Source: Orenia metallireducens (GTDB lineage Bacteria > Bacillota > Halanaerobiia > Halobacteroidales > Halobacteroidaceae). Taken from it: DNA of 64,000 bases. Numbering within the stretch: position 1 is the first letter of the stretch; each line of letters starts with the position of its first letter. Both the position numbers and the translations under genes were made by a program. The DNA lies in NCBI RefSeq assembly GCF_001693735.1, contig NZ_LWDV01000010.1:345963-409962 (forward strand), in the 5' to 3' direction. The notes beneath the pieces are model-generated. The model was not told where the DNA came from. It made no database searches and saw only the letters and a program-made list of their open reading frames with translations. Positions 1 to 64,000 of the stretch are shown one piece after another.

Positions 1-130
1 GCAAAAAAATAAATATTAGAACCTTAATAGAACAAATTCAACCCTGTGGTACAGAAATGTCCCACGCAATCAAACATTATTCTTTGTATATTTTAATTCT
101 AGATAATAAAATATATTCCTTCCTTAAAGA

Positions 131-183
131 TAAAAAATTTAAAGAATCTATCTTATAAGATAATCAATTTAAGACAGATTCTT
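131..183 (-). terminator. Terminator after whiA
   Basis: Arms at 142-155 and 170-183 match at 13 of 14 positions. Read on the minus strand, the hairpin is followed by a T-rich stretch (complement of 131-141), as in a Rho-independent terminator. It lies directly after the whiA stop codon. Bases 1-130 hold no reading frame that I recognise. Confidence 0.7.
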
Positions 184-192
184 ATTTTACTA

Positions 193-1125
193 CTATTTCT
201 TTATCTTATCAGCCATCTCCTTAATTCTTCTAAAACGATTATTTATCCCTGACTTACTTAAAGGGGGATTTAAAAGTTCCCCCAATTCCTTTAAAGTAGC
301 ATAAGGATTATTCTTCCTCAATTCTGCTACTTCCCTCAAACTAGGAGATAGTTTATCTAGCCCTTTAGTTTCTTCTAATAACTTTATATCATTTAGCTGT
401 TGTTGAGCAGCATTAATAGTCTTGTTCAAATTAGCTGTTTCACAATTTACAATCCTATTAACATTATTTCTAATCTCTTTATATACCCTTGTATTCTCAA
501 ATTGTAGCAAAGCTGAATGGGCTCCTATGATGTTTAAAAGTTTGACAATATCATCAGCCTTCTTTAAATATAATAGATAATTATCCTGTTTACTCCTAGA
601 TTTGATCTCTATTTCAAATTTGCTAAATAATTTAATTATCTCTTCTGCATACTCTTCATAATTAACAGTAATCTCTAAATGGTACTCACTTTCTGGATGA
701 CTTACAGAACCAGCTGCCAAGAAAAGTCCCCTTAAATAAGCCTTAGAACAACACTTCTTAGATATAAACTGATCTTTTATTGAATAGTTTAGTTGATAAC
801 CTTCTCCCATCAATCCACACTTAGTCAATAATTCTTTAACACCTTCTTGCGGTGGCACCTTAATTATATAATAATTTCTCTTATCTAAATACATCTTCTT
901 TCTAACAATAATCTCGGTAAAGAAATTAAACTGTTCTTTTAATAATTTATAAACTCTTCTGGCAACTGAAGCATTTTGACTTACTAAACTTAATCCTAAT
1001 TTATGATTTATAATACCTAGACTACCATTTAATTTAATTAACGCAGCTAATTCAGCTAACTGACAACACTTACCTAAATCCTCTTTCCTTGCTATTTCAT
1101 TCTTAACCTCATCTGAAAATGACAT
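193..1125 (-). CDS. whiA: WhiA, DNA-binding developmental/cell-division regulator
   Basis: WhiA is a DNA-binding protein found across Gram-positive bacteria and linked to sporulation and cell division. It joins a degenerate LAGLIDADG homing-endonuclease-like fold to a C-terminal helix-turn-helix. Here the N-terminal domain begins near residue 23 (LAELAALIKLNGSL) and the HTH lies at about residues 262-306, with the typical ending SGINNRFRRIKEMADK. The length, 310 residues, is normal. The ATG has a good ribosome site (AGGAG) 8 bases upstream. Downstream of yvcK and rapZ it completes the conserved rapZ-yvcK-whiA order, although about 320 bp carrying a repeat element separate it from yvcK. Confidence 0.95.
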   Translation of the reverse strand: MSFSDEVKNEIARKEDLGKCCQLAELAALIKLNGSLGIINHKLGLSLVSQNASVARRVYKLLKEQFNFFTEIIVRKKMYLDKRNYYIIKVPPQEGVKELLTKCGLMGEGYQLNYSIKDQFISKKCCSKAYLRGLFLAAGSVSHPESEYHLEITVNYEEYAEEIIKLFSKFEIEIKSRSKQDNYLLYLKKADDIVKLLNIIGAHSALLQFENTRVYKEIRNNVNRIVNCETANLNKTINAAQQQLNDIKLLEETKGLDKLSPSLREVAELRKNNPYATLKELGELLNPPLSKSGINNRFRRIKEMADKIKK

Positions 1126-1160
1126 GATTAACTCCTCTTTAAATTTAAATGAACTATATA

Positions 1161-1400
1161 AACGCGTTGTGCTAGTATGAGAACTGATAAAATAGATAGA
1201 TAATGCGACACTTTTGAACTCTAAGTTCCCCCTCTTAGAGTAAGAGGGGGGCAGGGAGCGTTGTGATGTTTTAAAGGCTCGAACTCACCCCCAACCCCTC
1301 TCTTTCACCCAAAAGAGGGGAGTTTTACAAAATTAAAAGTGTCGCAATATACCCATAAAAAGACATTATTGATATTTAAGTTTAATTAGCACAACGGGTT
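1161..1400. repeat. Nested inverted-repeat element, MITE-like
   Basis: The whiA-yvcK gap (1126-1447) holds no gene but two nested inverted repeats. The outer pair, 1161-1174 and 1387-1400, matches at 13 of 14 bases (core CGTTGTGCTA). The inner pair is TGCGACACTTTT at 1204-1215 and its exact complement at 1335-1346. Between the inner arms lie GC-richer stretches of the type CACCCCCAACCCCTCTC that can also fold. The inner end sequence recurs at 34.3/34.8 kb and, degenerate, at 10.8 kb, so this looks like a small non-autonomous mobile element. No target duplication could be fixed with certainty. Confidence 0.6.
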
Positions 1401-1447
1401 ATTCTCATAAAATAATTTTTAATTAAAAGTTATTTTATATCTAACTC

Positions 1448-2689
1448 CTAATAACCATGAATTTTTTGAAACACTAAGTCAATAATAACTTTAGCTAACT
1501 TTTCTGGATCATGTCTAATCACATTGGATTGGCTAATGACAGGTTCTTGCACCACCTGTATATTCTGCTTATTTAATTTAGCTAAATCCACTTCCACAGG
1601 TTGAGCACCTTCTTTCCTATATTTCTCTATCAAATCAGCAGATATTCTTTCATTATTTACTAGAATATAATCTACAATCTCACTGCCTACATGATCATAA
1701 AGTGCTTGAAGATGATCACTTGCTTTATAGTCATCTGTCTCACCAGGTTGGGTCATTACATTACAGATATATAACTTTAATGCATCTGATCTCTTTATCT
1801 CATCTGTTAAATCCTCAACAAGAAGATTAGGCAATACACTTGTATATAGACTTCCAGGACCTAAAATAATTGCATCAGCCTCTTTGATAGCTTCCAAAGA
1901 TTCAGGTAAAGGTTTACTATCTTCTGGCTCAATAAACACCTTAGCAATCTTACCTTTTATTTTAGGTATCTGTGATTCTCCTCTTATTAACTCTCCATTT
2001 TCTAATCTTGCAGATAATCTAACATCTTCTAAAGTAGATGGTAAAACTCTACCTTTAATTGCCAATATCTTACTAGATTCCTTAACTGCTTCTTCAAAAT
2101 TCCCTAATATCTCAGTCAATGTTGCTATAAATATATTTCCAAAACTATGACCTTTTAAATCCTTTCCTTCATTAAATCTATATTGAAAAAGTCTCTCCAT
2201 TAATGGCTCAGTATCTGCTAAAGCAACTAAACAGTTTCTAATATCACCTGGAGGAAGTATACCAAGCTCATCACGCAAAGCCCCAGAACTTCCACCATCA
2301 TCAGCTACTGTAACAATTGCAGTAATATTATTAGTAAATTTTTTAATCCCTCTTAACATAGTAGAAAGTCCTGTTCCTCCACCAATAACAACGATTTTGG
2401 GACCCTTCCTACGATATCTTTCCTGATATAAAACTTCAATCAACCTTTCATTCTTTTCTGGTGATAACACATCATAGATAGATAATAACATTCTCCTAAT
2501 TCCTAAAATATTAAAATAAATTCCAAATAAGATAATTATAATTCCAGGTACTCTATACTTTATTATATCTAAAGGTCGGATACTAATGGCCATAGAAACA
2601 CCAATACTAATTAAGATTACCCCTAAAACCATTAAAAATATCCACCGTTTAAACTTAAGACCAGGATAAAGCCACTTCAGTCTATTCAT
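1448..2689 (-). CDS. yvcK: YvcK-type gluconeogenesis/morphogenesis factor
   Basis: YvcK (MgfK/CofD-like fold) proteins bind UDP-sugars and are needed for growth on gluconeogenic carbon sources and for normal cell shape in Bacillus. The Rossmann motif GGGTGLSTMLRG is near residue 104, followed by ADDGGSSGALRDELG, both hallmarks of the family. Unlike the short B. subtilis form, this protein has two N-terminal membrane segments (about residues 17-37 and 46-66), a form also seen in other clostridial relatives, so it should be membrane-anchored. A GTG at 2692 is possible, but the ATG at 2689 is better spaced from the AAGGGG ribosome site. Only about 10 bp separate it from rapZ, so they are co-transcribed. 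Confidence 0.93.
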   Translation of the reverse strand: MNRLKWLYPGLKFKRWIFLMVLGVILISIGVSMAISIRPLDIIKYRVPGIIIILFGIYFNILGIRRMLLSIYDVLSPEKNERLIEVLYQERYRRKGPKIVVIGGGTGLSTMLRGIKKFTNNITAIVTVADDGGSSGALRDELGILPPGDIRNCLVALADTEPLMERLFQYRFNEGKDLKGHSFGNIFIATLTEILGNFEEAVKESSKILAIKGRVLPSTLEDVRLSARLENGELIRGESQIPKIKGKIAKVFIEPEDSKPLPESLEAIKEADAIILGPGSLYTSVLPNLLVEDLTDEIKRSDALKLYICNVMTQPGETDDYKASDHLQALYDHVGSEIVDYILVNNERISADLIEKYRKEGAQPVEVDLAKLNKQNIQVVQEPVISQSNVIRHDPEKLAKVIIDLVFQKIHGY

Positions 2690-2701
2690 CACAAAAACCC
2701 C

Positions 2702-3565
2702 TTATTTTTTAGAATCACGATGCTCAATTAATATATTATATCTACCTCTTAACTCTTCATATAGCTTCTCTGCAAAAGTAACTGAACGATGTTTTCCTCC
2801 AGTACAACCAAAAGCTATTGTTAAATGACTCTTACCTTCCTTGATATAATTTGGAAGTAAAAATTCAATTAAATCAAATAATTTTTCTTTGAATTTTTGG
2901 GTAATAGGCCATTTTAACACATATTCTTGTACATTTTTAGTCTCTCCAGTCAATGGTCGTAATGAATCTACATAATGAGGATTTGGTAAAAATCTAACAT
3001 CAAACATTAGATCGGCATCAAGAGGTACTCCATATTTGAAACCAAAAGAAAGGACAGATATAGTCAACTTACTCTCTTTAGATTCCTTAATAAAAATATC
3101 TTCTAACTCCTTCTTTAAATCCTTAGAAGATAAGTCGCTAGTATCTATAATCTTATCAGCTTTACCACGAATCTCTTCTAATTTACTCCTCTCTAAAGCA
3201 ATTGCTTCTGAAATTCTCCCTTCTGGGGCTAATGGATGTCTTCTTCTAGTATTCTTAAAGCGATTAATTAAAACTTGAGTATCAGCCTCTAAAAATAAAA
3301 TTTTATAATCCACTCCTAATTGTTCTAAAATCGCTAACTCCTCAAAAATACTATCGAAAAAGTCTCTTCCCCTTACATCGACTACCAAGGCTACCTGATC
3401 AATATTTTCTTTAGAATGAAGATACATTTCAGCAAATTTAGAAATCAAAGCAGGTGGTAGATTATCTACACAGAAAAAGCCTAAATCTTCTAAACTCTTA
3501 ATTGTTTCAGACTTACCGGCTCCTGACATTCCAGTTATTATAATAAAATCTTTATCTTGACTCAT
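2702..3565 (-). CDS. rapZ: RapZ/YvcJ family nucleotide-binding protein
   Basis: RapZ (YvcJ in Bacillus) is a P-loop protein. In enterobacteria it is an RNA adaptor controlling glucosamine-6-phosphate synthase; in Firmicutes it hydrolyses nucleotides and affects competence. The Walker A motif GMSGAGKS is at residues 12-19. The C-terminal domain carries the family signature FGCTGGKHRSV near residue 253. The length, 287 residues, is typical. The ATG follows a good GGGGTGAT ribosome site. The 258 bp upstream (3566-3823) hold no gene and are very AT-rich; they may hold the promoter of rapZ-yvcK(-whiA), but I could not pick a convincing -35/-10 pair. Confidence 0.95.
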   Translation of the reverse strand: MSQDKDFIIITGMSGAGKSETIKSLEDLGFFCVDNLPPALISKFAEMYLHSKENIDQVALVVDVRGRDFFDSIFEELAILEQLGVDYKILFLEADTQVLINRFKNTRRRHPLAPEGRISEAIALERSKLEEIRGKADKIIDTSDLSSKDLKKELEDIFIKESKESKLTISVLSFGFKYGVPLDADLMFDVRFLPNPHYVDSLRPLTGETKNVQEYVLKWPITQKFKEKLFDLIEFLLPNYIKEGKSHLTIAFGCTGGKHRSVTFAEKLYEELRGRYNILIEHRDSKK

Positions 3566-3823
3566 TATATCACCCCTTTAATTTATCTTATAAGCAAATC
3601 ATAAATGCTCTCTTATAAATATAAGCCTATTACACTAATTAAATATTCATATAATACTCTTTAAGTTTTGCTAAGATCTCTAATTATAAATATATTTATC
3701 CTATTATTAATATTATCATTTTATCTTTAAAAGTACAAATAGAATAAATCTATCTAGTTACTTGTGTTTGTTATTAAAATCAGATAATATATAAAATTAT
3801 TCCATATAAATTTATAAATAAAT

Positions 3824-4564
3824 TTAACACACATTTATAATATCTTCAGCTGTTAAACCAACCTTTTGAGCCACTAACATAGCAGCTTCTACAGCCCCCA
3901 CCTTTTCTGGACTATGAGCATCACTTCCTAAAGTAAACTTAGCACCTTCCTCTACTGCCATTCTAATATATTCTTCTGTCATATATCCATGGCTAGAGTT
4001 AATCTCCAAAACTACTCCTCTTTCTACTGCTACTTTAGCTAATGTTTTAGTATCAATATCCACTCTATAACCTGGATGGGTAATTATATCTATATCATAA
4101 TTATTTAATACATTAATTAAAATCTCAGTATTCCTATATCTTATCTGTTCCTGATTTATCTTTAATTTATCAACTATAACATTATTTAGGATTATCTCTA
4201 CCCCATCTCTAAAACTAGCTGGCTTAATAAATAGATGGAATCCAACTAATACCTTATCTAATTCCTTTAAAATAAACTCAGGTACATCTAATTTTCCATC
4301 TATACTGATGATATTAGCTTCAACTCCTGCCAAAACCTTAATCTCTGGATATAACCTATCATATTTATCTACTTCCTTTTTTACCTCTAATAAAGTAGCC
4401 GAATCCCGTACCCCTAACCTACCTATACTTCGACTAGCAGGACCATGGTCTGAAATAGCAATCTCTTTTAATCCCTTTTCTATTGCTACCTCTATATTAG
4501 CTCTTATACTTCCTGTCCCGTGACTATAAAGGGTATGGGTATGATAATCAGCATATAATTGCAT
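3824..4564 (-). CDS. PHP-domain metal-dependent hydrolase (copy 1)
   Basis: PHP-domain proteins are TIM-barrel phosphoesterases with a trinuclear metal site. This 246-residue protein has the metal-binding motifs in order: HTHTLYSHG near residue 8, SDHGP near 39, GVEANI near 81, HPGYR near 162, SSHG near 190 and GSDAH near 213. It belongs to the YcdX-like/histidinol-phosphatase-like branch, but its substrate is unknown. It has a good ribosome site (AAGGAGATG). It is a paralogue of the neighbour upstream (4627-5382), and the pair follows the PTS IIC-like gene with short gaps, suggesting one transcript. Confidence 0.85.
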   Translation of the reverse strand: MQLYADYHTHTLYSHGTGSIRANIEVAIEKGLKEIAISDHGPASRSIGRLGVRDSATLLEVKKEVDKYDRLYPEIKVLAGVEANIISIDGKLDVPEFILKELDKVLVGFHLFIKPASFRDGVEIILNNVIVDKLKINQEQIRYRNTEILINVLNNYDIDIITHPGYRVDIDTKTLAKVAVERGVVLEINSSHGYMTEEYIRMAVEEGAKFTLGSDAHSPEKVGAVEAAMLVAQKVGLTAEDIINVC

Positions 4565-4626
4565 TAAATCATCTCCTTGAGATTAATAGGTATTAATTAG
4601 TGCCTGTTTAGCCCAACAATATTTAA

Positions 4627-5382
4627 CTAAACATTATAACTATCTTTAATTTGTCTCTTAACTTCACTCTTTCTTCTAATAAATTCTTCGACTTTATCCA
4701 AACTAGTATTTAAAATATCATCCTCTTCTAATTGAGCTTCTTTAACTATCTCTAAAGCCTTATCAAAGGTTCCTACTCTAGCAGAGTAATGAGCATCAGT
4801 ACCAAGAACTACCTTTAAACCTACTTCTTTAGCCAATTGAGCAATCTCTATACAACTTTCCTTACTCCCTGGACGGCTCAAGTGTGAACTATTATTTAAC
4901 TCTAATAGCACATTCTCTTCTTTAGCAGCCATAATTACTCTCTTAATATCGACTTGATACTCAGGATTTCCAGGATGAACTACAATATCTACTAGGGGAT
5001 TTTTAATTGCATTTATCATAGCTCTGGTATTATCTTCTTTACTACCAGATTCATATCCAGTACCTGTATGGAAACCAACCAATACTATATCTAATCTAGC
5101 AAGAATCTCTACTGGCAAGTCCAAGGTACCATTAATATCAGTTATATTTGCCTCAACTCCCCTAAGAATCTTAACCCCATCTATCTCTTTTGGTATTATC
5201 TTTAGATTAGCAAAATGGTAAATATGTGGTCCTCTTGGCATACAAGGTCCATGATCTGTCATACCTAAAATTTTAATCCCGTTCTTCTTAGCACCTAATA
5301 CCATCTCATTAATAGTAGAGTAAGCATGCCCACTAGCTATTGTATGAGTATGTAAATCTGCTATCAGCTTAATAATTATCAA
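4627..5382 (-). CDS. PHP-domain metal-dependent hydrolase (copy 2)
   Basis: This is a second PHP hydrolase of about 251 residues, with DLHTHTIASGHAYS near residue 9, TDHGP, GVEANI, HPGNPEY and GTDAHY supplying the expected His/Asp/Glu metal ligands. It resembles its downstream neighbour over the full length, so the two probably arose by tandem duplication. The start is unusual: the only standard-type codon near the AAAGGGG ribosome site is a TTG directly abutting it, so the true start may be this TTG or a rarer codon a few triplets later. Only 5 bp separate it from the stop of the membrane gene upstream, implying translational coupling. Confidence 0.83.
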   Translation of the reverse strand: MIIIKLIADLHTHTIASGHAYSTINEMVLGAKKNGIKILGMTDHGPCMPRGPHIYHFANLKIIPKEIDGVKILRGVEANITDINGTLDLPVEILARLDIVLVGFHTGTGYESGSKEDNTRAMINAIKNPLVDIVVHPGNPEYQVDIKRVIMAAKEENVLLELNNSSHLSRPGSKESCIEIAQLAKEVGLKVVLGTDAHYSARVGTFDKALEIVKEAQLEEDDILNTSLDKVEEFIRRKSEVKRQIKDSYNV

Positions 5383-5387
5383 CCCCT

Positions 5388-6296
5388 TTAAATTAAAAAT
5401 CCTAACTTAGCACTAATAATACCTATTAAACTCATAATAAAATAACCTTCAATTGCTGTCAACTTAAATATCCTCAAAATTGAAAAAAGAACCAAAGCTA
5501 CCTCAACCCAAAGAAAATATGGAATCCTTTCTGTTAATAGAGGGATATTCCATTCTACAATTAATGGTGCCATTATAATCACTAATAAAAAAAGTAGATA
5601 TCTTAAATATTTAGCTGATATTTTAGCTAACTTACAGACATAATATAGAGAATTCCAAATTATTGGAAAGATTACAATTCCCCAATAGAATGAATTAAAT
5701 AATAATGAGGATACGATCATGGTAGCTATAGCATAAGCATAATACCAAAGGTTATCTCTATTTAAAGAAGACTGCATAGCTTGAATTAATAAGAAGGATA
5801 GCCCTACAATCGGAATCAAAGCACCTCCACTGACAGCTAAATCATTCAAAAATTGAGCAGGTATCAAACCAAGTAATTCCTTTATTAATGGACTACTTAA
5901 CAACATAAGTATATTAAAAATAAATACTATTAGAATAAAATATCTTCTCCCTTCTAGCCAACTACAGCTCTCTTGCAAGCTAAATACCAAAATTACAACC
6001 AAAGCCAAGTTGAAGAATAGACTAATATTTCCTGTTAAAATCACCAAGGATACTGTTAACAAACTTACTAATAAACTATATTTTAATCCTAATTCATAAT
6101 CAACTAAGTTACTCCCCCAAATCAACTCAACTACTACACCTACAGTAACACCAGTCATAAAACCTTCTTGTCCAAAAAAGAGTCCCAATAAAGGTGTTAA
6201 TAATATGGGATGAAACAATGATTTAAGTTTAAAATCAACCATATCTCTAATATAAAATACAATAGTAATAATTAAAGCTAAAATAATCTTTGTCAT
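5388..6296 (-). CDS. PTS mannose/sorbose-type IIC-like membrane protein
   Basis: This is a 302-residue protein with about nine hydrophobic segments. Residues 32-63 (HPILLTPLLGLFFGQEG then TGVTVGVVVELIW) resemble the first conserved block of mannose/sorbose-family EIIC permeases. The stretch GGALIPIVGLSFLLIQAM near residue 157 resembles their second block. No IIA, IIB or IID partner lies next to it, so if it is a PTS component it is an orphan; it could instead be a transporter or sensor derived from that fold. It heads a probable operon with the two PHP hydrolases. The match is by motif memory only. Confidence 0.5.
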   Translation of the reverse strand: MTKIILALIITIVFYIRDMVDFKLKSLFHPILLTPLLGLFFGQEGFMTGVTVGVVVELIWGSNLVDYELGLKYSLLVSLLTVSLVILTGNISLFFNLALVVILVFSLQESCSWLEGRRYFILIVFIFNILMLLSSPLIKELLGLIPAQFLNDLAVSGGALIPIVGLSFLLIQAMQSSLNRDNLWYYAYAIATMIVSSLLFNSFYWGIVIFPIIWNSLYYVCKLAKISAKYLRYLLFLLVIIMAPLIVEWNIPLLTERIPYFLWVEVALVLFSILRIFKLTAIEGYFIMSLIGIISAKLGFLI

Positions 6297-6735
6297 AACT
6301 CTCTCCCCTTTAATTAATATTAACCTTTATAAATTACAGAAATCTACTTTAATTAAAATAAATGTAGAATACTTAATTTACATTATATACCAGATATATT
6401 TCTGTAAGAAAAATTAAAATCCTGCAAATTATAGTTTATTTATCATAAGAGAGTCCACTATATAATAAATCCTTTTTTGTACCAATCACTTGCCTTTTTT
6501 AAATGTTACTTTATCTATCAATTTTCCTTATTAACACAAAATATTGATCTATAACTAATTATAAATTATCCCTGTCAAATTCTTTTTATACGAAATCATG
6601 AATTAAAGATATAATTCTGCTTAAACTAAGTTTAAGAGATAAAACAATAATGTTAATTAATAATTTATTATGAATAGCTGAACTTTAATTTTAACATATT
6701 AATAAAAAATGGGGGTTTCTTAAAGGAGGGCTTCT
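6297..6735. other. Divergent intergenic region
   Basis: This is an AT-rich spacer of 439 bp between the leftward IIC-like gene and the rightward branching-enzyme gene. It should hold both promoters. I see one plausible leftward promoter (listed separately) and no gene. The rightward gene has a strong AAAGGAGGG ribosome site ending about 6 bases before its ATG. Confidence 0.5.
6549..6578 (-). promoter_or_regulatory. Possible promoter for the IIC-like/PHP operon
   Basis: On the minus strand a perfect -35 box TTGACA (complement of 6573-6578) is followed after 18 bp by TTATAG (complement of 6549-6554). A transcript from here would carry a leader of about 250 bases before the ATG at 6296. This is a motif match only. 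Confidence 0.4.
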
Positions 6736-8358
6736 ATGGAAACAGAAGGATTTTTATCTTTAATTCTACATTCTCATTTACCCTTTGTTCGGCATCCAGA
6801 AGACAATTCAGCTTTAGAAGAAGATTGGCTTTATGAAGCAATTACTGAGACATATATCCCATTAATTGATATTTTCTCTAGGTTAATTAATAATAATGTA
6901 AATTTTAAACTAACCTTATCTTTATCACCAACTCTAATTTCTATGCTAACAGATAAATTATTACAGGACAGATATTTAAATTATATTGATAAATTAATTG
7001 AATTAAGTGAGAGGGAATTAAATAGAACAGCAGAACAACCAGATTTTTATCAAGTAGCTGAGATGTATAATAAAAATTTTATTAAATGCAAGAAGATATT
7101 TATTGGATATAATTGTAATCTAATAAAAGCTTTTAAAGAATTACAAGAGATTGGCGTACTAGAAGTAATAACTTGTACTGCTACTCATGGCTATCTTCCC
7201 CTAATGAGTATATACCCTGAAGCAGTTAATGCACAACTTGAAGCTGGCATACAAGTCTATGAAGAACATTTTAATACTAAACCCAAAGGAATTTGGCTAC
7301 CCGAATGTGGTTATTATCCTAAGCTAGATCAACTTTTATGGGATAAGGGAATTAGATACTTCTTTGTTGATACCCATGGTATTCTCAATGCTAATCCTAA
7401 ACCCCATTATGCTAACTTTGCACCAATCTATTGTCCATCAGGTGTAGCTGCATTTGGTAGAGATGTTGAAAGTTCTCGCCAAGTTTGGAGTTCAATTCAA
7501 GGGTACCCTGGTGATTATGATTATCGAGAATTTTATCGTGATATCGGCTTTGATTTAGATTATAAATATATTAAAGATTATATTCATCCCAAAGGCTTTA
7601 GAAAGAATACTGGTATCAAATATTATAGAATCACTAATAAAGGTAATAACCATAAAGATGTTTATAAACCTATTTGGGCTAAACAAAAAGCTGTTATTCA
7701 TGCAAAAGATTTTTTAGAAAAGCGTCAAGAGCAGATCAATAACCTCAAATCTCATATGGATAGACCTCCAATTATCATCTCTCCCTATGATACTGAATTA
7801 TTTGGGCACTGGTGGTATGAAGGTCCACTTTGGTTAGAATCTTTAATATCAAAGATTTACCATGATAAAAAGAATAATATTAAACTGATTACTCCAAGTG
7901 AATATTTAGACAACTTCCCCATCAATCAAGTAGCTACCCCTTCCCTATCGAGTTGGGGAGACTCAGGCTATAGCCAAGTTTGGTTAGATAAGAGCAATGA
8001 TTGGATTTATCCTAAATTACATGCAGCAACTGAGCAAATGATTATTATGGCTAAGCATTTCACAAACCCTAATAAATTACAGAGAAGGCTCTTAAATCAA
8101 TTAGCTCGAGAATTACTACTTGCTCAAAGTAGTGACTGGGCTTTTATCATCAAAAACAATACTATGAAAGATTATGCTATCAGACGTACTAATGAACATC
8201 TTGACAACTTTAATAATTTAATCAATCAACTTAGAAATGACTCTTTTGATACTAAGCATTTGAAAGAACTAGAAGATAAGAATAATTTATTTCCTAATCT
8301 AAATTATAAAATCTATCAAAGTTTAAATAACTCAAATTATGAAGAGGTGAATATCTGA
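6736..8358 (+). CDS. GH57 1,4-alpha-glucan branching enzyme
   Basis: GH57 branching enzymes form the alpha-1,6 branches of glycogen in the cytoplasm. The protein has the family opening HSHLPFVRHPED (residues 12-23), followed by LEEDWLYEAITETYIPL. WLPECGYYP contains the predicted nucleophile Glu190, and PYDTELFGHWWYEGPLWL contains the predicted acid Asp352. A C-terminal helical DUF1957-type region follows. The length, 540 residues, fits the family. There is no signal peptide, so it acts inside the cell, unlike the exported amylases nearby. The start has a strong GGAGGG site 5 bases upstream. The next gene begins 1 bp after its stop, so they form an operon. Confidence 0.92.
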   Translation: METEGFLSLILHSHLPFVRHPEDNSALEEDWLYEAITETYIPLIDIFSRLINNNVNFKLTLSLSPTLISMLTDKLLQDRYLNYIDKLIELSERELNRTAEQPDFYQVAEMYNKNFIKCKKIFIGYNCNLIKAFKELQEIGVLEVITCTATHGYLPLMSIYPEAVNAQLEAGIQVYEEHFNTKPKGIWLPECGYYPKLDQLLWDKGIRYFFVDTHGILNANPKPHYANFAPIYCPSGVAAFGRDVESSRQVWSSIQGYPGDYDYREFYRDIGFDLDYKYIKDYIHPKGFRKNTGIKYYRITNKGNNHKDVYKPIWAKQKAVIHAKDFLEKRQEQINNLKSHMDRPPIIISPYDTELFGHWWYEGPLWLESLISKIYHDKKNNIKLITPSEYLDNFPINQVATPSLSSWGDSGYSQVWLDKSNDWIYPKLHAATEQMIIMAKHFTNPNKLQRRLLNQLARELLLAQSSDWAFIIKNNTMKDYAIRRTNEHLDNFNNLINQLRNDSFDTKHLKELEDKNNLFPNLNYKIYQSLNNSNYEEVNI

Positions 8359-8359
8359 T

Positions 8360-9133
8360 ATGGCTTTATTAATGATATTGTTAGTATTAGCAATTGCAGT
8401 CTACTTTTTTTGGCTCACCAAAGATGATAATATAGAAGATAATCCTAGAAAGGAAAGATTGGCTGATATTCATTTAAATCAAATGAATTATAGTATGGAA
8501 GGTAGTAAAGAACTGACAGAAATAGATGATAATAAATTAAAAGGTAATCATAAATCTAATAGTGATCTATTAATTAGTAATTATTGGAGAAGGCATCTTG
8601 CTAAAGATGATGTAGAGTTTGCTAGAGTTCCTGGTGATAATAATAGAATTAATCTAAACAATATTAATAATTATAAAGATGCTGATGAAGAACTTTGGGA
8701 ATTATTTAACAGAAACAAGCTTGTTTTACTGGCTAAAGATCCTTATTGGATTTATACTTATTGGAATGTAGTTGGATTGGAGACTGAAAAAACAGAACCT
8801 ATTATTAGAATCTATGACATAACTAATAATCAAGATAACTTTTTTGATGTTAAAATCTCACCTACAGCTGGCAACTGGTATATTAAAGCTCCTAACAGCA
8901 ACCACTACTACTATGGAGAAATTGGCTTGCTGACAGAAAGTAATATATTTATTCCTTTAGCAGAATCTAACTCTATCTTTATTCCTACTAAAGAACCCCA
9001 TAATGAGTCGGGTGGATTATGGATGAAAGTCGTTAATGGTAAAAAATCATATATCGATTATCAGCCTCAAACTTCATTAGATTACAATCCTAAAATTCAA
9101 CATGAATCTTCTCCTACTTTATTAGAAGATTAA
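8360..9133 (+). CDS. DUF4912 protein with N-terminal membrane anchor
   Basis: This is a 257-residue protein. Residues 2-20 are a single hydrophobic segment, probably a membrane anchor, followed by a polar, Asn-rich linker. From about residue 113 it has the DUF4912 signature (ELWELFNRNKLVLLAKDP then YWIYTYWNV), a beta-rich domain ending near residue 235. DUF4912 genes are often next to GH57 branching enzymes, as here, where the start lies 1 bp beyond the branching-enzyme stop. It has been suggested to be a carbohydrate- or enzyme-associated module, but its role is not established. Confidence 0.8.
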   Translation: MALLMILLVLAIAVYFFWLTKDDNIEDNPRKERLADIHLNQMNYSMEGSKELTEIDDNKLKGNHKSNSDLLISNYWRRHLAKDDVEFARVPGDNNRINLNNINNYKDADEELWELFNRNKLVLLAKDPYWIYTYWNVVGLETEKTEPIIRIYDITNNQDNFFDVKISPTAGNWYIKAPNSNHYYYGEIGLLTESNIFIPLAESNSIFIPTKEPHNESGGLWMKVVNGKKSYIDYQPQTSLDYNPKIQHESSPTLLED

Positions 9134-9165
9134 AAAAGCCTTCGATTAAAATCGAAGGCTTTTTC
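9134..9165. terminator. Bidirectional terminator
   Basis: A near-perfect hairpin (AAAGCCTTCGATT, a 2-3 base loop, and its complement) is flanked by T-runs on both strands. It ends the branching-enzyme operon on the plus strand and the CBM25 gene on the minus strand. Confidence 0.9.
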
Positions 9166-9177
9166 CTTTAGAATTTA

Positions 9178-9507
9178 TCAGCTATACATCTGTCCGTTGT
9201 GAACCTCAAAACTCCAATTAGAACCACCATTGTTATCCCAATTATTCGCAGAATCTTTGAAGCAGAAATTAAATCTATCAGTTGTATTGATTCTTAATTG
9301 GGCACTCCAACTACCATCATTTTGTGATTGCATCTCAATATCTGTTACATCTCTCCAATTATCTTTAAAACCAACTCCAGCATGTAGGTACACTTTGCTA
9401 GCACCATTTGAATTTAATAATCCATCATACTTTACAGTAACCTTCTCTCCAGCAGTAATTGGTGTTGGAGTTACAGTTACCTCTGAATAAGTCATTGTTG
9501 CTTGCAT
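9178..9507 (-). CDS. Stand-alone CBM25-type starch-binding module
   Basis: This 109-residue protein is essentially one carbohydrate-binding module. The patterns VYLHAGVGFKDNWRDV, DGSWSAQLRI and FNFCFKDSANNWDNNGG are typical of CBM25/CBM53 starch-binding modules of amylases. It has no signal peptide and no catalytic domain, so it is probably cytosolic and may bind stored glycogen, matching the branching enzyme on the other side of the shared terminator. The start is firm: GGAGGG lies 6 bases before the ATG. Modules of this kind are usually appended to enzymes; a free one is less common. Confidence 0.8.
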   Translation of the reverse strand: MQATMTYSEVTVTPTPITAGEKVTVKYDGLLNSNGASKVYLHAGVGFKDNWRDVTDIEMQSQNDGSWSAQLRINTTDRFNFCFKDSANNWDNNGGSNWSFEVHNGQMYS

Positions 9508-9701
9508 TTATTTCCCTCCTTTATTCTAATTAACTATTTATAGCATTTGCAATCTAACTTACTTTATGAGAGGTAATTTTTACTGATATAAATAATAGAG
9601 GGAATTTAACATTATTATAATTACTCACATAAACATATAACTAAGTTTTAAAAATAATCTATGATTAAAGATAAACAGAAAAATAACAAACCATCTAATA
9701 A

Positions 9702-10583
9702 CTAATCGTAATTGCTAAACATTTTAGCTACATATTTAATTCCAGTACCAATTATAGTAGCTACTAAGATAATTAGGAACCCAAAGATGATAGTAAATTT
9801 CCAGTGTAATTCTAACTCTACTCCAACTGCACGTAAAGTTGATAACTCTCCACTCTCTAAATCAAATCCTCCCAATACTTCTCTCTGATCCATACCTTCT
9901 GGAACTAAAGTATCTATCACATTTGGATTGATATCTGTATTACTTCCACCACCAAATTTCCATCCTTGAGAATCCTTAACAACTTCTCGATAATTATCAT
10001 AAGCAAAACCATCTAAAGACCCTATTAATAGATAATATTGTGCTTCAGTCAAATCCCCTACAAGATTTTTAGGGACACTAACTTTAATTGTCTTCTTATC
10101 ATCTAAGACGCCTATTCTATCCTCATTTATCCTTCTATCTTCATCTACATCATCTTGATAATCAAAAACTTCTAGAGACCAACCTGTTACCTTAATTAAC
10201 TTCTGCCAAGGATGCCTATCTTCAAATTTAACATTTGCTCCTTTTTTAAAAGTCTCTAAACTTCCTTCTTCTCCATTACTGATATAGAGTTGGATTAATT
10301 GATGACTAAATCCATATTTGGCATGCCAAGGATTGGTTAAAGACACAAATTTGAAATAAAAATTATAATCTTCTCCACCATCTTCTACTTTAAAATAAGT
10401 CAAATCAAAAAGACCTTCATAAGGGCTAAACTGCTCATTTTTAGGATAAGTATAAGTCCCAGGTCCATATTCATCACCTACTGGGTCATTCATTTCAAAT
10501 ATAATATTCTCTTCTGCTCTAACTATATATGATGAAAAGAATATAATAAAAAAGATAGCTAGGATAAGCTTTATTTTTCTCAT
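9702..10583 (-). CDS. Exported glucodextranase-C-domain protein, C-terminal membrane anchor
   Basis: The protein has a signal peptide (MRKIKLILAIFFIIFFSS, processing near VRAEE). A long domain beginning NDPVGDEYGPGTYTYP and continuing FDLTYFKV and GFSHQLIQLYIS closely resembles the C-terminal binding module of glucodextranase and related amylopullulanases. A C-terminal transmembrane helix (about residues 265-287) precedes a short basic tail. It has no catalytic residues, so it is probably a surface-anchored alpha-glucan-binding protein. Two starts are possible, 10604 (GAGG, 7-base spacing) and 10583 (AAGGAGAG, 10-base spacing); I prefer 10583 because it gives a standard signal peptide of about 293 residues in total. 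Confidence 0.75.
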   Translation of the reverse strand: MRKIKLILAIFFIIFFSSYIVRAEENIIFEMNDPVGDEYGPGTYTYPKNEQFSPYEGLFDLTYFKVEDGGEDYNFYFKFVSLTNPWHAKYGFSHQLIQLYISNGEEGSLETFKKGANVKFEDRHPWQKLIKVTGWSLEVFDYQDDVDEDRRINEDRIGVLDDKKTIKVSVPKNLVGDLTEAQYYLLIGSLDGFAYDNYREVVKDSQGWKFGGGSNTDINPNVIDTLVPEGMDQREVLGGFDLESGELSTLRAVGVELELHWKFTIIFGFLIILVATIIGTGIKYVAKMFSNYD

Positions 10584-10740
10584 AAGAATATCTCTCCTTA
10601 TCATACATTTTCCTCTTTATCCAACAACTATTATCTCTAAAATCAAATATCTTATTAAAGTTACAATAATAAATCATTAGATAACTGAAAAACAAATTCC
10701 TCACTTTATTCTTATGAGAGATAAGAGAGTAATATGAAAT

Positions 10741-10770
10741 AAAAAAGGAATAGATATAATAATCTATTCC
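10741..10770 (-). terminator. Terminator after the first alpha-amylase
   Basis: The hairpin GGAATAGAT / ATCTATTCC (10747-10755 and 10762-10770) is followed on the minus strand by six T residues. It lies about 95 bp downstream of the amylase stop codon. Confidence 0.75.
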
Positions 10771-10816
10771 CGAATTAAAATATTCTAGTAATATAAAAGC
10801 TCATATATTAAAGATC

Positions 10817-10856
10817 TATTGCGGCACTTTTTTAAGTTAACAGTGTTGCTTATACC
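10817..10856. repeat. Degenerate end of the TGCGACACTTTT repeat family
   Basis: TTGCGGCACTTTT at about 10819 differs by one base from the end sequence of the elements at 1.2 and 34.3-34.8 kb. A degenerate inverted copy (AACAGTGTTGC) follows some 20 bp later. It looks like a collapsed or very short copy and contains no gene. Confidence 0.35.
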
Positions 10857-10865
10857 TATTATCCT

Positions 10866-12686
10866 TTATTCAACTGGTACCCAAACACTCCAACCAGTTG
10901 CTTCATCATTTTTTACCTTAAACTCTCCATAACCTTCTGCATCTGTAATAACTCTTCCTTCAATATTACCTGTAATATCATAAAATTCTGTATTAGGTTT
11001 AGTAGAATTTATACGCTTAGTAGTTATATCACCAGAGACACCTTGGGATATCATCATCACTAAACCAGTTCCTGGAATATCAGCTAATCCTGCTCTGACA
11101 TAAGAATAGGTATTTATATCATTATTATCCACTTCATGACCTGGACCATAAGCAAAGTATCTTCTTGCTTTCAATAATTTATTTATATTCTCTTTCATTC
11201 CATCTTGATAGTAGTCTTTCCAATAAACCATAGGAAGTCCATGCTCTCTCATTAAGATATAGGTATAAGCTTGATATTTTCTATTATTGATTGGAGCCTT
11301 ATATTCTACATGGTCACGACCAGTATCATGATTATCAATAAATGTAACTGCTCTATCTTTAAATCCTGTCTTATTGACCATACCAGCTTTACCTAAAGCA
11401 GTCATATTCATTGTTCCTGATCTTAAATTTTCAAAAGTATTTCTTAGAGGAAAATCAAAAACAGTATAATCAGAGTTATCTATACCATAAAGATAAAAGG
11501 TCAAGCCCATAGTATTCTCTATCCAAGCCTCTCCTACAACAAATACATCTTTGTCTGTATTCTCTTGAACATATGTCAACCATTCGCTAATAAAATCAGA
11601 ATCTATGTGTTTTACTGCATCTAATCTAAATCCATCAAAACCTATATCATTTATTATCCATACTCCCCATTCCTTCATCTCATCTTTAACATTTTCATTC
11701 TGATAATCAACATCTGCAGCCAACAAGTAATCTTTCTCAAAAGTATTATCCCATTCCTTCCCTTTGAAGTTCTGTGGAGCCATATTACCTTTGTCAACAG
11801 CATAATCTACACCATCAAAGGCTTGCCAATCCCATTTCCATTGATCTGCTTTACTATAATACTTTTGCCTACCTTTAAGTGGATAAAATTTAGTATAGGT
11901 CTTTACTTGTTCTCCAGATGCCAAGATAGAGTCTTCTACATTCTCATATCCAGCAGCTATTCTATGATTGAATACTGCATCATAATAGACCTTAATCCCC
12001 TCTTGATGAAGCTTAGTTATAGCCTTCTCCAACTCTTCTCTTGTCCCATATTTAGTTCTCACTGTATTAACTTGATCAAACTCTCCTAAATCCCAAAGAT
12101 CATAAGTACCATAGCCTTCATCCTGTTGTTCATGAGCTTTATTAGCTGCTGGTACCCATAATTCAGTAATACCAACATTAGCTAAATCATCTGCACGATC
12201 AGCAAGTAAATTCCATAATTTAGCCTCTTCTGGGTACTTCTCTTTATACTCTCCTTTATTCATCTCCCAATAAAACGTTTGCATAAGTGTCTTATTAAAC
12301 TCTTTTATCTTTGGATAAGACCTATCAGTAGTAAAGTTAGTTGTACTAGATAGCTCACCTCCAGCTATAGCCTTAATATTAATAACTAACTGATAACTTG
12401 TTCTTGGTTCTAAATTTAAGTCCGTTAAAGTAACGGTGTTACCATCTATATTAGTATTAATTTTGTATCTACTATCTTCTTTAACTAAAGATACCTTCAC
12501 TTCAGCAACCTCTTGATTAAACTCTAGTTTAAATTTGTCTAAATTATAATCCAAAGCCTCAAGATTATGTTCTGTTAAATCAGAAGCAACAAGAGCAAAT
12601 TGATCATTATTTGATTTACAACCTGTTATCATTACTGCTAAAATCAAAACTGTAATTAAAACATATAAAGTAACCTTTTTTGTCAT
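10866..12686 (-). CDS. Alpha-amylase lipoprotein (GH13), copy 1
   Basis: This is a secreted endo-acting amylase that cleaves alpha-1,4 bonds in starch. The lipobox MITGC near residue 23 marks it as a lipoprotein. Residues 30-125 form an Ig-like (Big_5 type) domain. The GH13 barrel follows from LMQTFYWEMNKGEY. Catalytic motifs are GFRLDAVKH (nucleophile Asp), VVGEAWIEN (acid Glu) and FIDNHDTG (stabilising Asp). A C-terminal beta domain ends in GWSVWVPVE. At 606 residues it is complete. It is a paralogue of the enzyme at 16508-18502 with the same domain order, and has an AGAGGAG ribosome site before its ATG. Confidence 0.92.
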   Translation of the reverse strand: MTKKVTLYVLITVLILAVMITGCKSNNDQFALVASDLTEHNLEALDYNLDKFKLEFNQEVAEVKVSLVKEDSRYKINTNIDGNTVTLTDLNLEPRTSYQLVINIKAIAGGELSSTTNFTTDRSYPKIKEFNKTLMQTFYWEMNKGEYKEKYPEEAKLWNLLADRADDLANVGITELWVPAANKAHEQQDEGYGTYDLWDLGEFDQVNTVRTKYGTREELEKAITKLHQEGIKVYYDAVFNHRIAAGYENVEDSILASGEQVKTYTKFYPLKGRQKYYSKADQWKWDWQAFDGVDYAVDKGNMAPQNFKGKEWDNTFEKDYLLAADVDYQNENVKDEMKEWGVWIINDIGFDGFRLDAVKHIDSDFISEWLTYVQENTDKDVFVVGEAWIENTMGLTFYLYGIDNSDYTVFDFPLRNTFENLRSGTMNMTALGKAGMVNKTGFKDRAVTFIDNHDTGRDHVEYKAPINNRKYQAYTYILMREHGLPMVYWKDYYQDGMKENINKLLKARRYFAYGPGHEVDNNDINTYSYVRAGLADIPGTGLVMMISQGVSGDITTKRINSTKPNTEFYDITGNIEGRVITDAEGYGEFKVKNDEATGWSVWVPVE

Positions 12687-12802
12687 TTATAGTTCTCCTC
12701 TCTATTTTATTATCTTAATTTTTTTATTCTCTAAATCTATTTATTCTCCTGCAATTATAGTTAGCCTTATTTATTATAATTTTCTTGCAGTTTTAATTAA
12801 CT

Positions 12803-12839
12803 AAAAAAGAAACCTCTGAAATTTCAGGAACCTCTTTTT
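12803..12839. terminator. Imperfect hairpin with T-runs on both strands
   Basis: The outer (AAAGA/TCTTT) and inner (CTGAAA/TTTCAG) stems are separated by a 4-base internal loop, with T-runs on both sides. It lies between the pullulanase and the first amylase and probably ends the pullulanase transcript. Confidence 0.5.
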
Positions 12840-12891
12840 AGTTAATGATTTAATTAAAATATTTCAAATACACTTATACCTTAATAACATA

Positions 12892-12915
12892 ACAAGAGGG
12901 GTTAACCCCTCTTGT
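12892..12915. terminator. Perfect 24-bp palindrome after pullulanase
   Basis: ACAAGAGGGGTT and its exact complement meet with no loop, 14 bp after the pullulanase stop. The sequence after it on the minus strand is only weakly T-rich, so it may be a 3'-end protecting or processing hairpin rather than a full terminator. Confidence 0.5.
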
Positions 12916-12929
12916 CATATTAATTTAAT

Positions 12930-15866
12930 CTACTTTTTTATAATTACTGCAGTTAATGGATCTACAGTTACTGTATTAGCTGTTACTGTTACACCTGATA
13001 TAGCTGATACAGCTGTAGCCCCAGATTCATCATTATCTACAAGAACTGTACCAGCTGTTAAATCTTCTGTTACTGTAAAGTCTCTTGAAGTTGTATCAGC
13101 ATTTACGAATACATAGTATGCAGTATTATCTGTAGCTGTTGCCTTATAAGCTATTATTTTATCACTTGCAGAAATATCTGGATAAACAAGCTCTACATTA
13201 GAATCAACCAAAGCCTTACTTCCTAATCTAAAGGCATCTGTTGATTTTCTTAATGCAATAAGACCTTTAGTGTACTCCATAGTCTCACTTTGAACTGTAT
13301 TTCCAGTTGCTGCATTCCAATCAAAGGCATTGATTACATCAGAAGAGTCATAGGAGTTATGGATAAATACATCTCCTGTTGCTGAAACCTCTGTATATTC
13401 ACCTTCAGGGCTTCCAGAAACTTTCCACTCTTTCGTTCTTCCATATTCCTGCCCTCCATGTAAGAAGGAGATACCTTGACTTGTCAAGATAATTGCGTTT
13501 CCAAGTCTGATTCTCTTTTGAATCTCTGCTTCTGAATCAGCAGGTGACTTTTGAATTGATTGAGCTATTACATCATGTAAAGTTAAGTTATCATGAGCAG
13601 CAATATACTGTACAACATCACCTGGATCATCGGCAGTAAAGTTACTAGGCTGAGCTTTAATATTATTAAAGATAGTTTCAATACTTCTATCCCCACCTGT
13701 AATGAACATAGGTTGACCTTCACTTCCATATCCTGACTTCAAGTTATTTCTAATCTCATCAGAGAATACCGCTACATCATTTGTGCTAGCAACAAAGTCT
13801 TGGTCAGCCCCTACAGTTCCTTCAGGACCAGTATACATTCTCCAACCCTCACCAATAAATAATGTATTAGGATTTACTGCTGCAACAGCATCATATGCTG
13901 ATTGTATTGTTTCACTATCAATTAATCCCATTAAATCGAATCTAAATCCATCTACTTTATACTCTTTAGTCCAATAAACCAATGAATCTATAATTAGTTT
14001 TCTCATCATTGCATGAGTAGAAGCAGTATCGTTTCCACATCCAGATCCATTAGCCCCTTCTCTAAAATAGTAACCTGGATAGATTCTATCCATAATATCA
14101 GTTGCTGCCATATGGTTATATACAACATCAAGAGTTACTGCCATACCATTATCATGGATAGCTTTAATAAGCTCTTTTAATTCTGTAATTCTTAATTCAG
14201 GATTTGTAGAATCTTCTGAATACATTCCTTCTGGAGCAAAGTAACTATGAGGATCATATCCCCAATTATAGTTATTACCATTTGAATCGTACTCTGTTTC
14301 TCTTATTCCTGATTTTGATTCATCTCCATAATAATAAGACATCACAGGAAGCAGTTGAATATGGGTTACCCCTAAGTCTTTGATATATTGTAATTTTTCA
14401 GTAAATGCTGCATATGTTCCAAAATTATTTGTAAGACTAAGTCCTTCTTGAGAAGTAAAGTCTCTTACATGAATCTCCCAAATTATGGAGTCTTCTCTCT
14501 TCCAATTAGAAGGTAAAGTTGCAAAATCAAGAATTGGACCTACAGAAGATGGATCAACTATAGCAGCCTTTCCAACAGTATCGTCTCCATTACCATTAGT
14601 GTCTACATTAAATTGAGCCATTGATTTAGCATATGGATCTAAAGCCAATTTTGTCTGACCGTCTACTGTTACTTTATATTGATAGAAATAACCTCTTAAA
14701 TCGCTAACACCTGTATTGTTGCTATTTAAAGTTACTCTCCATACACTTTTAGTATCCTTTGTCATAGGAACTGTCGCAAGCTCTACAGTTTGGTCAGCTT
14801 TATCATACAGGACAGCTTCAACATTAGTTGCTGTAGGCGCCCATAAGTTTAATTGGGCAGTTCCATCACTATTATAAATAGCACCTAAATCGTTTCCATC
14901 ATAAGCAGTTAAAGAATCAGAGTACCTAGCTCCAGCAGCTGCTTCTACTATCTTCCCATCATAAGTTACAGTATAAGGAGCTTGGTTATCTACATCTAAA
15001 GAAGATGATACAACTACTGCTGTCATACTATCAATGATTTGGAAATCATCTATAGTTACCTCGTTACCATTCTTATCTACTACTGATAATAAAGTCTGAG
15101 TAAGATCTGTAGTATCTGTAAAAGATAATTCTATCTCTGTCGGGGATACAACTTCTCCACTTAATAGTCCTGATGGTATCTCCTTATCAGGACTTGTGTA
15201 AACAGTACTATCACCTTCAAATACCCATAATTCTTTGAAATCGCGTAAGAAACTAAAGATATGATCTCCTGCATCCTTACTTTCATCACCAATCACTTCA
15301 TCTACAGGAACAAAACCAAGACTACTAGCATCTTCAACTACAGGAACATAATAGTATGCTCCAAAGTCATCAACACCTGACTTCTGTAGTCCATGGGGCC
15401 ATCCCTCACTAGAGCTCCAATCTGCGTCCATCCATAACCATAACGTATAATTTTCATAATCTCCATTATTTCTTTGATAATGGACTAATACATGTCCTTT
15501 AGGGATATATGTCTGTTTTTGATTGATAACTACTCTTCCAACAAAATTATCTTCTCCTGCTGTAACTGTAATTTGTTTTTCTCCAAAATATTCTATAGTC
15601 TCATCCACTACTAAAACAGTTAATGTATGAGTTCCTTTTGGCACATCAGCAATAGTTTTATCTAAAGTACCTGTTTTTCCTGCTACACTAACTGTTGCTA
15701 AACTGAGATCAAGATTACTAGCACCAAGACTAGAATCAATTTCAATGTCTGAAGTTTTAACGATTACATTACCAACATCTCCTGGTCCATCATCACTACC
15801 ACTTGAACAACCTACCAATCCAAAGGCTAAAACTAAAATCAATAATAAACTAAAAAATCTTTTCAA
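12930..15866 (-). CDS. pulA: Type I pullulanase lipoprotein (GH13)
   Basis: Pullulanase cleaves alpha-1,6 bonds of pullulan and branched starch. The lipobox LVGCSS gives a lipoprotein. Domains: a low-complexity/beta N-terminal region, a CBM41/PUD starch-binding module (VLVHYQRNNGDY, near residue 123), an Ig-like part, a CBM48 module (AQLNLWAPTATNVEAVLYD), then the GH13 barrel with the type I pullulanase signature YNWGYDP, GFRFDLMGL (nucleophile), FIGEGW (acid) and AAHDNLTLHD. The start is decided by the ribosome site: GGAGGG lies 7 bases before a TTG at 15866, giving 978 residues. An upstream TTG at 15887 in the same frame lies before that site and is unlikely. Confidence 0.93.
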   Translation of the reverse strand: MKRFFSLLLILVLAFGLVGCSSGSDDGPGDVGNVIVKTSDIEIDSSLGASNLDLSLATVSVAGKTGTLDKTIADVPKGTHTLTVLVVDETIEYFGEKQITVTAGEDNFVGRVVINQKQTYIPKGHVLVHYQRNNGDYENYTLWLWMDADWSSSEGWPHGLQKSGVDDFGAYYYVPVVEDASSLGFVPVDEVIGDESKDAGDHIFSFLRDFKELWVFEGDSTVYTSPDKEIPSGLLSGEVVSPTEIELSFTDTTDLTQTLLSVVDKNGNEVTIDDFQIIDSMTAVVVSSSLDVDNQAPYTVTYDGKIVEAAAGARYSDSLTAYDGNDLGAIYNSDGTAQLNLWAPTATNVEAVLYDKADQTVELATVPMTKDTKSVWRVTLNSNNTGVSDLRGYFYQYKVTVDGQTKLALDPYAKSMAQFNVDTNGNGDDTVGKAAIVDPSSVGPILDFATLPSNWKREDSIIWEIHVRDFTSQEGLSLTNNFGTYAAFTEKLQYIKDLGVTHIQLLPVMSYYYGDESKSGIRETEYDSNGNNYNWGYDPHSYFAPEGMYSEDSTNPELRITELKELIKAIHDNGMAVTLDVVYNHMAATDIMDRIYPGYYFREGANGSGCGNDTASTHAMMRKLIIDSLVYWTKEYKVDGFRFDLMGLIDSETIQSAYDAVAAVNPNTLFIGEGWRMYTGPEGTVGADQDFVASTNDVAVFSDEIRNNLKSGYGSEGQPMFITGGDRSIETIFNNIKAQPSNFTADDPGDVVQYIAAHDNLTLHDVIAQSIQKSPADSEAEIQKRIRLGNAIILTSQGISFLHGGQEYGRTKEWKVSGSPEGEYTEVSATGDVFIHNSYDSSDVINAFDWNAATGNTVQSETMEYTKGLIALRKSTDAFRLGSKALVDSNVELVYPDISASDKIIAYKATATDNTAYYVFVNADTTSRDFTVTEDLTAGTVLVDNDESGATAVSAISGVTVTANTVTVDPLTAVIIKK

Positions 15867-15895
15867 ATAAAACCCTCCTCTAATCAACTCTTTAT

Positions 15896-15925
15896 ATAAT
15901 ACAGAATTAAAATCTCTAAATTCAA
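15896..15925 (-). promoter_or_regulatory. Probable pullulanase promoter
   Basis: On the minus strand TTGAAT (complement of 15920-15925) and TATTAT (complement of 15896-15901) are 18 bp apart, placing a start site about 24 bases before the TTG codon. The rest of 15930-16204 holds no gene; it is AT-rich upstream sequence. Confidence 0.5.
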
Positions 15926-16204
15926 AAATTTTTCCTTATATATTCTATCACCCCCCAAACTCACATCTGTAATTAACCATAACAAAAATAAAAACATATC
16001 CTAAAGATATAAAATCTCCATAGATACGTTTTCTTATAAACTTATACTATTATTTACTGTTATTGTAAACCTAAAGATTAAGCACTCGCTGTTAACCACA
16101 TTTATACTGATTATAAACAATGTGTCAACTAGCTAAAATTTATATACTTATAAGATTATCTGTTATTATTACACTTATTACTTTTTATATAGAGAGATAA
16201 ACAA

Positions 16205-16487
16205 CTCTAAAGTGTAATTTTATAAAAAATTTAAAACCATTTTCATACCTCACTCCTTACAAGTCTCAAGAGACTCTCCATGGCCATTATACTTTATTAA
16301 AAATGATTATAAAGTATAATTTCCCTAGCTCTCTCCTACCTTAGGAAATTCTTTTTATTACGAAGTGGTCGATAAACCCAAAGGGAGAGAACTAAAACAT
16401 ATTTTGTTCCCCTCTTCTGGTATGAGAAGAGAGGCTAAGGGTGAGGTAGATTAGTTTTATATTTCATTCTAAAGTTTGATATCTATA
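16205..16487 (+). repeat. Dispersed non-coding repeat, copy A
   Basis: This stretch is nearly identical to the reverse complement of 42183-42503. Shared landmarks include CTAAAGTGTAATTTTATAAA at one end, ACCTCACTCCTTAC, CCCTAGCTCTCTCCTACCTT, TTACGAAGTGGTCGAT and TTTCATTCTAAAGT at the other end. It contains several self-complementary stretches but no reading frame. It is probably a non-autonomous mobile element. Copy B carries about 40-50 extra bases in its middle. The two flanks of this copy are the pullulanase leader and the end of the second amylase. Confidence 0.75.
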
Positions 16488-16507
16488 GATAATAAAGAAA
16501 CGTTTTA

Positions 16508-18502
16508 TCAATTTATAACTGGAACCCAAACACTCCAACCTTTAGCTTCAGATTGAATAACCTTAAAATCTCCATAACCTTGCTCATCTGTTACTACTGT
16601 TCCAGCTACATTTCCAGTTATATCTGTAAAGGTAGTATTAGGCTGACGGGAATTGATATTTTTAATAGATTCACTTCCGCTAGTTCCATCAGATAACATC
16701 ATCACTAATCCAGTTCCTGGGATATCAACTAATCCTTCTCTAACATAAGAGTAGACATCATTATCATTATTAGCTACTTCATAACCTGTTCCATAAGCAT
16801 AATACTTTCTTGCTTTGATTAATTTATCTAATCCAGCTTTCATACCATGTTGGTAATAATCCTTCCAAAAGATAGTAGGCACTGTACCTTCTCTAGTTAA
16901 AGCATATGCATAAGCTTGATAGCTATACTTATCAATTCCTCTCTTACCATACTTCTCTGCATTTGAACCACTTGTATCATGGTTATCTATAAAAGCAACT
17001 GCCCTATTACCATAAGTTGAATCATTGACTAAACCAGCATTACTTAAACTTGACATATCAAAGGCACCATTTCCATCTCTCATATCTTTAAATTTAGCTC
17101 TTAATGGGAAATCAAATACTCTTAAATCAGATTTTTCACTCTTATTAAAGATATTAGCTCTTCCATCAACTAAGTCAAGATATAACTTTAGAGCAGAGCT
17201 ATCTTCAATCCATGCTTCTCCTACAAAGAACAAATCCTTAGTAGTTGCATTCTGAACATAATCAATCCACTCATAGATAAAAGTACTGTCAACATGTTTA
17301 ATTGCATCAATGCGGAAACCATCAAATCCAATCTCCTTAGTAATCCATTCCCCCCAAGCCTTCATCTCATCTACTACATTGTTATTTGGCTTAGGAATAC
17401 CATCATAACCATTAGGATAATTATAGTAATCCACATCTGCTCCCATTAAGTATTCTGGTTCTCTCATCCAAGGATCATCTGGAACCAATCCCCATGTCTT
17501 ACCTTCAAACAGATACAATCCATTAGCTTGAGTTTTGTCATCATAGTCCACACCATCAAAGGCAGTATAATCCCATTTAAAGTCATGCCATAAATTGCCC
17601 CATTTTTCTTGGGTATAATATTTCTGACGACCTGCTAAAGTAAAATTAGTCCAAGCATCAATTGTGCCACCTGCGTTATCAGGACTATTAACACTTAATT
17701 TAACATCTGCATCTTTATTATAAGCTCCCATTCTATGGTTGAAGATAATATCATAATAAGCCTTCATACCAGCAGCATGAATAGCATCAATCGCATCTAA
17801 CAATTGGGCTTTAGTTCCATACTTTGTTCTAATACTTCCCTGTTTATCAAACTCTCCTAAATCCCAAAGGTCGTGGGTACCATATCCAACATCTTTATCT
17901 GCAGCTACACCTATTCCACCCCAAGCCTTATTAGCAGGAGGTAACCACAGTGAGGTAATACCTGCATTCGCCAAGTCACCTGCTCTATCAACAAGTAAGT
18001 TCCACAAATTAGCCTCTTCTGGATAATTACTTGCATATTCACCTTCATTCATCTCCCAATAAAAGACTTGCATCATAGTCTCATTTGGATTATTAAGACT
18101 ACTAATATCAGGAAGGGTAGCATCTGTATAGAATTTAATACTTCCATTTATACTCTTTCCATCATTATTACTAACTGTATAATTTAACTTATAAGAAGTA
18201 GATTTAGTCAATTCAAATCCACTAATAATTACTTTCTTCCCATCTATCTTGGAGGTAATACCTGAAATAGAGTTTTCACCCTCTAATAAAGCAATTTCTC
18301 TACTAGCTAACTCATAATTAAACTCTAAAGTTATCGCTGTAATATCAGCAGATATAGTAGATCCATCGTTAGGATTTGAGTCCGTTAACATGAATAAAGC
18401 AGCTTCACTACTATCGTCACTGCTGCATCCTACAAATACCCCTAAACTTAATAGGAGTATAGCCAGTAAAATAATCTTCCTACTATTTGATATCTTCAGC
18501 AT
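16508..18502 (-). CDS. Alpha-amylase lipoprotein (GH13), copy 2
   Basis: This is the second exported alpha-amylase, 664 residues. Lipobox VFVGCSS near residue 24; an Ig-like domain at about 35-125; the GH13 barrel beginning MMQVFYWEMNEGEY; catalytic motifs GFRIDAIKH, FVGEAWIED and FIDNHDTSG; and a C-terminal domain ending GWSVWVPV. It is a clear paralogue of 10866-12686 but about 58 residues longer, mostly in loops of the barrel (for example GGIGVAADKDVGYG and DGRANIFNKSEKSD), which may change its product range. Ribosome site GGAGGT before the ATG. A different, non-coding repeat lies immediately downstream. Confidence 0.92.
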   Translation of the reverse strand: MLKISNSRKIILLAILLLSLGVFVGCSSDDSSEAALFMLTDSNPNDGSTISADITAITLEFNYELASREIALLEGENSISGITSKIDGKKVIISGFELTKSTSYKLNYTVSNNDGKSINGSIKFYTDATLPDISSLNNPNETMMQVFYWEMNEGEYASNYPEEANLWNLLVDRAGDLANAGITSLWLPPANKAWGGIGVAADKDVGYGTHDLWDLGEFDKQGSIRTKYGTKAQLLDAIDAIHAAGMKAYYDIIFNHRMGAYNKDADVKLSVNSPDNAGGTIDAWTNFTLAGRQKYYTQEKWGNLWHDFKWDYTAFDGVDYDDKTQANGLYLFEGKTWGLVPDDPWMREPEYLMGADVDYYNYPNGYDGIPKPNNNVVDEMKAWGEWITKEIGFDGFRIDAIKHVDSTFIYEWIDYVQNATTKDLFFVGEAWIEDSSALKLYLDLVDGRANIFNKSEKSDLRVFDFPLRAKFKDMRDGNGAFDMSSLSNAGLVNDSTYGNRAVAFIDNHDTSGSNAEKYGKRGIDKYSYQAYAYALTREGTVPTIFWKDYYQHGMKAGLDKLIKARKYYAYGTGYEVANNDNDVYSYVREGLVDIPGTGLVMMLSDGTSGSESIKNINSRQPNTTFTDITGNVAGTVVTDEQGYGDFKVIQSEAKGWSVWVPVIN

Positions 18503-18694
18503 AGATTCCTACCTCCATTAGATTAGTTGAATAAATTAGTATATTTATTAGCTCTAACCGTTTCTATTAGACAATTTCTTATAAATTCAGTATCTAATAA
18601 TCAGAAACTAAAATTGAATAATATTAAAAATATATAATTATGATTATAATATAAGTCCTAAATATTTATTCTATAATACAGATATAAAATAATA

Positions 18695-18741
18695 AACAAC
18701 CCCGATATGCTAGTAATCAAACCTTGCATACCGGGGTTGTT
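18695..18741 (-). terminator. Terminator hairpin between porin and amylase 2
   Basis: AACAACCCCGATATGC (18695-18710) pairs with 18726-18741 at 15 of 16 positions. On the minus strand it is followed by TTTATTATTTTAT. It is the second of two hairpins after the porin gene. The region 18503-18845 otherwise holds only AT-rich sequence and presumably the amylase promoter. Confidence 0.7.
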
Positions 18742-18806
18742 AAGCTCAACATTGCCCTTTAGTTTTTAAAAATTGTAATTATTGTTAGTAGATTTTAGAA
18801 ATAGGA

Positions 18807-18837
18807 TTAAGACCCTATGCTAAAGATAGGGTCTTAA
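18807..18837 (-). terminator. Hairpin directly after the porin gene
   Basis: TTAAGACCCTAT and its exact complement enclose a 7-base loop, 8 bp after the porin stop codon on the minus strand. The T-tract that follows is weak. Together with the hairpin at 18695-18741 it makes a tandem terminator. Confidence 0.65.
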
Positions 18838-18845
18838 AGTGGTTT

Positions 18846-20495
18846 TTACCACCAAACTTCCATTTGCATACCATAAGTTACTGCATCATCATCTTTTTCA
18901 CCATAAGCTCCACCTAATGGGTTACCTGCATATGCACCATCCCAGCTTTGGTAAGTAGCTTCTCCATCAACAGTTGCATAAGTAGCAAATACTCTTAACT
19001 CTGGACGTCCCCAGAAACTATTGCTTAACTTAACTGTAGGCGCAACTGTAAACTTGTTTACAGTATAATCTGCAGAATCTCCATCTTTATCAACAATCCA
19101 ATAATTCTCATTATCTTGATGCTCATAACCATATTCAAATTGCATAGAGAAGTTATCAGTAATATAACGAACAACTCTAGCACCAATCATCATATTAGTT
19201 ACATCATTAGATCCATATTGTTTATCAATATTTTCGTATACTATTTGTGGCATAATATCCCACTTGCCAAAGTTACCTAAACCATAAGCAACTAATGCAG
19301 TACCTTTAGCATCTTTGCTAGTATATCCAACTGGATTACCTAAATCAGCAGCAATATCATTACCATGTTGAACTGCTATTGTAGTAAATCCATTTGCAAA
19401 TCCAAAGAAGTCAGTTCTATTATATGCAGCAGTTAACTCAATACCATCTCTATCATTAGCACTGTCTGCATCATTTTGCCATGCTCTTCTAAGTTCAAAC
19501 TCTAAATTTCCACCTGGAACAGCAATTTCAGTTAATCTTAAGTCAATATTTTGTTGTACCTTTTCACCAAGATCAGCTACAGGTGCTACTCCATCATCAG
19601 TACCACGAGTAATATAAGCTACTGCTAATTTACCAATTCCAGCATCAATACCACTTACTCCACCACCGAAACCATCTAATTCTCTCCAACGATTATCAGT
19701 AATATGGATATCAGTTCTTCCATAATATCTTTCACCAGCCCAGAAAGTTAAACTAGGAGCAAAGTCAAAGTTCCCACCTTCTACATAAGCTTCACGAAGT
19801 GCAGCATCTTCATCAGCATCATTATTATAACTTTGATAATCTGTTACTTTATTAGCTAAAAGCATATGAGCATTCATCCAAGAACCATTATCACCAGTAA
19901 ATTTCTTTTCAAATACTTGCTCTACATAAGTATCAGGCTCATTTCCTAATCTCCATCTTGAATGAAAATCTGGGAATAATCCAATGTGAGTATCTTGAGC
20001 TCCACCATTAGAGTTCATTAGAACTCCAGCACGAGCATATCCACTATAATTAAATCCAATATTAGTTACTGCCATCTGCTTCTCTAATGCAACAATACGA
20101 TCAGCTAAACCAGCGTTAGGGTCAGCAATTACAACAGAGTTCTGTCCACCGTATCCATCAGGTGCAAAGCTTGCTGCATCCTCATCTGCAACCCATTGTA
20201 ACATTCCACCACCATATACGGTAAACTTGTATTGATACTTACCTTTCTCTAATTGAGTAGTAAGTGTCCATACACCATTTTCCTTCTTCATTTTGTAAGT
20301 TGGGAAGTTTGGTAACCAGTTATTGAATTCCCCAGCTACATAAACTGCATTTGCATCAAGATTTCCTGCATAAGTAAATGTTACTTCTACTTTTCCATTA
20401 TCTCCAGCTCTAACTGAAGTTTTTGCAAAAGCCGGTACTGTAACTAATGTAAGCATTAATGCCACTGTTAAAAATAAACTAAATCTTCTCTTCAA
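18846..20495 (-). CDS. LamB-type maltoporin with N-terminal CBM48/AMPK-type glycogen-binding domain
   Basis: This is an outer-membrane porin for maltodextrins. The signal peptide ends at about VPAFA. Residues 30-125 form a CBM48/AMPK-beta-like domain (VYVAGEFNNWLPN then KGKYQYKFTV). A short linker with a coiled stretch (LADRIVALEKQM) leads into a beta-rich barrel beginning IGFNYSGYARAGVLM and ending VTYGMQMEVWW, very like the end of LamB. It implies a diderm cell. The extra starch-binding domain is not present in E. coli LamB and should lie in the periplasm. Start: TTG at 20495, 6 bases after GGGGGG, giving 549 residues; an upstream in-frame codon would destroy the signal peptide. Confidence 0.85.
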   Translation of the reverse strand: MKRRFSLFLTVALMLTLVTVPAFAKTSVRAGDNGKVEVTFTYAGNLDANAVYVAGEFNNWLPNFPTYKMKKENGVWTLTTQLEKGKYQYKFTVYGGGMLQWVADEDAASFAPDGYGGQNSVVIADPNAGLADRIVALEKQMAVTNIGFNYSGYARAGVLMNSNGGAQDTHIGLFPDFHSRWRLGNEPDTYVEQVFEKKFTGDNGSWMNAHMLLANKVTDYQSYNNDADEDAALREAYVEGGNFDFAPSLTFWAGERYYGRTDIHITDNRWRELDGFGGGVSGIDAGIGKLAVAYITRGTDDGVAPVADLGEKVQQNIDLRLTEIAVPGGNLEFELRRAWQNDADSANDRDGIELTAAYNRTDFFGFANGFTTIAVQHGNDIAADLGNPVGYTSKDAKGTALVAYGLGNFGKWDIMPQIVYENIDKQYGSNDVTNMMIGARVVRYITDNFSMQFEYGYEHQDNENYWIVDKDGDSADYTVNKFTVAPTVKLSNSFWGRPELRVFATYATVDGEATYQSWDGAYAGNPLGGAYGEKDDDAVTYGMQMEVWW

Positions 20496-20759
20496 TTCAA
20501 TCCCCCCTAAATTTTTTAAGTTTTTAATTAAAATTATAAATGAATCCAATTTCTAACTAATTATGTAGCCATCACCCCCTTAACAGAATGAAATTTATAT
20601 TGATTTCTATACCCTTACCTTTAAATTAGCTATAAACCATAATATTGGTGTTAAGATTACTGATATAAGTATTAAGCTAAATTTTGATATATCACAACAA
20701 CATATCAGGGCATAGATATAATCAACAGATATAAGCTTAACTATCTTAATAGTTCCCTT

Positions 20760-21018
20760 AAACCAAAGGGAATAATATAACAGAAGATATCATCTCAATT
20801 AATAAACTAAAGATGATCACCCTGTGTGGTTTCGTTTTCATAGATTAAGAAAATAAACAACTATTATATCTTTTAAAAAGTTTCTTACTAGAACAAATCA
20901 ATGTTAATGATCTTATGGATTCGTTTTCACACAAAAAAATAAGTAACCATTATTATATACTCTAAAGAATCCCTTAATAGATAAATTAAAGGTAATAATT
21001 TCATGGTTTCGTTTTCAC
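20760..21018 (-). promoter_or_regulatory. Three tandem cre-like/promoter modules upstream of the porin
   Basis: Three copies of a cre-like 15-mer lie at 20827-20841, 20916-20930 and 21004-21018 (spacing 89 and 88). On the minus strand they read TGAAAACGAAACCA, TGAAAACGAATCCA and TGAAAACGAAACCA, and fit the catabolite-responsive consensus TGNAANCGNWNNCW. Each is followed 47-49 bp later on the minus strand by a -10-like box (TATAAT at 20952-20957, TATAAT at 20863-20868, a TATATT-like box near 20773-20778). The constant geometry places the operator near -66, typical of an activator site. They are 330-520 bp upstream of the porin start. Confidence 0.55.
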
Positions 21019-21111
21019 AAAGAAGAAAATATCATCATACATCTTCTAAAAAACTACTACAGAAATAATTAATATATTTTCACTTAATAGATAAACAAAA
21101 ATTTTGCCATT

Positions 21112-21170
21112 AAACAAAAAAACACCCAATATTAATCGATCTTATCTTACACAGATCTATTATATGGGTA
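21112..21170 (-). terminator. Leftward terminator-like hairpin
   Basis: Imperfect arms at about 21123-21140 and 21154-21170 (ACCCAATAT... against ATATGGGT) are followed on the minus strand by seven T residues. It would stop transcripts coming from the hprK/HutP-like side before the porin promoters. Confidence 0.45.
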
Positions 21171-21899
21171 TTCTAAACTTATATTAAAAATTATCCCTAT
21201 TCAATTATTAAAAATATTTATTTTCAATTTAATTATAATTTTAATGATTACAATTAAATCTTAAATTTGAAGAAAATAAAACGGATATCAATAAACTTAT
21301 TACGTTATATGATGATTATACCATAAAAAACATTTTTTTTCAATTATTATTTTATATTATTTATTACTTTTTTATTTGTAACTATAATTTAAAATATATA
21401 GAGCAAAATTATCTCTCTAGATTTGTATTATAGTAAATTATTTTTTACTGTAATTATATATTTGTTGATATTATCTCAAATTCCTGCTTAAATTTTAATT
21501 TTTTTATTATTTTCATTTCTATCGAAAAATAACCAACAGAGCTAAATTAATTTTGTCTTAATTTAGTGCAAGACCAATTCTTAGTTATTTCTCCTTTAGG
21601 ATATATAGCTAACAACAATTCTTTTAATAATTAATTAAAACTTAACGAAAACTCAATCTATATGAGTTTAATTAATAATCTTCAGAAAAAACAGTAAAAA
21701 ATCTTCTAGGCATTAACTTTCACAGCGCCCTAAGAAATGCTCTTTTCTGAGGAAATACTTTTGGGGTAACTTAGTTCTCAATTTAAAATCTTTAGTAATA
21801 AAAATTTCTTTACTATTTAGTTTGTGTCTGATAATCTTTTTGAACTAATTTTATGGAAAAATTCAATTTAATCCATATAAGACAAAAATTAAATAATTA

Positions 21900-21982
21900 G
21901 CCACCGATTAACACAGATACACATAAATAGGGAATCAATTAAAAAATAAATATTATAGTGAAGATCCGTGTTTATCTGTGGC
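21900..21982. repeat. Inverted repeat of the CCACAGATAAACAC type
   Basis: The arms at 21900-21918 and 21964-21982 match at 16 of 19 positions. A related half-site (CATCTGTGTTGACCTGTGGC) is at about 46857-46875. This seems to be a dispersed intergenic repeat; it contains no gene. Confidence 0.5.
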
Positions 21983-22101
21983 AAAACCTTTTTAATTTTT
22001 TAAGTTCATTTATAATTGCTAGTATGAAATATTTACCATTTTATTATATATATTATATAGTTAACAATCTACTTTAACAATTAAATATAAATCCAGAATA
22101 T

Positions 22102-22572
22102 TTAATCATTATTAACTAAACCATAATAATGAACACCAAGTCCAGAAATTTCATGATCAATATCTAAACCTGGTATCCCAATCTTACCATGAATAGCAAC
22201 AGCTAAATGAGAATCTTTCTTTACTATTCCAATCTTAATTCCTGCACCAGAGATGCTACTCATTGGTCCATTCAACCCAACCAAAGCACGCTCAACACAT
22301 CTAGTCAATACACGGCGATCTTGGATACCATCATCTATTACATCACCCTTGACAGCAGCACCTAAAGCATTACGTAACACCTTATTCTTTAAATCTTCCC
22401 CTTTACCTCCTGCACGAGTGATAACAGCACCAAAACCTTCATTAATTATAGCTTCTACTATCATATCATCATGTTTATCATCTACCATAGATAAAACTGT
22501 AGCAAGCTTTCCTAATTCTCTTCCACCATCTATTCTAACAATATCCTCTACTGTAAATTCATTTAACTTCAC
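22102..22572 (-). CDS. HutP-family protein
   Basis: HutP is an L-histidine- and metal-dependent RNA-binding antiterminator of the hut operon in Bacillus. This 156-residue protein ends in a block (HLAVAIHGKIGIP then DIDHEISGLGVHYYG) that closely matches the HutP C-terminus, including the histidines near the ligand site. The first half is more divergent. No hut genes are near, so its target RNA here is unknown and it may sense something else. It lies 53 bp after hprK on the same strand, and the two may be co-transcribed. Assignment is by remembered motif only. Confidence 0.6.
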   Translation of the reverse strand: MKLNEFTVEDIVRIDGGRELGKLATVLSMVDDKHDDMIVEAIINEGFGAVITRAGGKGEDLKNKVLRNALGAAVKGDVIDDGIQDRRVLTRCVERALVGLNGPMSSISGAGIKIGIVKKDSHLAVAIHGKIGIPGLDIDHEISGLGVHYYGLVNND

Positions 22573-22625
22573 CTTATATTCACCCCATTGTTCTTATTTT
22601 TATTATAGGTAAGCCTTACTTATGA

Positions 22626-23546
22626 TTAATTTTCACTTCTAAGAGTCTCTTCTAATCTCTTAGTAAACTCTTGGGCAGCATTATATCCTGTACTCTTTAA
22701 CCTATAATTCATTGCTGCTACTTCCATAACCATAGCTAAGTTTCTACCAGGTCTTACTGGTATAGTTACTTTAGGTATAGTAACATCTAAAATCTCTTCA
22801 GTATCATCTTGAATACCCAATCTATCATAATTTTTAGCATTATCCCATTTTTCTAATTCAGCTATCAAATCTATAGACTGCTCTTCTCTAACAGCTCCAG
22901 CACCAAAGAGTGTTCTTACATTAATAATTCCTAAACCCCTTAACTCCATATAATGTTTAGAAATTTCAGGAGAACGCCCAACAAGAGCACCTCTCATAAA
23001 CCTTCTTATTATAACTGCATCATCGGCTACCAGTCGATGCCCTCTCTTTACTAAATCCAAGGCACTTTCACTCTTACCAATTCCACTGTCACCCTTAATA
23101 AATACTCCAACACCATAAACCTCTACTAAAACTCCATGTTTAGTAACTTCTGGCGAAAATTCACTCTCTAAATAATCAGTCAATCTACTAACAAAGCTAG
23201 TTGTAGAATAATCTGTACTAAGTAGCGGAATCTGATTTTTTTGAGATAAGTCTATTAACTCTTGTGGTGGCTCTAACCCTCTAGCAATAACAATACAAGG
23301 GATATCGTAGCTACAAAATTTATCTAACCTCTCAATCAATAACTCTTTTGGTAATTCTTGTAAGAACGAAAGCTCTGTTCTTCCTAAAACTTGTACTCTA
23401 TCAGGAGTAAAATAATCAAAAAATCCAGCTAACTCTAGACCCGGTCTTTTAATATCACTAACCAGAATTACATTTTCAATTGGTATCTGATTAATCTGTT
23501 GTAGATGAAAATGTTCTACTATCTTTTCTACAGATATGCTATTCAT
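22626..23546 (-). CDS. hprK: HPr kinase/phosphorylase
   Basis: This bifunctional enzyme phosphorylates HPr at Ser46, making the co-repressor for CcpA, and removes the phosphate again. The Walker A motif GDSGIGKSESAL is at about residues 153-164, followed by the family motif LVADDAV. The C-terminal signature WDNAKNYDRLGI lies near residue 233, and VTIPVRPGRNLAMVMEVAA is typical. It has 306 residues, the usual length. It occurs just before the HutP-like gene and after a PTS IIA gene. Its presence supports catabolite control of the nearby starch genes, in agreement with the cre-like sites upstream of the porin. Confidence 0.95.
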   Translation of the reverse strand: MNSISVEKIVEHFHLQQINQIPIENVILVSDIKRPGLELAGFFDYFTPDRVQVLGRTELSFLQELPKELLIERLDKFCSYDIPCIVIARGLEPPQELIDLSQKNQIPLLSTDYSTTSFVSRLTDYLESEFSPEVTKHGVLVEVYGVGVFIKGDSGIGKSESALDLVKRGHRLVADDAVIIRRFMRGALVGRSPEISKHYMELRGLGIINVRTLFGAGAVREEQSIDLIAELEKWDNAKNYDRLGIQDDTEEILDVTIPKVTIPVRPGRNLAMVMEVAAMNYRLKSTGYNAAQEFTKRLEETLRSEN

Positions 23547-23563
23547 TATTCCACCTCTTAAGC

Positions 23564-23641
23564 AGTAAGTAACCAGTGGTAATTGGTGAGTAGTAAAAAT
23601 GTAACTATTTAATCTTTACTACCCACTTTTAACTACTTACT
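23564..23641. repeat. AGTAACGAGT-family inverted repeat, copy 1
   Basis: An imperfect inverted repeat (AGTAAGTAACC...GAGTAGTAAA against TTTACTACCC...CTACTTACT) fills the gap between the PTS IIA gene and hprK and overlaps the IIA stop codon by two bases. Related hairpins are at 35.2, 37.1, 44.25 and 44.9 kb. Confidence 0.6.
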
Positions 23642-23957
23642 ATTTGTCTAATTTTTTGTGTAATTCAATTAACTCTTTAATTAATTTGATTTCTGTTTTA
23701 GCAGCCATTAAATGATCTTTTGCATGAACTAACAATAAGGTAGGAACTATTCTATTATCTTTATCATCTTTTTGCATAGCCTTAGATTGTACTTCATGAC
23801 CAAGGTTAAATTCCTTATCAGCTTCTGCTAATAAATTCTCCGCTTGCTCATAGTCTCCCTTTTTTGCTGCAACCAATGCATCATTGGCTAAATCCTTCGC
23901 ATTTCCCCCATGTAAAGTAATCTGAAAAGCCGTTTTGTCTAAATTTATATTCTCCAT
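23640..23957 (-). CDS. PTS lactose/cellobiose-type IIA component
   Basis: This is a 105-residue, all-helical IIA protein of the LacF/CelC family, which passes phosphate from HPr to a IIB partner. The phosphorylated histidine is in LLVHAKDHLMAA near residue 77, and the trimer-forming Gln/Asp-rich region precedes it. The other subunits are not in the window. It is transcribed toward hprK with a 93-bp gap filled by an inverted repeat. Upstream is the ROK kinase. A good GGGGG-type ribosome site lies before the ATG. Confidence 0.88.
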   Translation of the reverse strand: MENINLDKTAFQITLHGGNAKDLANDALVAAKKGDYEQAENLLAEADKEFNLGHEVQSKAMQKDDKDNRIVPTLLLVHAKDHLMAAKTEIKLIKELIELHKKLDK

Positions 23958-23994
23958 ACCAACAACCCCCTTGAAATTTATTTAATTTATTACA

Positions 23995-24022
23995 ATCAGA
24001 GAAATTTATAAATTTCTCTGAT
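23995..24022 (-). terminator. Palindromic hairpin after the ROK kinase
   Basis: ATCAGAGAAATT and its complement form a perfect 28-bp palindrome between the ROK kinase stop and the PTS IIA start. The flank on the minus strand is moderately T-rich. It may be a terminator or may adjust expression of the IIA gene. Confidence 0.5.
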
Positions 24023-24043
24023 ATATAACCGATTTTAAAAAGA

Positions 24044-25012
24044 TTATAGCAAATCTAATTCAGCTAAAGCAGTAGCTACTGCTCCCAATACACCAACATC
24101 ACTGCCTAATTGAGCTGTAATAATGTTAACATCTTCTATTAAAGAGTTCATTGCTCTTGCTTTTATAGTCGAGTTTACCTTATCCTCAATCAATTTCCAT
24201 GATTGGGATACTCCCCCACCTATAACTATAGTATCGGGATTGAATATATTAATTAAACTCGCCATTCCTATTCCTAAATAATCAGCAATCTTATCCATAA
24301 TCTCTCTTGCTACCTTATCACCTTTTTCTGCTGCCTTAGCTACAACTGCTCCATTAACTTCTGAAGGATCATTAACAAGTTTACTCATTAAAGTATCTTT
24401 ACCTGCTTCCACTGCTTCTCTTCCCAGCCTACCTAAAGCAGTCCCAGAAGCAATAGCTTCCCAACAACCATAATTACCACAACCACATTGAACATCACTG
24501 TCAGGAATAATAGTCATATGACCTATCTCACCAGCAGCATCACCAGCACCGTGGAATATCTCTTTATTAATTATAACTCCTCCACCAATCCCAGTACTTA
24601 CAGTCATATAAATCATATTTTCTGCTGCTTTTCCTGCACCAAACCACTTTTCACCTAAAGCAGCTGCATTAGCATCATTCTCTAAAAAGATAGGGGTATC
24701 TAATTCTCTTAATTCTTCGATAATATTAACATTATCTAACTTTAAATTAGGAGTATGTTTAATAACACCCTTTTTGATATTAACAGGTCCTGGTACCCCT
24801 AAACCAATCCCTTTAACCTGGGATAAATCTATATCAGTCTCTTTTATAACCCCATAAACTGTATCTTTAATCTTTTGGATAACTGCTTCTTTTCCCTTTT
24901 CAGCTTCTGTATCCTTTCTCACTCTGGCTAAAATATTCCCTTCTAAATCAGCTACTGCAGTCAAAATCTTTGTTCCACCTAAATCTACACCAACCACATA
25001 TTCTTTTTGCAA
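24044..25012 (-). CDS. ROK-family sugar kinase (glucokinase type)
   Basis: This enzyme phosphorylates glucose, the product of amylase and pullulanase action, to glucose-6-phosphate. The ATP site VGVDLGGTKI is at residues 5-14; the catalytic Asp is in LENDANAAALGE near residue 111; the ROK zinc site is CGCGNYGCWEA near residue 180. At 322 residues without an N-terminal HTH it is a kinase, not a NagC-type repressor. Its location between the YesL-like membrane gene and PTS/HPr kinase genes fits sugar metabolism. Substrate identity is inferred from the family. Confidence 0.88.
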   Translation of the reverse strand: MQKEYVVGVDLGGTKILTAVADLEGNILARVRKDTEAEKGKEAVIQKIKDTVYGVIKETDIDLSQVKGIGLGVPGPVNIKKGVIKHTPNLKLDNVNIIEELRELDTPIFLENDANAAALGEKWFGAGKAAENMIYMTVSTGIGGGVIINKEIFHGAGDAAGEIGHMTIIPDSDVQCGCGNYGCWEAIASGTALGRLGREAVEAGKDTLMSKLVNDPSEVNGAVVAKAAEKGDKVAREIMDKIADYLGIGMASLINIFNPDTIVIGGGVSQSWKLIEDKVNSTIKARAMNSLIEDVNIITAQLGSDVGVLGAVATALAELDLL

Positions 25013-25070
25013 AAAATTTCCCTCCCTAATATATGTATAATTATATGATCAATAGTAGAACTATTGATTA

Positions 25071-25778
25071 TTACTTAAAATTATAAGGTCCATTAACCTG
25101 CTTTTTGATACCGTACTTTACCAATAAATTAATAGTAGCATTATTAGATATTAAAGCTATCCCACCCATAAACAATATAAGTAAACCAAATACAATAACA
25201 ATATTTAAAATACCAAATAACATAATATTAAAGAAAACAAATAAAGTATATAATAAATTATTAATCGTTAACATACTTGCATACTTTAATATACTCCAAA
25301 TAGAATCGTTTTCAGCCACTTCTCCCAACTCTATCATCAAAGGGAATATATAAAGACTAACCATACCTAAAAATATTAATATATATATATATAAAGGTGT
25401 TAATATTATCCCAATTTTATGCTGAAAATTGAAAAGAAATTTAAAATCTATAATCAAAATAAAAAATATCATAGCAAATAAACATGTGATAACCAAAGAC
25501 TTTAAGAAATATTTTTTTATTCCAATCCAAAAATCCTTTATTGAAATATGATTATAATTAACAATTTTATTGCTAATATAAAAAGACTGTGCTGTCATAG
25601 GTCCAATTATAATTAACCCTATTACAACAGGAAGATAAAATCCGACTTGAATACTTATGTAACTTAAAATAATCAATAATCCTGCAGTAAAAAACCACAG
25701 CATACTACTAGCTACTATAGAAAAAAGATTTCTATATATCTCTTTGTAACTCTTCTTAACTAAATTCCAAACAGTCAT
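25071..25778 (-). CDS. YesL-like (DUF624) membrane protein
   Basis: This is a 235-residue integral membrane protein with five or six helices and the YesL/DUF624 pattern: an amphipathic N-terminus (TVWNLVKKSYKEIYRN), paired helices, ISIKDFWIGIKKYF and LTPLYIYILIF. The family often accompanies sugar-utilisation genes, but its function is unknown. The start is taken at the ATG at 25778, preceded by GGAG; a longer frame reaching 25832 lacks a ribosome site. About 60 bp separate it from the sugar kinase, so it may be the first gene of that transcript. Confidence 0.65.
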   Translation of the reverse strand: MTVWNLVKKSYKEIYRNLFSIVASSMLWFFTAGLLIILSYISIQVGFYLPVVIGLIIIGPMTAQSFYISNKIVNYNHISIKDFWIGIKKYFLKSLVITCLFAMIFFILIIDFKFLFNFQHKIGIILTPLYIYILIFLGMVSLYIFPLMIELGEVAENDSIWSILKYASMLTINNLLYTLFVFFNIMLFGILNIVIVFGLLILFMGGIALISNNATINLLVKYGIKKQVNGPYNFK

Positions 25779-26026
25779 AATCTCCATCCTTTTACTACAG
25801 AAATTAGAAAATAAAGAAATTTGATAAAGCATTTAGCTGTTAACCATTAAGCTAACAGCTTGTTTATGAAAGAACTTTAAAAATTAACAAATTAAATTTA
25901 TATCCTACAAATCTAAGTACTTCTACATAATCGACTTTACATCCTGCAACTTTGAAAATAAATATTTTATTCTGAAAAATATTTATCTACTCTAATGTCA
26001 GTCAACATACTATCATAAGCTATAAA

Positions 26027-27067
26027 TTAAAATACTCTTTTTAAATTTGGACTATCAGTCTTGCCTGGGATTCTACCTCTTTTAGCAATAGGGTTACCAT
26101 CAATCTCTTTAATATCCATAGTCATATCAATAGCTTTAGCACCTGAGATATAGCTACCTACACCAAAACCATTAACTCCTAAACTCTTTAACTCTATAAT
26201 TCTTTCTGGCGTCAAACCACCAGACACAAAGATATCTACATGATTATGACCTGCTTGATCTAATCTAGCCCTTACTTCTTTAACCAATCCAGGTGTTACT
26301 CCACCACGTTCAGAAGCTGTATCTAAACGGATTCCATCAAGATTCTCTTTTAGGGCATCAGCAAGCCTTAAAGCCTCAACCGCTTCATCTTGGAAAGTAT
26401 CAACTAAGATTATCCTTGCAGCATCATCAGGCATAAATTCATCATAAGCCTTAGCTACTTTTAAAGTATCACCAACGGTCAAAATCAAAGCATGGGGTAC
26501 AGTACCTGAAGGATTTTTGCCAAATAACTTTGCCCCTAAAATACAACTTGCTCCATCAGCTCCTCCAACTAGAGCTGCTCTCTCCATTACTGGTGCAATA
26601 GCTGGATGTACATGTCTAGCACCAAAACATAACATTGGTGTATCACCACAAGCCTCTTTACACTCTTTTGCTGCAGTTGCCCAACCACTAGAGCTAGCCA
26701 ATATTCCTAAAATTGCAGTCTCAAAGATACCAAAATCACTGTAAGCACCTTCAATCCTCATTACAACATCTTTTCTTCCAACTTGCTCCCCTTCTTCTAA
26801 AGCCCATACTTTAACATCTTTTTTCTTCAATAAGTTTAAAGCCTCATCAATCCCTGCTACAACTCCAGCTCCACCTGCAAAAATTTCAGCTACAACAATA
26901 GTATCTTCTAATTTCATCTTATTTAATATTTCTTTGGTCCTAATAAAATAAATATCTGTTGTTGCTCCAATCTCTATCTCTTCATGAGTTGCAGAGAATA
27001 AACCTCTATCTTCATCTACTTTAAAATTGTTTACATCCTCTAATGTCTTTAATTCTTTGTCAACCAT
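26027..27067 (-). CDS. pncB: Nicotinate phosphoribosyltransferase
   Basis: The enzyme makes nicotinate mononucleotide from nicotinate and PRPP, the entry step of NAD salvage. Visible features are FSATHEEIEIGATTDIYF near the N-terminus, ARHVHPAIAPVMERAA near residue 153, the PRPP-binding part with DTFQDE and GIRLDTASERGG, and the terminal SGGLTPERIIEL followed by GFGVGSYISGA. At 346 residues it is of the short form found in archaea and many Firmicutes. It is a single gene with AT-rich flanks (25.8-26.0 and 27.07-27.23 kb) in which I see nothing else. Confidence 0.92.
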   Translation of the reverse strand: MVDKELKTLEDVNNFKVDEDRGLFSATHEEIEIGATTDIYFIRTKEILNKMKLEDTIVVAEIFAGGAGVVAGIDEALNLLKKKDVKVWALEEGEQVGRKDVVMRIEGAYSDFGIFETAILGILASSSGWATAAKECKEACGDTPMLCFGARHVHPAIAPVMERAALVGGADGASCILGAKLFGKNPSGTVPHALILTVGDTLKVAKAYDEFMPDDAARIILVDTFQDEAVEALRLADALKENLDGIRLDTASERGGVTPGLVKEVRARLDQAGHNHVDIFVSGGLTPERIIELKSLGVNGFGVGSYISGAKAIDMTMDIKEIDGNPIAKRGRIPGKTDSPNLKRVF

Positions 27068-27227
27068 ACTATATCTTCCTTCCCCTTCTATAAATAATAT
27101 TTTAAAAACTGAGTATCTATTTCTAGCATTAATTGTTTTAATCTAAGTTTTAACTTAAATTTAACAGCAATTACATACTTCTTTAATTTCTATAACAGAA
27201 AGAAATTATCCTGCTTAAAAGTAAAAG

Positions 27228-28253
27228 TTAATAATTAACCTTTCTCAAAATATTCCCCTTAACTGCTCCAAGGCTTTCACATCCTGTCAAAATCATAGCT
27301 TTCTTAAGCTCAGTGGTCATCTTATCTAAAATCATCTTAAAGCCTTCTTTTTCTCCGCCAAAGACACCAATAATCAGGGGTCTAGCAACTAAAACCCCAT
27401 TGGCACCTAACGCCAAAGCTTTCAAGACATCTACCCCTGATCTAATTCCTCCATCTACTAATATCTTAATCCTTTCACCTACTTCGCTAACAATCTCTGC
27501 TAAAACATCAGCAGTTCCAGGTGTACTATCCAAGACTCGTCCACCATGATTAGAAACAACAATAGCATCTACTCCAGCCTCAGCTGCTATTCTTGCTTCA
27601 TCTAAGGTCATAATTCCTTTCAAAATAAAAGGTAAATCAGTACTATTAACCAACTCTTCTATCTCTTCTTTACTTTTAGGTCCTACAGGTTGCCCCTTTA
27701 AAGCCATGGTAATCAGCCCTGCTCCATCAATATCAACTCCTACCGCTAGGGCTCCTGCCTTCTCTGCTTCTTTTATCCTCTTAATAATCTCTTTTTGTGA
27801 CCTTGGTTTGATAATTGCTATACCAAAACCATCAGCCTGTTTAATCGCTTTTAGCCCTGAATTATACATAGTAGGATCTGCACCATCACCAGTCATAGCT
27901 ATTGTACCAAACTCTTTACTTCCTTGAACTACTATATCGGCATACTCCTCTTCAGAAAGTGATCCTCCCATATTATAGCTACTCCCTGTTACTGGTGCCT
28001 TAAGAATAGGGGTAGTTAATTTTACTCCAAACAGCTCTAATTCAGTGTTAGGATTTTGAGCCTGATGAATTGTTCTCATCTCCAATTTATACCTCTGCCA
28101 AGCCTCTATATTTGCTTGAAAGGCTGATCCAGTACCAGCTCCCCCCATACCTGGAACCTCTCCCCGACAGGCCTTTCCATCACAAAAGGGGCATACCTTG
28201 CAATAACCCTTCATCTTCTCTCTAGCATTATTATAAATCTGATTTAACTCCAT
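27228..28253 (-). CDS. FMN-dependent alpha-hydroxyacid oxidoreductase with N-terminal Cys cluster
   Basis: This is a TIM-barrel flavoenzyme of the lactate oxidase/glycolate oxidase family. The C-terminal FMN-phosphate part is clear (VSNHGGRVLD with the active-site His, ILVDGGIRSGVDVLKALALGA, VARPLI). The Lys in FILKGIM is also typical. The N-terminus is unusual: CKVCPFCDGKACRGEVPGMGG has four cysteines where aerobic family members carry a plain helix, so it may bind iron-sulfur or zinc. Such forms occur in anaerobic clostridia, where oxygen is unlikely to be the acceptor. The substrate is unknown. 341 residues; strong Shine-Dalgarno region before the ATG. Confidence 0.85.
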   Translation of the reverse strand: MELNQIYNNAREKMKGYCKVCPFCDGKACRGEVPGMGGAGTGSAFQANIEAWQRYKLEMRTIHQAQNPNTELELFGVKLTTPILKAPVTGSSYNMGGSLSEEEYADIVVQGSKEFGTIAMTGDGADPTMYNSGLKAIKQADGFGIAIIKPRSQKEIIKRIKEAEKAGALAVGVDIDGAGLITMALKGQPVGPKSKEEIEELVNSTDLPFILKGIMTLDEARIAAEAGVDAIVVSNHGGRVLDSTPGTADVLAEIVSEVGERIKILVDGGIRSGVDVLKALALGANGVLVARPLIIGVFGGEKEGFKMILDKMTTELKKAMILTGCESLGAVKGNILRKVNY

Positions 28254-28504
28254 TCTAACCCCCTCCTCCTATACAATCATTATGGTTTATTTGCTCCTTT
28301 ATAAGAAATCTATATTTTAAAAGATTTTAATTCATATTGAGCTGTCCTCGGCTTAAGTATAAATTTAATTATATTTTTAAATATCTAATCATCTATTTAG
28401 CTTTCTATAAATTATCAACTGACCAATCAATTTACATCTCCTAATTTATATTATGATAATTTAAACCAAATATGATAAAATAAACCATTTGAAATATTAA
28501 TTCT

Positions 28505-29314
28505 TTATTCTTCAGCTAAGATGAACTTCTCAATCAGCTCGGCTACACCATCTTCATCATTTGATTTAGTAATATAATCTGCTCGTTCTTTTACCTTCTC
28601 CCTAGCATTAGCTACAGCTACCCCTAATCCAGCATACTCTATCATCTCTAAATCATTAAAGCTATCACCAACAGCAATTACATCTTCAGAGCTAAGACCT
28701 AAATTTTCTACTATTTGGGCTAAAGTGTTACCTTTAGAGACTTCTTTATTTATAATTTCTATAAATTTAGGTTTGGAACGAGTTATATTTAGTATATCTC
28801 CAAACTCCTTTTCTAAACTCTCCTCTATAGCATCTGCTTTCTCAATATCTTCTTCTACTATCAATAGCTTAGTTGAAGGACTGTCCAGAAAATCATTAAG
28901 ATCATCCTTAATCAAGACAGGCTTTATCCCTGAGATTTGTTCATAATAATCTGCTTCAGCACCTAATTTATTGACATATAAAATATCATCAAGATAAATA
29001 TTTAAATGCAAGTCTTCTTTTTTGACTATATCAATAATCTTATGGGCAGAAACTAAGTCAACTGGTTTATGTAAGATTGTATTAGCTGAATCTATCTCCT
29101 TAACTAAAGCTCCATTATATGTAATGACTTCACCATGCAATCCCATCTCCTTTAAATGTGGTAATGCTGAAGAGAACATTCGTCCAGTTGCAATTAAAAC
29201 CTTAATTCCCTTATCCTCTGCTGCTTTAATAGCCTCTTTAGTTCTAGCTGAAATACTTAAACCACTTGGTAATAAAGTATCATCCATATCAATTGCTATT
29301 AACTTATATTTCAT
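28505..29314 (-). CDS. Cof-type HAD-IIB phosphatase
   Basis: This is a sugar-phosphate or related phosphatase of the haloacid dehalogenase superfamily. Motif I is IDMDDTLL (residues 8-15), motif II ATGR near residue 42, motif III with the conserved Lys in EVSKGNTL near residue 193, and motif IV GDSFNDLEMIEYAG near 216, followed by GVAVANA. The IIB cap lies between motifs II and III. At 269 residues it is typical of the YidA/Cof group. The substrate cannot be predicted. It is a single gene, separated from its neighbours by gene-free gaps of 250 and 157 bp. Confidence 0.92.
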   Translation of the reverse strand: MKYKLIAIDMDDTLLPSGLSISARTKEAIKAAEDKGIKVLIATGRMFSSALPHLKEMGLHGEVITYNGALVKEIDSANTILHKPVDLVSAHKIIDIVKKEDLHLNIYLDDILYVNKLGAEADYYEQISGIKPVLIKDDLNDFLDSPSTKLLIVEEDIEKADAIEESLEKEFGDILNITRSKPKFIEIINKEVSKGNTLAQIVENLGLSSEDVIAVGDSFNDLEMIEYAGLGVAVANAREKVKERADYITKSNDEDGVAELIEKFILAEE

Positions 29315-29369
29315 CTTATTTGTTCCTCCTTATATTTTTCTCAATAATTATCTTGAGATATTTATAAAA

Positions 29370-29389
29370 AGACCTATCTAAGTAGGTCT
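29370..29389 (-). terminator. Terminator after the rseC-like gene
   Basis: AGACCTA / TAGGTCT encloses a 6-base loop and is followed on the minus strand by TTTTTATAAAT. It lies about 80 bp after the rseC-like stop codon. Confidence 0.75.
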
Positions 29390-29471
29390 AGTTAAGCTTA
29401 ACTTCAAATTTATTGTAATTATAATTATAAATTTGATTATTCAGCCATTAATCTAATCTCACTAAATATAA

Positions 29472-29870
29472 CTAATCTAAAATACCTGTTAGCTTTAAGT
29501 TATACTTATTCTCTTGTACCTTGCCAAATCCTCTTGCAATTAAAAATGATGCTAAAAATAATAGAAATCCCAATCCTATTCTACCCAATTCTGTATCTAT
29601 TCCTAGAGCTACTCCAGCTAGATACCCTATTACTAATCCCACCAAGGGCAATAAATAGATGAATAAAGCAGCATTTAGCAGACTACTCTCCTCCATCTCT
29701 AGAATTACCATATCTCCCAATTTAGCCTTGAGATCATTATCAACTATTAATTTCATATCATCTCCTTTATGGCAACCACCACATTTACCACAAGCGGAAT
29801 GCTTTTTAATTACTACCTCTACTTTATGCTCATTATCTAAAACAGATATTACCTGAGCAAACTGTCTCAT
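29472..29870 (-). CDS. RseC/SoxR-reducing-system family protein
   Basis: This is a 132-residue membrane protein with the RseC layout: a small beta domain with a cysteine motif (CGKCGGCHKGD, residues about 31-40), then two transmembrane helices (about 66-86 and 94-113). RseC-like proteins are linked to the electron-transfer Rnf complex and SoxR reduction, but in clostridia their job is unclear. I place the start at the ATG at 29870, 7 bases after GGGG; an ATG two codons upstream is too close to it. Upstream is csoR, in the same direction, with a 71-bp gap. Confidence 0.83.
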   Translation of the reverse strand: MRQFAQVISVLDNEHKVEVVIKKHSACGKCGGCHKGDDMKLIVDNDLKAKLGDMVILEMEESSLLNAALFIYLLPLVGLVIGYLAGVALGIDTELGRIGLGFLLFLASFLIARGFGKVQENKYNLKLTGILD

Positions 29871-29940
29871 ATTCATTCCCCTTTTCTTAAAATTAGTAAT
29901 TAGAATCTACCATCATTATTTATTGATAAATTTAAATTTA

Positions 29941-30213
29941 CTATTTAGTAAATTTAAATATTACCTCCATCAGTTCATTAATAACCTCATCACCATCTTC
30001 ATTTGCTACAGCATTCTGTACACAACCATGGGTGTGCTTTTCTAAGATAGTCATTCCCACCTTAGTTAAAGCCCCCTTTACAGCAGCAATCTGTGTCAAA
30101 ACATCTACACAATACTTCTCTTCATCTACCATTCGCTGTATACCACGAACTTGTCCTTCTATTCTCTTTAATCTATTAATCAATTGTTCTTTTTCAGAAC
30201 TATATGAGCTCAT
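29941..30213 (-). CDS. csoR: CsoR-family metal-sensing repressor
   Basis: This is a 90-residue, all-helical repressor that releases DNA on binding Cu(I). The Cys-His-Cys ligand set is visible: Cys in EEKYCVDVL near residue 35, His and Cys in KHTHGCV near residues 61-64. The DNA-facing region RLKRIEGQVRGIQRM is typical. It is followed by the copper chaperone copZ on the same strand, which it probably controls. Other CsoR-like proteins respond to Ni/Co or sulfur, but the C-H-C set with a copZ neighbour favours copper. Confidence 0.88.
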   Translation of the reverse strand: MSSYSSEKEQLINRLKRIEGQVRGIQRMVDEEKYCVDVLTQIAAVKGALTKVGMTILEKHTHGCVQNAVANEDGDEVINELMEVIFKFTK

Positions 30214-30329
30214 ATTCTCCCCTCCTAAAATTACTAATCTAGTCTATATTAAAATTATACAATATAATTAGAGAAATTTAAAATTTAAGTTCGTATTAAT
30301 ATCTTAAAGTTATAGCCAAATTTAAAGCA

Positions 30330-30357
30330 AAGACCACACCTATATAGGTATGGTCTT
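30330..30357 (-). terminator. Hairpin after copZ
   Basis: AAGACCAYACCTAT and its complement form a nearly perfect 28-bp palindrome just downstream of copZ; the following T-tract is weak. Confidence 0.6.
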
Positions 30358-30361
30358 GAGT

Positions 30362-30568
30362 TTAGCTGACTTCATAGCCCGCTGCTCGAACCTCATCTTT
30401 TAACTTATCCAATTTGCTTTCATCTTCATTAAATTTGACCTCTACTTTACCTGCTTTTAAGTCAACTTTTGCATCCTCTACACCTTTTGTTTTCTTTAAA
30501 GCAGATTCAACAGCACTTTTACAATGTTCACAGGACATACCCTTTACTTTAAAATTTTCAGTTTTCAT
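30362..30568 (-). CDS. copZ: Copper chaperone CopZ (heavy-metal-associated domain)
   Basis: This 68-residue protein is a single HMA domain: a ferredoxin-like fold with the metal loop GMSCEHCKSAV (Cys at positions 13 and 16). It carries Cu(I), usually to a CopA ATPase, which is not in this window. It shares orientation with csoR downstream but is separated by about 150 bp and a hairpin, so each may have its own transcript. The ribosome site AGGAGG lies before the ATG. Confidence 0.92.
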   Translation of the reverse strand: MKTENFKVKGMSCEHCKSAVESALKKTKGVEDAKVDLKAGKVEVKFNEDESKLDKLKDEVRAAGYEVS

Positions 30569-30626
30569 CTTTGTTCCTCCTATCTTAATTATGTTAATTC
30601 ATTATAATAGTGGATTTTCCATGTAG

Positions 30627-30654
30627 ATACTATTATTTAGTAGGGTATTGACAA
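30627..30654 (-). promoter_or_regulatory. Possible copZ promoter with CsoR-like half-sites
   Basis: On the minus strand TTGTCA (complement of 30649-30654) and TAGTAT (complement of 30627-30632) are 16 bp apart. The spacer holds ATACCCTACTA, similar to one half of known CsoR operators, and the region has imperfect dyad symmetry (ATAC...GTAT). The promoter is plausible; the operator is speculative. Confidence 0.35.
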
Positions 30655-31085
30655 TTTACTAGCAAAAAAGCTTCTCTTATCACTGCTCTTTTGTCATATA
30701 TTCTTTTATAACAATTATTCTTTGCTCCTTAACAGTTAATCATACCTTAAATGTTCTCACCAATTGCTGTAAACTCTGTGACATTATGATCAAGCTCTTC
30801 TATTAATTCCTCATTCATAAAAAGAGTTAGATAAATCACCTATATATTCTCAAAATATCCTATATTATTAGTTTAGTCACTATGATATTTTTTCAAAAAA
30901 CAAAAAGAAGCCACAACAAAGTGGCTTCTTTTTCTAGGATAATGTTTTTTACTTGGAGATGCAAGCTATCACCCATTTGCGTGCGTCCACTAAATATTAT
31001 CACCTGTAATAATTTATTTATACACTATTAAATCAAATTTTTAATTAAATTCTAAAGATATAGTTTATCCCCCTCTAATAGAAGC
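30655..31085. other. Gene-free gap with a strong terminator
   Basis: Between copZ and the SipL-like gene I see no full gene. A 23-codon frame on the minus strand near 30.8 kb (beginning MNEELIEELDHNVTEF) may be a leftover fragment. The strong terminator at 30902-30933 is listed separately. Confidence 0.4.
30902..30933. terminator. Strong bidirectional terminator
   Basis: AAAAAGAAGCCAC / GTGGCTTCTTTTT encloses a 6-base loop and has T-runs on both strands. It ends the SipL-like transcript, about 150 bp after its stop codon. Confidence 0.85.
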
Positions 31086-32591
31086 TTACTCTGGAATCAA
31101 TAGTTCTTGACCTACTTGTAAACTAGATGGATCACTTATATTATTTAAAGCTACTAAGGCTTCTACAGTTGTATTAAACTTTCTAGCAATCAACCATAAC
31201 GAATCTCCACTTTTAACTACATATCTAAGGTTATCTTCTCCTACTTCTCCACTATCTATCTCTTCCTTATCACTGACATCTACAACTACAGGCACCCGCA
31301 CTAACTCTGTGACCAATATTTTGGCTTCTATAATTATACTGTTATTGATAGTTCTATTATCTTCTAAAGTTGCTCTTATTCTGTCTACCCTTGCCTCTAC
31401 ATATACTCTATTATCTTCATCTAATTGGGGAATATCAATAAATTGGCTAAAGGAAAAGCTATCTCTTACAGCATATACAGGTTGCTCAGGGGCAGTAGAT
31501 ACATATAAGTGATTAATCTCTCCTTGCCCATCTATAATAATCCCATCATCCAATCTATCAACATCTACTTGATTAATCTGTGCTGAGCTTCTAATTACCT
31601 TAGAAGCTTCAGATTGATTTGCAGGAATAACCGTCTCTTTATTGACTAAAAACTTGGTCTTATCTTCTTTGATTGATCTTTCCACCAGGATATACTCTCT
31701 TCTAGGGTATAAATCTGTCTCTATAATCTCAACAGGTAACTCTACTTGTTCTTCAGTAATTACCAATATATTAAATTGTACTGTATAATTAAATCTAACT
31801 CTGTTTGCCCCTTGGAAGATACTATTTTCTTGGAGAATAATACCTTCTACATAGGCCTCCATCTCATCTCTAATACCATCTATTTCTAATCTCTCCTCAA
31901 AATAATTTCTTAAATCCCTACTAATAATCTCTCCATTATCACTTATATAAAGAACTGTTGTTATAACCTCACCTCTAACAATGACTCTATCCCTTCTAGT
32001 CTCTACAGTATTGATTATTAACTCCGACTCCATCGCTAATATATCCCTAGAACTCTTTATAGTCTCAGCTAAAGTCTCTGTTCTACTAATAGTTAGCTCC
32101 CTTTCTGTCTCAATAACCCCTCTCTGTACCTGATAAGGCTTAGTAATTATCTTATAGCCAGCCCCCTTAACTATATAACTTAAATTGTCCTGTCTATAGA
32201 TTGTAACTTCATATTTTACAGGAAAGATTAATCTCACTCTCCTGTCACCAACCTGTGTTGCCTCTACTTGGCTTGGAATTATATCTACATCAACTTCCAT
32301 ACCAGTTCTCGCTCCTTCAAAGGTCACTATCTCATCAAACTGAACAGTACGCTGATAGGTTATAACTATACTTCTATCATCTACTGGACGATAAGTAATA
32401 AACCATTGTAAAACTCCATCTATCTTAACATCTCCACTTCTTGGCGTAGCCCTAATCACCTCTAACCTCGCTCCACTATCTATAATCTCATCTATCTCTG
32501 GTAAATCGGCTGGTATGCTTATAGTCCTTTCAATCTCACGACTATATTCATTAATCTCTACCAACTTCTCAATTGGAATCCTGTTTGGCAT
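31086..32591 (-). CDS. SipL-like spore-coat assembly protein (SPOCS/DUF3794 plus LysM)
   Basis: SPOCS (DUF3794) proteins of clostridia are linked to spore morphogenesis; SipL of C. difficile binds SpoIVA on the forespore surface. This 501-residue protein has three related beta domains (roughly residues 35-150, 165-290 and 310-440) and ends in a LysM domain (VVKSGDSLWLIARKFNTT then LVALNNI, about residues 455-500). The domain plan matches SipL. It is the best evidence in the window that the organism makes spores. A small basic reading frame overlaps its start and may be coupled to it. Confidence 0.85.
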   Translation of the reverse strand: MPNRIPIEKLVEINEYSREIERTISIPADLPEIDEIIDSGARLEVIRATPRSGDVKIDGVLQWFITYRPVDDRSIVITYQRTVQFDEIVTFEGARTGMEVDVDIIPSQVEATQVGDRRVRLIFPVKYEVTIYRQDNLSYIVKGAGYKIITKPYQVQRGVIETERELTISRTETLAETIKSSRDILAMESELIINTVETRRDRVIVRGEVITTVLYISDNGEIISRDLRNYFEERLEIDGIRDEMEAYVEGIILQENSIFQGANRVRFNYTVQFNILVITEEQVELPVEIIETDLYPRREYILVERSIKEDKTKFLVNKETVIPANQSEASKVIRSSAQINQVDVDRLDDGIIIDGQGEINHLYVSTAPEQPVYAVRDSFSFSQFIDIPQLDEDNRVYVEARVDRIRATLEDNRTINNSIIIEAKILVTELVRVPVVVDVSDKEEIDSGEVGEDNLRYVVKSGDSLWLIARKFNTTVEALVALNNISDPSSLQVGQELLIPE

Positions 32592-32673
32592 CTCTCTTAT
32601 CCCTCTCTTCCCTTTGGAGATGAATCACCCTTTTAATCAATCTAGGTCGAAAGTTCATTCTACTTTTTGCCAC
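32569..32673 (-). CDS. Small basic 34-residue protein overlapping the SipL-like start
   Basis: This frame was found by reading the leader of the SipL-like gene. A GTG at 32673 is preceded by a very strong ribosome site (AAGGAGGAG, 5-6 bases away). The product starts MAKSRMNFRPRLIKRV and is rich in Arg and Lys. Its TGA lies 21 bases inside the SipL-like gene, in another frame. The ribosome site is much better than that of the SipL-like gene, so a coupled small protein or leader peptide is plausible. I recognise no family. Confidence 0.45.
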   Translation of the reverse strand: MAKSRMNFRPRLIKRVIHLQREERDKRDAKQDSN

Positions 32674-32738
32674 ATTATCTCCTCCTTCCTTTGGTTATTA
32701 GCATTATATGCAGAAAGATTAGATAGTGATAAAAAGAA

Positions 32739-32762
32739 AAGGTGACCGAGTATGGTCACCTT
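32739..32762 (-). terminator. Terminator upstream of the SipL-like gene
   Basis: AAGGTGACC / GGTCACCTT encloses a 6-base loop and is followed on the minus strand by TTCTTTTTAT. It insulates the SipL-like gene from transcripts coming from the IS side. Confidence 0.75.
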
Positions 32763-32845
32763 GATAACTTTATTTAATATTATAGTAATAGTACACTAGC
32801 GTTGCATCTAGATAATTAGATAAAATACCCATTGAAAAAAGAAAA

Positions 32846-32902
32846 CTCCTCTGATTAAATGGATAAGTACCGACAGCACAAAAATCCATAAAATCAAAGG
32901 AG
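32846..32902 (+). promoter_or_regulatory. Hairpin hiding the transposase ribosome site
   Basis: The arm CTCCTCTGATTAAATGGAT (32846-32864) is complementary at 16 of 19 positions to 32884-32902, which contains the AAAGGAG ribosome site, 9 bases before the ATG. Such structures keep IS transposases from being made from read-through transcripts. Confidence 0.65.
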
Positions 32903-32911
32903 AATCAATTT

Positions 32912-34045
32912 ATGAATAATTGTACCATACTTTTAAATAGACTTCTAGATGTAATTGACAAAGATTTCTTAAGAAATCTAGTCAATAAATATAATTCAGA
33001 CTATAAAGTGCAAAAACTAACAACTAAAGTTCATTTATTGTATTTGTTATACTACCATCTAACAGAAAAAGATAGCTTAGAAGACTTTGTTTCTGAATTA
33101 GAAGATAATAAAAGACTAAATCGAGTTTTACCTAAAATAAGCAAGTCTCAACTATCTCGAAAAAATGAGAGTAGAAATTACCAAATATTCTTTGAAATTT
33201 TTCAACATTTATTTGATAAACTTAAAGCTAATAGAGGACTTAGAAAAGCCCTAAAGGATATTGGTTCAGTAAAAATTATAGATTCTTCAACTGTAACTTT
33301 ATGTTTATCATTATTTCCTTGGGCTAAATATAGAAGTAGTAAAGGTGGTATTAAACTTCATACTCTATATGATTTAAATACTCAGTCTCCCGAAAATATA
33401 ATCATTACTAATGCTATTGTTCATGATAAAGAGGTATTTGATAATTTAACTCTAAATCCTAGTGTTACTTATCTTTTTGATAGAGCTTATATTCATTATC
33501 AAAAATTCGATGACTTTATAGAGAATGATATTTACTTTGTAACAAGAGCAAAATCTAATACTAAGATTGAATTTATTAGATCAATAAATTTAACTTCTAA
33601 AGATATAGAAGCTAATATTTTATTAGATGCAGACGTTATGTTAGGTGACTATACTTCAAAAACTAAAATGAAACATGAAATGAGATTAGTTAAAGTCAAA
33701 ATTACTGATAGAGATAGTAAAGAAAAAGTAATTGATATTTTAACTAATAGATTTGATTTAGATGCTCATGTTATAGCTAAATTATATAAAGAGCGTTGGG
33801 AAATAGAATTATTTTTTAAATGGATTAAACAACATTTGAAAATAAAAAGATTCTTTGGACAAAATGAAAATGCTGTTTTAACTCAAATCTATACTGCCAT
33901 AATTCTTTTTGTAATATTAAAGCTAATTCAAAAACAATCTAAGTTTAAAGGAACATTACTTCAGCTTACTAGAAAGATAAAGTATTCTATTTTTTCTCAT
34001 ATCAGAAGAAAATTTAATTGGATAACATGGCTAAATGATCATTGA
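32912..34045 (+). CDS. IS4-family transposase
   Basis: This is a 377-residue DDE transposase. First Asp in VKIIDSSTVTL (near residue 124), second Asp in YLFDRAYIHY (near 191), and the IS4 signature Y-(2)-R-(3)-E-(6)-K in YKERWEIELFFKWIKQHLK (near 290). The N-terminal helical region (LTTKVHLLYLLYYHLT, DSLEDFVSEL) is typical of one IS4 subgroup. It is intact from ATG to stop. The ribosome site AAAGGAG is partly hidden by a leader hairpin. The C-terminal basic tail may bind the ends. Confidence 0.93.
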   Translation: MNNCTILLNRLLDVIDKDFLRNLVNKYNSDYKVQKLTTKVHLLYLLYYHLTEKDSLEDFVSELEDNKRLNRVLPKISKSQLSRKNESRNYQIFFEIFQHLFDKLKANRGLRKALKDIGSVKIIDSSTVTLCLSLFPWAKYRSSKGGIKLHTLYDLNTQSPENIIITNAIVHDKEVFDNLTLNPSVTYLFDRAYIHYQKFDDFIENDIYFVTRAKSNTKIEFIRSINLTSKDIEANILLDADVMLGDYTSKTKMKHEMRLVKVKITDRDSKEKVIDILTNRFDLDAHVIAKLYKERWEIELFFKWIKQHLKIKRFFGQNENAVLTQIYTAIILFVILKLIQKQSKFKGTLLQLTRKIKYSIFSHIRRKFNWITWLNDH

Positions 34046-34307
34046 ATTTAAAAAATATTTAATTTTACTTAGAGTTACTTTAACTTTCTTAAGAAATTTA
34101 TTCTATTTTTGAATTTTTAATGTCACATTACTAAATTATTTTAGATTTTTTCAATAAAAAGAATGATGATATGAAGTTTTAATAATATTTGATTTTATAA
34201 CAATCAATATCATTATTTATAATGTTAAAATCCTTTGTTATTTCTTTACAATGCAACGCTAATGGTAATAGTATAAAAATTGAGACAATTGAATGATATT
34301 GCGATAT

Positions 34308-34826
34308 TTTTATAGTTAAAAATTAAGAGTTAAAAGTTAATATTTAAAAGGCCTTAAACGCGAAGGAAATTAATGTTTAAGCGGAACAAGTATTCTAAAA
34401 GAATAATAATTAATAGGATAATCTTTGAAGTAGGAATCTTAGCTATCTTATTTTCAATTAATGTTGATTACGTAGCGAGTGGGCTCTGCCACGGATAGTC
34501 TTGATCGGGTTCTCACCACGAAGGGTTTGCTTTTTAAACCCGTAGGTTAGACTCGTAGGTATATTTCCTTCTTGATTGGGCTGTTTTTGCCACGGAAGGT
34601 TCCCTACAGGTTTTTACTAAAAACCTTCCGTAATAAATTTATGAACCTGTAGGTTTGGTTACTTTTTCATCAAGGACGCCCCGTAGGAGAACCATAAAAA
34701 TTAAAATTTCACGAAGGGTTATCTGTTCAAACCCGAAGAAGTAGTCTTGGGCTGAAAACGTAACCCGCCCTTAGGCGGAACCTAAGATTTTTGCTTGCTT
34801 TTTAAAAAGTAAAACTGTCGCAATAC
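34308..34826. repeat. Repeat element with TATTGCGA ends
   Basis: The left end ATATTGCGATATTTTT (about 34309) and the right end AAAACTGTCGCAATA (about 34812-34826) form an inverted repeat related to the ends of the 1.2-kb element. In between, about 500 bp hold GC-richer hairpins (for example GGAAGGTT...AACCTTCC near 34.6 kb, and repeated CACGAAGGGTT...AAACCCG phrases). No gene is seen. It fills most of the gap between the IS and the YvlD-like gene. Confidence 0.5.
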
Positions 34827-34831
34827 CCCTA

Positions 34832-35179
34832 TTAATCATAAAGAACATCTAACATAAAACTATTAATAACACTTAGAATAATTGAACCAAAGATAGCAGC
34901 TAATAAACCTGATACATGAAAGTTAGCCACTAAACTAGCTGTAAGTAATAACATAAACCCATTAATTACAAATAAAAATAGTCCAAAACTTAAAATAGTT
35001 AAGGGTAAAGTAAATAATGTGAATATAGGCTTAATAAAGGTATTTACCAAGGCTAAAATCAAAGCTGCCCAAAAACCTGCCCCTAAACTTCCGATACTGA
35101 TACCAGGAACTATCTTTGCTGTCAATATCAAAGCTAACATAGTAATTAACAATCTAGCTATTGCCTTCAAAATAATCAC
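34832..35179 (-). CDS. Phage-holin-superfamily IV (YvlD-like) membrane protein
   Basis: This is a 115-residue protein with four transmembrane helices. The conserved centre FWAALILALVNTFIKPIFTLFTLPLTIL near residues 36-63 is typical of the YvlD family (also called phage holin family 4). These are usually chromosomal genes of unknown function; in Bacillus yvlD belongs to a stress-related operon. No phage genes lie near. It has a good ribosome site (AAGAGGTGAT) before the ATG. Confidence 0.85.
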   Translation of the reverse strand: MIILKAIARLLITMLALILTAKIVPGISIGSLGAGFWAALILALVNTFIKPIFTLFTLPLTILSFGLFLFVINGFMLLLTASLVANFHVSGLLAAIFGSIILSVINSFMLDVLYD

Positions 35180-35189
35180 CTCTTTATAT

Positions 35190-35267
35190 TTAGTAAGTAG
35201 TAAGAAGCGAGAAGTAAGCAGATTTTTAATATTTGGTTACTGATTATTCCCTACTTACTACTCACCA
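35190..35267. repeat. AGTAACGAGT-family inverted repeat, copy 2
   Basis: AGTAAGTAGTAAGAAGCGAG against CCCTACTTACTACTCACC; it fills the gap between the YvlD-like gene and uvrC and probably folds as a hairpin after uvrC. Confidence 0.55.
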
Positions 35268-35268
35268 T

Positions 35269-37083
35269 TTAAGGTTCGATATGGTTATCTAAATACTCTC
35301 TAATTTGACTAGCAGTCTTTTCGCTAATTCCTTCAACCTCTGATAACTCTTCAACGGTTGCCTGCTTAATCTTCCCTAAAGAACCGAAATAATTTAATAA
35401 TGCCTCTCGTCGCTTTGGTCCCACCCCTGGGATTTCATCTATCATCGAATGGGTTAGACGGCGTGAACGTAATTTGCGATGATAATTTACAGCAAAGCGG
35501 TGAGCCTCATCACGAACCCGTTGAATTAGATATAAAGCCTGAGAATCCCTAGGCAGAATAATTGGTTCACTCTGTCCTGGCAAAAAGACCTCTTCTTCTC
35601 TTTTAGCCAATCCAATTAGTTGTTCTTCAGATCTACCGAGGTTATGTAGTATTTCTACAGCAGCCCCTAATTGACCTTTTCCTCCATCGATTAAGATTAA
35701 ATCAGGAAACTGTTTACCTTCCTCTAATAATCTAGAATAGCGACGAGTAACAACCTCACTCATAGAGAGAAAGTCATTATTTCCTTGCCCATGCTTAATC
35801 TTAAAGCGGCGATAATCACTCTTTTTAGGTTGCCCATTCTCAAAGACAACCATTGAAGCCACTGTATCGGTTCCTTGTACATGAGAGATATCAAAACCCT
35901 CAATGCGATAAGGCATCTCTTCTAATCCTAAATGCTCTTGTAACTCTATCACACCTCTACTTACTTTAAGGGATTTAAACTTCTGCTTAAAACGGTACTC
36001 TTTTAGATTGTAACGGGCATTACGATAAGCCATCTGTACTAACTCTTTCTTCTCTCCAATCTTTGGAACCTTTAATTCTACTTTACTTCCTTTACGTTTA
36101 GTTAACCATTGATTAATCAAATCTAAATCTTCAATCTCAATCTCTAAAAGAATCTCCTCAGGTATATAATAGGCATTATCATAGTATTGTTGCAAGAAAG
36201 CAGTTAAGGTCTCTTTTAAATCATCGCTCTCTTCAAAGATAAAGTCCTCTTTTCCAATTAATCTGCCACTTCTGACTATTAGTAGTTGTACACAGATATC
36301 ATTATCTGCTTGGGCTAAAGCGATAATATCTTGGTTAATCAACTTATCAGAGACTATCTTCTGCTTTTGGGTAACCTTATCTATTGCTCTAATCTGGTCT
36401 CTTAGCTTAGCAGCAGCCTCAAAGTTCAACTCTGCTGATGCCCGTTTCATCTGCTCCTCTAATTCCTTGACTAAATTCTCCTCTTTTCCTTCTAAAATCA
36501 TAATAGATTTCTCTATCAATCTATTATATTCTTCAACACTAATTTCGTTAATACAAGGTGCTACACATTTTTCAATATGAAAGTTAAGGCAGGCTCTATC
36601 CTCTTTCTTCTCTGTCAAATCCCTTTTACATGTTCGTAGTTTAAACATATCATGTAACAGCTCTAAAATATCATTAACAGCTTTGATATCAGTATAAGGT
36701 CCAAAGTACCTAGCCCCATCACTTTTAACTATTCTAGTTTTAAAGATTCGGGGATATACCTCATCTAAGGTTACCTTGATATAAGGATAGGTCTTATCAT
36801 CCTTAAGCTGAATATTATATTTGGGATGATATTTCTTGATTAGATTATTCTCTAAGATTAAAGCTTCTACTTCAGTATCTGTGATGATATAATCGAAGTC
36901 AACGATATTCTCTACTAATACCTTGGTCTTAAACCTCTGATGCTTAGAGCTTTGAAAGTAAGAGCTAACTCTATTTTTTAAAGATTTGGCCTTGCCAACA
37001 TAAATTATTTTATCTAGCTTGTCCTTCATTAGATAAACACCAGGCTCTTTAGGGAGATTTTTTACTTTTTCTTTTAATTTCAT
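35269..37083 (-). CDS. uvrC: UvrC, excinuclease ABC subunit C
   Basis: UvrC makes the two cuts around bulky DNA lesions. The GIY-YIG nuclease domain is at residues 10-90 (GVYLMKDKLDKIIYVGKAKSLKNRV), the Cys-containing linker near 160, the UvrB-binding UVR motif near 200-235, the RNase H-like C-terminal nuclease (FDISHVQGT and LILIDGGKGQL) at about 390-540, and tandem helix-hairpin-helix motifs at the end (DEIPGVGPKRREALL). The ATG at 37083 is preferred over one three codons upstream because AAAGG then has a workable spacing. It lies downstream of uvrA in the same direction. Confidence 0.97.
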   Translation of the reverse strand: MKLKEKVKNLPKEPGVYLMKDKLDKIIYVGKAKSLKNRVSSYFQSSKHQRFKTKVLVENIVDFDYIITDTEVEALILENNLIKKYHPKYNIQLKDDKTYPYIKVTLDEVYPRIFKTRIVKSDGARYFGPYTDIKAVNDILELLHDMFKLRTCKRDLTEKKEDRACLNFHIEKCVAPCINEISVEEYNRLIEKSIMILEGKEENLVKELEEQMKRASAELNFEAAAKLRDQIRAIDKVTQKQKIVSDKLINQDIIALAQADNDICVQLLIVRSGRLIGKEDFIFEESDDLKETLTAFLQQYYDNAYYIPEEILLEIEIEDLDLINQWLTKRKGSKVELKVPKIGEKKELVQMAYRNARYNLKEYRFKQKFKSLKVSRGVIELQEHLGLEEMPYRIEGFDISHVQGTDTVASMVVFENGQPKKSDYRRFKIKHGQGNNDFLSMSEVVTRRYSRLLEEGKQFPDLILIDGGKGQLGAAVEILHNLGRSEEQLIGLAKREEEVFLPGQSEPIILPRDSQALYLIQRVRDEAHRFAVNYHRKLRSRRLTHSMIDEIPGVGPKRREALLNYFGSLGKIKQATVEELSEVEGISEKTASQIREYLDNHIEP

Positions 37084-37104
37084 CTTAATCATCCTTTAAG
37101 ATCA

Positions 37105-37202
37105 GTAATTAGTAACGAGTGAATAGTGACGAGTAAAAAATCAAGAAAAATAACTAATTATTTAAGCTTTACTCATCACTCGTTACTCATAACTCGCCAC
37201 TG
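37105..37202. repeat. AGTAACGAGT-family inverted repeat, copy 3
   Basis: AGTAATTAGTAACGAGTGAA against TTTACTCATCACTCGTTACT, with AT-rich sequence between. It fills the uvrA-uvrC gap. Confidence 0.6.
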
Positions 37203-37205
37203 CCT

Positions 37206-40016
37206 TTAAAGTACCTTTTTAAGAAATTGTCCTGTATATGAACCTTCTACTTTTGCTACCTCCTCTGGACTTCCTGTAGCAATAACCTCTCCACCATTGA
37301 CTCCACCTTCAGGACCTAAGTCTATGATATAATCGGCAGACTTAATAACATCTAGGTTATGCTCAATTACTAGAATGGTATTGCCTCCTTCTTTTAAGCG
37401 TTGTAATACTTGCAATAACTTATTTACATCTTCAAAATGAAGCCCTGTTGTCGGTTCATCTAGGATATAAATAGTATTTCCTGTATTCATCTTACTCAAT
37501 TCAGTTGCTAACTTGATTCTTTGGGCTTCTCCTCCTGATAAGGTAGTCGAAGGTTGTCCCAATCTAATATAGCTCAACCCTACATCATATAAAGTCTGAA
37601 GTCTACGTTTGATAGTAGGAATATTCTCAAAGAATTCTAAAGCTTCTTCTACTGTCATATCTAAGACATCAGCAATGGTCTTTCCTTTATATTTAACATC
37701 TAAAGTCTCTCTATTATAACGCTCTCCCTTACATACTTCACAAGGAACATAGACATCAGCTAAGAAATGCATCTCAATCTGAATGATACCATCACCTTTA
37801 CAAGCTTCACAGCGTCCACCCTTAACATTGAAGCTGAAACGCCCTTTCTTATAACCACGTTCTTGGGATAAAGGTACCTTAGTAAAGACATCACGGATAT
37901 AATCAAAGACCTTGGTATAAGTTGCAGGGTTAGAGCGAGGTGTTCTACCTATCGGTGACTGGTCGATATTAATCACTTTATCCACCTCTTCTATACCTAG
38001 AACTTCATCATGGCGACCAGGTCTTAACTTAGATTTATAAATTTCTTGCATCAATTTACGATTTAAAATCTTATTAACTAAGGTACTCTTACCAGAGCCC
38101 GAGACCCCAGTTACACAGGTAAAGGTCCCTAAAGGCACTTTTACATCTATATCTTTTAAGTTATGCTCCTTTGCTCCCTTAACTTCAAGATACTTGCCAT
38201 TAGGTTTAATCCTCTCCACAGGTACCTCAATCTTCTTCTTACCAGATAAGTACTGTCCTGTAATAGACTCCTCTACCTCCATTATCTCCTCGGCAGTACC
38301 TGCTGCTACTACCCTTCCTCCATGGCGACCAGCCTTAGGACCGATATCAAGGATATGGTCTGCTGTTCTAATAGTATCCTCATCATGCTCTACAACTATT
38401 ACTGTATTTCCTACATCACGAAGATGCTCTAAAGTACTGATTAAACGTTCATTATCCCGTTGATGTAATCCAATACTTGGTTCATCTAGAATATAGATAA
38501 CACCTACCAAGCTAGAACCAATCTGAGTTGCTAATCTAATCCGTTGAGCTTCACCACCAGATAGAGTTCCAGCATTACGACTAAGGTTTAAATACCCTAA
38601 ACCTACATTGAATAAGAAACTCAATCTTGCTCTAATCTCCTTCAAGATTTCAGTAGCAATAATCTTCTTAGAACCTACTAATTCAAGATTAGTAAAGAAA
38701 TCATAAGCATCTTCAATAGATAGATTGCTAATTTCGGCAATAGACCTCTCATCCACAGTAACTGCTAAACTCTCTGGTCTTAAACGATTCCCTCCACAAT
38801 CAGGGCAAGGTCTGATACTCATATAATTCTCTAATCTTTTACGGGCACTCTCTGACTTACTCTCCCTTGCCCTCCTATGAAATAGACCGATTAACCCTTC
38901 AAATTTCGTTTCGTGCATTCTAGTTCTACCCCGACGATTTGTATATTCGAATTCAACATAGCCTGTATCTCCATAAAGTAGCACATTTATAAACTCTTCA
39001 TCAACCTCTTTTAGAGGAGCATCAGGGTCAACATTATACTTATAAGCTAGAGCATTGATAATCTGTGGATAATAGGTACTACTTGAACCTTGCCAAGGGA
39101 TGATAGCCCCTCCGTTGAGTGACTTATCATAATCTAAGATTAAGTCAGGATCAAATTCCCGTTTATTTCCTAAGCCATCACAGGTATCACAGGCACCATA
39201 TGGACTATTAAAGGAGAACATTCTCGGTGATAGCTCTTCTAAGCTGATTCCACAATCAGGACAAGCAAAGTTCTCACTAAATAGCTGCTCCTCTCCATCA
39301 ATAACATCTATAACTACTAACCCTTCTGCTAACTCTAAAGCCCTCTCCAAAGATTCAGCAAGCCTTGCCTCTAAATCTGCTTTTATAATCAAACGATCTA
39401 CTACAACCTCAATAGAGTGCTTCTTATTCTTGTCCAATTCAATCTCCTCTGCTATATCCCTTACCTCTCCATCAATTCTAACTCGTACAAATCCTTCACG
39501 TTGTACTCTAGCTAGAAGCTCTTTATGCTCTCCCTTTCTTCCTCTAACAATTGGAGCTAAAATTTGAAACTTAGTCCTCTCTGGCAGCTCCATCACCTGA
39601 TCAACAATCTCCTGCACTGTCTGAGAAGAAATCTCTTGTCCACAATTAGGACAATGGGGAGTACCAATACGGGCATATAATAACCTCAAATAATCATGAA
39701 TCTCTGTTACTGTCCCAACTGTTGACCTTGGGTTCTTACTGGTAGTCTTCTGATCAATCGAGATTGATGGAGATAGTCCTTCTATGTATTCTACCTTAGG
39801 TTTTTCCATCTGCCCTAAGAATTGACGAGCATAAGCTGATAAGCTCTCTACATACCTTCTCTGCCCTTCAGCATAAATAGTATCAAAAGCTAGGGAAGAC
39901 TTACCTGAACCACTTAGCCCAGTAATAACTACCAGTTTATCACGGGGTATCTCTACATCTATATTCTGCAAGTTATGTTCTCTTGCTCCTTTGATTATAA
40001 TCTTATCTTTAGCCAT
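37206..40016 (-). CDS. uvrA: UvrA, excinuclease ABC subunit A
   Basis: UvrA is the damage-recognition ATPase of nucleotide-excision repair. It has two ABC ATPase modules: Walker [13 protein letters not shown] near residue 33 and [12 protein letters not shown] near residue 638, each with its LSGGEAQRI signature and a Walker B region (ILDEPS / ILDEPT). Zinc fingers are CPNCG...CPDCG in the first half and CEACKGDG...CEVCKGERY in the second. At 936 residues it is of normal length. It is followed by uvrC after about 120 bp. The ribosome site AGAGGTG is well placed. Confidence 0.98.
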
Positions 40017-40473
40017 TTATTTTCACCTCTTTTGAATTTATTGATTCTTTTTTAGTAATTAGTAAACATTTAAAAACTTTAGAATTAAACTATATAATCA
40101 ACTATTATTTTAATCTGAGGCAAATATAAATAATAATTAATAAATACATTTATATCTATCTTCTCTCTAATTCTTAATTATCAATCACTTAACTATTATA
40201 TCAGTAATTATTACTGATTACAACCAATCAAAACAATTGTATTACTTATTCAAATCTATGTGATAAATAAAAATCAATTATTCCAGTATTTTATGAAAAT
40301 CTTATTAAGGAGTATAAGTGTAACAACTAATTATTAATAAACTAATTGAATATACTTTTTGCTCTAATTTCTGTATATCTTTCATAAATAACCTTAATAT
40401 AGAAATCCTCTTTATTTTATCCAGCTTTAATCTCATATATATTATCGAAATGATCTTTTTCTAATAATAAAAG
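40017..40473. other. Gene-free region upstream of uvrA
   Basis: About 460 bp of AT-rich sequence that must contain the uvrA promoter on the minus strand. I could not identify a convincing promoter or an SOS-box palindrome, and I see no gene. Confidence 0.4.
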
Positions 40474-40507
40474 CTAAAAAGCTGACCATTAATTACTGGT
40501 CAGTTTT
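40474..40507 (-). terminator. Terminator after the DUF3795 gene
   Basis: The hairpin ACTGACCAGT...ATGGTCAGC is followed on the minus strand by CTTTTTAGCTTTTATT. It starts right after the stop codon. Confidence 0.7.
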
Positions 40508-40508
40508 C

Positions 40509-40865
40509 TCATCTCTTAATTGTCATCTCCTCTTTACTTGTCATCTTATGGGCATATTCTCCATATCCCTTCTCTTTTATTAAGTCAATGCAAGCCTTTC
40601 TATCAGAACGAAAGATAAAAGCAAATACTTTAGATATAAAATTATTAAACATCTTACATTCATTCTGGTCTAAAAAATCTTTACAATCAGCACAACTTAA
40701 ATAACTATTTTCCATACAACAATTTCTAACCTTACACCAACTGGATTCTTCATTCTGATGACAGCCTAAACACTTTCCCTTTAAGTATTTCTTACAAGCC
40801 CCACAGTACAGACCACAGTAAGCTATCAAACTTTTATCAGCAACTATCTTCTTCAAAACCATCAT
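40509..40865 (-). CDS. DUF3795 cysteine-rich protein
   Basis: This is a 118-residue protein with the DUF3795 cysteine pattern: IAYCGLYCGACKKYLKGKCLGC, then CKVRNCC, CADC and CKMF, probably holding zinc or an iron-sulfur centre. The function of the family is unknown. Two ATG codons follow the AGGGGG site very closely, and a TTG three codons later is better spaced, so the first residues are uncertain. It is downstream of the WYL regulator on the same strand, 63 bp away, and may be co-transcribed with it. Confidence 0.8.
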   Translation of the reverse strand: MMVLKKIVADKSLIAYCGLYCGACKKYLKGKCLGCHQNEESSWCKVRNCCMENSYLSCADCKDFLDQNECKMFNNFISKVFAFIFRSDRKACIDLIKEKGYGEYAHKMTSKEEMTIKR

Positions 40866-40928
40866 CCCCCTATTATACCTAACTTATCTAAATTATAACA
40901 GAGGAAATTAGACACCAGTATGTCATAT

Positions 40929-41840
40929 TTAAAAATATTTTTTTAAGATTTTTTCTAACTTGACCTTTATTATATCTCTTATTCTCATCGGTTCTATAAC
41001 TTCAATATATTCTCCAAGGCCAAGTAAAAAATCATACAACCATTCATTCTCCCAAATTTCTGTTCTGATTATCGCTGAACCACCTTCCAATATTTCAAAG
41101 GATTCTCTTGGAAAATATTCATAAGATCTTTCAATATACTCTTTATCTACTTTTAAGACCAGTTTTACTTTATCAGTTATATTATTAGAATCTAAACATT
41201 CTTGAGGAGTTCCTTTCTTTCTAATAAATTTTTCTTTATTGATAGTCAAATCTCTTATTCTAGAGATCCTAAAAACTCTAAAATCCTCCCTCAATCTACA
41301 ATAACCATAAATATACCATGAATGTCCTTTTAAAATTATAGTCAATGGTTCTACTTTCCTTGAAGTTCTTTGATTTTTATTACTTAGGTAAGAAAATTCT
41401 ATTAAATAATTATTCTTAATTGCCTTTTTAATTAAATTAACCTTCTCTGTTAATTCTTCATCATTACCCCAAGGACTATAATCAATAATGAAGGTCTCTT
41501 CTTTATCTTCTAAATCTGTATTAAACCCTTTCAATTTCTCTAAAGTATTTTCTAAATCAGAATCAGGTAAAATTTTTCTAACTCCTTCTAAAGCTTTTAT
41601 AATAGTTTCTAGCTCTTCTACTTTAAATATATTTTTATCCATCTTATAATTTTCTAAGATACTAATACCACCATCTACTCCTTTAGTAGTTACAATTGGT
41701 ATACCTGCTTTATTTAATGTTTCTACATCTCTGTAAATTGTTCTTCTAGATACCTCAAAATTATCTGCTAACTCTTTAGCTGTCACCTTTTCTTTATTAA
41801 TTAATAAAATTGTAATTGCTAACAATCTATCTATTTTCAT
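40929..41840 (-). CDS. HTH/WYL-domain transcriptional regulator
   Basis: This is a 303-residue regulator of the YafY/DeoR-like type. The N-terminal winged HTH (residues 1-60, TAKELADNFEVSRRTIYRDVETL) is followed by a WYL domain at about residues 140-210 (YLIEFSYLSNK, GHSWYIYGYCRLREDFRVF) and a C-terminal WCX-like extension. WYL domains sense small ligands or nucleic acid. Its target is unknown; the DUF3795 gene downstream is the nearest candidate. A good Shine-Dalgarno-like GGGGTGAG precedes the ATG. Confidence 0.88.
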   Translation of the reverse strand: MKIDRLLAITILLINKEKVTAKELADNFEVSRRTIYRDVETLNKAGIPIVTTKGVDGGISILENYKMDKNIFKVEELETIIKALEGVRKILPDSDLENTLEKLKGFNTDLEDKEETFIIDYSPWGNDEELTEKVNLIKKAIKNNYLIEFSYLSNKNQRTSRKVEPLTIILKGHSWYIYGYCRLREDFRVFRISRIRDLTINKEKFIRKKGTPQECLDSNNITDKVKLVLKVDKEYIERSYEYFPRESFEILEGGSAIIRTEIWENEWLYDFLLGLGEYIEVIEPMRIRDIIKVKLEKILKKYF

Positions 41841-42182
41841 TTCTTACTCACCCCTAGTAATTAAATTATCTTTCATAAAAGACCAGTAAAAAATTACCTT
41901 CCCTACCCTAGAAGAGATTAATAAAAATTTTTTAGTTATTAATTGCTATAACCATGTTAATCTTCCTTTCTAGATTTTGTTTTGCTCTTACTTAACATGA
42001 TACCAGAAATCGATAACTTTTTGATTCTATTATTTAGAAAATTTAATTGTTCAATAATCTATTAACAAATATTTAAATTCTAAAATCTTGAAGGAGTTAA
42101 ATGTTAGTACAAAGAAGTTAAATTATATAGATACAAAAATAATTGAACCTATAAATATATCATCCTCTCTTAGTAATGTAGA
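41841..42182. other. Gene-free region
   Basis: AT-rich spacer without a recognisable gene; it should contain the promoter of the WYL regulator (minus strand). Confidence 0.35.
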
Positions 42183-42503
42183 TATCCAACTTTAGAATGA
42201 AATATAAAACCAATCTACCTCACCCCTAGCCCCCTATGAGGAATATAGTTCAATTCCTCTTCGTACAGAACCAGTCTCTCCTCATGCTAGGAGAGGGGAA
42301 CAAAATATGTTTTAGTTCTCTCTTTTTGGATCTATCGACCACTTCGTAATAAAAAGAATTTCCTAAGGTAGGAGAGAGCTAGGGAAATTATACTTTATAA
42401 TCATTTTTAATAAAGTATAATGATCATGGAGAGTTTCTTGAGACTCGTAAGGAGTGAGGTATGAAAATGGTTTTAAATTTTTTATAAAATTACACTTTAG
42501 ACT
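42183..42503 (-). repeat. Dispersed non-coding repeat, copy B
   Basis: This is the reverse complement of 16205-16487 with few differences, plus an extra segment of about 40-50 bp (around 42230-42280, containing GAGGAATATAGTTCAATTCC). Ends are near CTTTAGAATGAAATATAAAAC and TTATAAAATTACACTTTAG. The remaining 190 bp before the zinc-ribbon gene are AT-rich and hold nothing else I can name. Confidence 0.75.
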
Positions 42504-42696
42504 TGAATATCTATATTAAAAGAATTGCATAACTACATTTAGACCAAAATATAGATATTATGTACTAATTCTAAAGGGATTATCTTCACTTCTTTTTATT
42601 TCTATAACTATTTTAGGTAGATTAACATAAAAAGATATCACTTTATGCATCAGCTGGTTAAAAATTTCTCAGAAGTGTAATTAGGAGGGATTTTCA

Positions 42697-42957
42697 ATGA
42701 AAAAAGCAATCTGTGGAAAATGTGATAAGATTATGAGAACAGTCTTTGAATCTGGTGAAAAGAAATATTTCTGTAAATATTGTGATGGTTTCACCGATTA
42801 TCAGATTAAAAATGTCAAAAACTTCTGTGACAAATGTGGAGAAGAGTTAGAACTATTACAAGCCTGTGGTAGCGTTAGCTTCTTTTGTCATAACTGTAAT
42901 GAAGTAAGGTCAAAAAGTGTGGTAGACACTAAATATTTTGAAGTTGAGGATAAATAA
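42697..42957 (+). CDS. Small protein with two tandem zinc ribbons
   Basis: This is an 86-residue protein with four CxxC pairs: CGKC (residues 6-9), CKYC (about 27-30), CDKC (about 44-47) and CHNC (about 64-67), thus two zinc ribbons of similar design. It has no catalytic domain. It may be a nucleic-acid- or protein-binding adaptor. The gene has a strong AGGAGGG site before its ATG. It lies about 110 bp upstream of the alcohol dehydrogenase gene in the same direction, with an imperfect hairpin between. Confidence 0.7.
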   Translation: MKKAICGKCDKIMRTVFESGEKKYFCKYCDGFTDYQIKNVKNFCDKCGEELELLQACGSVSFFCHNCNEVRSKSVVDTKYFEVEDK

Positions 42958-42958
42958 C

Positions 42959-43025
42959 TAAGGTTAGGTTTAAATATAAAATTAAATTATAAAAACTGTC
43001 CTTACTTAACTTAAACTCAACCTTA
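42959..43025 (+). other. Imperfect stem-loop between zinc-ribbon gene and alcohol dehydrogenase
   Basis: TAAGGTTAGGTTTAA (42959-42973) pairs with 43011-43025 at 13 of 15 positions across a 37-base loop. There is no T-run, so it is not a simple terminator; it may be a leader structure of the next gene. Confidence 0.35.
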
Positions 43026-43066
43026 AACTTCAACTAAGATATAAAATTCTAAAGGGGGATTACATA

Positions 43067-44230
43067 ATGAACAACTTCAATTTTCATAATCCAACTGAGC
43101 TACTTTTTGGTGAAGGTCAAGTTAAAAAAATCGGTAAAAAGGTTAAAGAGTATGGTAATAAAGTATTAGTTGTTACAGGTGGAGGTAGTGTTAAGAGAAT
43201 TGGTTTATACGACAAAGTTATTGCTTTATTGCAAGAAAAAGATTTAGAGATTCATGAGCTTTCAGGAATTGAACCCAACCCTAGGGTATCTAGCGTACGA
43301 GAAGGTGTCAAGATTTGTAGGGAAAATGATATAGATATTGTTTTAGCAGTTGGTGGAGGAAGTACTATTGATGCCACTAAGGCTATTGCTGGAGCAGCAT
43401 TTTATGATGGGGACCCTTGGGATTTATTTGCTAAAGGCATAAGAATTAAAAATGCACTTCCTATAGGTACAATCCTAACTTTAGCTGCCACAGGATCTGA
43501 AATGAATCCAAATTTCGTTATCTCTAATCTAAAGACAGAAGAGAAGATGGGGGCTAGTAGTCCACTGCTTTATCCTAAATTCTCAATCTTAGACCCTATT
43601 AATACTTTTACAGTACCAAAGGAGCATACTGTATATGGAATTATAGATATAGCAGCACATGTCTATGAACAATATTTCAGCCATACTGAGTCTACACCTA
43701 TCCAAGATAGATGGGCAGAGAGTATCTTAAAGACTTTAAAAGAAGAGAGTGTGAAGGTCCTTGCTAATCCTGAGGATTATGATGCTAGATCAAATATAAT
43801 GTTAGCAGGGACGATGGCACTAAATGGTTTGCTCTCTATGGGTAAAGAGACAGATTGGGCAAGTCACGGTATCGAGCATGCTGTTAGTGCTGTTTATGAT
43901 ATCCCTCATGGCGGTGGGCTAGCAATCATCTTCCCAAACTGGATGAAGTATGTGTTGGAAGAGGGTACAGATAAATTTGTACAATATGCTACAAGAGTCT
44001 GGGATGTCGACCCAACAGGAAAGTCTGACCATGAAATTGCTTTAGAGGGAATAGAGAAGACTAGAGAATGGTTTAATGAAATGGGAGCACCTGCTCGTTT
44101 GGCAGACTATAATATAGGTGATGATAAGCTAGAGCTAATGGCTGAAAAAGCCACAGCTAAAGGTACTAGAGGTAGCTATAAAGTACTAGGTAAGGATGAT
44201 ATAGTAGAGATTTATAAGATGAGTTTATAA
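43067..44230 (+). CDS. Iron-containing alcohol dehydrogenase (butanol dehydrogenase type)
   Basis: This NAD(P)H-dependent enzyme probably reduces aldehydes in fermentation. The nucleotide site VVTGGGSVKRIG is near residue 36 and GGGSTIDATKAIA near residue 97. The metal ligands are supplied by DIAAHVYEQYF (about residue 193) and by two His in GIEHAVSAVYDIPHGGGLAI (about 265-285). At 387 residues it resembles clostridial BdhA/YqhD enzymes, with Asp-His-His ligands. It is a single gene with GGGGGAT before the ATG, followed by an inverted repeat. Confidence 0.92.
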   Translation: MNNFNFHNPTELLFGEGQVKKIGKKVKEYGNKVLVVTGGGSVKRIGLYDKVIALLQEKDLEIHELSGIEPNPRVSSVREGVKICRENDIDIVLAVGGGSTIDATKAIAGAAFYDGDPWDLFAKGIRIKNALPIGTILTLAATGSEMNPNFVISNLKTEEKMGASSPLLYPKFSILDPINTFTVPKEHTVYGIIDIAAHVYEQYFSHTESTPIQDRWAESILKTLKEESVKVLANPEDYDARSNIMLAGTMALNGLLSMGKETDWASHGIEHAVSAVYDIPHGGGLAIIFPNWMKYVLEEGTDKFVQYATRVWDVDPTGKSDHEIALEGIEKTREWFNEMGAPARLADYNIGDDKLELMAEKATAKGTRGSYKVLGKDDIVEIYKMSL

Positions 44231-44305
44231 ACAGTAACAAGTGACAAGTTACGAGCAACAAGTATAATCTTTTCTCGTTACTTGTCACTGATTACCTATT
44301 ACTTA
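44231..44305. repeat. AGTAACGAGT-family inverted repeat, copy 4
   Basis: AACAGTAACAAGTGACAAG against CTCGTTACTTGTCACTG, exactly filling the space between the two convergent genes, where it probably acts as a shared terminator. Confidence 0.6.
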
Positions 44306-44307
44306 AA

Positions 44308-44757
44308 TTATAATTTCACCTTAACTACTACTTTCTTAACACTTTCTGCTTGATCTACTGCTCGACAAGGCATATGTATATCTTGGGGCATAAAGATAGC
44401 AAAGTTTCCTGCCTTAATAGTAAAGAAATTACCTTCCCCCTCTAAGAATAGAATATCTTTCTCTTGACTATACTCTTCAATAACCTTCATTCCTGCTAAA
44501 TCGGTACAACCCATTAATTCTTGTCCTTTAATCATATACTGAATATCTAAGTACTTACGATGCCCCTCCCAACGCCCTTCCTCTTTAGGCTTGGTCTGAT
44601 ACTCTTCAACTGAAGCATAGATATTATCGACCTCTATCTCATGCTTTCCTACTTCTAACTTAGCTAAATCCCTTTCGTCTAAAAATTTGAAGGCTCTAGC
44701 CATTCTATCATTTAAATTATAATAAAGCTTTGCATTTTTAAGATTATCAATTATCAT
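44308..44757 (-). CDS. YhcH/YjgK/YiaL family protein (DUF386)
   Basis: This is a 149-residue cupin-like protein. Conserved parts are WEGHRKYLDIQYMIKGQE (near residue 63), DILFLEGEGNFFTIKAGNFAIFMPQDIHMP (about 100-130) and the terminal KKVVVKV. Family members such as YhcH and TabA are linked to sialic-acid metabolism or biofilm control, and are thought to act on sugars. Nothing in the neighbourhood defines its role here. Good AAGAGGTGA site before the ATG. Confidence 0.88.
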   Translation of the reverse strand: MIIDNLKNAKLYYNLNDRMARAFKFLDERDLAKLEVGKHEIEVDNIYASVEEYQTKPKEEGRWEGHRKYLDIQYMIKGQELMGCTDLAGMKVIEEYSQEKDILFLEGEGNFFTIKAGNFAIFMPQDIHMPCRAVDQAESVKKVVVKVKL

Positions 44758-44872
44758 CTCTTCACCTCTTTTATCCCTTTAGTTATCTTTAATTATATCA
44801 GGTGAATCTATGCTTTAACAATAGTAGGTATTCATTTGATTTTAAAATAATATGAGTATATCACGAAACTTT

Positions 44873-44925
44873 GGTAATCAGTAACGAGTAAGAATATCTT
44901 CTTGTTACTCGTTACTATCGTAATA
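44873..44925. repeat. AGTAACGAGT-family inverted repeat, copy 5
   Basis: AATCAGTAACGAGTAAGAA against TTCTTGTTACTCGTTACT. The clearest short form of the family, in the gap between the YhcH-like gene and the hydrogenase-like gene. Confidence 0.6.
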
Positions 44926-44970
44926 TCTCTCTTAAGTCTCATTGTCAAATCAACTACCTCAGATAGAAAA

Positions 44971-44994
44971 AGAAGTAACACAAAGTCTACTTCT
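44971..44994 (-). terminator. Terminator overlapping the end of the hydrogenase-like gene
   Basis: AGAAGTA / TACTTCT; the 5' arm on the minus strand includes the stop codon, and TTTTTCTATC follows. A short stem, but well placed. Confidence 0.55.
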
Positions 44995-46387
44995 CTCTTA
45001 TCAATAATCTACCTACTTCACTTCTCTCATCCATTAAATCCTCTATCCTATCTGAATCCAATTCTTGAAGTATCTTGATTATATTCATATTATCAAAGGG
45101 GGTCATAATCAATGACTCCTCTCCATATTCATTTACAATTTTTGTAGCTTTATCTGTATCGATATTGGTTCTAGGTCCACCAACACAACCACCATCACAC
45201 CCCATTCCTTCTACAAAGTTGGCTTCTCTCTCCTTACCTACTAACAAATCCTCTAATATCTGCTTACATTCTTTGACACCATCAACCTTCCTAGCTTTAA
45301 GTTTAATCAATCTTCTAGGAGCAATTCTATTTACTACAGTCTTAACAGAGAAGCTAACTCCCCCAGTTCTAGCATATACTCTACCAGCAAAGGATGCTTG
45401 ATCCTTTTCATCTGCTGGTAACTCTGCTAAATTGATATCTAGGGCTTTAAAAATCTCATCAAGCTCACTATAAGTTAAGACAAAATCAATCGCTTCAGCC
45501 AGCTCTGGCTCCTTTGCTTCAGACTTTTTAGCAATACATGGTCCGATAAAGACTACCTTAGAGTCAGGATAGAGCTTCTTTAACATCCTCCCTGACAATA
45601 TCATAGGTGATACCGATGGTGACATATGTTCAAAGACCTCTGGATAATTATTCTCTACAAGTCTAATCCAGACTGGACAACAACAACTTGTGAGAAAGAA
45701 ATCATCCTCTTTTTTTACTAAATGGTCAAATTCAAAGGCCTCTTTGATAGTTAACATATCAGCAAATAAGGCTACTTCAATCATATCCTGAAAACCCATA
45801 TACTTTAGAGCTGCCCTAACTTGTCCCATAGTAATATCATCACCAAACTGCCCAACAATCGAAGGAGCTACTGCTGCATAGACAGTCTTCTCTTCATCCT
45901 TTAATAGATTAGTAATAGGGAGAAACTCTATCTTATCAGCAATAGCTCCAAAAGAACAACTGCTAACACAAGTTCCACAATTTAAGCATTTATCATTAAC
46001 TATTATCGGACCTTTACTCCTCTTATACATATGAGCTTCATACTTACAGCTATTATAACAATCCTTATTCTCAAGTTCCTTACCGCAGGATTCACATCTT
46101 CCTTCTATCTTAGTTACAATTGGTCGTTCTATATAGTCTAAATTTTTAATATCCTCTAATTCATAGGTAAATGACTTACTCTGACTAGGGTTAAGTCCCA
46201 TTGCTACTCTGATATGATCTCTAATAAATAGATCATCTTCATCACTATAACCATACTTCTTCTTTATCTCTGCTACCAACTCCTCTAAATCATCATTAGT
46301 CAACAACTTTCCATTCCATTCCCGCTTAACAACTTCTCTAAAGATTTCCATCCTCTTACCTTGAAATTCTGTAAACTTTTCTACCAT
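44987..46387 (-). CDS. [FeFe]-hydrogenase-like protein, monomeric (group D-like)
   Basis: This is a 466-residue iron-sulfur protein. An N-terminal helical part and Cys cluster (CESCGKELENKDCYNSC) precede one 4Fe-4S ferredoxin motif (CLNCGTCVSSCSFGA, near residue 135). Then come the three H-cluster motifs: L1 as TSCCCPVW (near 237), L2 as GPCIAKKSE (near 283) and L3 as FVEGMGCDGGCVGGP (near 400). The motif variants (three Cys in L1, GGP at the end of L3) resemble the poorly known group D/sensory branch rather than catalytic HydA. The HydA-specific second ferredoxin domains are absent. Start: ATG at 46387 after AAGGTG. Confidence 0.83.
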   Translation of the reverse strand: MVEKFTEFQGKRMEIFREVVKREWNGKLLTNDDLEELVAEIKKKYGYSDEDDLFIRDHIRVAMGLNPSQSKSFTYELEDIKNLDYIERPIVTKIEGRCESCGKELENKDCYNSCKYEAHMYKRSKGPIIVNDKCLNCGTCVSSCSFGAIADKIEFLPITNLLKDEEKTVYAAVAPSIVGQFGDDITMGQVRAALKYMGFQDMIEVALFADMLTIKEAFEFDHLVKKEDDFFLTSCCCPVWIRLVENNYPEVFEHMSPSVSPMILSGRMLKKLYPDSKVVFIGPCIAKKSEAKEPELAEAIDFVLTYSELDEIFKALDINLAELPADEKDQASFAGRVYARTGGVSFSVKTVVNRIAPRRLIKLKARKVDGVKECKQILEDLLVGKEREANFVEGMGCDGGCVGGPRTNIDTDKATKIVNEYGEESLIMTPFDNMNIIKILQELDSDRIEDLMDERSEVGRLLIREK

Positions 46388-46462
46388 AAAAATCACCTTT
46401 TCCTTCGGTTTACTCTTATTTTGCCCTATTTGCTATTAAAAATTAGCTTATTATTGAAAATA

Positions 46463-46496
46463 AAAATTGTCCCCATGAATTCATGAGGACAATTTT
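46463..46496 (-). terminator. Terminator-like hairpin in the leader of the hydrogenase-like gene
   Basis: AAAATTGTCC...GGACAATTTT with an inner CATGAATTCATG palindrome, followed on the minus strand by TTTTTATTTTC. It lies 76-110 bp upstream of the start codon, with no gene on the minus strand before it, so it is either the end of a lost gene or an attenuator. Confidence 0.5.
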
Positions 46497-46639
46497 ATAA
46501 GATTACTTATTTTTAGTTTTGAGATTAATACCTTCTTTATAGAGTCACAAATGCCTAAAAAGCTATTTATTAAAAATTATTACTCTTCAGTATTTTGGTA
46601 AAATACTATATTTAAATCATTTGAGACATTTAAAGATTA

Positions 46640-46880
46640 TCTTTTGCCACAGAGGATTATCTTTTCAAATCCGCAGGTTAAACCTAAAATGATCTTTTCC
46701 GAGGAAGTACTCTTGGGGTTGATCTTCACGAATTGATTCAAAATCATTTTAAACAATAAATTTATAATTCAATTTCTTGTTATTTGTTCGTATCAATTTG
46801 TGTTTCATTGGTGATTAGACTAATCTTTTTATCTTTTGACCTTTATCCAGATTTCATCTGTGTTGACCTGTGGCTAAATA
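46640..46880. repeat. Degenerate dispersed intergenic repeats
   Basis: Phrases shared with other gene-free regions: TTTTGCCACAGAGGATTATC and TTCAAATCCGCAGGTTAAAC (compare the CACGAAGGGTT...AAACCCGTAGG parts at 34.5 kb), GAGGAAGTACTCTTGGGG (compare 21.75 kb), and CATCTGTGTTGACCTGTGGC near 46857 (compare 21.9 kb). No gene is seen in 46500-47107. Confidence 0.45.
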
Positions 46881-46953
46881 ATCGCTTTTAATTATTTTAA
46901 AATAAATTTTAAATTTGAATTCCTATACTTCTCTTATCACTATGATTATCTTT

Positions 46954-47006
46954 AATCATAAATTTCGTTGTTAAACCATTTTGGTTCAACAACGAACTTT
47001 GTGATT
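46954..47006. repeat. Large hairpin inside the ISL3 left region
   Basis: AATCATAAATTTCGTTGTT (46954-46972) pairs with AACAACGAACTTTGTGATT at its right end, with only two mismatches, around a centre AAACCATTTTGGTTC. It may be part of the IS end or an older palindromic repeat. Confidence 0.5.
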
Positions 47007-47051
47007 AAATAAAAACACCATAAATTAACACCAAAAATAGCTACAAAAAAA

Positions 47052-47107
47052 CCGATATATTCCTTATCATTAAATATGCCTAATCCAATGAAAGGAGAAT
47101 ATATCGG
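47052..47107 (+). promoter_or_regulatory. Hairpin enclosing the ISL3 transposase ribosome site
   Basis: CCGATATATTC (47052-47062) pairs perfectly with GAATATATCGG (47097-47107), which abuts the ATG. The AAAGGAG ribosome site lies beside the right arm. This should lower translation from read-through transcripts. Confidence 0.65.
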
Positions 47108-48312
47108 ATGCAAATCAATAATAATTTTATAAAAAAATTACTTGATTTACAAGACCTAGACATAATCTATTTCAATGTAAATAATGGCATATTTAATATA
47201 TTTGCAACATCTAGCAATAAACAAGTTTATTGTCCTAGATGTGGTCATATTACTAATAAAGTTCATGATAGAAGATACCAAGATTATGAGCATTTACCTA
47301 TCTGGAATTTAAAAACGATAATTTCTCTTGAAATAAAACGTTATAAATGCAGTTGTAACCCTGAACACCCCTTTACTGAAACCTTTAATTTTATAAGAAA
47401 ACATCAAAGGCGTACAATTGCTTATGAGAAATACATCTTTACCTTAGCTCATAAAAATACTATACAAAATGTAGCAGATATTATTGGTATTAGTCATGGA
47501 GCATGTCAAAGAATCTATAATTTCTACGCTAAAGATAAATTAGAATCATTAGAACCAGAGCCTTTAACGTTATTAGGTATTGATGATATAGCAAACGTAA
47601 AGGTCATAATTACAATACAGTAATATATAATCAAGCAACTGGTAATCCTGTTACAGTTATATCTGGCAGAAGAAAGGGTGATGTAGTTCCATATTTAAGC
47701 AGTTTACCTCAAGAGGTTAAAGAAAACATTCAAGCTGTTTCTATGGATATGAGTAGAAGTTATTGTTATTCAGTATTAAAGTCTCTTCCCAATGCAAAAC
47801 CGGTAATAGATCGTTTTCATTTATCACAAAAATTACACAAAGATACAGATGATGCAAGAAAGCATACTCAAAATCATATCAAGAAACATCATAATAAAGA
47901 CGAAGTCTTTAAAATACGTTGGGCACTTCTTAAGAATTTAGAAGACCTTACAGAAAACCAATTGTTAAATTTAATAACAGCTTGCAATAAATATCCTCAA
48001 CTAGCTCAACTACACTATTTGAAAGAAGAGTTTAGAAACTTCTTCAAAATTAAAACTAAAGAAAAAGCTCTTGCCTTTATTGATTATTTTAAGAATTTAG
48101 TAACAGAATTTGATATTCCAGAATTAAAATCTTTTTGCAGTACTCTTGATAATTGGTTGCCATATATTTTGAATTATTATGATTATCCAATATCCAATGG
48201 AATAGTCGAAGGAAATAATCATAAAATCAAAAACATTAAGCGTAGAGGATATGGTTATCGTAACCAAGAGAATTTCAACTTAAGAGTTCACTTAGAGTTT
48301 AAATACGTTTAA
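47108..48312 (+). pseudogene. ISL3-family transposase, frameshifted
   Basis: The N-terminal part (47108 to about 47596) has the ISL3 zinc-finger and HTH region (CPRCGHITNKVHDRRYQD, then GISHGACQRIYNF). It runs to LLGIDDIA and then stops in the wrong frame. The other frame continues at once with KRKGHNYNTVIYNQATGNP, then MDMSRSY (Asp), VIDRFHLSQKL (Asp) and NGIVEGNNHKIKNIKRRGYG (Glu). One missing A in the run at about 47592-47595 (GCAAACG for GCAAAACG) explains the break; restored, the protein would have about 401 residues. It is either dead or a base-calling error. There is no classic slippery heptamer. Confidence 0.85.
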
Positions 48313-48660
48313 TTGTTTAATTTTAGAAGTTACTAATTTTTAGCATAAGTTTATATTTTAAATTGGTATTTTTATCAAGTATAGGGATATTTAAATTATA
48401 TAATCTTTATTAGATTTTATTAGAAAAATTATAAATGTATTATTATGGTTTAAAATAAAATTATTTTGATTTAATTTTTGACACATTATCAAAGTTATTT
48501 TTCACAAAAGTCGTGGAAGAGTCATAATCTTCATAAAAGATAAGCCAACCTAGGATTTTAATTTTTATCGTCTTCCTCAGTACGAGTAGCTAACAATTCT
48601 TTTAATAACTAATTATATTTTAATGAAATTCTTTAATTTAATCTATCTAGCCGTATCTTT
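48313..48660. other. Gene-free AT-rich region with repeat remnant
   Basis: It holds the ISL3 right end and, at about 48588-48630, TAGCTAACAATTCTTTTAATAAC, which is nearly the same as 21607-21645. No gene is seen. Confidence 0.4.
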
Positions 48661-48664
48661 TAAC

Positions 48665-49057
48665 AAAAAATAAAAAAGCAAGAAGCCAACAATGATCTGT
48701 GCTCCGGCTACTGCAGACCCTCAGGAACCCACAGCAATCTCTCGACTACTATAGATCCTTTCCGAGCCTACAATAATCTTTGCTCGAAGATACTAGAGCA
48801 AATCTAAGAACCTTGGACAATCTCTCGACTGCCACAAAATCCCGGCATACCCTAGTATCTTCTTAGGTCGACCAACATAAATCCCTGAAGAGCCTAATAG
48901 CAATCCCTTCAGACTGAACTATTGACCCTCTCAGAACCTATGCTGATCTTAACGCCGACCATTATAGACCATCACAGCCTATAATGATCTTTGCTCGATT
49001 GATATATATCCCAGATGGAACATATATCAATCTTCCCTCGACCATTGCTGACCTCTT
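48665..49057 (-). ncRNA. Candidate structured RNA made of 42-bp degenerate hairpin repeats
   Basis: About nine units of 38-45 bp, richer in GC than the flanks, with no reading frame. On the minus strand each unit reads: linker GTCGAG(n)AGAT, then a hairpin with a loop like GGCTCTGAGGGTC. Arms change together: TTGATATAT... (48998-49031, 10 bp), CATTATAG/CTATAATG (48960-48986, 8 bp), TTATTGTAG/CTATAGTAG (48746-48776, 9 pairs, 3 G-U), TTGCTGTGG/CTGCAGTAG (48708-48737, 9 pairs, 4 G-U). A perfect 11-bp pair (48786-48796 with 48852-48862) encloses one unit. A TATAAT box lies at 49064-49069 just before, and a T-run (complement of 48662-48676) just after. The RNA and its ends are inferred. Confidence 0.5.
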
Positions 49058-49063
49058 ACATTT

Positions 49064-49069
49064 ATTATA
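49064..49069 (-). promoter_or_regulatory. -10-like box ahead of the hairpin array
   Basis: TATAAT on the minus strand, ending about 7 bases before the first repeat unit. No good -35 box was found (17 bp upstream the sequence is ATATCT-like), so this is weak alone. Confidence 0.3.
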
Positions 49070-49088
49070 GTGTCCAATTCTTTGAAAG

Positions 49089-49122
49089 ATATTCATGATT
49101 TTTTGAAAAAAATTATGAATAT
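49089..49122 (-). terminator. AT-rich hairpin after thrC
   Basis: ATATTCATGATTTTTT (49089-49104) pairs with 49107-49122 at 15 of 16 positions. It lies 23 bp after the thrC stop on the minus strand and has T residues in the stem only. It probably ends, or partly ends, the thrC transcript. Confidence 0.5.
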
Positions 49123-49144
49123 TCCTCATACTCACACCCACACT

Positions 49145-50641
49145 TTATTTCACATTCAAAATATCTTTAATCTCACTTTTAATTCCTATACTATCACAAT
49201 TTCTATCATGCCTAATCTCTTTCTCTTCTAATCCTTTTAAGCCTCGATGAATCTCTAAACCTGTTAGTTGATTTAAATTGTCTAAGATTTTAAATTCATT
49301 CTCTTCTGCAACTTCTCCTTCTAATGCTTCTAGCACTGCTTTGCTGAATTTATAAGGATTAGCTGTAGAATCTACTATAGTTACTGTCTTATCACCTGTT
49401 TCCTCTAGATACTTTCGATAAGAGTCGACTCCTACTGCTGTATGAGTATCTAAGGTATAGTCATATTCTTCAAAGACTTGTTTGATTGTCTCCTGTGTCT
49501 CTTCTTCAGTAGTCCATTGCCCTACAAAGATTTCTTTAATCTTGGCTTTAGTAGCTTCGTCAATCTCAAACTTACCTGTCTCTTTTAAATCATTATACCA
49601 TCCTTTAATCTTCTCAGCATTATGGTCAGTCATTTCAAATAAAAATCGCTCTAAGTTAGAAGATATCAGAATATCCATTGATGGACTAATAGTCTTATGG
49701 AAGTCACGATTTATATCATAAACACCCGTCTTTAAAAAGTCTGTTAATACTTTATTAGTATTAGATGCACAGATGAACTTATTAACTGGTAATCCCATCT
49801 GAGAAGCATAATAGGCTGCTAAGATGTTACCGAAGTTACCTGTTGGAACAGAGACATTTATCTTCTCCCCTGCTTCAATTCCTTTATCTCTAAGTAAGTA
49901 AGCATAAGCTGCAAAGTAATAGATAATCTGTGGTACTAATCTTCCCCAGTTAATCGAGTTAGCTGAAGAAAATTGGTATCCATTCTGATTGACTAATTTA
50001 TTGAAGTCAACATCTCCAAAAATCTCTTTAACAGCACTTTGGCAATCATCAAAGTTTCCTTCTACACTAACAACGACAGTATTATCCCCCTCTGTAGTCA
50101 GCATCTGAGCCTCTTGTACCTTACTAACTCCATCATTAGGATAGAAGACAATAATCTTAATCCCATCTACATCTTTAAAACCTTCTAAAGCTGCCTTTCC
50201 TGTATCACCAGAGGTAGCTACTAAAATAACTATCTCCTTATCGGAGCCACTCTTCTCAATCGCCTTCACCAATAAATGAGGTAGTATCTGCAATGCCATA
50301 TCCTTAAAGGCTGCTGTTGGTCCATGCCATAATTCTAAGATATAAGTATTATCATTTAGCTTAACAACTGGTGCTATATCCTCCTTATTAAAACTATTTT
50401 CATTATAAGCTGCTTCAATAACCTCTCTTATCTCTGCTTGGCTATAATCAGTTAAGAACTTCTCTAATACTTTAAAAGCAATCTCTTGATAACTTAGTTC
50501 ACTCATCTGATAAATCTCTTCTTCACTAAAAGTAGGTACACTTTCAGGTACAAATAATCCTCCTGTTGGAACCATTCCTAAATGTATTGCTTCTGCTGCA
50601 CTAACTTCATCATAATTTGCCCGCGTACTGATATATTTCAT
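49145..50641 (-). CDS. thrC: Threonine synthase
   Basis: Threonine synthase is a PLP enzyme that turns O-phosphohomoserine into threonine. The N-terminal family opening MKYISTRANYDEVSAAEAI, the PLP lysine in TAAFKDMALQ (near residue 113), the phosphate-binding loop ATSGDTGKAALEG (about 149-161) and VSVPTGNFGNILAAYYA (about 260) are all present. At 498 residues it belongs to the longer class. The ATG follows GGATGGAG. No other threonine genes are near. No T-box or other leader was seen in the 256 bp between it and the divergent GNAT gene. Confidence 0.96.
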   Translation of the reverse strand: MKYISTRANYDEVSAAEAIHLGMVPTGGLFVPESVPTFSEEEIYQMSELSYQEIAFKVLEKFLTDYSQAEIREVIEAAYNENSFNKEDIAPVVKLNDNTYILELWHGPTAAFKDMALQILPHLLVKAIEKSGSDKEIVILVATSGDTGKAALEGFKDVDGIKIIVFYPNDGVSKVQEAQMLTTEGDNTVVVSVEGNFDDCQSAVKEIFGDVDFNKLVNQNGYQFSSANSINWGRLVPQIIYYFAAYAYLLRDKGIEAGEKINVSVPTGNFGNILAAYYASQMGLPVNKFICASNTNKVLTDFLKTGVYDINRDFHKTISPSMDILISSNLERFLFEMTDHNAEKIKGWYNDLKETGKFEIDEATKAKIKEIFVGQWTTEEETQETIKQVFEEYDYTLDTHTAVGVDSYRKYLEETGDKTVTIVDSTANPYKFSKAVLEALEGEVAEENEFKILDNLNQLTGLEIHRGLKGLEEKEIRHDRNCDSIGIKSEIKDILNVK

Positions 50642-50897
50642 CCTACTCCATCCTTTCTACTCGAAATCTTATTTTGCTTAATTATATCAAAGGAAGGGGT
50701 AGTTGACAATGTAGAATTGATAATTGGTGGATGAAAAATTTAATTATCTATATTACGATGTTTTTTGTATAAAATAACATTATTGTAATTTATATTCAAA
50801 AATTCTACTTTATTGTATTACAATAGGTAATAGAGTATGTTTAAAGAATAATTTAGATGAAAATCAGCATTTAAATTTGAAACAGGGGTGAATTAAG

Positions 50898-51368
50898 GTG
50901 AAAATTAGAGAGATAAGAGCAGAAGATATTGAGCATATTTGGGAGTTAATCAAAAGGAATTTTGATGAAGTTATGATAGAACACCATTCAAAAGAGGTAG
51001 TTGAAAAGTTTAAAGAATATAATAAACCAGAAAAATTAAAAGAGCAAATGGAATGGAAAGAGATATATGTTGTCGAAGAAGATGACAAAATTATTGGTAC
51101 AGGAGCAATTGCTAATTTTGGCGATAATGATTCCCCAAAATATTCTATATCTAATTTTTTTGTTAAACCAGAATTACATGGTAGAGGAATAGGTAGATTT
51201 ATATTTGATCATTTATTAATGTCTATTAAGAAAAAAGAGATAGAAAGACTTCATGTTCCTAGTAGTAGAACAGGATTGGGATTTTATAAAAGAATGGGGT
51301 TTGTAGAAGATGAATTTCAACCTGATAAAAAAGATAAAATAATTTGGATGACAATGAAATTATCTTAA
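50898..51368 (+). CDS. GNAT-family N-acetyltransferase
   Basis: This is a 156-residue acetyl-CoA-dependent transferase. The N-terminus KIREIRAEDIEHIWELI is typical; the acetyl-CoA pyrophosphate loop is ELHGRGIGRFIFDHLL (near residue 93); the end GLGFYKRMGFVEDEF is the usual beta6-beta7 region. The substrate cannot be told. The start is a GTG at 50898 with an AGGGGTG-type site upstream. The DJ-1-like gene follows after 16 bp, so the two form an operon, divergent from thrC. Confidence 0.88.
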   Translation: MKIREIRAEDIEHIWELIKRNFDEVMIEHHSKEVVEKFKEYNKPEKLKEQMEWKEIYVVEEDDKIIGTGAIANFGDNDSPKYSISNFFVKPELHGRGIGRFIFDHLLMSIKKKEIERLHVPSSRTGLGFYKRMGFVEDEFQPDKKDKIIWMTMKLS

Positions 51369-51384
51369 AATAGAGGTGAAATTA

Positions 51385-51957
51385 ATGAAAGTTGCTTTTA
51401 TAGTTTTTAATGGAATGACTGCATTAGATTTGATTGGGATTTATGATCCCCTAGTCAGACTAAAGACAATGGACTTTATCCCAAAGTTAGAATGGGAAAT
51501 TTGCGCTTATTCTCAGAGTCAGATTAATGAATTTACAAGCTTAAAATTCACTGCTACCAAAATAGAGGCAGACTTGAGTAACTTTGATCTAGTAATTATA
51601 CCAGGTGGTTTTGGGACTAGAACTTTAATTAAAGATACTAATTTCCTAGATTGGATTAAAACGGCTAAAGACTGTGATCTGATAGCATCAGTCTGTACTG
51701 GTTCTCTATTATTAGGAGCAGCAGGATTATTAAAGGGCAAAAGAGCTACTACTCACCCTAATGCCTTCACAGAGCTTAAAGGCTATTGTCAAGAGGTCTT
51801 AGATCAGAGAATTGTTGATGAAAGTAGTATCATCACTGCCAGAGGTGTGAGCTCCTCAATCGATTTGGGGTTATATCTCTGTGAGAAGCTAGCAGGTTAT
51901 GAGGTTAAAGAGAAAATCAGAGAACAGATGGATTATGGAGGTTACTCTATAAATTAG
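51385..51957 (+). CDS. DJ-1/PfpI-family protein
   Basis: This is a 190-residue protein of the DJ-1/ThiJ/PfpI superfamily, whose members include deglycase-like, isonitrile hydratase and regulatory proteins. The nucleophile-elbow cysteine lies in IASVCTGSLLLGAAGLL (near residue 102), and an acidic residue of the site is likely in AFIVFNGMTALDLIGIYDPL (near 15). TTHPNAF and ITARGVSSSIDLGL are typical of the isonitrile hydratase/AraC-sensor branch. The ATG at 51385 with GAGGTG 6 bases upstream is preferred to a GTG three codons earlier. It is the second gene of an operon. Confidence 0.87.
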   Translation: MKVAFIVFNGMTALDLIGIYDPLVRLKTMDFIPKLEWEICAYSQSQINEFTSLKFTATKIEADLSNFDLVIIPGGFGTRTLIKDTNFLDWIKTAKDCDLIASVCTGSLLLGAAGLLKGKRATTHPNAFTELKGYCQEVLDQRIVDESSIITARGVSSSIDLGLYLCEKLAGYEVKEKIREQMDYGGYSIN

Positions 51958-51973
51958 ACTTTCAATATCTTCT

Positions 51974-52012
51974 AAAAGAGGTTAACTTCTAAGTTAGAAG
52001 TTAACCTCTTTT
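51974..52012. terminator. Bidirectional terminator
   Basis: A perfect 19-bp stem (AAAAGAGGTTAACTTCTAA and its complement) with a one-base centre lies between two convergent genes, with a T-run on each strand. Confidence 0.92.
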
Positions 52013-52028
52013 AATCTAAAAATCAAAT

Positions 52029-53330
52029 TCAATTTTTCACTCTCTCTTCAACTACAACAGGCTCTTCTATCTCTTCATCTTCATCATCAATCTTCTCTAA
52101 TTTAACCCTAAATCTAATTTCACTACCATAATCAAAGATATACATTATCTCTTGCCCTTCTTCTAATCCAAGCTCTCCAATCTGGAAATCATCAGTGTTT
52201 GCTCCACTATCTCTAGGATCACTAATAGCTTCTCCAGACCAAGCTTTTCCATCCATGAAAAAAGCATAAAGATGGTCATCCCAAAAATCAAAAACACCCG
52301 CAATAGATAGATGTAAATCTTCTAAGGTATGCTTAGCACTAAGCTTAACCCGACACCAATTACTTCGATTTAAGATAATTTTGAATAAATAATTACCTTC
52401 TTTAAATCCATCTTCTTCACTATCTCTATGAAGAGTATTTTTTAGCTCTCCTTCTGGAAAAACTGAAATGAAAGCTTCAATAAACTTCTCCTCTTCCCAC
52501 TCTTCAAATTCTTCTATATCTTTATCACCATCTTCACTATCAGACATCATGCTACCCCCTTCACCAAAGATAAAAAAGAATTCATCAAAAGGGTCAGACT
52601 CTTTAATAGCTAAAGGAGCACCTGGCTTGCCTTTAAAATCACCTAGCTTTTTTCTTTGGGATAAATTCCAATAATCTAGCTTCCTTGTTAGACCTAATAT
52701 TTTCATCATTATAAATCCAAAGGGAGTAATTTCAATAGTTTTTCCAATATAAGTGCTTTTAGAGTAACCCTCCTTAGGTTTATAAGTGACCTCCCAAAAA
52801 CCAAAATGAGAGAAATAAACTAAAAAATATCCCCAGAAAAATAAATCTGAAGTTATTCTCTTTAACGTATGTATTTCTCCTATAATATTCTTATCTATTC
52901 TCTCAATCCAAATTGAAAATGAACCTAAAGGATTTTTACCTATTCCTCCTTCCTGCAATTTATCCCAATCACAATCAACCCAGAAAGTTTCTAACAAAAA
53001 GATATATCTTTCTGTTAAAGTTAGTTTTTTGTACTCCTTTAATCGCTCTGTGGGAATAAGAAATATTTTACTCCCCTTTCTCTCTTTTTTAAATAGTCCT
53101 CCTTCTACTACTAGATTATAAAATAGATGCAACACTGGATAAATTCTCTGGTGACTCTTTTTAGTTGTATCTGCTACTTGTTCTGACATTAGCTGATTAA
53201 GCCTAAATAAGTCTGGTCCCTTTAAGTTTTCACTGGTTCTAGTCAATTCAATTTTATTCTTCTCTAAATATTCAATAAATTGTGGGAAATCTTTCATAAT
53301 TGGAATTTCTTCTGTTATATGTAATTTCAT
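52029..53330 (-). CDS. Plasmid pRiA4b ORF-3-like domain protein
   Basis: This is a protein of about 433 residues. The C-terminal 130 residues match the pRiA4b_Orf3/IS1096 TnpR-like family (LFKIILNRSNWCRVKLSAK, LHLSIAGVFDFWDDHLYAFF, EGQEIMYIFDYGSEIRFRVKLE). The first 250 residues resemble the helical region that often precedes it, and a Glu-rich stretch (residues 285-300) links the two. Despite the name it is not a transposase; the function is unknown. GGAG lies 7 bases before the ATG at 53330, which is better than the ATG at 53348 that overlaps the preceding stop. It lies downstream of the split SWIM-associated gene. Confidence 0.75.
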   Translation of the reverse strand: MKLHITEEIPIMKDFPQFIEYLEKNKIELTRTSENLKGPDLFRLNQLMSEQVADTTKKSHQRIYPVLHLFYNLVVEGGLFKKERKGSKIFLIPTERLKEYKKLTLTERYIFLLETFWVDCDWDKLQEGGIGKNPLGSFSIWIERIDKNIIGEIHTLKRITSDLFFWGYFLVYFSHFGFWEVTYKPKEGYSKSTYIGKTIEITPFGFIMMKILGLTRKLDYWNLSQRKKLGDFKGKPGAPLAIKESDPFDEFFFIFGEGGSMMSDSEDGDKDIEEFEEWEEEKFIEAFISVFPEGELKNTLHRDSEEDGFKEGNYLFKIILNRSNWCRVKLSAKHTLEDLHLSIAGVFDFWDDHLYAFFMDGKAWSGEAISDPRDSGANTDDFQIGELGLEEGQEIMYIFDYGSEIRFRVKLEKIDDEDEEIEEPVVVEERVKN

Positions 53331-53347
53331 CTTTCTCTCCTTTTTCA

Positions 53348-54391
53348 TTATAAATGACTTATTTCATCTAACAATGCCCGTCTCCTTTTAAACTCTAACT
53401 TTAAAGCAGAAAAACGTTTTTTCCAAGTAGACCTATCCTCTAGTAAATGAATATAAATACCCTTAGCTTCTTTTAAATATATAGCTGCAACCCGATACTC
53501 TTCTCTCTTTTTCTGAGCAATCTTCCTAAGAGCACTCTTCCAATAATACTCTACAATTTGCTTAGGAAACTCTTCTTTTAATCTCTTAGCAAAATTATCA
53601 AAACGATTAGTCCAGTAATAATAACTTTCTTCTGAGCAAATATCTAAAAGGATATTGAGAGCATCTTCTTTTGAACCTTTATCCAAACATATCTCTAAAT
53701 ACTCTTCAATATTATTATCCTTAGCTTTTTTGATAATTTCATCCTCTAGCAACTCAAAATCATTTTCTTTTAAAAATTCTTTTGCTCTTTTATACTCTTC
53801 ATAATAACCATTATTTCTAATAAATTTATATGATTTTTGCAAAATATCTTTAGCTTTTTTATAGTCACCTTGTTTTTTATGATATTCAAATAACCTATCA
53901 AGCATATTCTTACCTTCTTTTCCCCTTTTTAATGCTTGTTCTACAAGCCATTCTAGTTCTTCCAGATTATTTTTATTAGCAAAATAATTAAAATAATATT
54001 CATATAGTTCAGTAACTCTACCTTTTCCTTTTAGTATTCCTTCTTTTGTAATCTCTATAGCTTTCTTTATATTACTTCTATCAATATAAAAAGTAGCTAA
54101 ATCCCAATAATCCATTCCATATAATAACTTTTTATTCCTTTCCACTAAATAAGCTTCATCATCATCAAGCGCATTTTTATAAATATCCATCATTAATTCC
54201 TTATCCCAATCTGAAGGATTATTATTAAGTTTCTTTACCAAATGTCGCCATTCTTCCTCAGTTTCACAAATTTCAAAACAAAGATCAATTAAAGTATCAC
54301 CAAAACCGGAATTTTGAATTTTATATTCTTTCATAACTCTATCTATAAATCCAAACTTAACTCTAGTTGAAATATTATTACCTTCAATCAA
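53348..54391 (-). CDS. SWIM-associated/TPR-like helical protein, C-terminal part
   Basis: This is a 347-residue helical-repeat frame. The stretch NSGFGDTLIDLCFEICETEEEW followed by DKELMMDIYKNALDDDEAYL, NKKLLYGMDYWDLATFYID and GKGRVTELYEYYF resembles, from memory, the repeat region after SWIM zinc fingers. The only start near its 5' end is a TTG at 54391 inside the stop of the previous frame (TTGA overlap) without its own ribosome site. It therefore looks like the second half of a gene split from 54388-54657, through a frameshift or by stop-restart translation. Confidence 0.6.
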   Translation of the reverse strand: MIEGNNISTRVKFGFIDRVMKEYKIQNSGFGDTLIDLCFEICETEEEWRHLVKKLNNNPSDWDKELMMDIYKNALDDDEAYLVERNKKLLYGMDYWDLATFYIDRSNIKKAIEITKEGILKGKGRVTELYEYYFNYFANKNNLEELEWLVEQALKRGKEGKNMLDRLFEYHKKQGDYKKAKDILQKSYKFIRNNGYYEEYKRAKEFLKENDFELLEDEIIKKAKDNNIEEYLEICLDKGSKEDALNILLDICSEESYYYWTNRFDNFAKRLKEEFPKQIVEYYWKSALRKIAQKKREEYRVAAIYLKEAKGIYIHLLEDRSTWKKRFSALKLEFKRRRALLDEISHL

Positions 54392-54657
54392 ATCAGATAA
54401 TCATATGCTTTATCTTCCTCATACCGTAAACCACCACCATACTCATTAAACTCTGATATTATCTCTTCAGCCTTACACCAATAGGTCATTAATAAATCAT
54501 CATCAACTGAACTTTTACAATCTACTTCATTTTCTTTTAACCACTCTAAAATTAATTCATCTGATTCTAAAATTTTTAATCGCATCCCTTGAATTAAATC
54601 ATATAATTCTTCTTTATTAAGCCCCCGTAACTTCTCTTCTAAAGAACTTCTGCTCAT
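54388..54657 (-). CDS. SWIM-associated helical protein, N-terminal part
   Basis: This 89-residue frame, with a good ribosome site (GAGGTG, 8 bases before ATG), reads SLEEKLRGLNKEELYDLIQGM and ends EEIISEFNEYGGGLRYEEDKAYDYLI, then TGA. It has only the helical part that usually lies between a SWIM finger and the repeat domain; no SWIM cysteines are present. It continues in another frame at 54391, so the two probably belong to one ancestral gene. It follows the calcium-binding-like pseudogene by 26 bp. Confidence 0.55.
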   Translation of the reverse strand: MSRSSLEEKLRGLNKEELYDLIQGMRLKILESDELILEWLKENEVDCKSSVDDDLLMTYWCKAEEIISEFNEYGGGLRYEEDKAYDYLI

Positions 54658-54683
54658 TAATTTTTCACCTCACTTCTATTATT

Positions 54684-55367
54684 TTAACGATTAGCAAACC
54701 AAACTGCGTAATCATCTAGATATTTATAATTTGAGCTTTCCTTATCGATAGCTTCTAAATTACATAAAGGAAAATGATATATCTCCCTACCTTCTCTACC
54801 TTCTATAATTATTCCATATAAGTCATCTACCATCTTTATTTTCTTAACATTCAACCTATCACCTTGCTTTAAAGGACCTCCTTTTTCTTGATATTCAAAA
54901 ACCTCAGTTTCAAAAGGAAAGTCAAGAACCTCTTTTAAATGTTTTCCCCATGCATATAAAGTTGCCATAATATCTCTATTCTTGGTATTTTTTAAAATTT
55001 GATTAATCCTTTTCCCCTGCTCTCCAAATCCCCAAAATACTCAATCATACTCTTCTTCAATCTGATTAATAACCTTTTCTACATCTTCTTTACTATCTTT
55101 AGGCTCAACTTTCTCTAAATCTTTAGCATCAAGATTCATCTTGTCATACTCTAAACCTTCTTCTTTGCTAGCAATAATAAATTTTTCAGGTATCTCTTTT
55201 AAGGTAATACTATCTCATTTAACAGTACAAGTATAAGTATCTTCTTTAATCTCAAATATATTTAGGACTCTTCCCTGCCATCCTCCTATTGAAATTTTTT
55301 CATTATCTGGGCACTTTACACTGGATTTTACTTCTATTGAATCACCTACATTTAACTCTATTTCCAT
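54684..55367 (-). pseudogene. Calcium-binding (CcbP-like) protein gene with two in-frame TGA codons
   Basis: Read as one frame from the ATG at 55367 (AAAGGAAG upstream), 227 codons run to the stop at 54684, broken only by TGA at codon 51 (55215-55217) and codon 109 (55041-55043). Both fall where I expect Trp: after TCTVK and before DSITLKEIPEKF, and after EEYD before VFWGFGEQGKRI. The last 94 residues (MATLYAWGKHLKEVLDFPF... DDLYGIIIEGREG... YHFPLCNLEAIDKESSNYKYL... AVWFANR) match the calcium-binding family and could be made alone from an internal ATG at 54968, though I see no good ribosome site there. The gene is decayed, misread or recoded. Confidence 0.65.
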
Positions 55368-55375
55368 TAGCTATT

Positions 55376-55680
55376 CTTCCTTTTTTTAACTTGTTATAAT
55401 TAATTTTATACCCAAAGTTCACCAAATACAAAATTAATCTGCTAAGGTATTAAATTTTACTTTTTTGCTAAGAAAATTTTGAAGCAACTCTTGTGATGAA
55501 ACTAAAACAAAGTAAATGAATAATAGACTGGATTAAGATTCCACCCTATTATTACTCTTCAAAGCGTAGCGAATAAATCTTATATTTCTACTGATAAAAG
55601 CTGATGATATGAATTCATATCATCAGCCTTTAATAGTTTTATCATCTAAATAAGTCTTAATTGCTTAACATCCCTTATTC
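55376..55680. other. Gene-free gap with a palindromic terminator
   Basis: AT-rich sequence without a gene between the pseudogene and the zinc-finger gene. It contains the palindrome listed at 55600-55627. Confidence 0.4.
55600..55627. terminator. Perfect 28-bp palindrome, likely bidirectional terminator
   Basis: GCTGATGATATGAA and its complement, with T-rich tracts on both sides (TTTTATC on the minus strand). It lies 50 bp after the stop of the zinc-finger gene. Confidence 0.7.
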
Positions 55681-56595
55681 TTAAGAATCCTTGGCTTTTC
55701 TTTCCCTACTCTTTTGAACATTAGCACAATTTCTACAGGATACACTACAATATTTAGTTCTAGTATTATTAGAAATAAAAGCACTATCACAGTACTTACA
55801 TCTATTAATTAATGTTGATTCATCAGTAACTGCAAAGGCATACACCGTTTCTATAGCAGTTTTTAGTGAATCAAACTGCCAAGCAATATTGGTTTTATCC
55901 AATTGATTTATTGTAAAACCAATTTTATGCGCCTGAAACTTACCTGCCATAATTGTAACATTCTCAGTCAAATTACTAGCTTCATTTTGATATATTAATA
56001 GTTGATTAAAATGTGAAGATATCATCTTAGCAAAATCTATTATCCACTTAAGCTGTTCAGAATAAAATCTTGAAAAGACAAGGTCTAAAACAATAGGTCG
56101 CTTACCATAATACTTAGGGGAATCTTCTCTCTTTACTATATCTACACTATTTCTATATTCTTTAATTACAATATCTCCTTTTTCTGCAAAAGGAATAAAT
56201 TTACTTAAATAATTACTTTCATTCATCATCTTTTCTTTAGTAAGCAAGTTATTTTCAATCAACAAGACTTTTTTATCCCCTATGACATTTCGATTATATA
56301 CACTGGCACTTATCAAACCTAATAAGCCATATTTTCTAGCAAATATTAAGATATCATTATTTAATTTCTCTTGATTTTCTTGATTATCTGCTTCTAATTT
56401 TAAAGCATTATCACCAAGATTTATTAAATCTAAAATCAAATCTTCTGCTACATTAAAGGGATTATACATAGTAAAACTAGCTTCTTTAGCTGGAGTAATA
56501 TAAACTTCGCCTGCTGAACTTTCCTTAATCTCATAATCACTATATTTAAGCCAATCAGTTGCAAATTGTCCAATTAAGTTGACTTTACCATCCAT
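55681..56595 (-). CDS. Uncharacterised protein with C-terminal zinc finger
   Basis: This is a 304-residue protein that I do not recognise beyond its C-terminus. Residues about 267-300 (CKYCDSAFISNNTRTKYCSV then SCRNCANVQKSRERK) form a Cys-rich finger with a basic tail, like the CGNR or Cys4 fingers of regulators. The first 250 residues are mixed alpha/beta with no signal peptide or membrane segment. It is probably a DNA-binding regulator: a perfect 12-bp inverted repeat lies 33-67 bp upstream of the ATG, overlapping a promoter. It follows the ATPase operon but has its own terminator and promoter. Confidence 0.55.
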   Translation of the reverse strand: MDGKVNLIGQFATDWLKYSDYEIKESSAGEVYITPAKEASFTMYNPFNVAEDLILDLINLGDNALKLEADNQENQEKLNNDILIFARKYGLLGLISASVYNRNVIGDKKVLLIENNLLTKEKMMNESNYLSKFIPFAEKGDIVIKEYRNSVDIVKREDSPKYYGKRPIVLDLVFSRFYSEQLKWIIDFAKMISSHFNQLLIYQNEASNLTENVTIMAGKFQAHKIGFTINQLDKTNIAWQFDSLKTAIETVYAFAVTDESTLINRCKYCDSAFISNNTRTKYCSVSCRNCANVQKSRERKAKDS

Positions 56596-56627
56596 CTACT
56601 CTTCCTCCGCTCATTTATTATTTATTA

Positions 56628-56662
56628 TATGTAATAGTTGTAATTGTTATAACTATTACATA
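56628..56662 (-). promoter_or_regulatory. Operator-like palindrome at the zinc-finger gene promoter
   Basis: TATGTAATAGTT (56628-56639) and its exact complement (56651-56662), 11 bp apart. On the minus strand TATAAT overlaps its downstream end and TTATAA lies 17 bp further up, so a bound protein would block this promoter. GGAGG precedes the ATG. Autoregulation by the zinc-finger protein is a simple hypothesis. Confidence 0.55.
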
Positions 56663-56740
56663 TCTCAATTGTTATTTTAATCCCCTTTTAGTTCTTTGTC
56701 AACTATTTTTGAAAAAATAAAATTTATAAGACAAAAAAAT

Positions 56741-56779
56741 AAAAAGAGGATTCTTCATTTTTAGAAGAATCCTCTTTTT
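56741..56779. terminator. Strong terminator after the DUF3686 ATPase
   Basis: AAAAAGAGGATTCTTC and its complement (16 bp, 7-base loop), with T-runs on both strands. It ends the flotillin/ATPase operon on the minus strand. Confidence 0.9.
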
Positions 56780-56831
56780 ATTTCTCTACTATTATTTGAT
56801 ATTCTTCTCTATTATCTCTCTTTAAGAAAAA

Positions 56832-59800
56832 TCAACTGTTTTTCATACTACTTCCTATCAATTTTAAACTTTCCCCTATATTATTCAATTCTCTAATTAC
56901 CTCTATTACCCTTTGACCATCCTGTTCTGACTTTTTCTTAAGATATATCTCTTTTATCTCTGCCCATCTTGCCTTTCTTTCTTCGCTCATTCTATCAGTA
57001 ACTTCATAGAACTTCAATAAGCTTGCCTCTGCTTCAGTTGCTAAAGTCTGGGCATCATTGTTATAACTATTCTCTATTAGTCTATCTATCTCACTATCAT
57101 TCATAATGGGGACTACCTTTTCCACAATCTTATTCATATTTCTATAAGAGCCTTGTAATTTAAATGGTGGCTCTGTTCGATATTCATCACTTTGGGAAGA
57201 GGAATAGATATACTCCATATTTACCTTCAATATCTCATCCCTTATCTTTAGACAACTCTCTAAGACCTTTAAAGCCTCTTCTATATCCTCTTCAGTATAG
57301 CTACCAGTTAAGTTGATATCACCTCTATCTCCTGTAGCAATAGCTTGAATTAACTTATAGATATCCTCAGGATGCTTCATATATATCTTGTTCAAGTAAC
57401 TATTTGAAGTAATAGCATTCTCTATATAGCTTAGCTTAAAGGCTTCTTCATTCTCCCTTAACATATCTCCTAGATTATATACATCAGCTCTATTTGCTAG
57501 CATATCAGGAATCTTAAACTTATCTCCACTCTCAGTATAAGGGTTTCCTGCCATTACTACAGCAACCTTCTTACCTCTAAATTCATAGGTCTTACTAATT
57601 CCTTTATAAACTCCTTCAATCTTTCTCTGCCCATCACATAAGGAGATGAACTTCTGCAAGAACTCTGGGTTTGAATGCTGGATATCATCTAAATAAATCA
57701 TCACATTATTGCCAATCTCAAAAGCTAAATTTAACTTTTTCAGCTCTTCTCTAGCACTGGCATTCTCAGCCTCTGCTGGATCAAAGGAGGTAACACCATG
57801 ACCTATAGTTGGGCAATTTATCTTAACAAGCATCATATTTAATCTGTTGGCAATATATTCTATCAAAGTAGTCTTACCATAACCAGGTGGAGATATCATC
57901 AGTAACATCCCCATGTTATCAGTTCTCTTGCTCTTTCCTGCTGTACCTATCTGTTTGGCTAAATTATCTCCAATTAAAGGCAGATAAACTTGGTCAATTA
58001 ACTTACTTCTTACAAAGGAAGTCAATACCTTTGGCTGCAATGCTTTAAAATTAATCTGATTCTTGATAGCTTCAATCTTCTCAAACTTTAACTTCTGAAA
58101 CTCTTCATATTGAGGGATAATATTCTCTTTAAAGTTATCTAGCTTATCAAAAAACTCTACAATATTTACCCTATATTCACCATTCTTAATAGATTGATGG
58201 GTTCCTACCAGCTTATCTATAACTATCTCAGATTTTTTATTGATTATTCTCCGCTTAGAATAATCACCTAAGATTAAAATAGATATAACCTCATAAATAT
58301 AGTCATTGAAATCTAATTTTCTCTCATAGAGATAAGATTTGACCCATTCATTTACTAAGATATATCTGCCCTCTAAATCATCTTTTAAATTCTCTAAAGA
58401 CTTCTTAAAATCTCCCTTAGCACCCTTTGAAATAAGGAAATTATTAAAATCTTCATATACTTCTGCTGCTTCTGTACTTACTACAAAATTCTCATGCTGA
58501 CTTATCTCTTTAGCAAGATATTCAGCGACGTTAGTAAATTGATGGGACTCTATCCAGCGGTTCTTAGCTACGAAGGATTCTATCTCTTTAGCTAATGTTG
58601 GAATAAATCCTTCTACCAATCCTCGCTTAGAGTATTTTGATATAAGATTTACAGTCTTTAACCTATTCTCCAGTCTTTCTTTTCTATCTTCAGCTAATTC
58701 ACATTCCCAAAATAGATTTGCGATGGCTCTAATTTTCGGATTATAGGAAGCCAACTCTAATTCTAGATAGGTATCGACTAAAGCACTTAATATTTTTGCT
58801 CCATCATGGTCATGAACACCCTTAGTATAATACTCTTTAGAATGGTTCTCTATGTACTTCTTTACAACCTTACTTAAATCTTTCTGCTCTTTTTGATATA
58901 ACTCTTCTAAAGAATTATCTTTTTGATATCCTTTGAAGATATTATAGGCCAAAAATTCTGCCCGATATACATCATCATTTTCAGATATAACCTTCTGCTC
59001 CCAAACCTCTTTATACTTAATAAACTCCTCTTCATTTACCTTCTCCCAAAAATCGGTACCAGAGATATGAAAATAAAATCCATCTTCTTTTTTAAGCAAA
59101 CTCAGTTCAGGTTTTTGACTATTGACTAAAAAATGATTATCTCCAAATTTAATAGTATTTTCATCTAAGAATAGATCCTTTTTATCTTTTAACTGCTTGA
59201 TACTAGATTCTTTCAAGGACTTTAACTTATTTTCAATATCATCAGCCTTGGTACTATCTCCAAGTTCTATTAGCTGTTCTATAATATCTCTAATCTTATC
59301 TACCATGGGACTAGTTGAAAGGAGTTCATTGATAGAGCTTACTTCTTCAAAGGACTTGACCCTATTTTTTAAGCCTTTAAAGATTCTCTCAGCAGCATTA
59401 CTCAAAGAATCTATCTTTCTATTCTTCTTTTCCAGTAATTGTTGCTTTTTTGATTCAAAAGTTGATATTATCTCTTCCCTTTTCTCAGTTAACATTACTA
59501 CAAAGTTATCAAAATCAGAGAATTTACTCTCCATCTCATCAATTTGTACTATTATCTTTGACATATAATCTTCGGTCTTTTCCACAGTTGTAGATAAATC
59601 TAAATAGTTTGATACAGAATGAGTCAATAAGTTTAGTTTAGAATAGAACTCAGACTCTTGCTCCTTAGCATTTAGATTATCTATCTTATTCTTTAATTTT
59701 GATTTACTTTGATTTAAATTAGAAAAGAGTAGAGAGATCTTATCAATTATTTCAGAGGTCTTAGTCGCATCCTCTATCTTTAAATTATTTACTATATTGA

Positions 59801-61700
59801 TTAAAAGCTCTAACTCCTCTGACACCTTTATTATCTTTTCATTCAATTCTCTTCCATCAATAACTTTTTCAACATCATTTAGTTGAACTTCTATCTCTTC
59901 TACTTCTTTAATATAAGGATCTAAGCTCTCATCCTTTAATAAAAACTCTACACAATCCTCTGATAATTTATCATTCTTCTCCTTTATGTTTGCAGCTAGT
60001 GTTTTGACTTCTTCTTCATCAATGAACTGTAAGTCCTTTAACCCAGCAATTTCTCCTCTTACTTTTCTTATTTTGGTCAGATATTTTACAAAATCATTTA
60101 TCTTCTCAAAAGTAGTATAACCTATTGCTTTGGCTATATCCTCTACTTTCTCTTCAACTTCCTTATATTGCTTGACTGTATTCTCTTTTATCTTAGTAAC
60201 CTTATCAAACTCTTTAATTGCAATTGCCCCTGCTTCTTTGATCTTTAAAAGGGACTCTTTTAGATTAAAGGCTTCCTCTTTATCTACCCAAAAATAATTA
60301 TTTATAATCTTTTCTGCATCTTTTACTATATCTATGTACAAGCCATAATAACTATCATCTTTTTTCGATAGATTATAGAGAGAATAACAATCAGCCATCA
60401 GCCTGACTATCTCTTTATTCCCTATATTATATAAGAACCCATCTTTCTCTTCTTCTTTTGCCGTTACTATACTCTTAGTAAAGGAGGTCTGCCAAATCTG
60501 GATGGTATGATTTCTTTTAGGCTCTTGTCCTGCTTTAAAGATAATCATCTCTCCATTATCAAAATGAGAATATCCATTACAGATTATTGGAGTCTCTATA
60601 TCTTGATGGATGATATTATAATTATGAATATAGTACTCTCCAGTTACCTTATCAAAAAAGATATATTGATAATCTTCACCATTGATTGAAGCCTTTTTAT
60701 TCTGAAAGACTATATTCTGATAGTTTAGTTCAAACCTCTTAAAGCCTCCTGATTGCAAGAAGATCCCATCAGGAAAGATTATTCCATGACCTTCAGGGAG
60801 TAATACTAGCGATTTTCCAATAGAATCTATCCGTTCTACCTCTTTTGTCTTTTCATTAAATACTATATATCTATAATTATCTTCCTGATAAGGCTTCATC
60901 TTAAGTAAGATAAGGTTTCCTACTATAGCATAAAAGATATCAGCATCATCAAGCTTCTGGTCCTTTTGCTCTACCTCTTCTGCATAAATCCCTTCCCCAG
61001 AGTTTGTATTATCCTCTATCTTTAAGGTCAAGGTCCCACCAATAGTCTCTACAAATACACGATCTTCAATAGAGATATGGGGATGAAGACCAGCAACCTG
61101 GTCTTCTCTTGTAGTCTCTTTCCATTCAATCTCTTGCTGGGTAGGATATGTAATCTCATGGCTGAATCTATTTCCCAAATAATCTATAGTCCCATCTTCT
61201 TTTAGCACCCATTTAAAACTCTTTATATCATCTACCTTTTCCCCATTTTGAAAGACCATATAGATAAAATTATCTTTCTCATGGAACTTAGCAAAAAAGC
61301 TCTCTTTATAATATTGATATAGCTCTCTAAAATCACTTTTAAACTGCTTATCATCTAATAAAGAGTAATCCTCTCTAGCAAATCTAGTTCCATTATAAGT
61401 ATATACAGAGAAGACATCACTTAATTTAGTTTCTGATTTCAATCCTAAATGGACATTGTACCCTAATATAATTTTATTGCCTATAGGAACTATATCTCTA
61501 GGTATACAGCTATTCTCTGTAACTATAGCTTCACTCTTCTTTAAAGTATTTTTAGTCTCTCCATATATCTCAATTCTTTTTTGATTCAACCTCTCTAACT
61601 TATCTTTTAACTCTGCTGAACTCTCTAGCAGTCTATTTCTAATAACATTATATGAAGCAAAACCCTCTTGCTTTTTCTCTTCTTTACTTTCTTTGCTCAT
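56832..61700 (-). CDS. Giant AAA ATPase with DUF3686 region (DNA repair ATPase-like)
   Basis: This is a 1622-residue protein. The first 450 residues are beta-rich, with repeats of the type IFYAIVGNLILLKMKP and FFDKVTGEYYIHNYN, and match the DUF3686 region annotated in such ATPases. Residues about 460-860 form long coiled coils. A helical part precedes the AAA domain near the C-terminus: Walker A SPPGYGKTTLIEY (about residue 1271), Walker B VMIYLDDIQHSNP (about 1337), sensor region VAVVMAGNPYTESGD. It has no signal or membrane segment. Start: ATG at 61700 with AAGGGG 7 bases upstream, 10 bp after the flotillin stop, so they are coupled. A link to DNA repair is only a family label. Confidence 0.85.
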   Translation of the reverse strand: MSKESKEEKKQEGFASYNVIRNRLLESSAELKDKLERLNQKRIEIYGETKNTLKKSEAIVTENSCIPRDIVPIGNKIILGYNVHLGLKSETKLSDVFSVYTYNGTRFAREDYSLLDDKQFKSDFRELYQYYKESFFAKFHEKDNFIYMVFQNGEKVDDIKSFKWVLKEDGTIDYLGNRFSHEITYPTQQEIEWKETTREDQVAGLHPHISIEDRVFVETIGGTLTLKIEDNTNSGEGIYAEEVEQKDQKLDDADIFYAIVGNLILLKMKPYQEDNYRYIVFNEKTKEVERIDSIGKSLVLLPEGHGIIFPDGIFLQSGGFKRFELNYQNIVFQNKKASINGEDYQYIFFDKVTGEYYIHNYNIIHQDIETPIICNGYSHFDNGEMIIFKAGQEPKRNHTIQIWQTSFTKSIVTAKEEEKDGFLYNIGNKEIVRLMADCYSLYNLSKKDDSYYGLYIDIVKDAEKIINNYFWVDKEEAFNLKESLLKIKEAGAIAIKEFDKVTKIKENTVKQYKEVEEKVEDIAKAIGYTTFEKINDFVKYLTKIRKVRGEIAGLKDLQFIDEEEVKTLAANIKEKNDKLSEDCVEFLLKDESLDPYIKEVEEIEVQLNDVEKVIDGRELNEKIIKVSEELELLINIVNNLKIEDATKTSEIIDKISLLFSNLNQSKSKLKNKIDNLNAKEQESEFYSKLNLLTHSVSNYLDLSTTVEKTEDYMSKIIVQIDEMESKFSDFDNFVVMLTEKREEIISTFESKKQQLLEKKNRKIDSLSNAAERIFKGLKNRVKSFEEVSSINELLSTSPMVDKIRDIIEQLIELGDSTKADDIENKLKSLKESSIKQLKDKKDLFLDENTIKFGDNHFLVNSQKPELSLLKKEDGFYFHISGTDFWEKVNEEEFIKYKEVWEQKVISENDDVYRAEFLAYNIFKGYQKDNSLEELYQKEQKDLSKVVKKYIENHSKEYYTKGVHDHDGAKILSALVDTYLELELASYNPKIRAIANLFWECELAEDRKERLENRLKTVNLISKYSKRGLVEGFIPTLAKEIESFVAKNRWIESHQFTNVAEYLAKEISQHENFVVSTEAAEVYEDFNNFLISKGAKGDFKKSLENLKDDLEGRYILVNEWVKSYLYERKLDFNDYIYEVISILILGDYSKRRIINKKSEIVIDKLVGTHQSIKNGEYRVNIVEFFDKLDNFKENIIPQYEEFQKLKFEKIEAIKNQINFKALQPKVLTSFVRSKLIDQVYLPLIGDNLAKQIGTAGKSKRTDNMGMLLMISPPGYGKTTLIEYIANRLNMMLVKINCPTIGHGVTSFDPAEAENASAREELKKLNLAFEIGNNVMIYLDDIQHSNPEFLQKFISLCDGQRKIEGVYKGISKTYEFRGKKVAVVMAGNPYTESGDKFKIPDMLANRADVYNLGDMLRENEEAFKLSYIENAITSNSYLNKIYMKHPEDIYKLIQAIATGDRGDINLTGSYTEEDIEEALKVLESCLKIRDEILKVNMEYIYSSSQSDEYRTEPPFKLQGSYRNMNKIVEKVVPIMNDSEIDRLIENSYNNDAQTLATEAEASLLKFYEVTDRMSEERKARWAEIKEIYLKKKSEQDGQRVIEVIRELNNIGESLKLIGSSMKNS

Positions 61701-61710
61701 ATCTATCCCC

Positions 61711-63765
61711 TTACCCAATTATCGATTTTATTGGATCATTTTCTACTCCAAGCTCTTTAGCTTTGTCCAGCAATCTACTTATAACTGTATTTGGAGTATT
61801 ATTAGAACTATCCATATATTTCATTATAGCATTGGAAATCGTAAGGTTCTTAATAGCTTCAGAATCAACATTAAAACTATCAATTAAAGTCTTTAATTGC
61901 TTTTGAAAATTCTCTATATCACCATTAAAAAAGGTGTCCTTTACATCTGTTAAAACTTTGGAGTTATTAACTAAACCATCTACTTGCTTACCAGTACTGA
62001 TTGAGTTGATCAGCTTATCAAAAAAGATAGAGTCTCCTCCCACGATATCTACATTAGCATTCTTCAAGCCATCTCTCATTATCTCTGCCTGTGCTCTTGC
62101 TATCTCAGCTTGAATACCAATCTGTGCTAATTCTACCTCTTTATCTTTATTTAGCTTCAATTTAAATTCTTCATGCTCTTTTCCTACAGCATCTAATTTC
62201 TTCATTGCTTCTGCTTTCTTATTGATTCCTTCTGCTTCTGCTAATGCTTTCTCTCTAATTACTTGTGCTTCTGATTCACCTTTAATCTTGATTGCTTTAG
62301 CTTCTGCAGCTGCTTGCATCTCTTCAACCTTAGCTTTTGAAGCACCTTCTGCTTCAAAGGCTTCTGCTTGTGCCTTCATTACTCTAGAGTCAGAGATTCC
62401 TTGTACAGAAGCTTCCTCAGCCTTAGCATCTGCCATGATCTTAATAGACTCAGCCTTTTTATGGGAGGTCTTCAATTCAGTATCTGCCATAATAACCTCT
62501 TTCTCTGCTAACTCTTGGGCACTTCTCTTCTCTGCTTCAGCAAGTTTGATCTTCTCAATTGCTTTAACCTCTGCATCACTTTCAGCTTTTGTAGTACTTA
62601 CTTTCTTCTCTCTATTAGCCTGTGCTATCTCTCTAGTATCTTTTATCTTCTCTTCCTCTTCAGCTACCGATTTCTCTACTATTACCCTCTCTCTGACTAC
62701 CTCTTGCATACTCTTCTTCTCTTTTTCTAAATCCTTCTCCTTGGCTATCTCCGCTAGCGAAACTATCTTTTCTCTCTCTGTTCTCTCTATCTCAGTCTCT
62801 TTTCTTGCTCTCTCTTGCTCTACAGACTCTGTTCCCTCTTTAGCTATTCTAGCAATAATAATCTGTCTATCTTTATTCTCTTCAGCAATTGAAATCTCTT
62901 CATCTGTCTTAATCCTTGTTCTTTCTGCCTTTAATCGCTCTTCTTCCTCTACAATCTTTATCTGAGAATTTTCTCTCGCTTTCAAATTAGCTATCTCTCT
63001 TTTTTGCTTCTCTTCTGCTTCAGCCTGTTGTCTTTGAAGTTCTAAGACAGCCTCTCTAGCACTTACATCCTGTTTTACAATTGTCTTCTCTTTATTTCTT
63101 TTAACTTCATTGGCTCTTATTGCTTGCTCAGCAGTCAATTCGATAATCTTTTTAATACCTTCTGAATCCAGGACATTATTCTCATCTAAATTTTCTATCT
63201 TTGTCTGCTCTAAATAATCAATAGCAGCATCATCTAAGACATAACCATTCAGGTCAGTTCCTATAACTTGAAGAATCTCTTCCTTGAAGGTATCTCTTTC
63301 AGTATAAAGCTGAGTAAACTCAAACTTCTTACCAACTGTCTTTAAAGCCTCAGAAAATTTAGCATCAAAAAACTCCATTAAAGTATCAGTATCAGAAGCT
63401 TTTTTAGTCCCCAAAGCTTTAGCTACCCTTAATACATCCTTTTCGGTATGATTTACCCTTACAAAAAAAGCAACTTTGATATCAGCTCTTAAATTATCTT
63501 TACATACTAAGCCAGCCTTACCGCTTCTTTCGATTTCCACTCTTTTAATCGATACATCCATTAGTTCACAATGGTGCAAGATTGGAATAATCCAAGTTCC
63601 AGTAAATGATACCTTTGACCCACCAATTCCATTTTTTATAATTGCAGTTCCTTGATCAACTTTCTTATAAAATAAAGTCAATAATATAGGAAACCCTATA
63701 AATATAAGAAAGGCTACTGCTGCAACTACATACAATATCATTTCCACCATTCCTATATCAAACAT
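61711..63765 (-). CDS. Flotillin-like SPFH/band-7 protein (YqiK type)
   Basis: This is a 684-residue membrane scaffold protein. One N-terminal transmembrane helix (about residues 8-32) is followed by an SPFH domain (about 34-210: KVDQGTAIIKNGIGGSKVSFTGTWIIP, FFVRVNHTEKDVLRVAKALG). A very long Ala/Glu/Lys-rich coiled coil (about 225-560) with repeated AEA/AEAE phrases follows, then a small C-terminal domain. Flotillins oligomerise on the membrane and organise microdomains. The layout matches YqiK/FloT. GGAGGG lies 11 bases before the ATG. It lies between the partial OB-fold gene and the giant ATPase, in the same direction as both. Confidence 0.9.
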   Translation of the reverse strand: MFDIGMVEMILYVVAAVAFLIFIGFPILLTLFYKKVDQGTAIIKNGIGGSKVSFTGTWIIPILHHCELMDVSIKRVEIERSGKAGLVCKDNLRADIKVAFFVRVNHTEKDVLRVAKALGTKKASDTDTLMEFFDAKFSEALKTVGKKFEFTQLYTERDTFKEEILQVIGTDLNGYVLDDAAIDYLEQTKIENLDENNVLDSEGIKKIIELTAEQAIRANEVKRNKEKTIVKQDVSAREAVLELQRQQAEAEEKQKREIANLKARENSQIKIVEEEERLKAERTRIKTDEEISIAEENKDRQIIIARIAKEGTESVEQERARKETEIERTEREKIVSLAEIAKEKDLEKEKKSMQEVVRERVIVEKSVAEEEEKIKDTREIAQANREKKVSTTKAESDAEVKAIEKIKLAEAEKRSAQELAEKEVIMADTELKTSHKKAESIKIMADAKAEEASVQGISDSRVMKAQAEAFEAEGASKAKVEEMQAAAEAKAIKIKGESEAQVIREKALAEAEGINKKAEAMKKLDAVGKEHEEFKLKLNKDKEVELAQIGIQAEIARAQAEIMRDGLKNANVDIVGGDSIFFDKLINSISTGKQVDGLVNNSKVLTDVKDTFFNGDIENFQKQLKTLIDSFNVDSEAIKNLTISNAIMKYMDSSNNTPNTVISRLLDKAKELGVENDPIKSIIG

Positions 63766-63881
63766 TCCAATTTATACCCTCCTTAAATTATGTTTTTATA
63801 TAAAAGAAGCTTTATACTTCTTTATATACAATATCTTATTTATATAATTTATGTAAGTTTCTGTAAACTCATAGTCAATAA

Positions 63882-64000
63882 CTATAGTTGCTCTCTTACA
63901 ATATAAACCTCTTTCTCCCTATCTTTAGAAATTACAACTGCTCGACTCCCCCTTATAATACTTTCACCTAATGATTTTACATTTATTATAATAGGATATC
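63882..64000 (-). CDS. C-terminal end of an NfeD/YqiJ-like OB-fold protein (partial)
   Basis: The last 38 codons of a gene entering from the right edge: ...INVKSLGESIIRGSRAVVIS then KDREKEVYIVREQL. The pattern G-E-x-I-x-x-G-S-R-x-x-V-I plus Y-x-V is typical of the OB-fold at the end of NfeD/YqiJ proteins, which partner flotillins. It stops 117 bp before the flotillin gene. Identity rests on a short piece and on the neighbour. Confidence 0.5.
   Translation of the reverse strand, partial: YPIIINVKSLGESIIRGSRAVVISKDREKEVYIVREQL

Follow-up and report, generated by a model that had tools for sequence, protein, structure and literature searches.

A gene for a very large ATPase that carries the name of a DNA-repair protein lies directly behind a flotillin gene near the end of the stretch of Orenia DNA analysed here (64,000 nucleotides, "the window", situated within contig 10 of the 3.47 Mb genome of an Orenia-like halanaerobian), which raises the question of what such an ATPase does beside a membrane scaffold. 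The initial annotation had described three leftward genes, namely the end of an NfeD/YqiJ-like gene, a flotillin gene and the gene of a 1622-residue DUF3686 ATPase, followed by one strong terminator; open reading frames and profile matches bear this out, and the features are as follows.

63882-64000, minus strand: 3' end of the NfeD/YqiJ-like gene; three transmembrane regions and a beta-rich C-terminal domain, the rest lying beyond the window
61711-63765, minus strand: flotillin/SPFH protein, 684 aa, with a Band_7 match
56832-61700, minus strand: DUF3686 ATPase, 1622 aa from the ATG
60483-61550, minus strand: predicted beta-propeller of the ATPase, residues about 51-406 (AlphaFold2 model)
56991-58058, minus strand: AAA+ module of the ATPase, predicted to be MoxR-like, residues about 1215-1570 (AlphaFold2 model and profile match)
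56737-56783, minus strand: intrinsic terminator at the operon end, 20-bp stem with U-run

The window ends within the NfeD/YqiJ-like gene, which in the genome encodes 217 aa (window-equivalent 63882-64535, L002:7845-8498) and is separated from the flotillin gene by 116 bp, while the gap between flotillin and ATPase measures the 10 bp originally given. An alternative start of the ATPase is a TTG (56832-61718, 1628 aa); the ATG of the 1622-aa form is preceded by an AAGGGG ribosome-binding site. The ATPase of the closest named relative, Orenia metallireducens, is 94% identical (among the best 80 of at least 582 loci). Upstream of the NfeD-like gene, an open reading frame with an N-masked middle (window-equivalent 64915-65526, L002:8878-9489), flanked by the inverted repeat TAGCACAACGCGT / ACGCGTTGTGCTAG, is probably an insertion sequence.

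On the other side, the zinc-finger gene under an operator-like palindrome that had been reported next to the operon does exist, but gene and palindrome both lie beyond the terminator and the gene has a promoter-like site of its own (TTGACA-17-TAAAAT), which rules it out as a member of the unit. The reading frame (55681-56595, 304 aa) has a Cys-rich, zinc-finger-like C-terminal end and no Pfam match; the 13-bp perfect inverted repeat ATATGTAATAGTT stands in front of it (arms 56651-56663 and 56627-56639), and it is possibly autoregulated. The reading frame after the ATPase has 307 aa in Orenia metallireducens and different sizes in other loci. Farther downstream, 54684-54968 matches the CcbP-type calcium-binding protein family (PF11535, 2.6e-15), and 52029-53348 encodes a pRiA4b ORF-3-like protein.

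How constant the association of the three genes is was determined by HMM tagging of the 80 most similar of at least 582 genome loci, a set biased to Bacteroidota, Planctomycetota and Verrucomicrobiota, and of six plasmid loci. The order NfeD-flotillin-ATPase was found nearly throughout and recurs across phyla: where at least 2.5 kb of upstream sequence is available (65 genome loci), a flotillin gene precedes the ATPase on the same strand in 61 and an NfeD-like gene is upstream in 58; both are also tagged upstream in 6/6 plasmid loci analysed. As to the exceptions, the flotillin and NfeD-like genes adjoin the ATPase gene divergently in one locus (L084), and in three (L037, L045, L063) the cognate flotillin is encoded elsewhere in the same genome, so that co-transcription with the ATPase is not required. 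Genes lying between flotillin and ATPase at some loci are mostly unrelated to one another, and some are transposase-like. Furthermore, the six of 61 relatives that have the ATPase are also the six that have the flotillin, a pattern with a chance probability of 1.8e-8 under the assumption of independent genomes, which these are not; pairwise distances among the ATPases follow those among the flotillins (Mantel r 0.76, 67 loci, 0/2000 permutations as high), a correlation to which shared species history contributes. The 61/65 loci and the identical presence pattern rule out a chance neighbourhood, and the link between ATPase and flotillin is near-obligate. A recurring link of the ATPase family with flotillins, on which the initial annotation had made its proposal depend, was thus found, and gene order, co-occurrence and distance correlation strongly support the proposal itself, namely that the ATPase is coupled to a scaffold in the membrane. 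The control genomes of E. coli and B. subtilis gave no DUF3686 match. Flotillin/NfeD-type pairs are known from both organisms, and the scaffold therefore works without the ATPase.

The ATPase matches the profiles DUF3686 (1.5e-170) and AAA (2.2e-6), and no transmembrane segment was detected in it. Its AAA part, coiled coils and beta-rich N-terminal part, all named at the outset, can be seen in structures predicted from an alignment that left out the plasmid loci. The model of residues 1-700 (pLDDT 87.8) consists of an N-terminal helix, a propeller (the beta-rich part) and a long helical stalk; the propeller resembles those of the WD40/clathrin type (Foldseek, VIA), although at a moderate best Z of 9.6 over 201-203 residues. 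For the AAA module, contained in the model of residues 838-1622 (pLDDT 88.5), the best fold match is CbbQ2 (Z 17.1, rmsd 3.9, 253 residues), with NorQ at Z up to 16.3 and dynein at 14.4; MoxR matches rank above both dynein and Clp. When the module was compared by hhalign with genuine MoxR proteins of the surveyed genomes (E 4.9e-5, probability 67.8), the alignment paired Walker A, Walker B, sensor 1 and the "LPEAQxDR/IPDMLANR" motif. The alignments place the motifs of the ATPase as follows.

Residues 1270-1277: Walker A, SPPGYGKT
Residues 1338-1342: Walker B, DDIQH
Residues 1386-1387: sensor-1 NP
Residue R1404: candidate Arg finger
Residue R1520: candidate sensor-2 Arg

With the core fold predicted for it and the motif order of that clade, the AAA module belongs, as far as models and alignments tell, near the MoxR-type ATPases CbbQ and NorQ. 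The usual partner of MoxR proteins is a VWA-domain protein. The NorQ-NorD and CbbQ-CbbO pairs, which are MoxR-VWA chaperones, have the closest AAA+ fold (Z 16-17); in contrast to them, the Orenia AAA+ module forms one chain with a propeller and a stalk and is paired with flotillin, and the VWA-domain family is not among the top 25 families listed for 140 scanned neighbours.

This kinship bears on the name of the protein. That it is a DNA-repair ATPase, as the Pfam/PGAP name of PF12458 says, is extremely improbable even with the weak RuvB-type P-loop matches, since the nearest relatives of its AAA module are MoxR proteins, which act on proteins, its constant neighbours encode membrane proteins, and no DNA-binding domain was found; the doubt that had been cast on the label was justified.

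The motifs also bear on whether the AAA module is a motor at all. Most AAA+ proteins have DE in Walker B; here DDIQH occurs in every aligned member, so that the usual catalytic Glu is replaced by Asp and hydrolysis may be slow or absent. A scaffold-bound ATP switch, which would assemble a signalling platform rather than unfold substrates, could be built in this way, all the more as propellers and coiled coils are common parts of scaffold proteins and DnaA has a similar acidic pair in its Walker B. Such a switch is nevertheless unlikely, because the family conserves Walker A, the sensor-1 Asn, the candidate Arg finger and the candidate sensor-2 Arg, as would be expected of a working ring; N1386, R1404 and R1520 are invariant in alignments of seven and of 60 sequences. 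Outside the AAA+ module, a strikingly conserved GVHDHD motif (residues 961-966, about 58803-58820 of the window) stands at a helix start in the preceding helical domain; five of its residues (G961, H963, D964, H965, D966) do not vary among the seven sequences aligned first and are less strictly kept among the 60 aligned later, and the motif is possibly a metal or partner site.

The flotillin has a single transmembrane segment (residues 10-28), and a scan limited to its first 230 aa gave a Band_7 domain at E 2e-11; a long helical middle rich in E/K/A/Q/R and a conserved C-terminal part complete it. The hydropathy of the NfeD-like protein reveals three hydrophobic regions before a beta-rich end; its Orenia sequence alone matched no Pfam family, and among 15 aligned homologues YqiJ_N was matched in three and NfeD weakly in two. 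No solved structures related in sequence to either protein were found. Operons of the type CesT/Tir-PspA-flotillin-YqiJ/YuaF-AAA+, and abbreviated forms of them without PspA, have been described and tied to envelope stress (Ravi et al. 2024, PMC11237479). The Orenia proteins have the features of this operon type: a flotillin with transmembrane segment, band-7 domain and long coiled coil, a 3-TM YqiJ/YuaF protein (three hydrophobic regions in an alignable family) and an AAA+ protein with N-terminal propeller and coiled coil. In the accessible part of the same article the AAA+ protein is neither named DUF3686 nor put in the MoxR group, into whose vicinity the predicted fold of the Orenia module brings it. 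The name DUF3686 was found in none of the searchable papers, and the correspondence with the published operon was therefore drawn from its described domains and the order of its genes.

Compared with the full operon of Ravi et al., the Orenia locus has no CesT/Tir-PspA genes and is thus an abbreviated form; three PspA homologues are encoded in the source genome away from the operon. Among the 65 evaluable loci, PspA lies upstream of the ATPase in 24 and CesT/Tir in 23, mostly in Bacteroidota. In many loci of that phylum (L028, L044, L048, L055-L058, L064, L066, L067, L070, L071), a regulator-like gene (about 235-270 aa) of the HTH_3/HTH_19 families, in some cases with Peptidase_S24, stands divergently upstream of CesT in the CesT-PspA-NfeD-flotillin-ATPase operon. 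PspA could be the substrate of the ATPase, which would then be a disassembly motor like Vps4 in the ESCRT system, with flotillin merely recruiting it; the CesT-PspA genes sharing an operon with it in about 24 loci and the three homologues elsewhere in the source genome would fit, and PspA/AAA+ pairs are likened to Snf7/Vps4 by Ravi et al. (PMC11237479). We consider this improbable: of 20 genomes with the ATPase, five gave no PspA match (Rhodopirellula baltica and Chryseobacterium aahli are two of these) and two more only a sub-threshold one (L026 is a MAG and other negative genomes may be incomplete), whereas flotillin is present in every locus or genome checked, and the AAA fold is MoxR-like ahead of other AAA classes. 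Flotillin, not PspA, is the constant companion of the ATPase; PspA is optional, which argues that some lineages have it as an extra module and that it is no universal substrate.

The bac operon of P. aeruginosa appears to be an experimental example of the arrangement, with the identity of BacE taken from gene order and annotation. It consists of six co-transcribed genes, bacABCDEF (PA14_16140-16200), with a putative sigma-54 site and effects on biofilms (PMC2587700, PMC10948618). As in Orenia, a short-NfeD-type gene (bacC) and a flotillin gene (bacD, PaFlo3) are followed by bacE (PA14_16190), which corresponds to PA3728 of PAO1, a gene annotated as encoding an ATPase; only the bac operon has bacA (DUF2170), bacB, which is PspA-like, bacF and the putative sigma-54 promoter. 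A further study reports that P. aeruginosa can largely do without its SPFH proteins under laboratory conditions (PMC13086221).

PA3728-PA3732 were also up-regulated in all phage-infected samples (PMC12041424), and this, together with the patchy distribution (6/61 relatives) and the copies on plasmids, might speak for a dedicated anti-phage defence system. Phage induction fits general envelope stress as well; neither ATPase nor flotillin has a PADLOC match, no recurrent defence family except HTH regulators occurs among 140 neighbours (scanned without a control set), and no copies were found in 50,697 phage records or in a scan of viral contigs. The suggestions of a phage defence machine and of a place in defence islands thus find no support, and we regard a defence system as very unlikely. 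With 12 of 72,556 plasmid records carrying the ATPase and no phage or viral-contig match, a mobile or phage gene was likewise rejected.

The reading we lean towards, by a modest degree, is that the abbreviated YqiJ/YuaF-flotillin-propeller-AAA+ operon of Orenia encodes a MoxR-like chaperone coupled to a membrane scaffold and acting in envelope stress. To judge from other SPFH proteins, flotillin oligomers would form a scaffold or cage attached to the membrane, where the NfeD-like protein would be their partner; the soluble ATPase may dock on this scaffold by its propeller and helical stalk, and its C-terminal AAA+ module, predicted to be MoxR-like in fold and presumably forming a ring, would remodel membrane proteins or help to assemble them under envelope stress, roughly as FtsH does with HflK/C or NorQ with NorD. 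The role in stress, already suggested in the initial annotation, fits the published work on PspA-linked operons (PMC11237479) and on the bac operon (PMC10948618). Against the reading count the DD of Walker B, the usual VWA partner not recurring among the neighbours scanned, the three loci with flotillin elsewhere, the flotillin/NfeD-type pairs of E. coli and B. subtilis, and the dispensability reported for SPFH proteins in P. aeruginosa. With HflK/HflC-FtsH the Orenia system, known here from its genes, would share an SPFH scaffold and an AAA+ machine at the membrane; FtsH, however, belongs to a different AAA clade and is a membrane protease, while the Orenia ATPase is predicted to be soluble, MoxR-like and without a recognised protease domain. 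It is conceivable, if rather doubtful, that a further kind of SPFH-AAA+ machine exists beside HflKC-FtsH and the prohibitin-protease complexes: a flotillin/NfeD cage, independent of PspA, to which a soluble ring of the MoxR type would be attached near-obligatorily by an arm of propeller and stalk, and which would repair complexes of membrane proteins without proteolysis.

The operon type and the coupling are already published; the present analysis adds the placing of the AAA module as MoxR-like, numbers for the near-obligate flotillin link and the finding that PspA is dispensable. Two leads are thereby corrected, the name "DNA repair" and PspA as a necessary partner. Should a MoxR-like ring indeed act on the scaffold formed by flotillin, the microdomains of flotillin would be, at least in part, sites at which membrane proteins are repaired or assembled, and with a near-obligate ATPase partner at hand the question of what bacterial flotillins do becomes testable.
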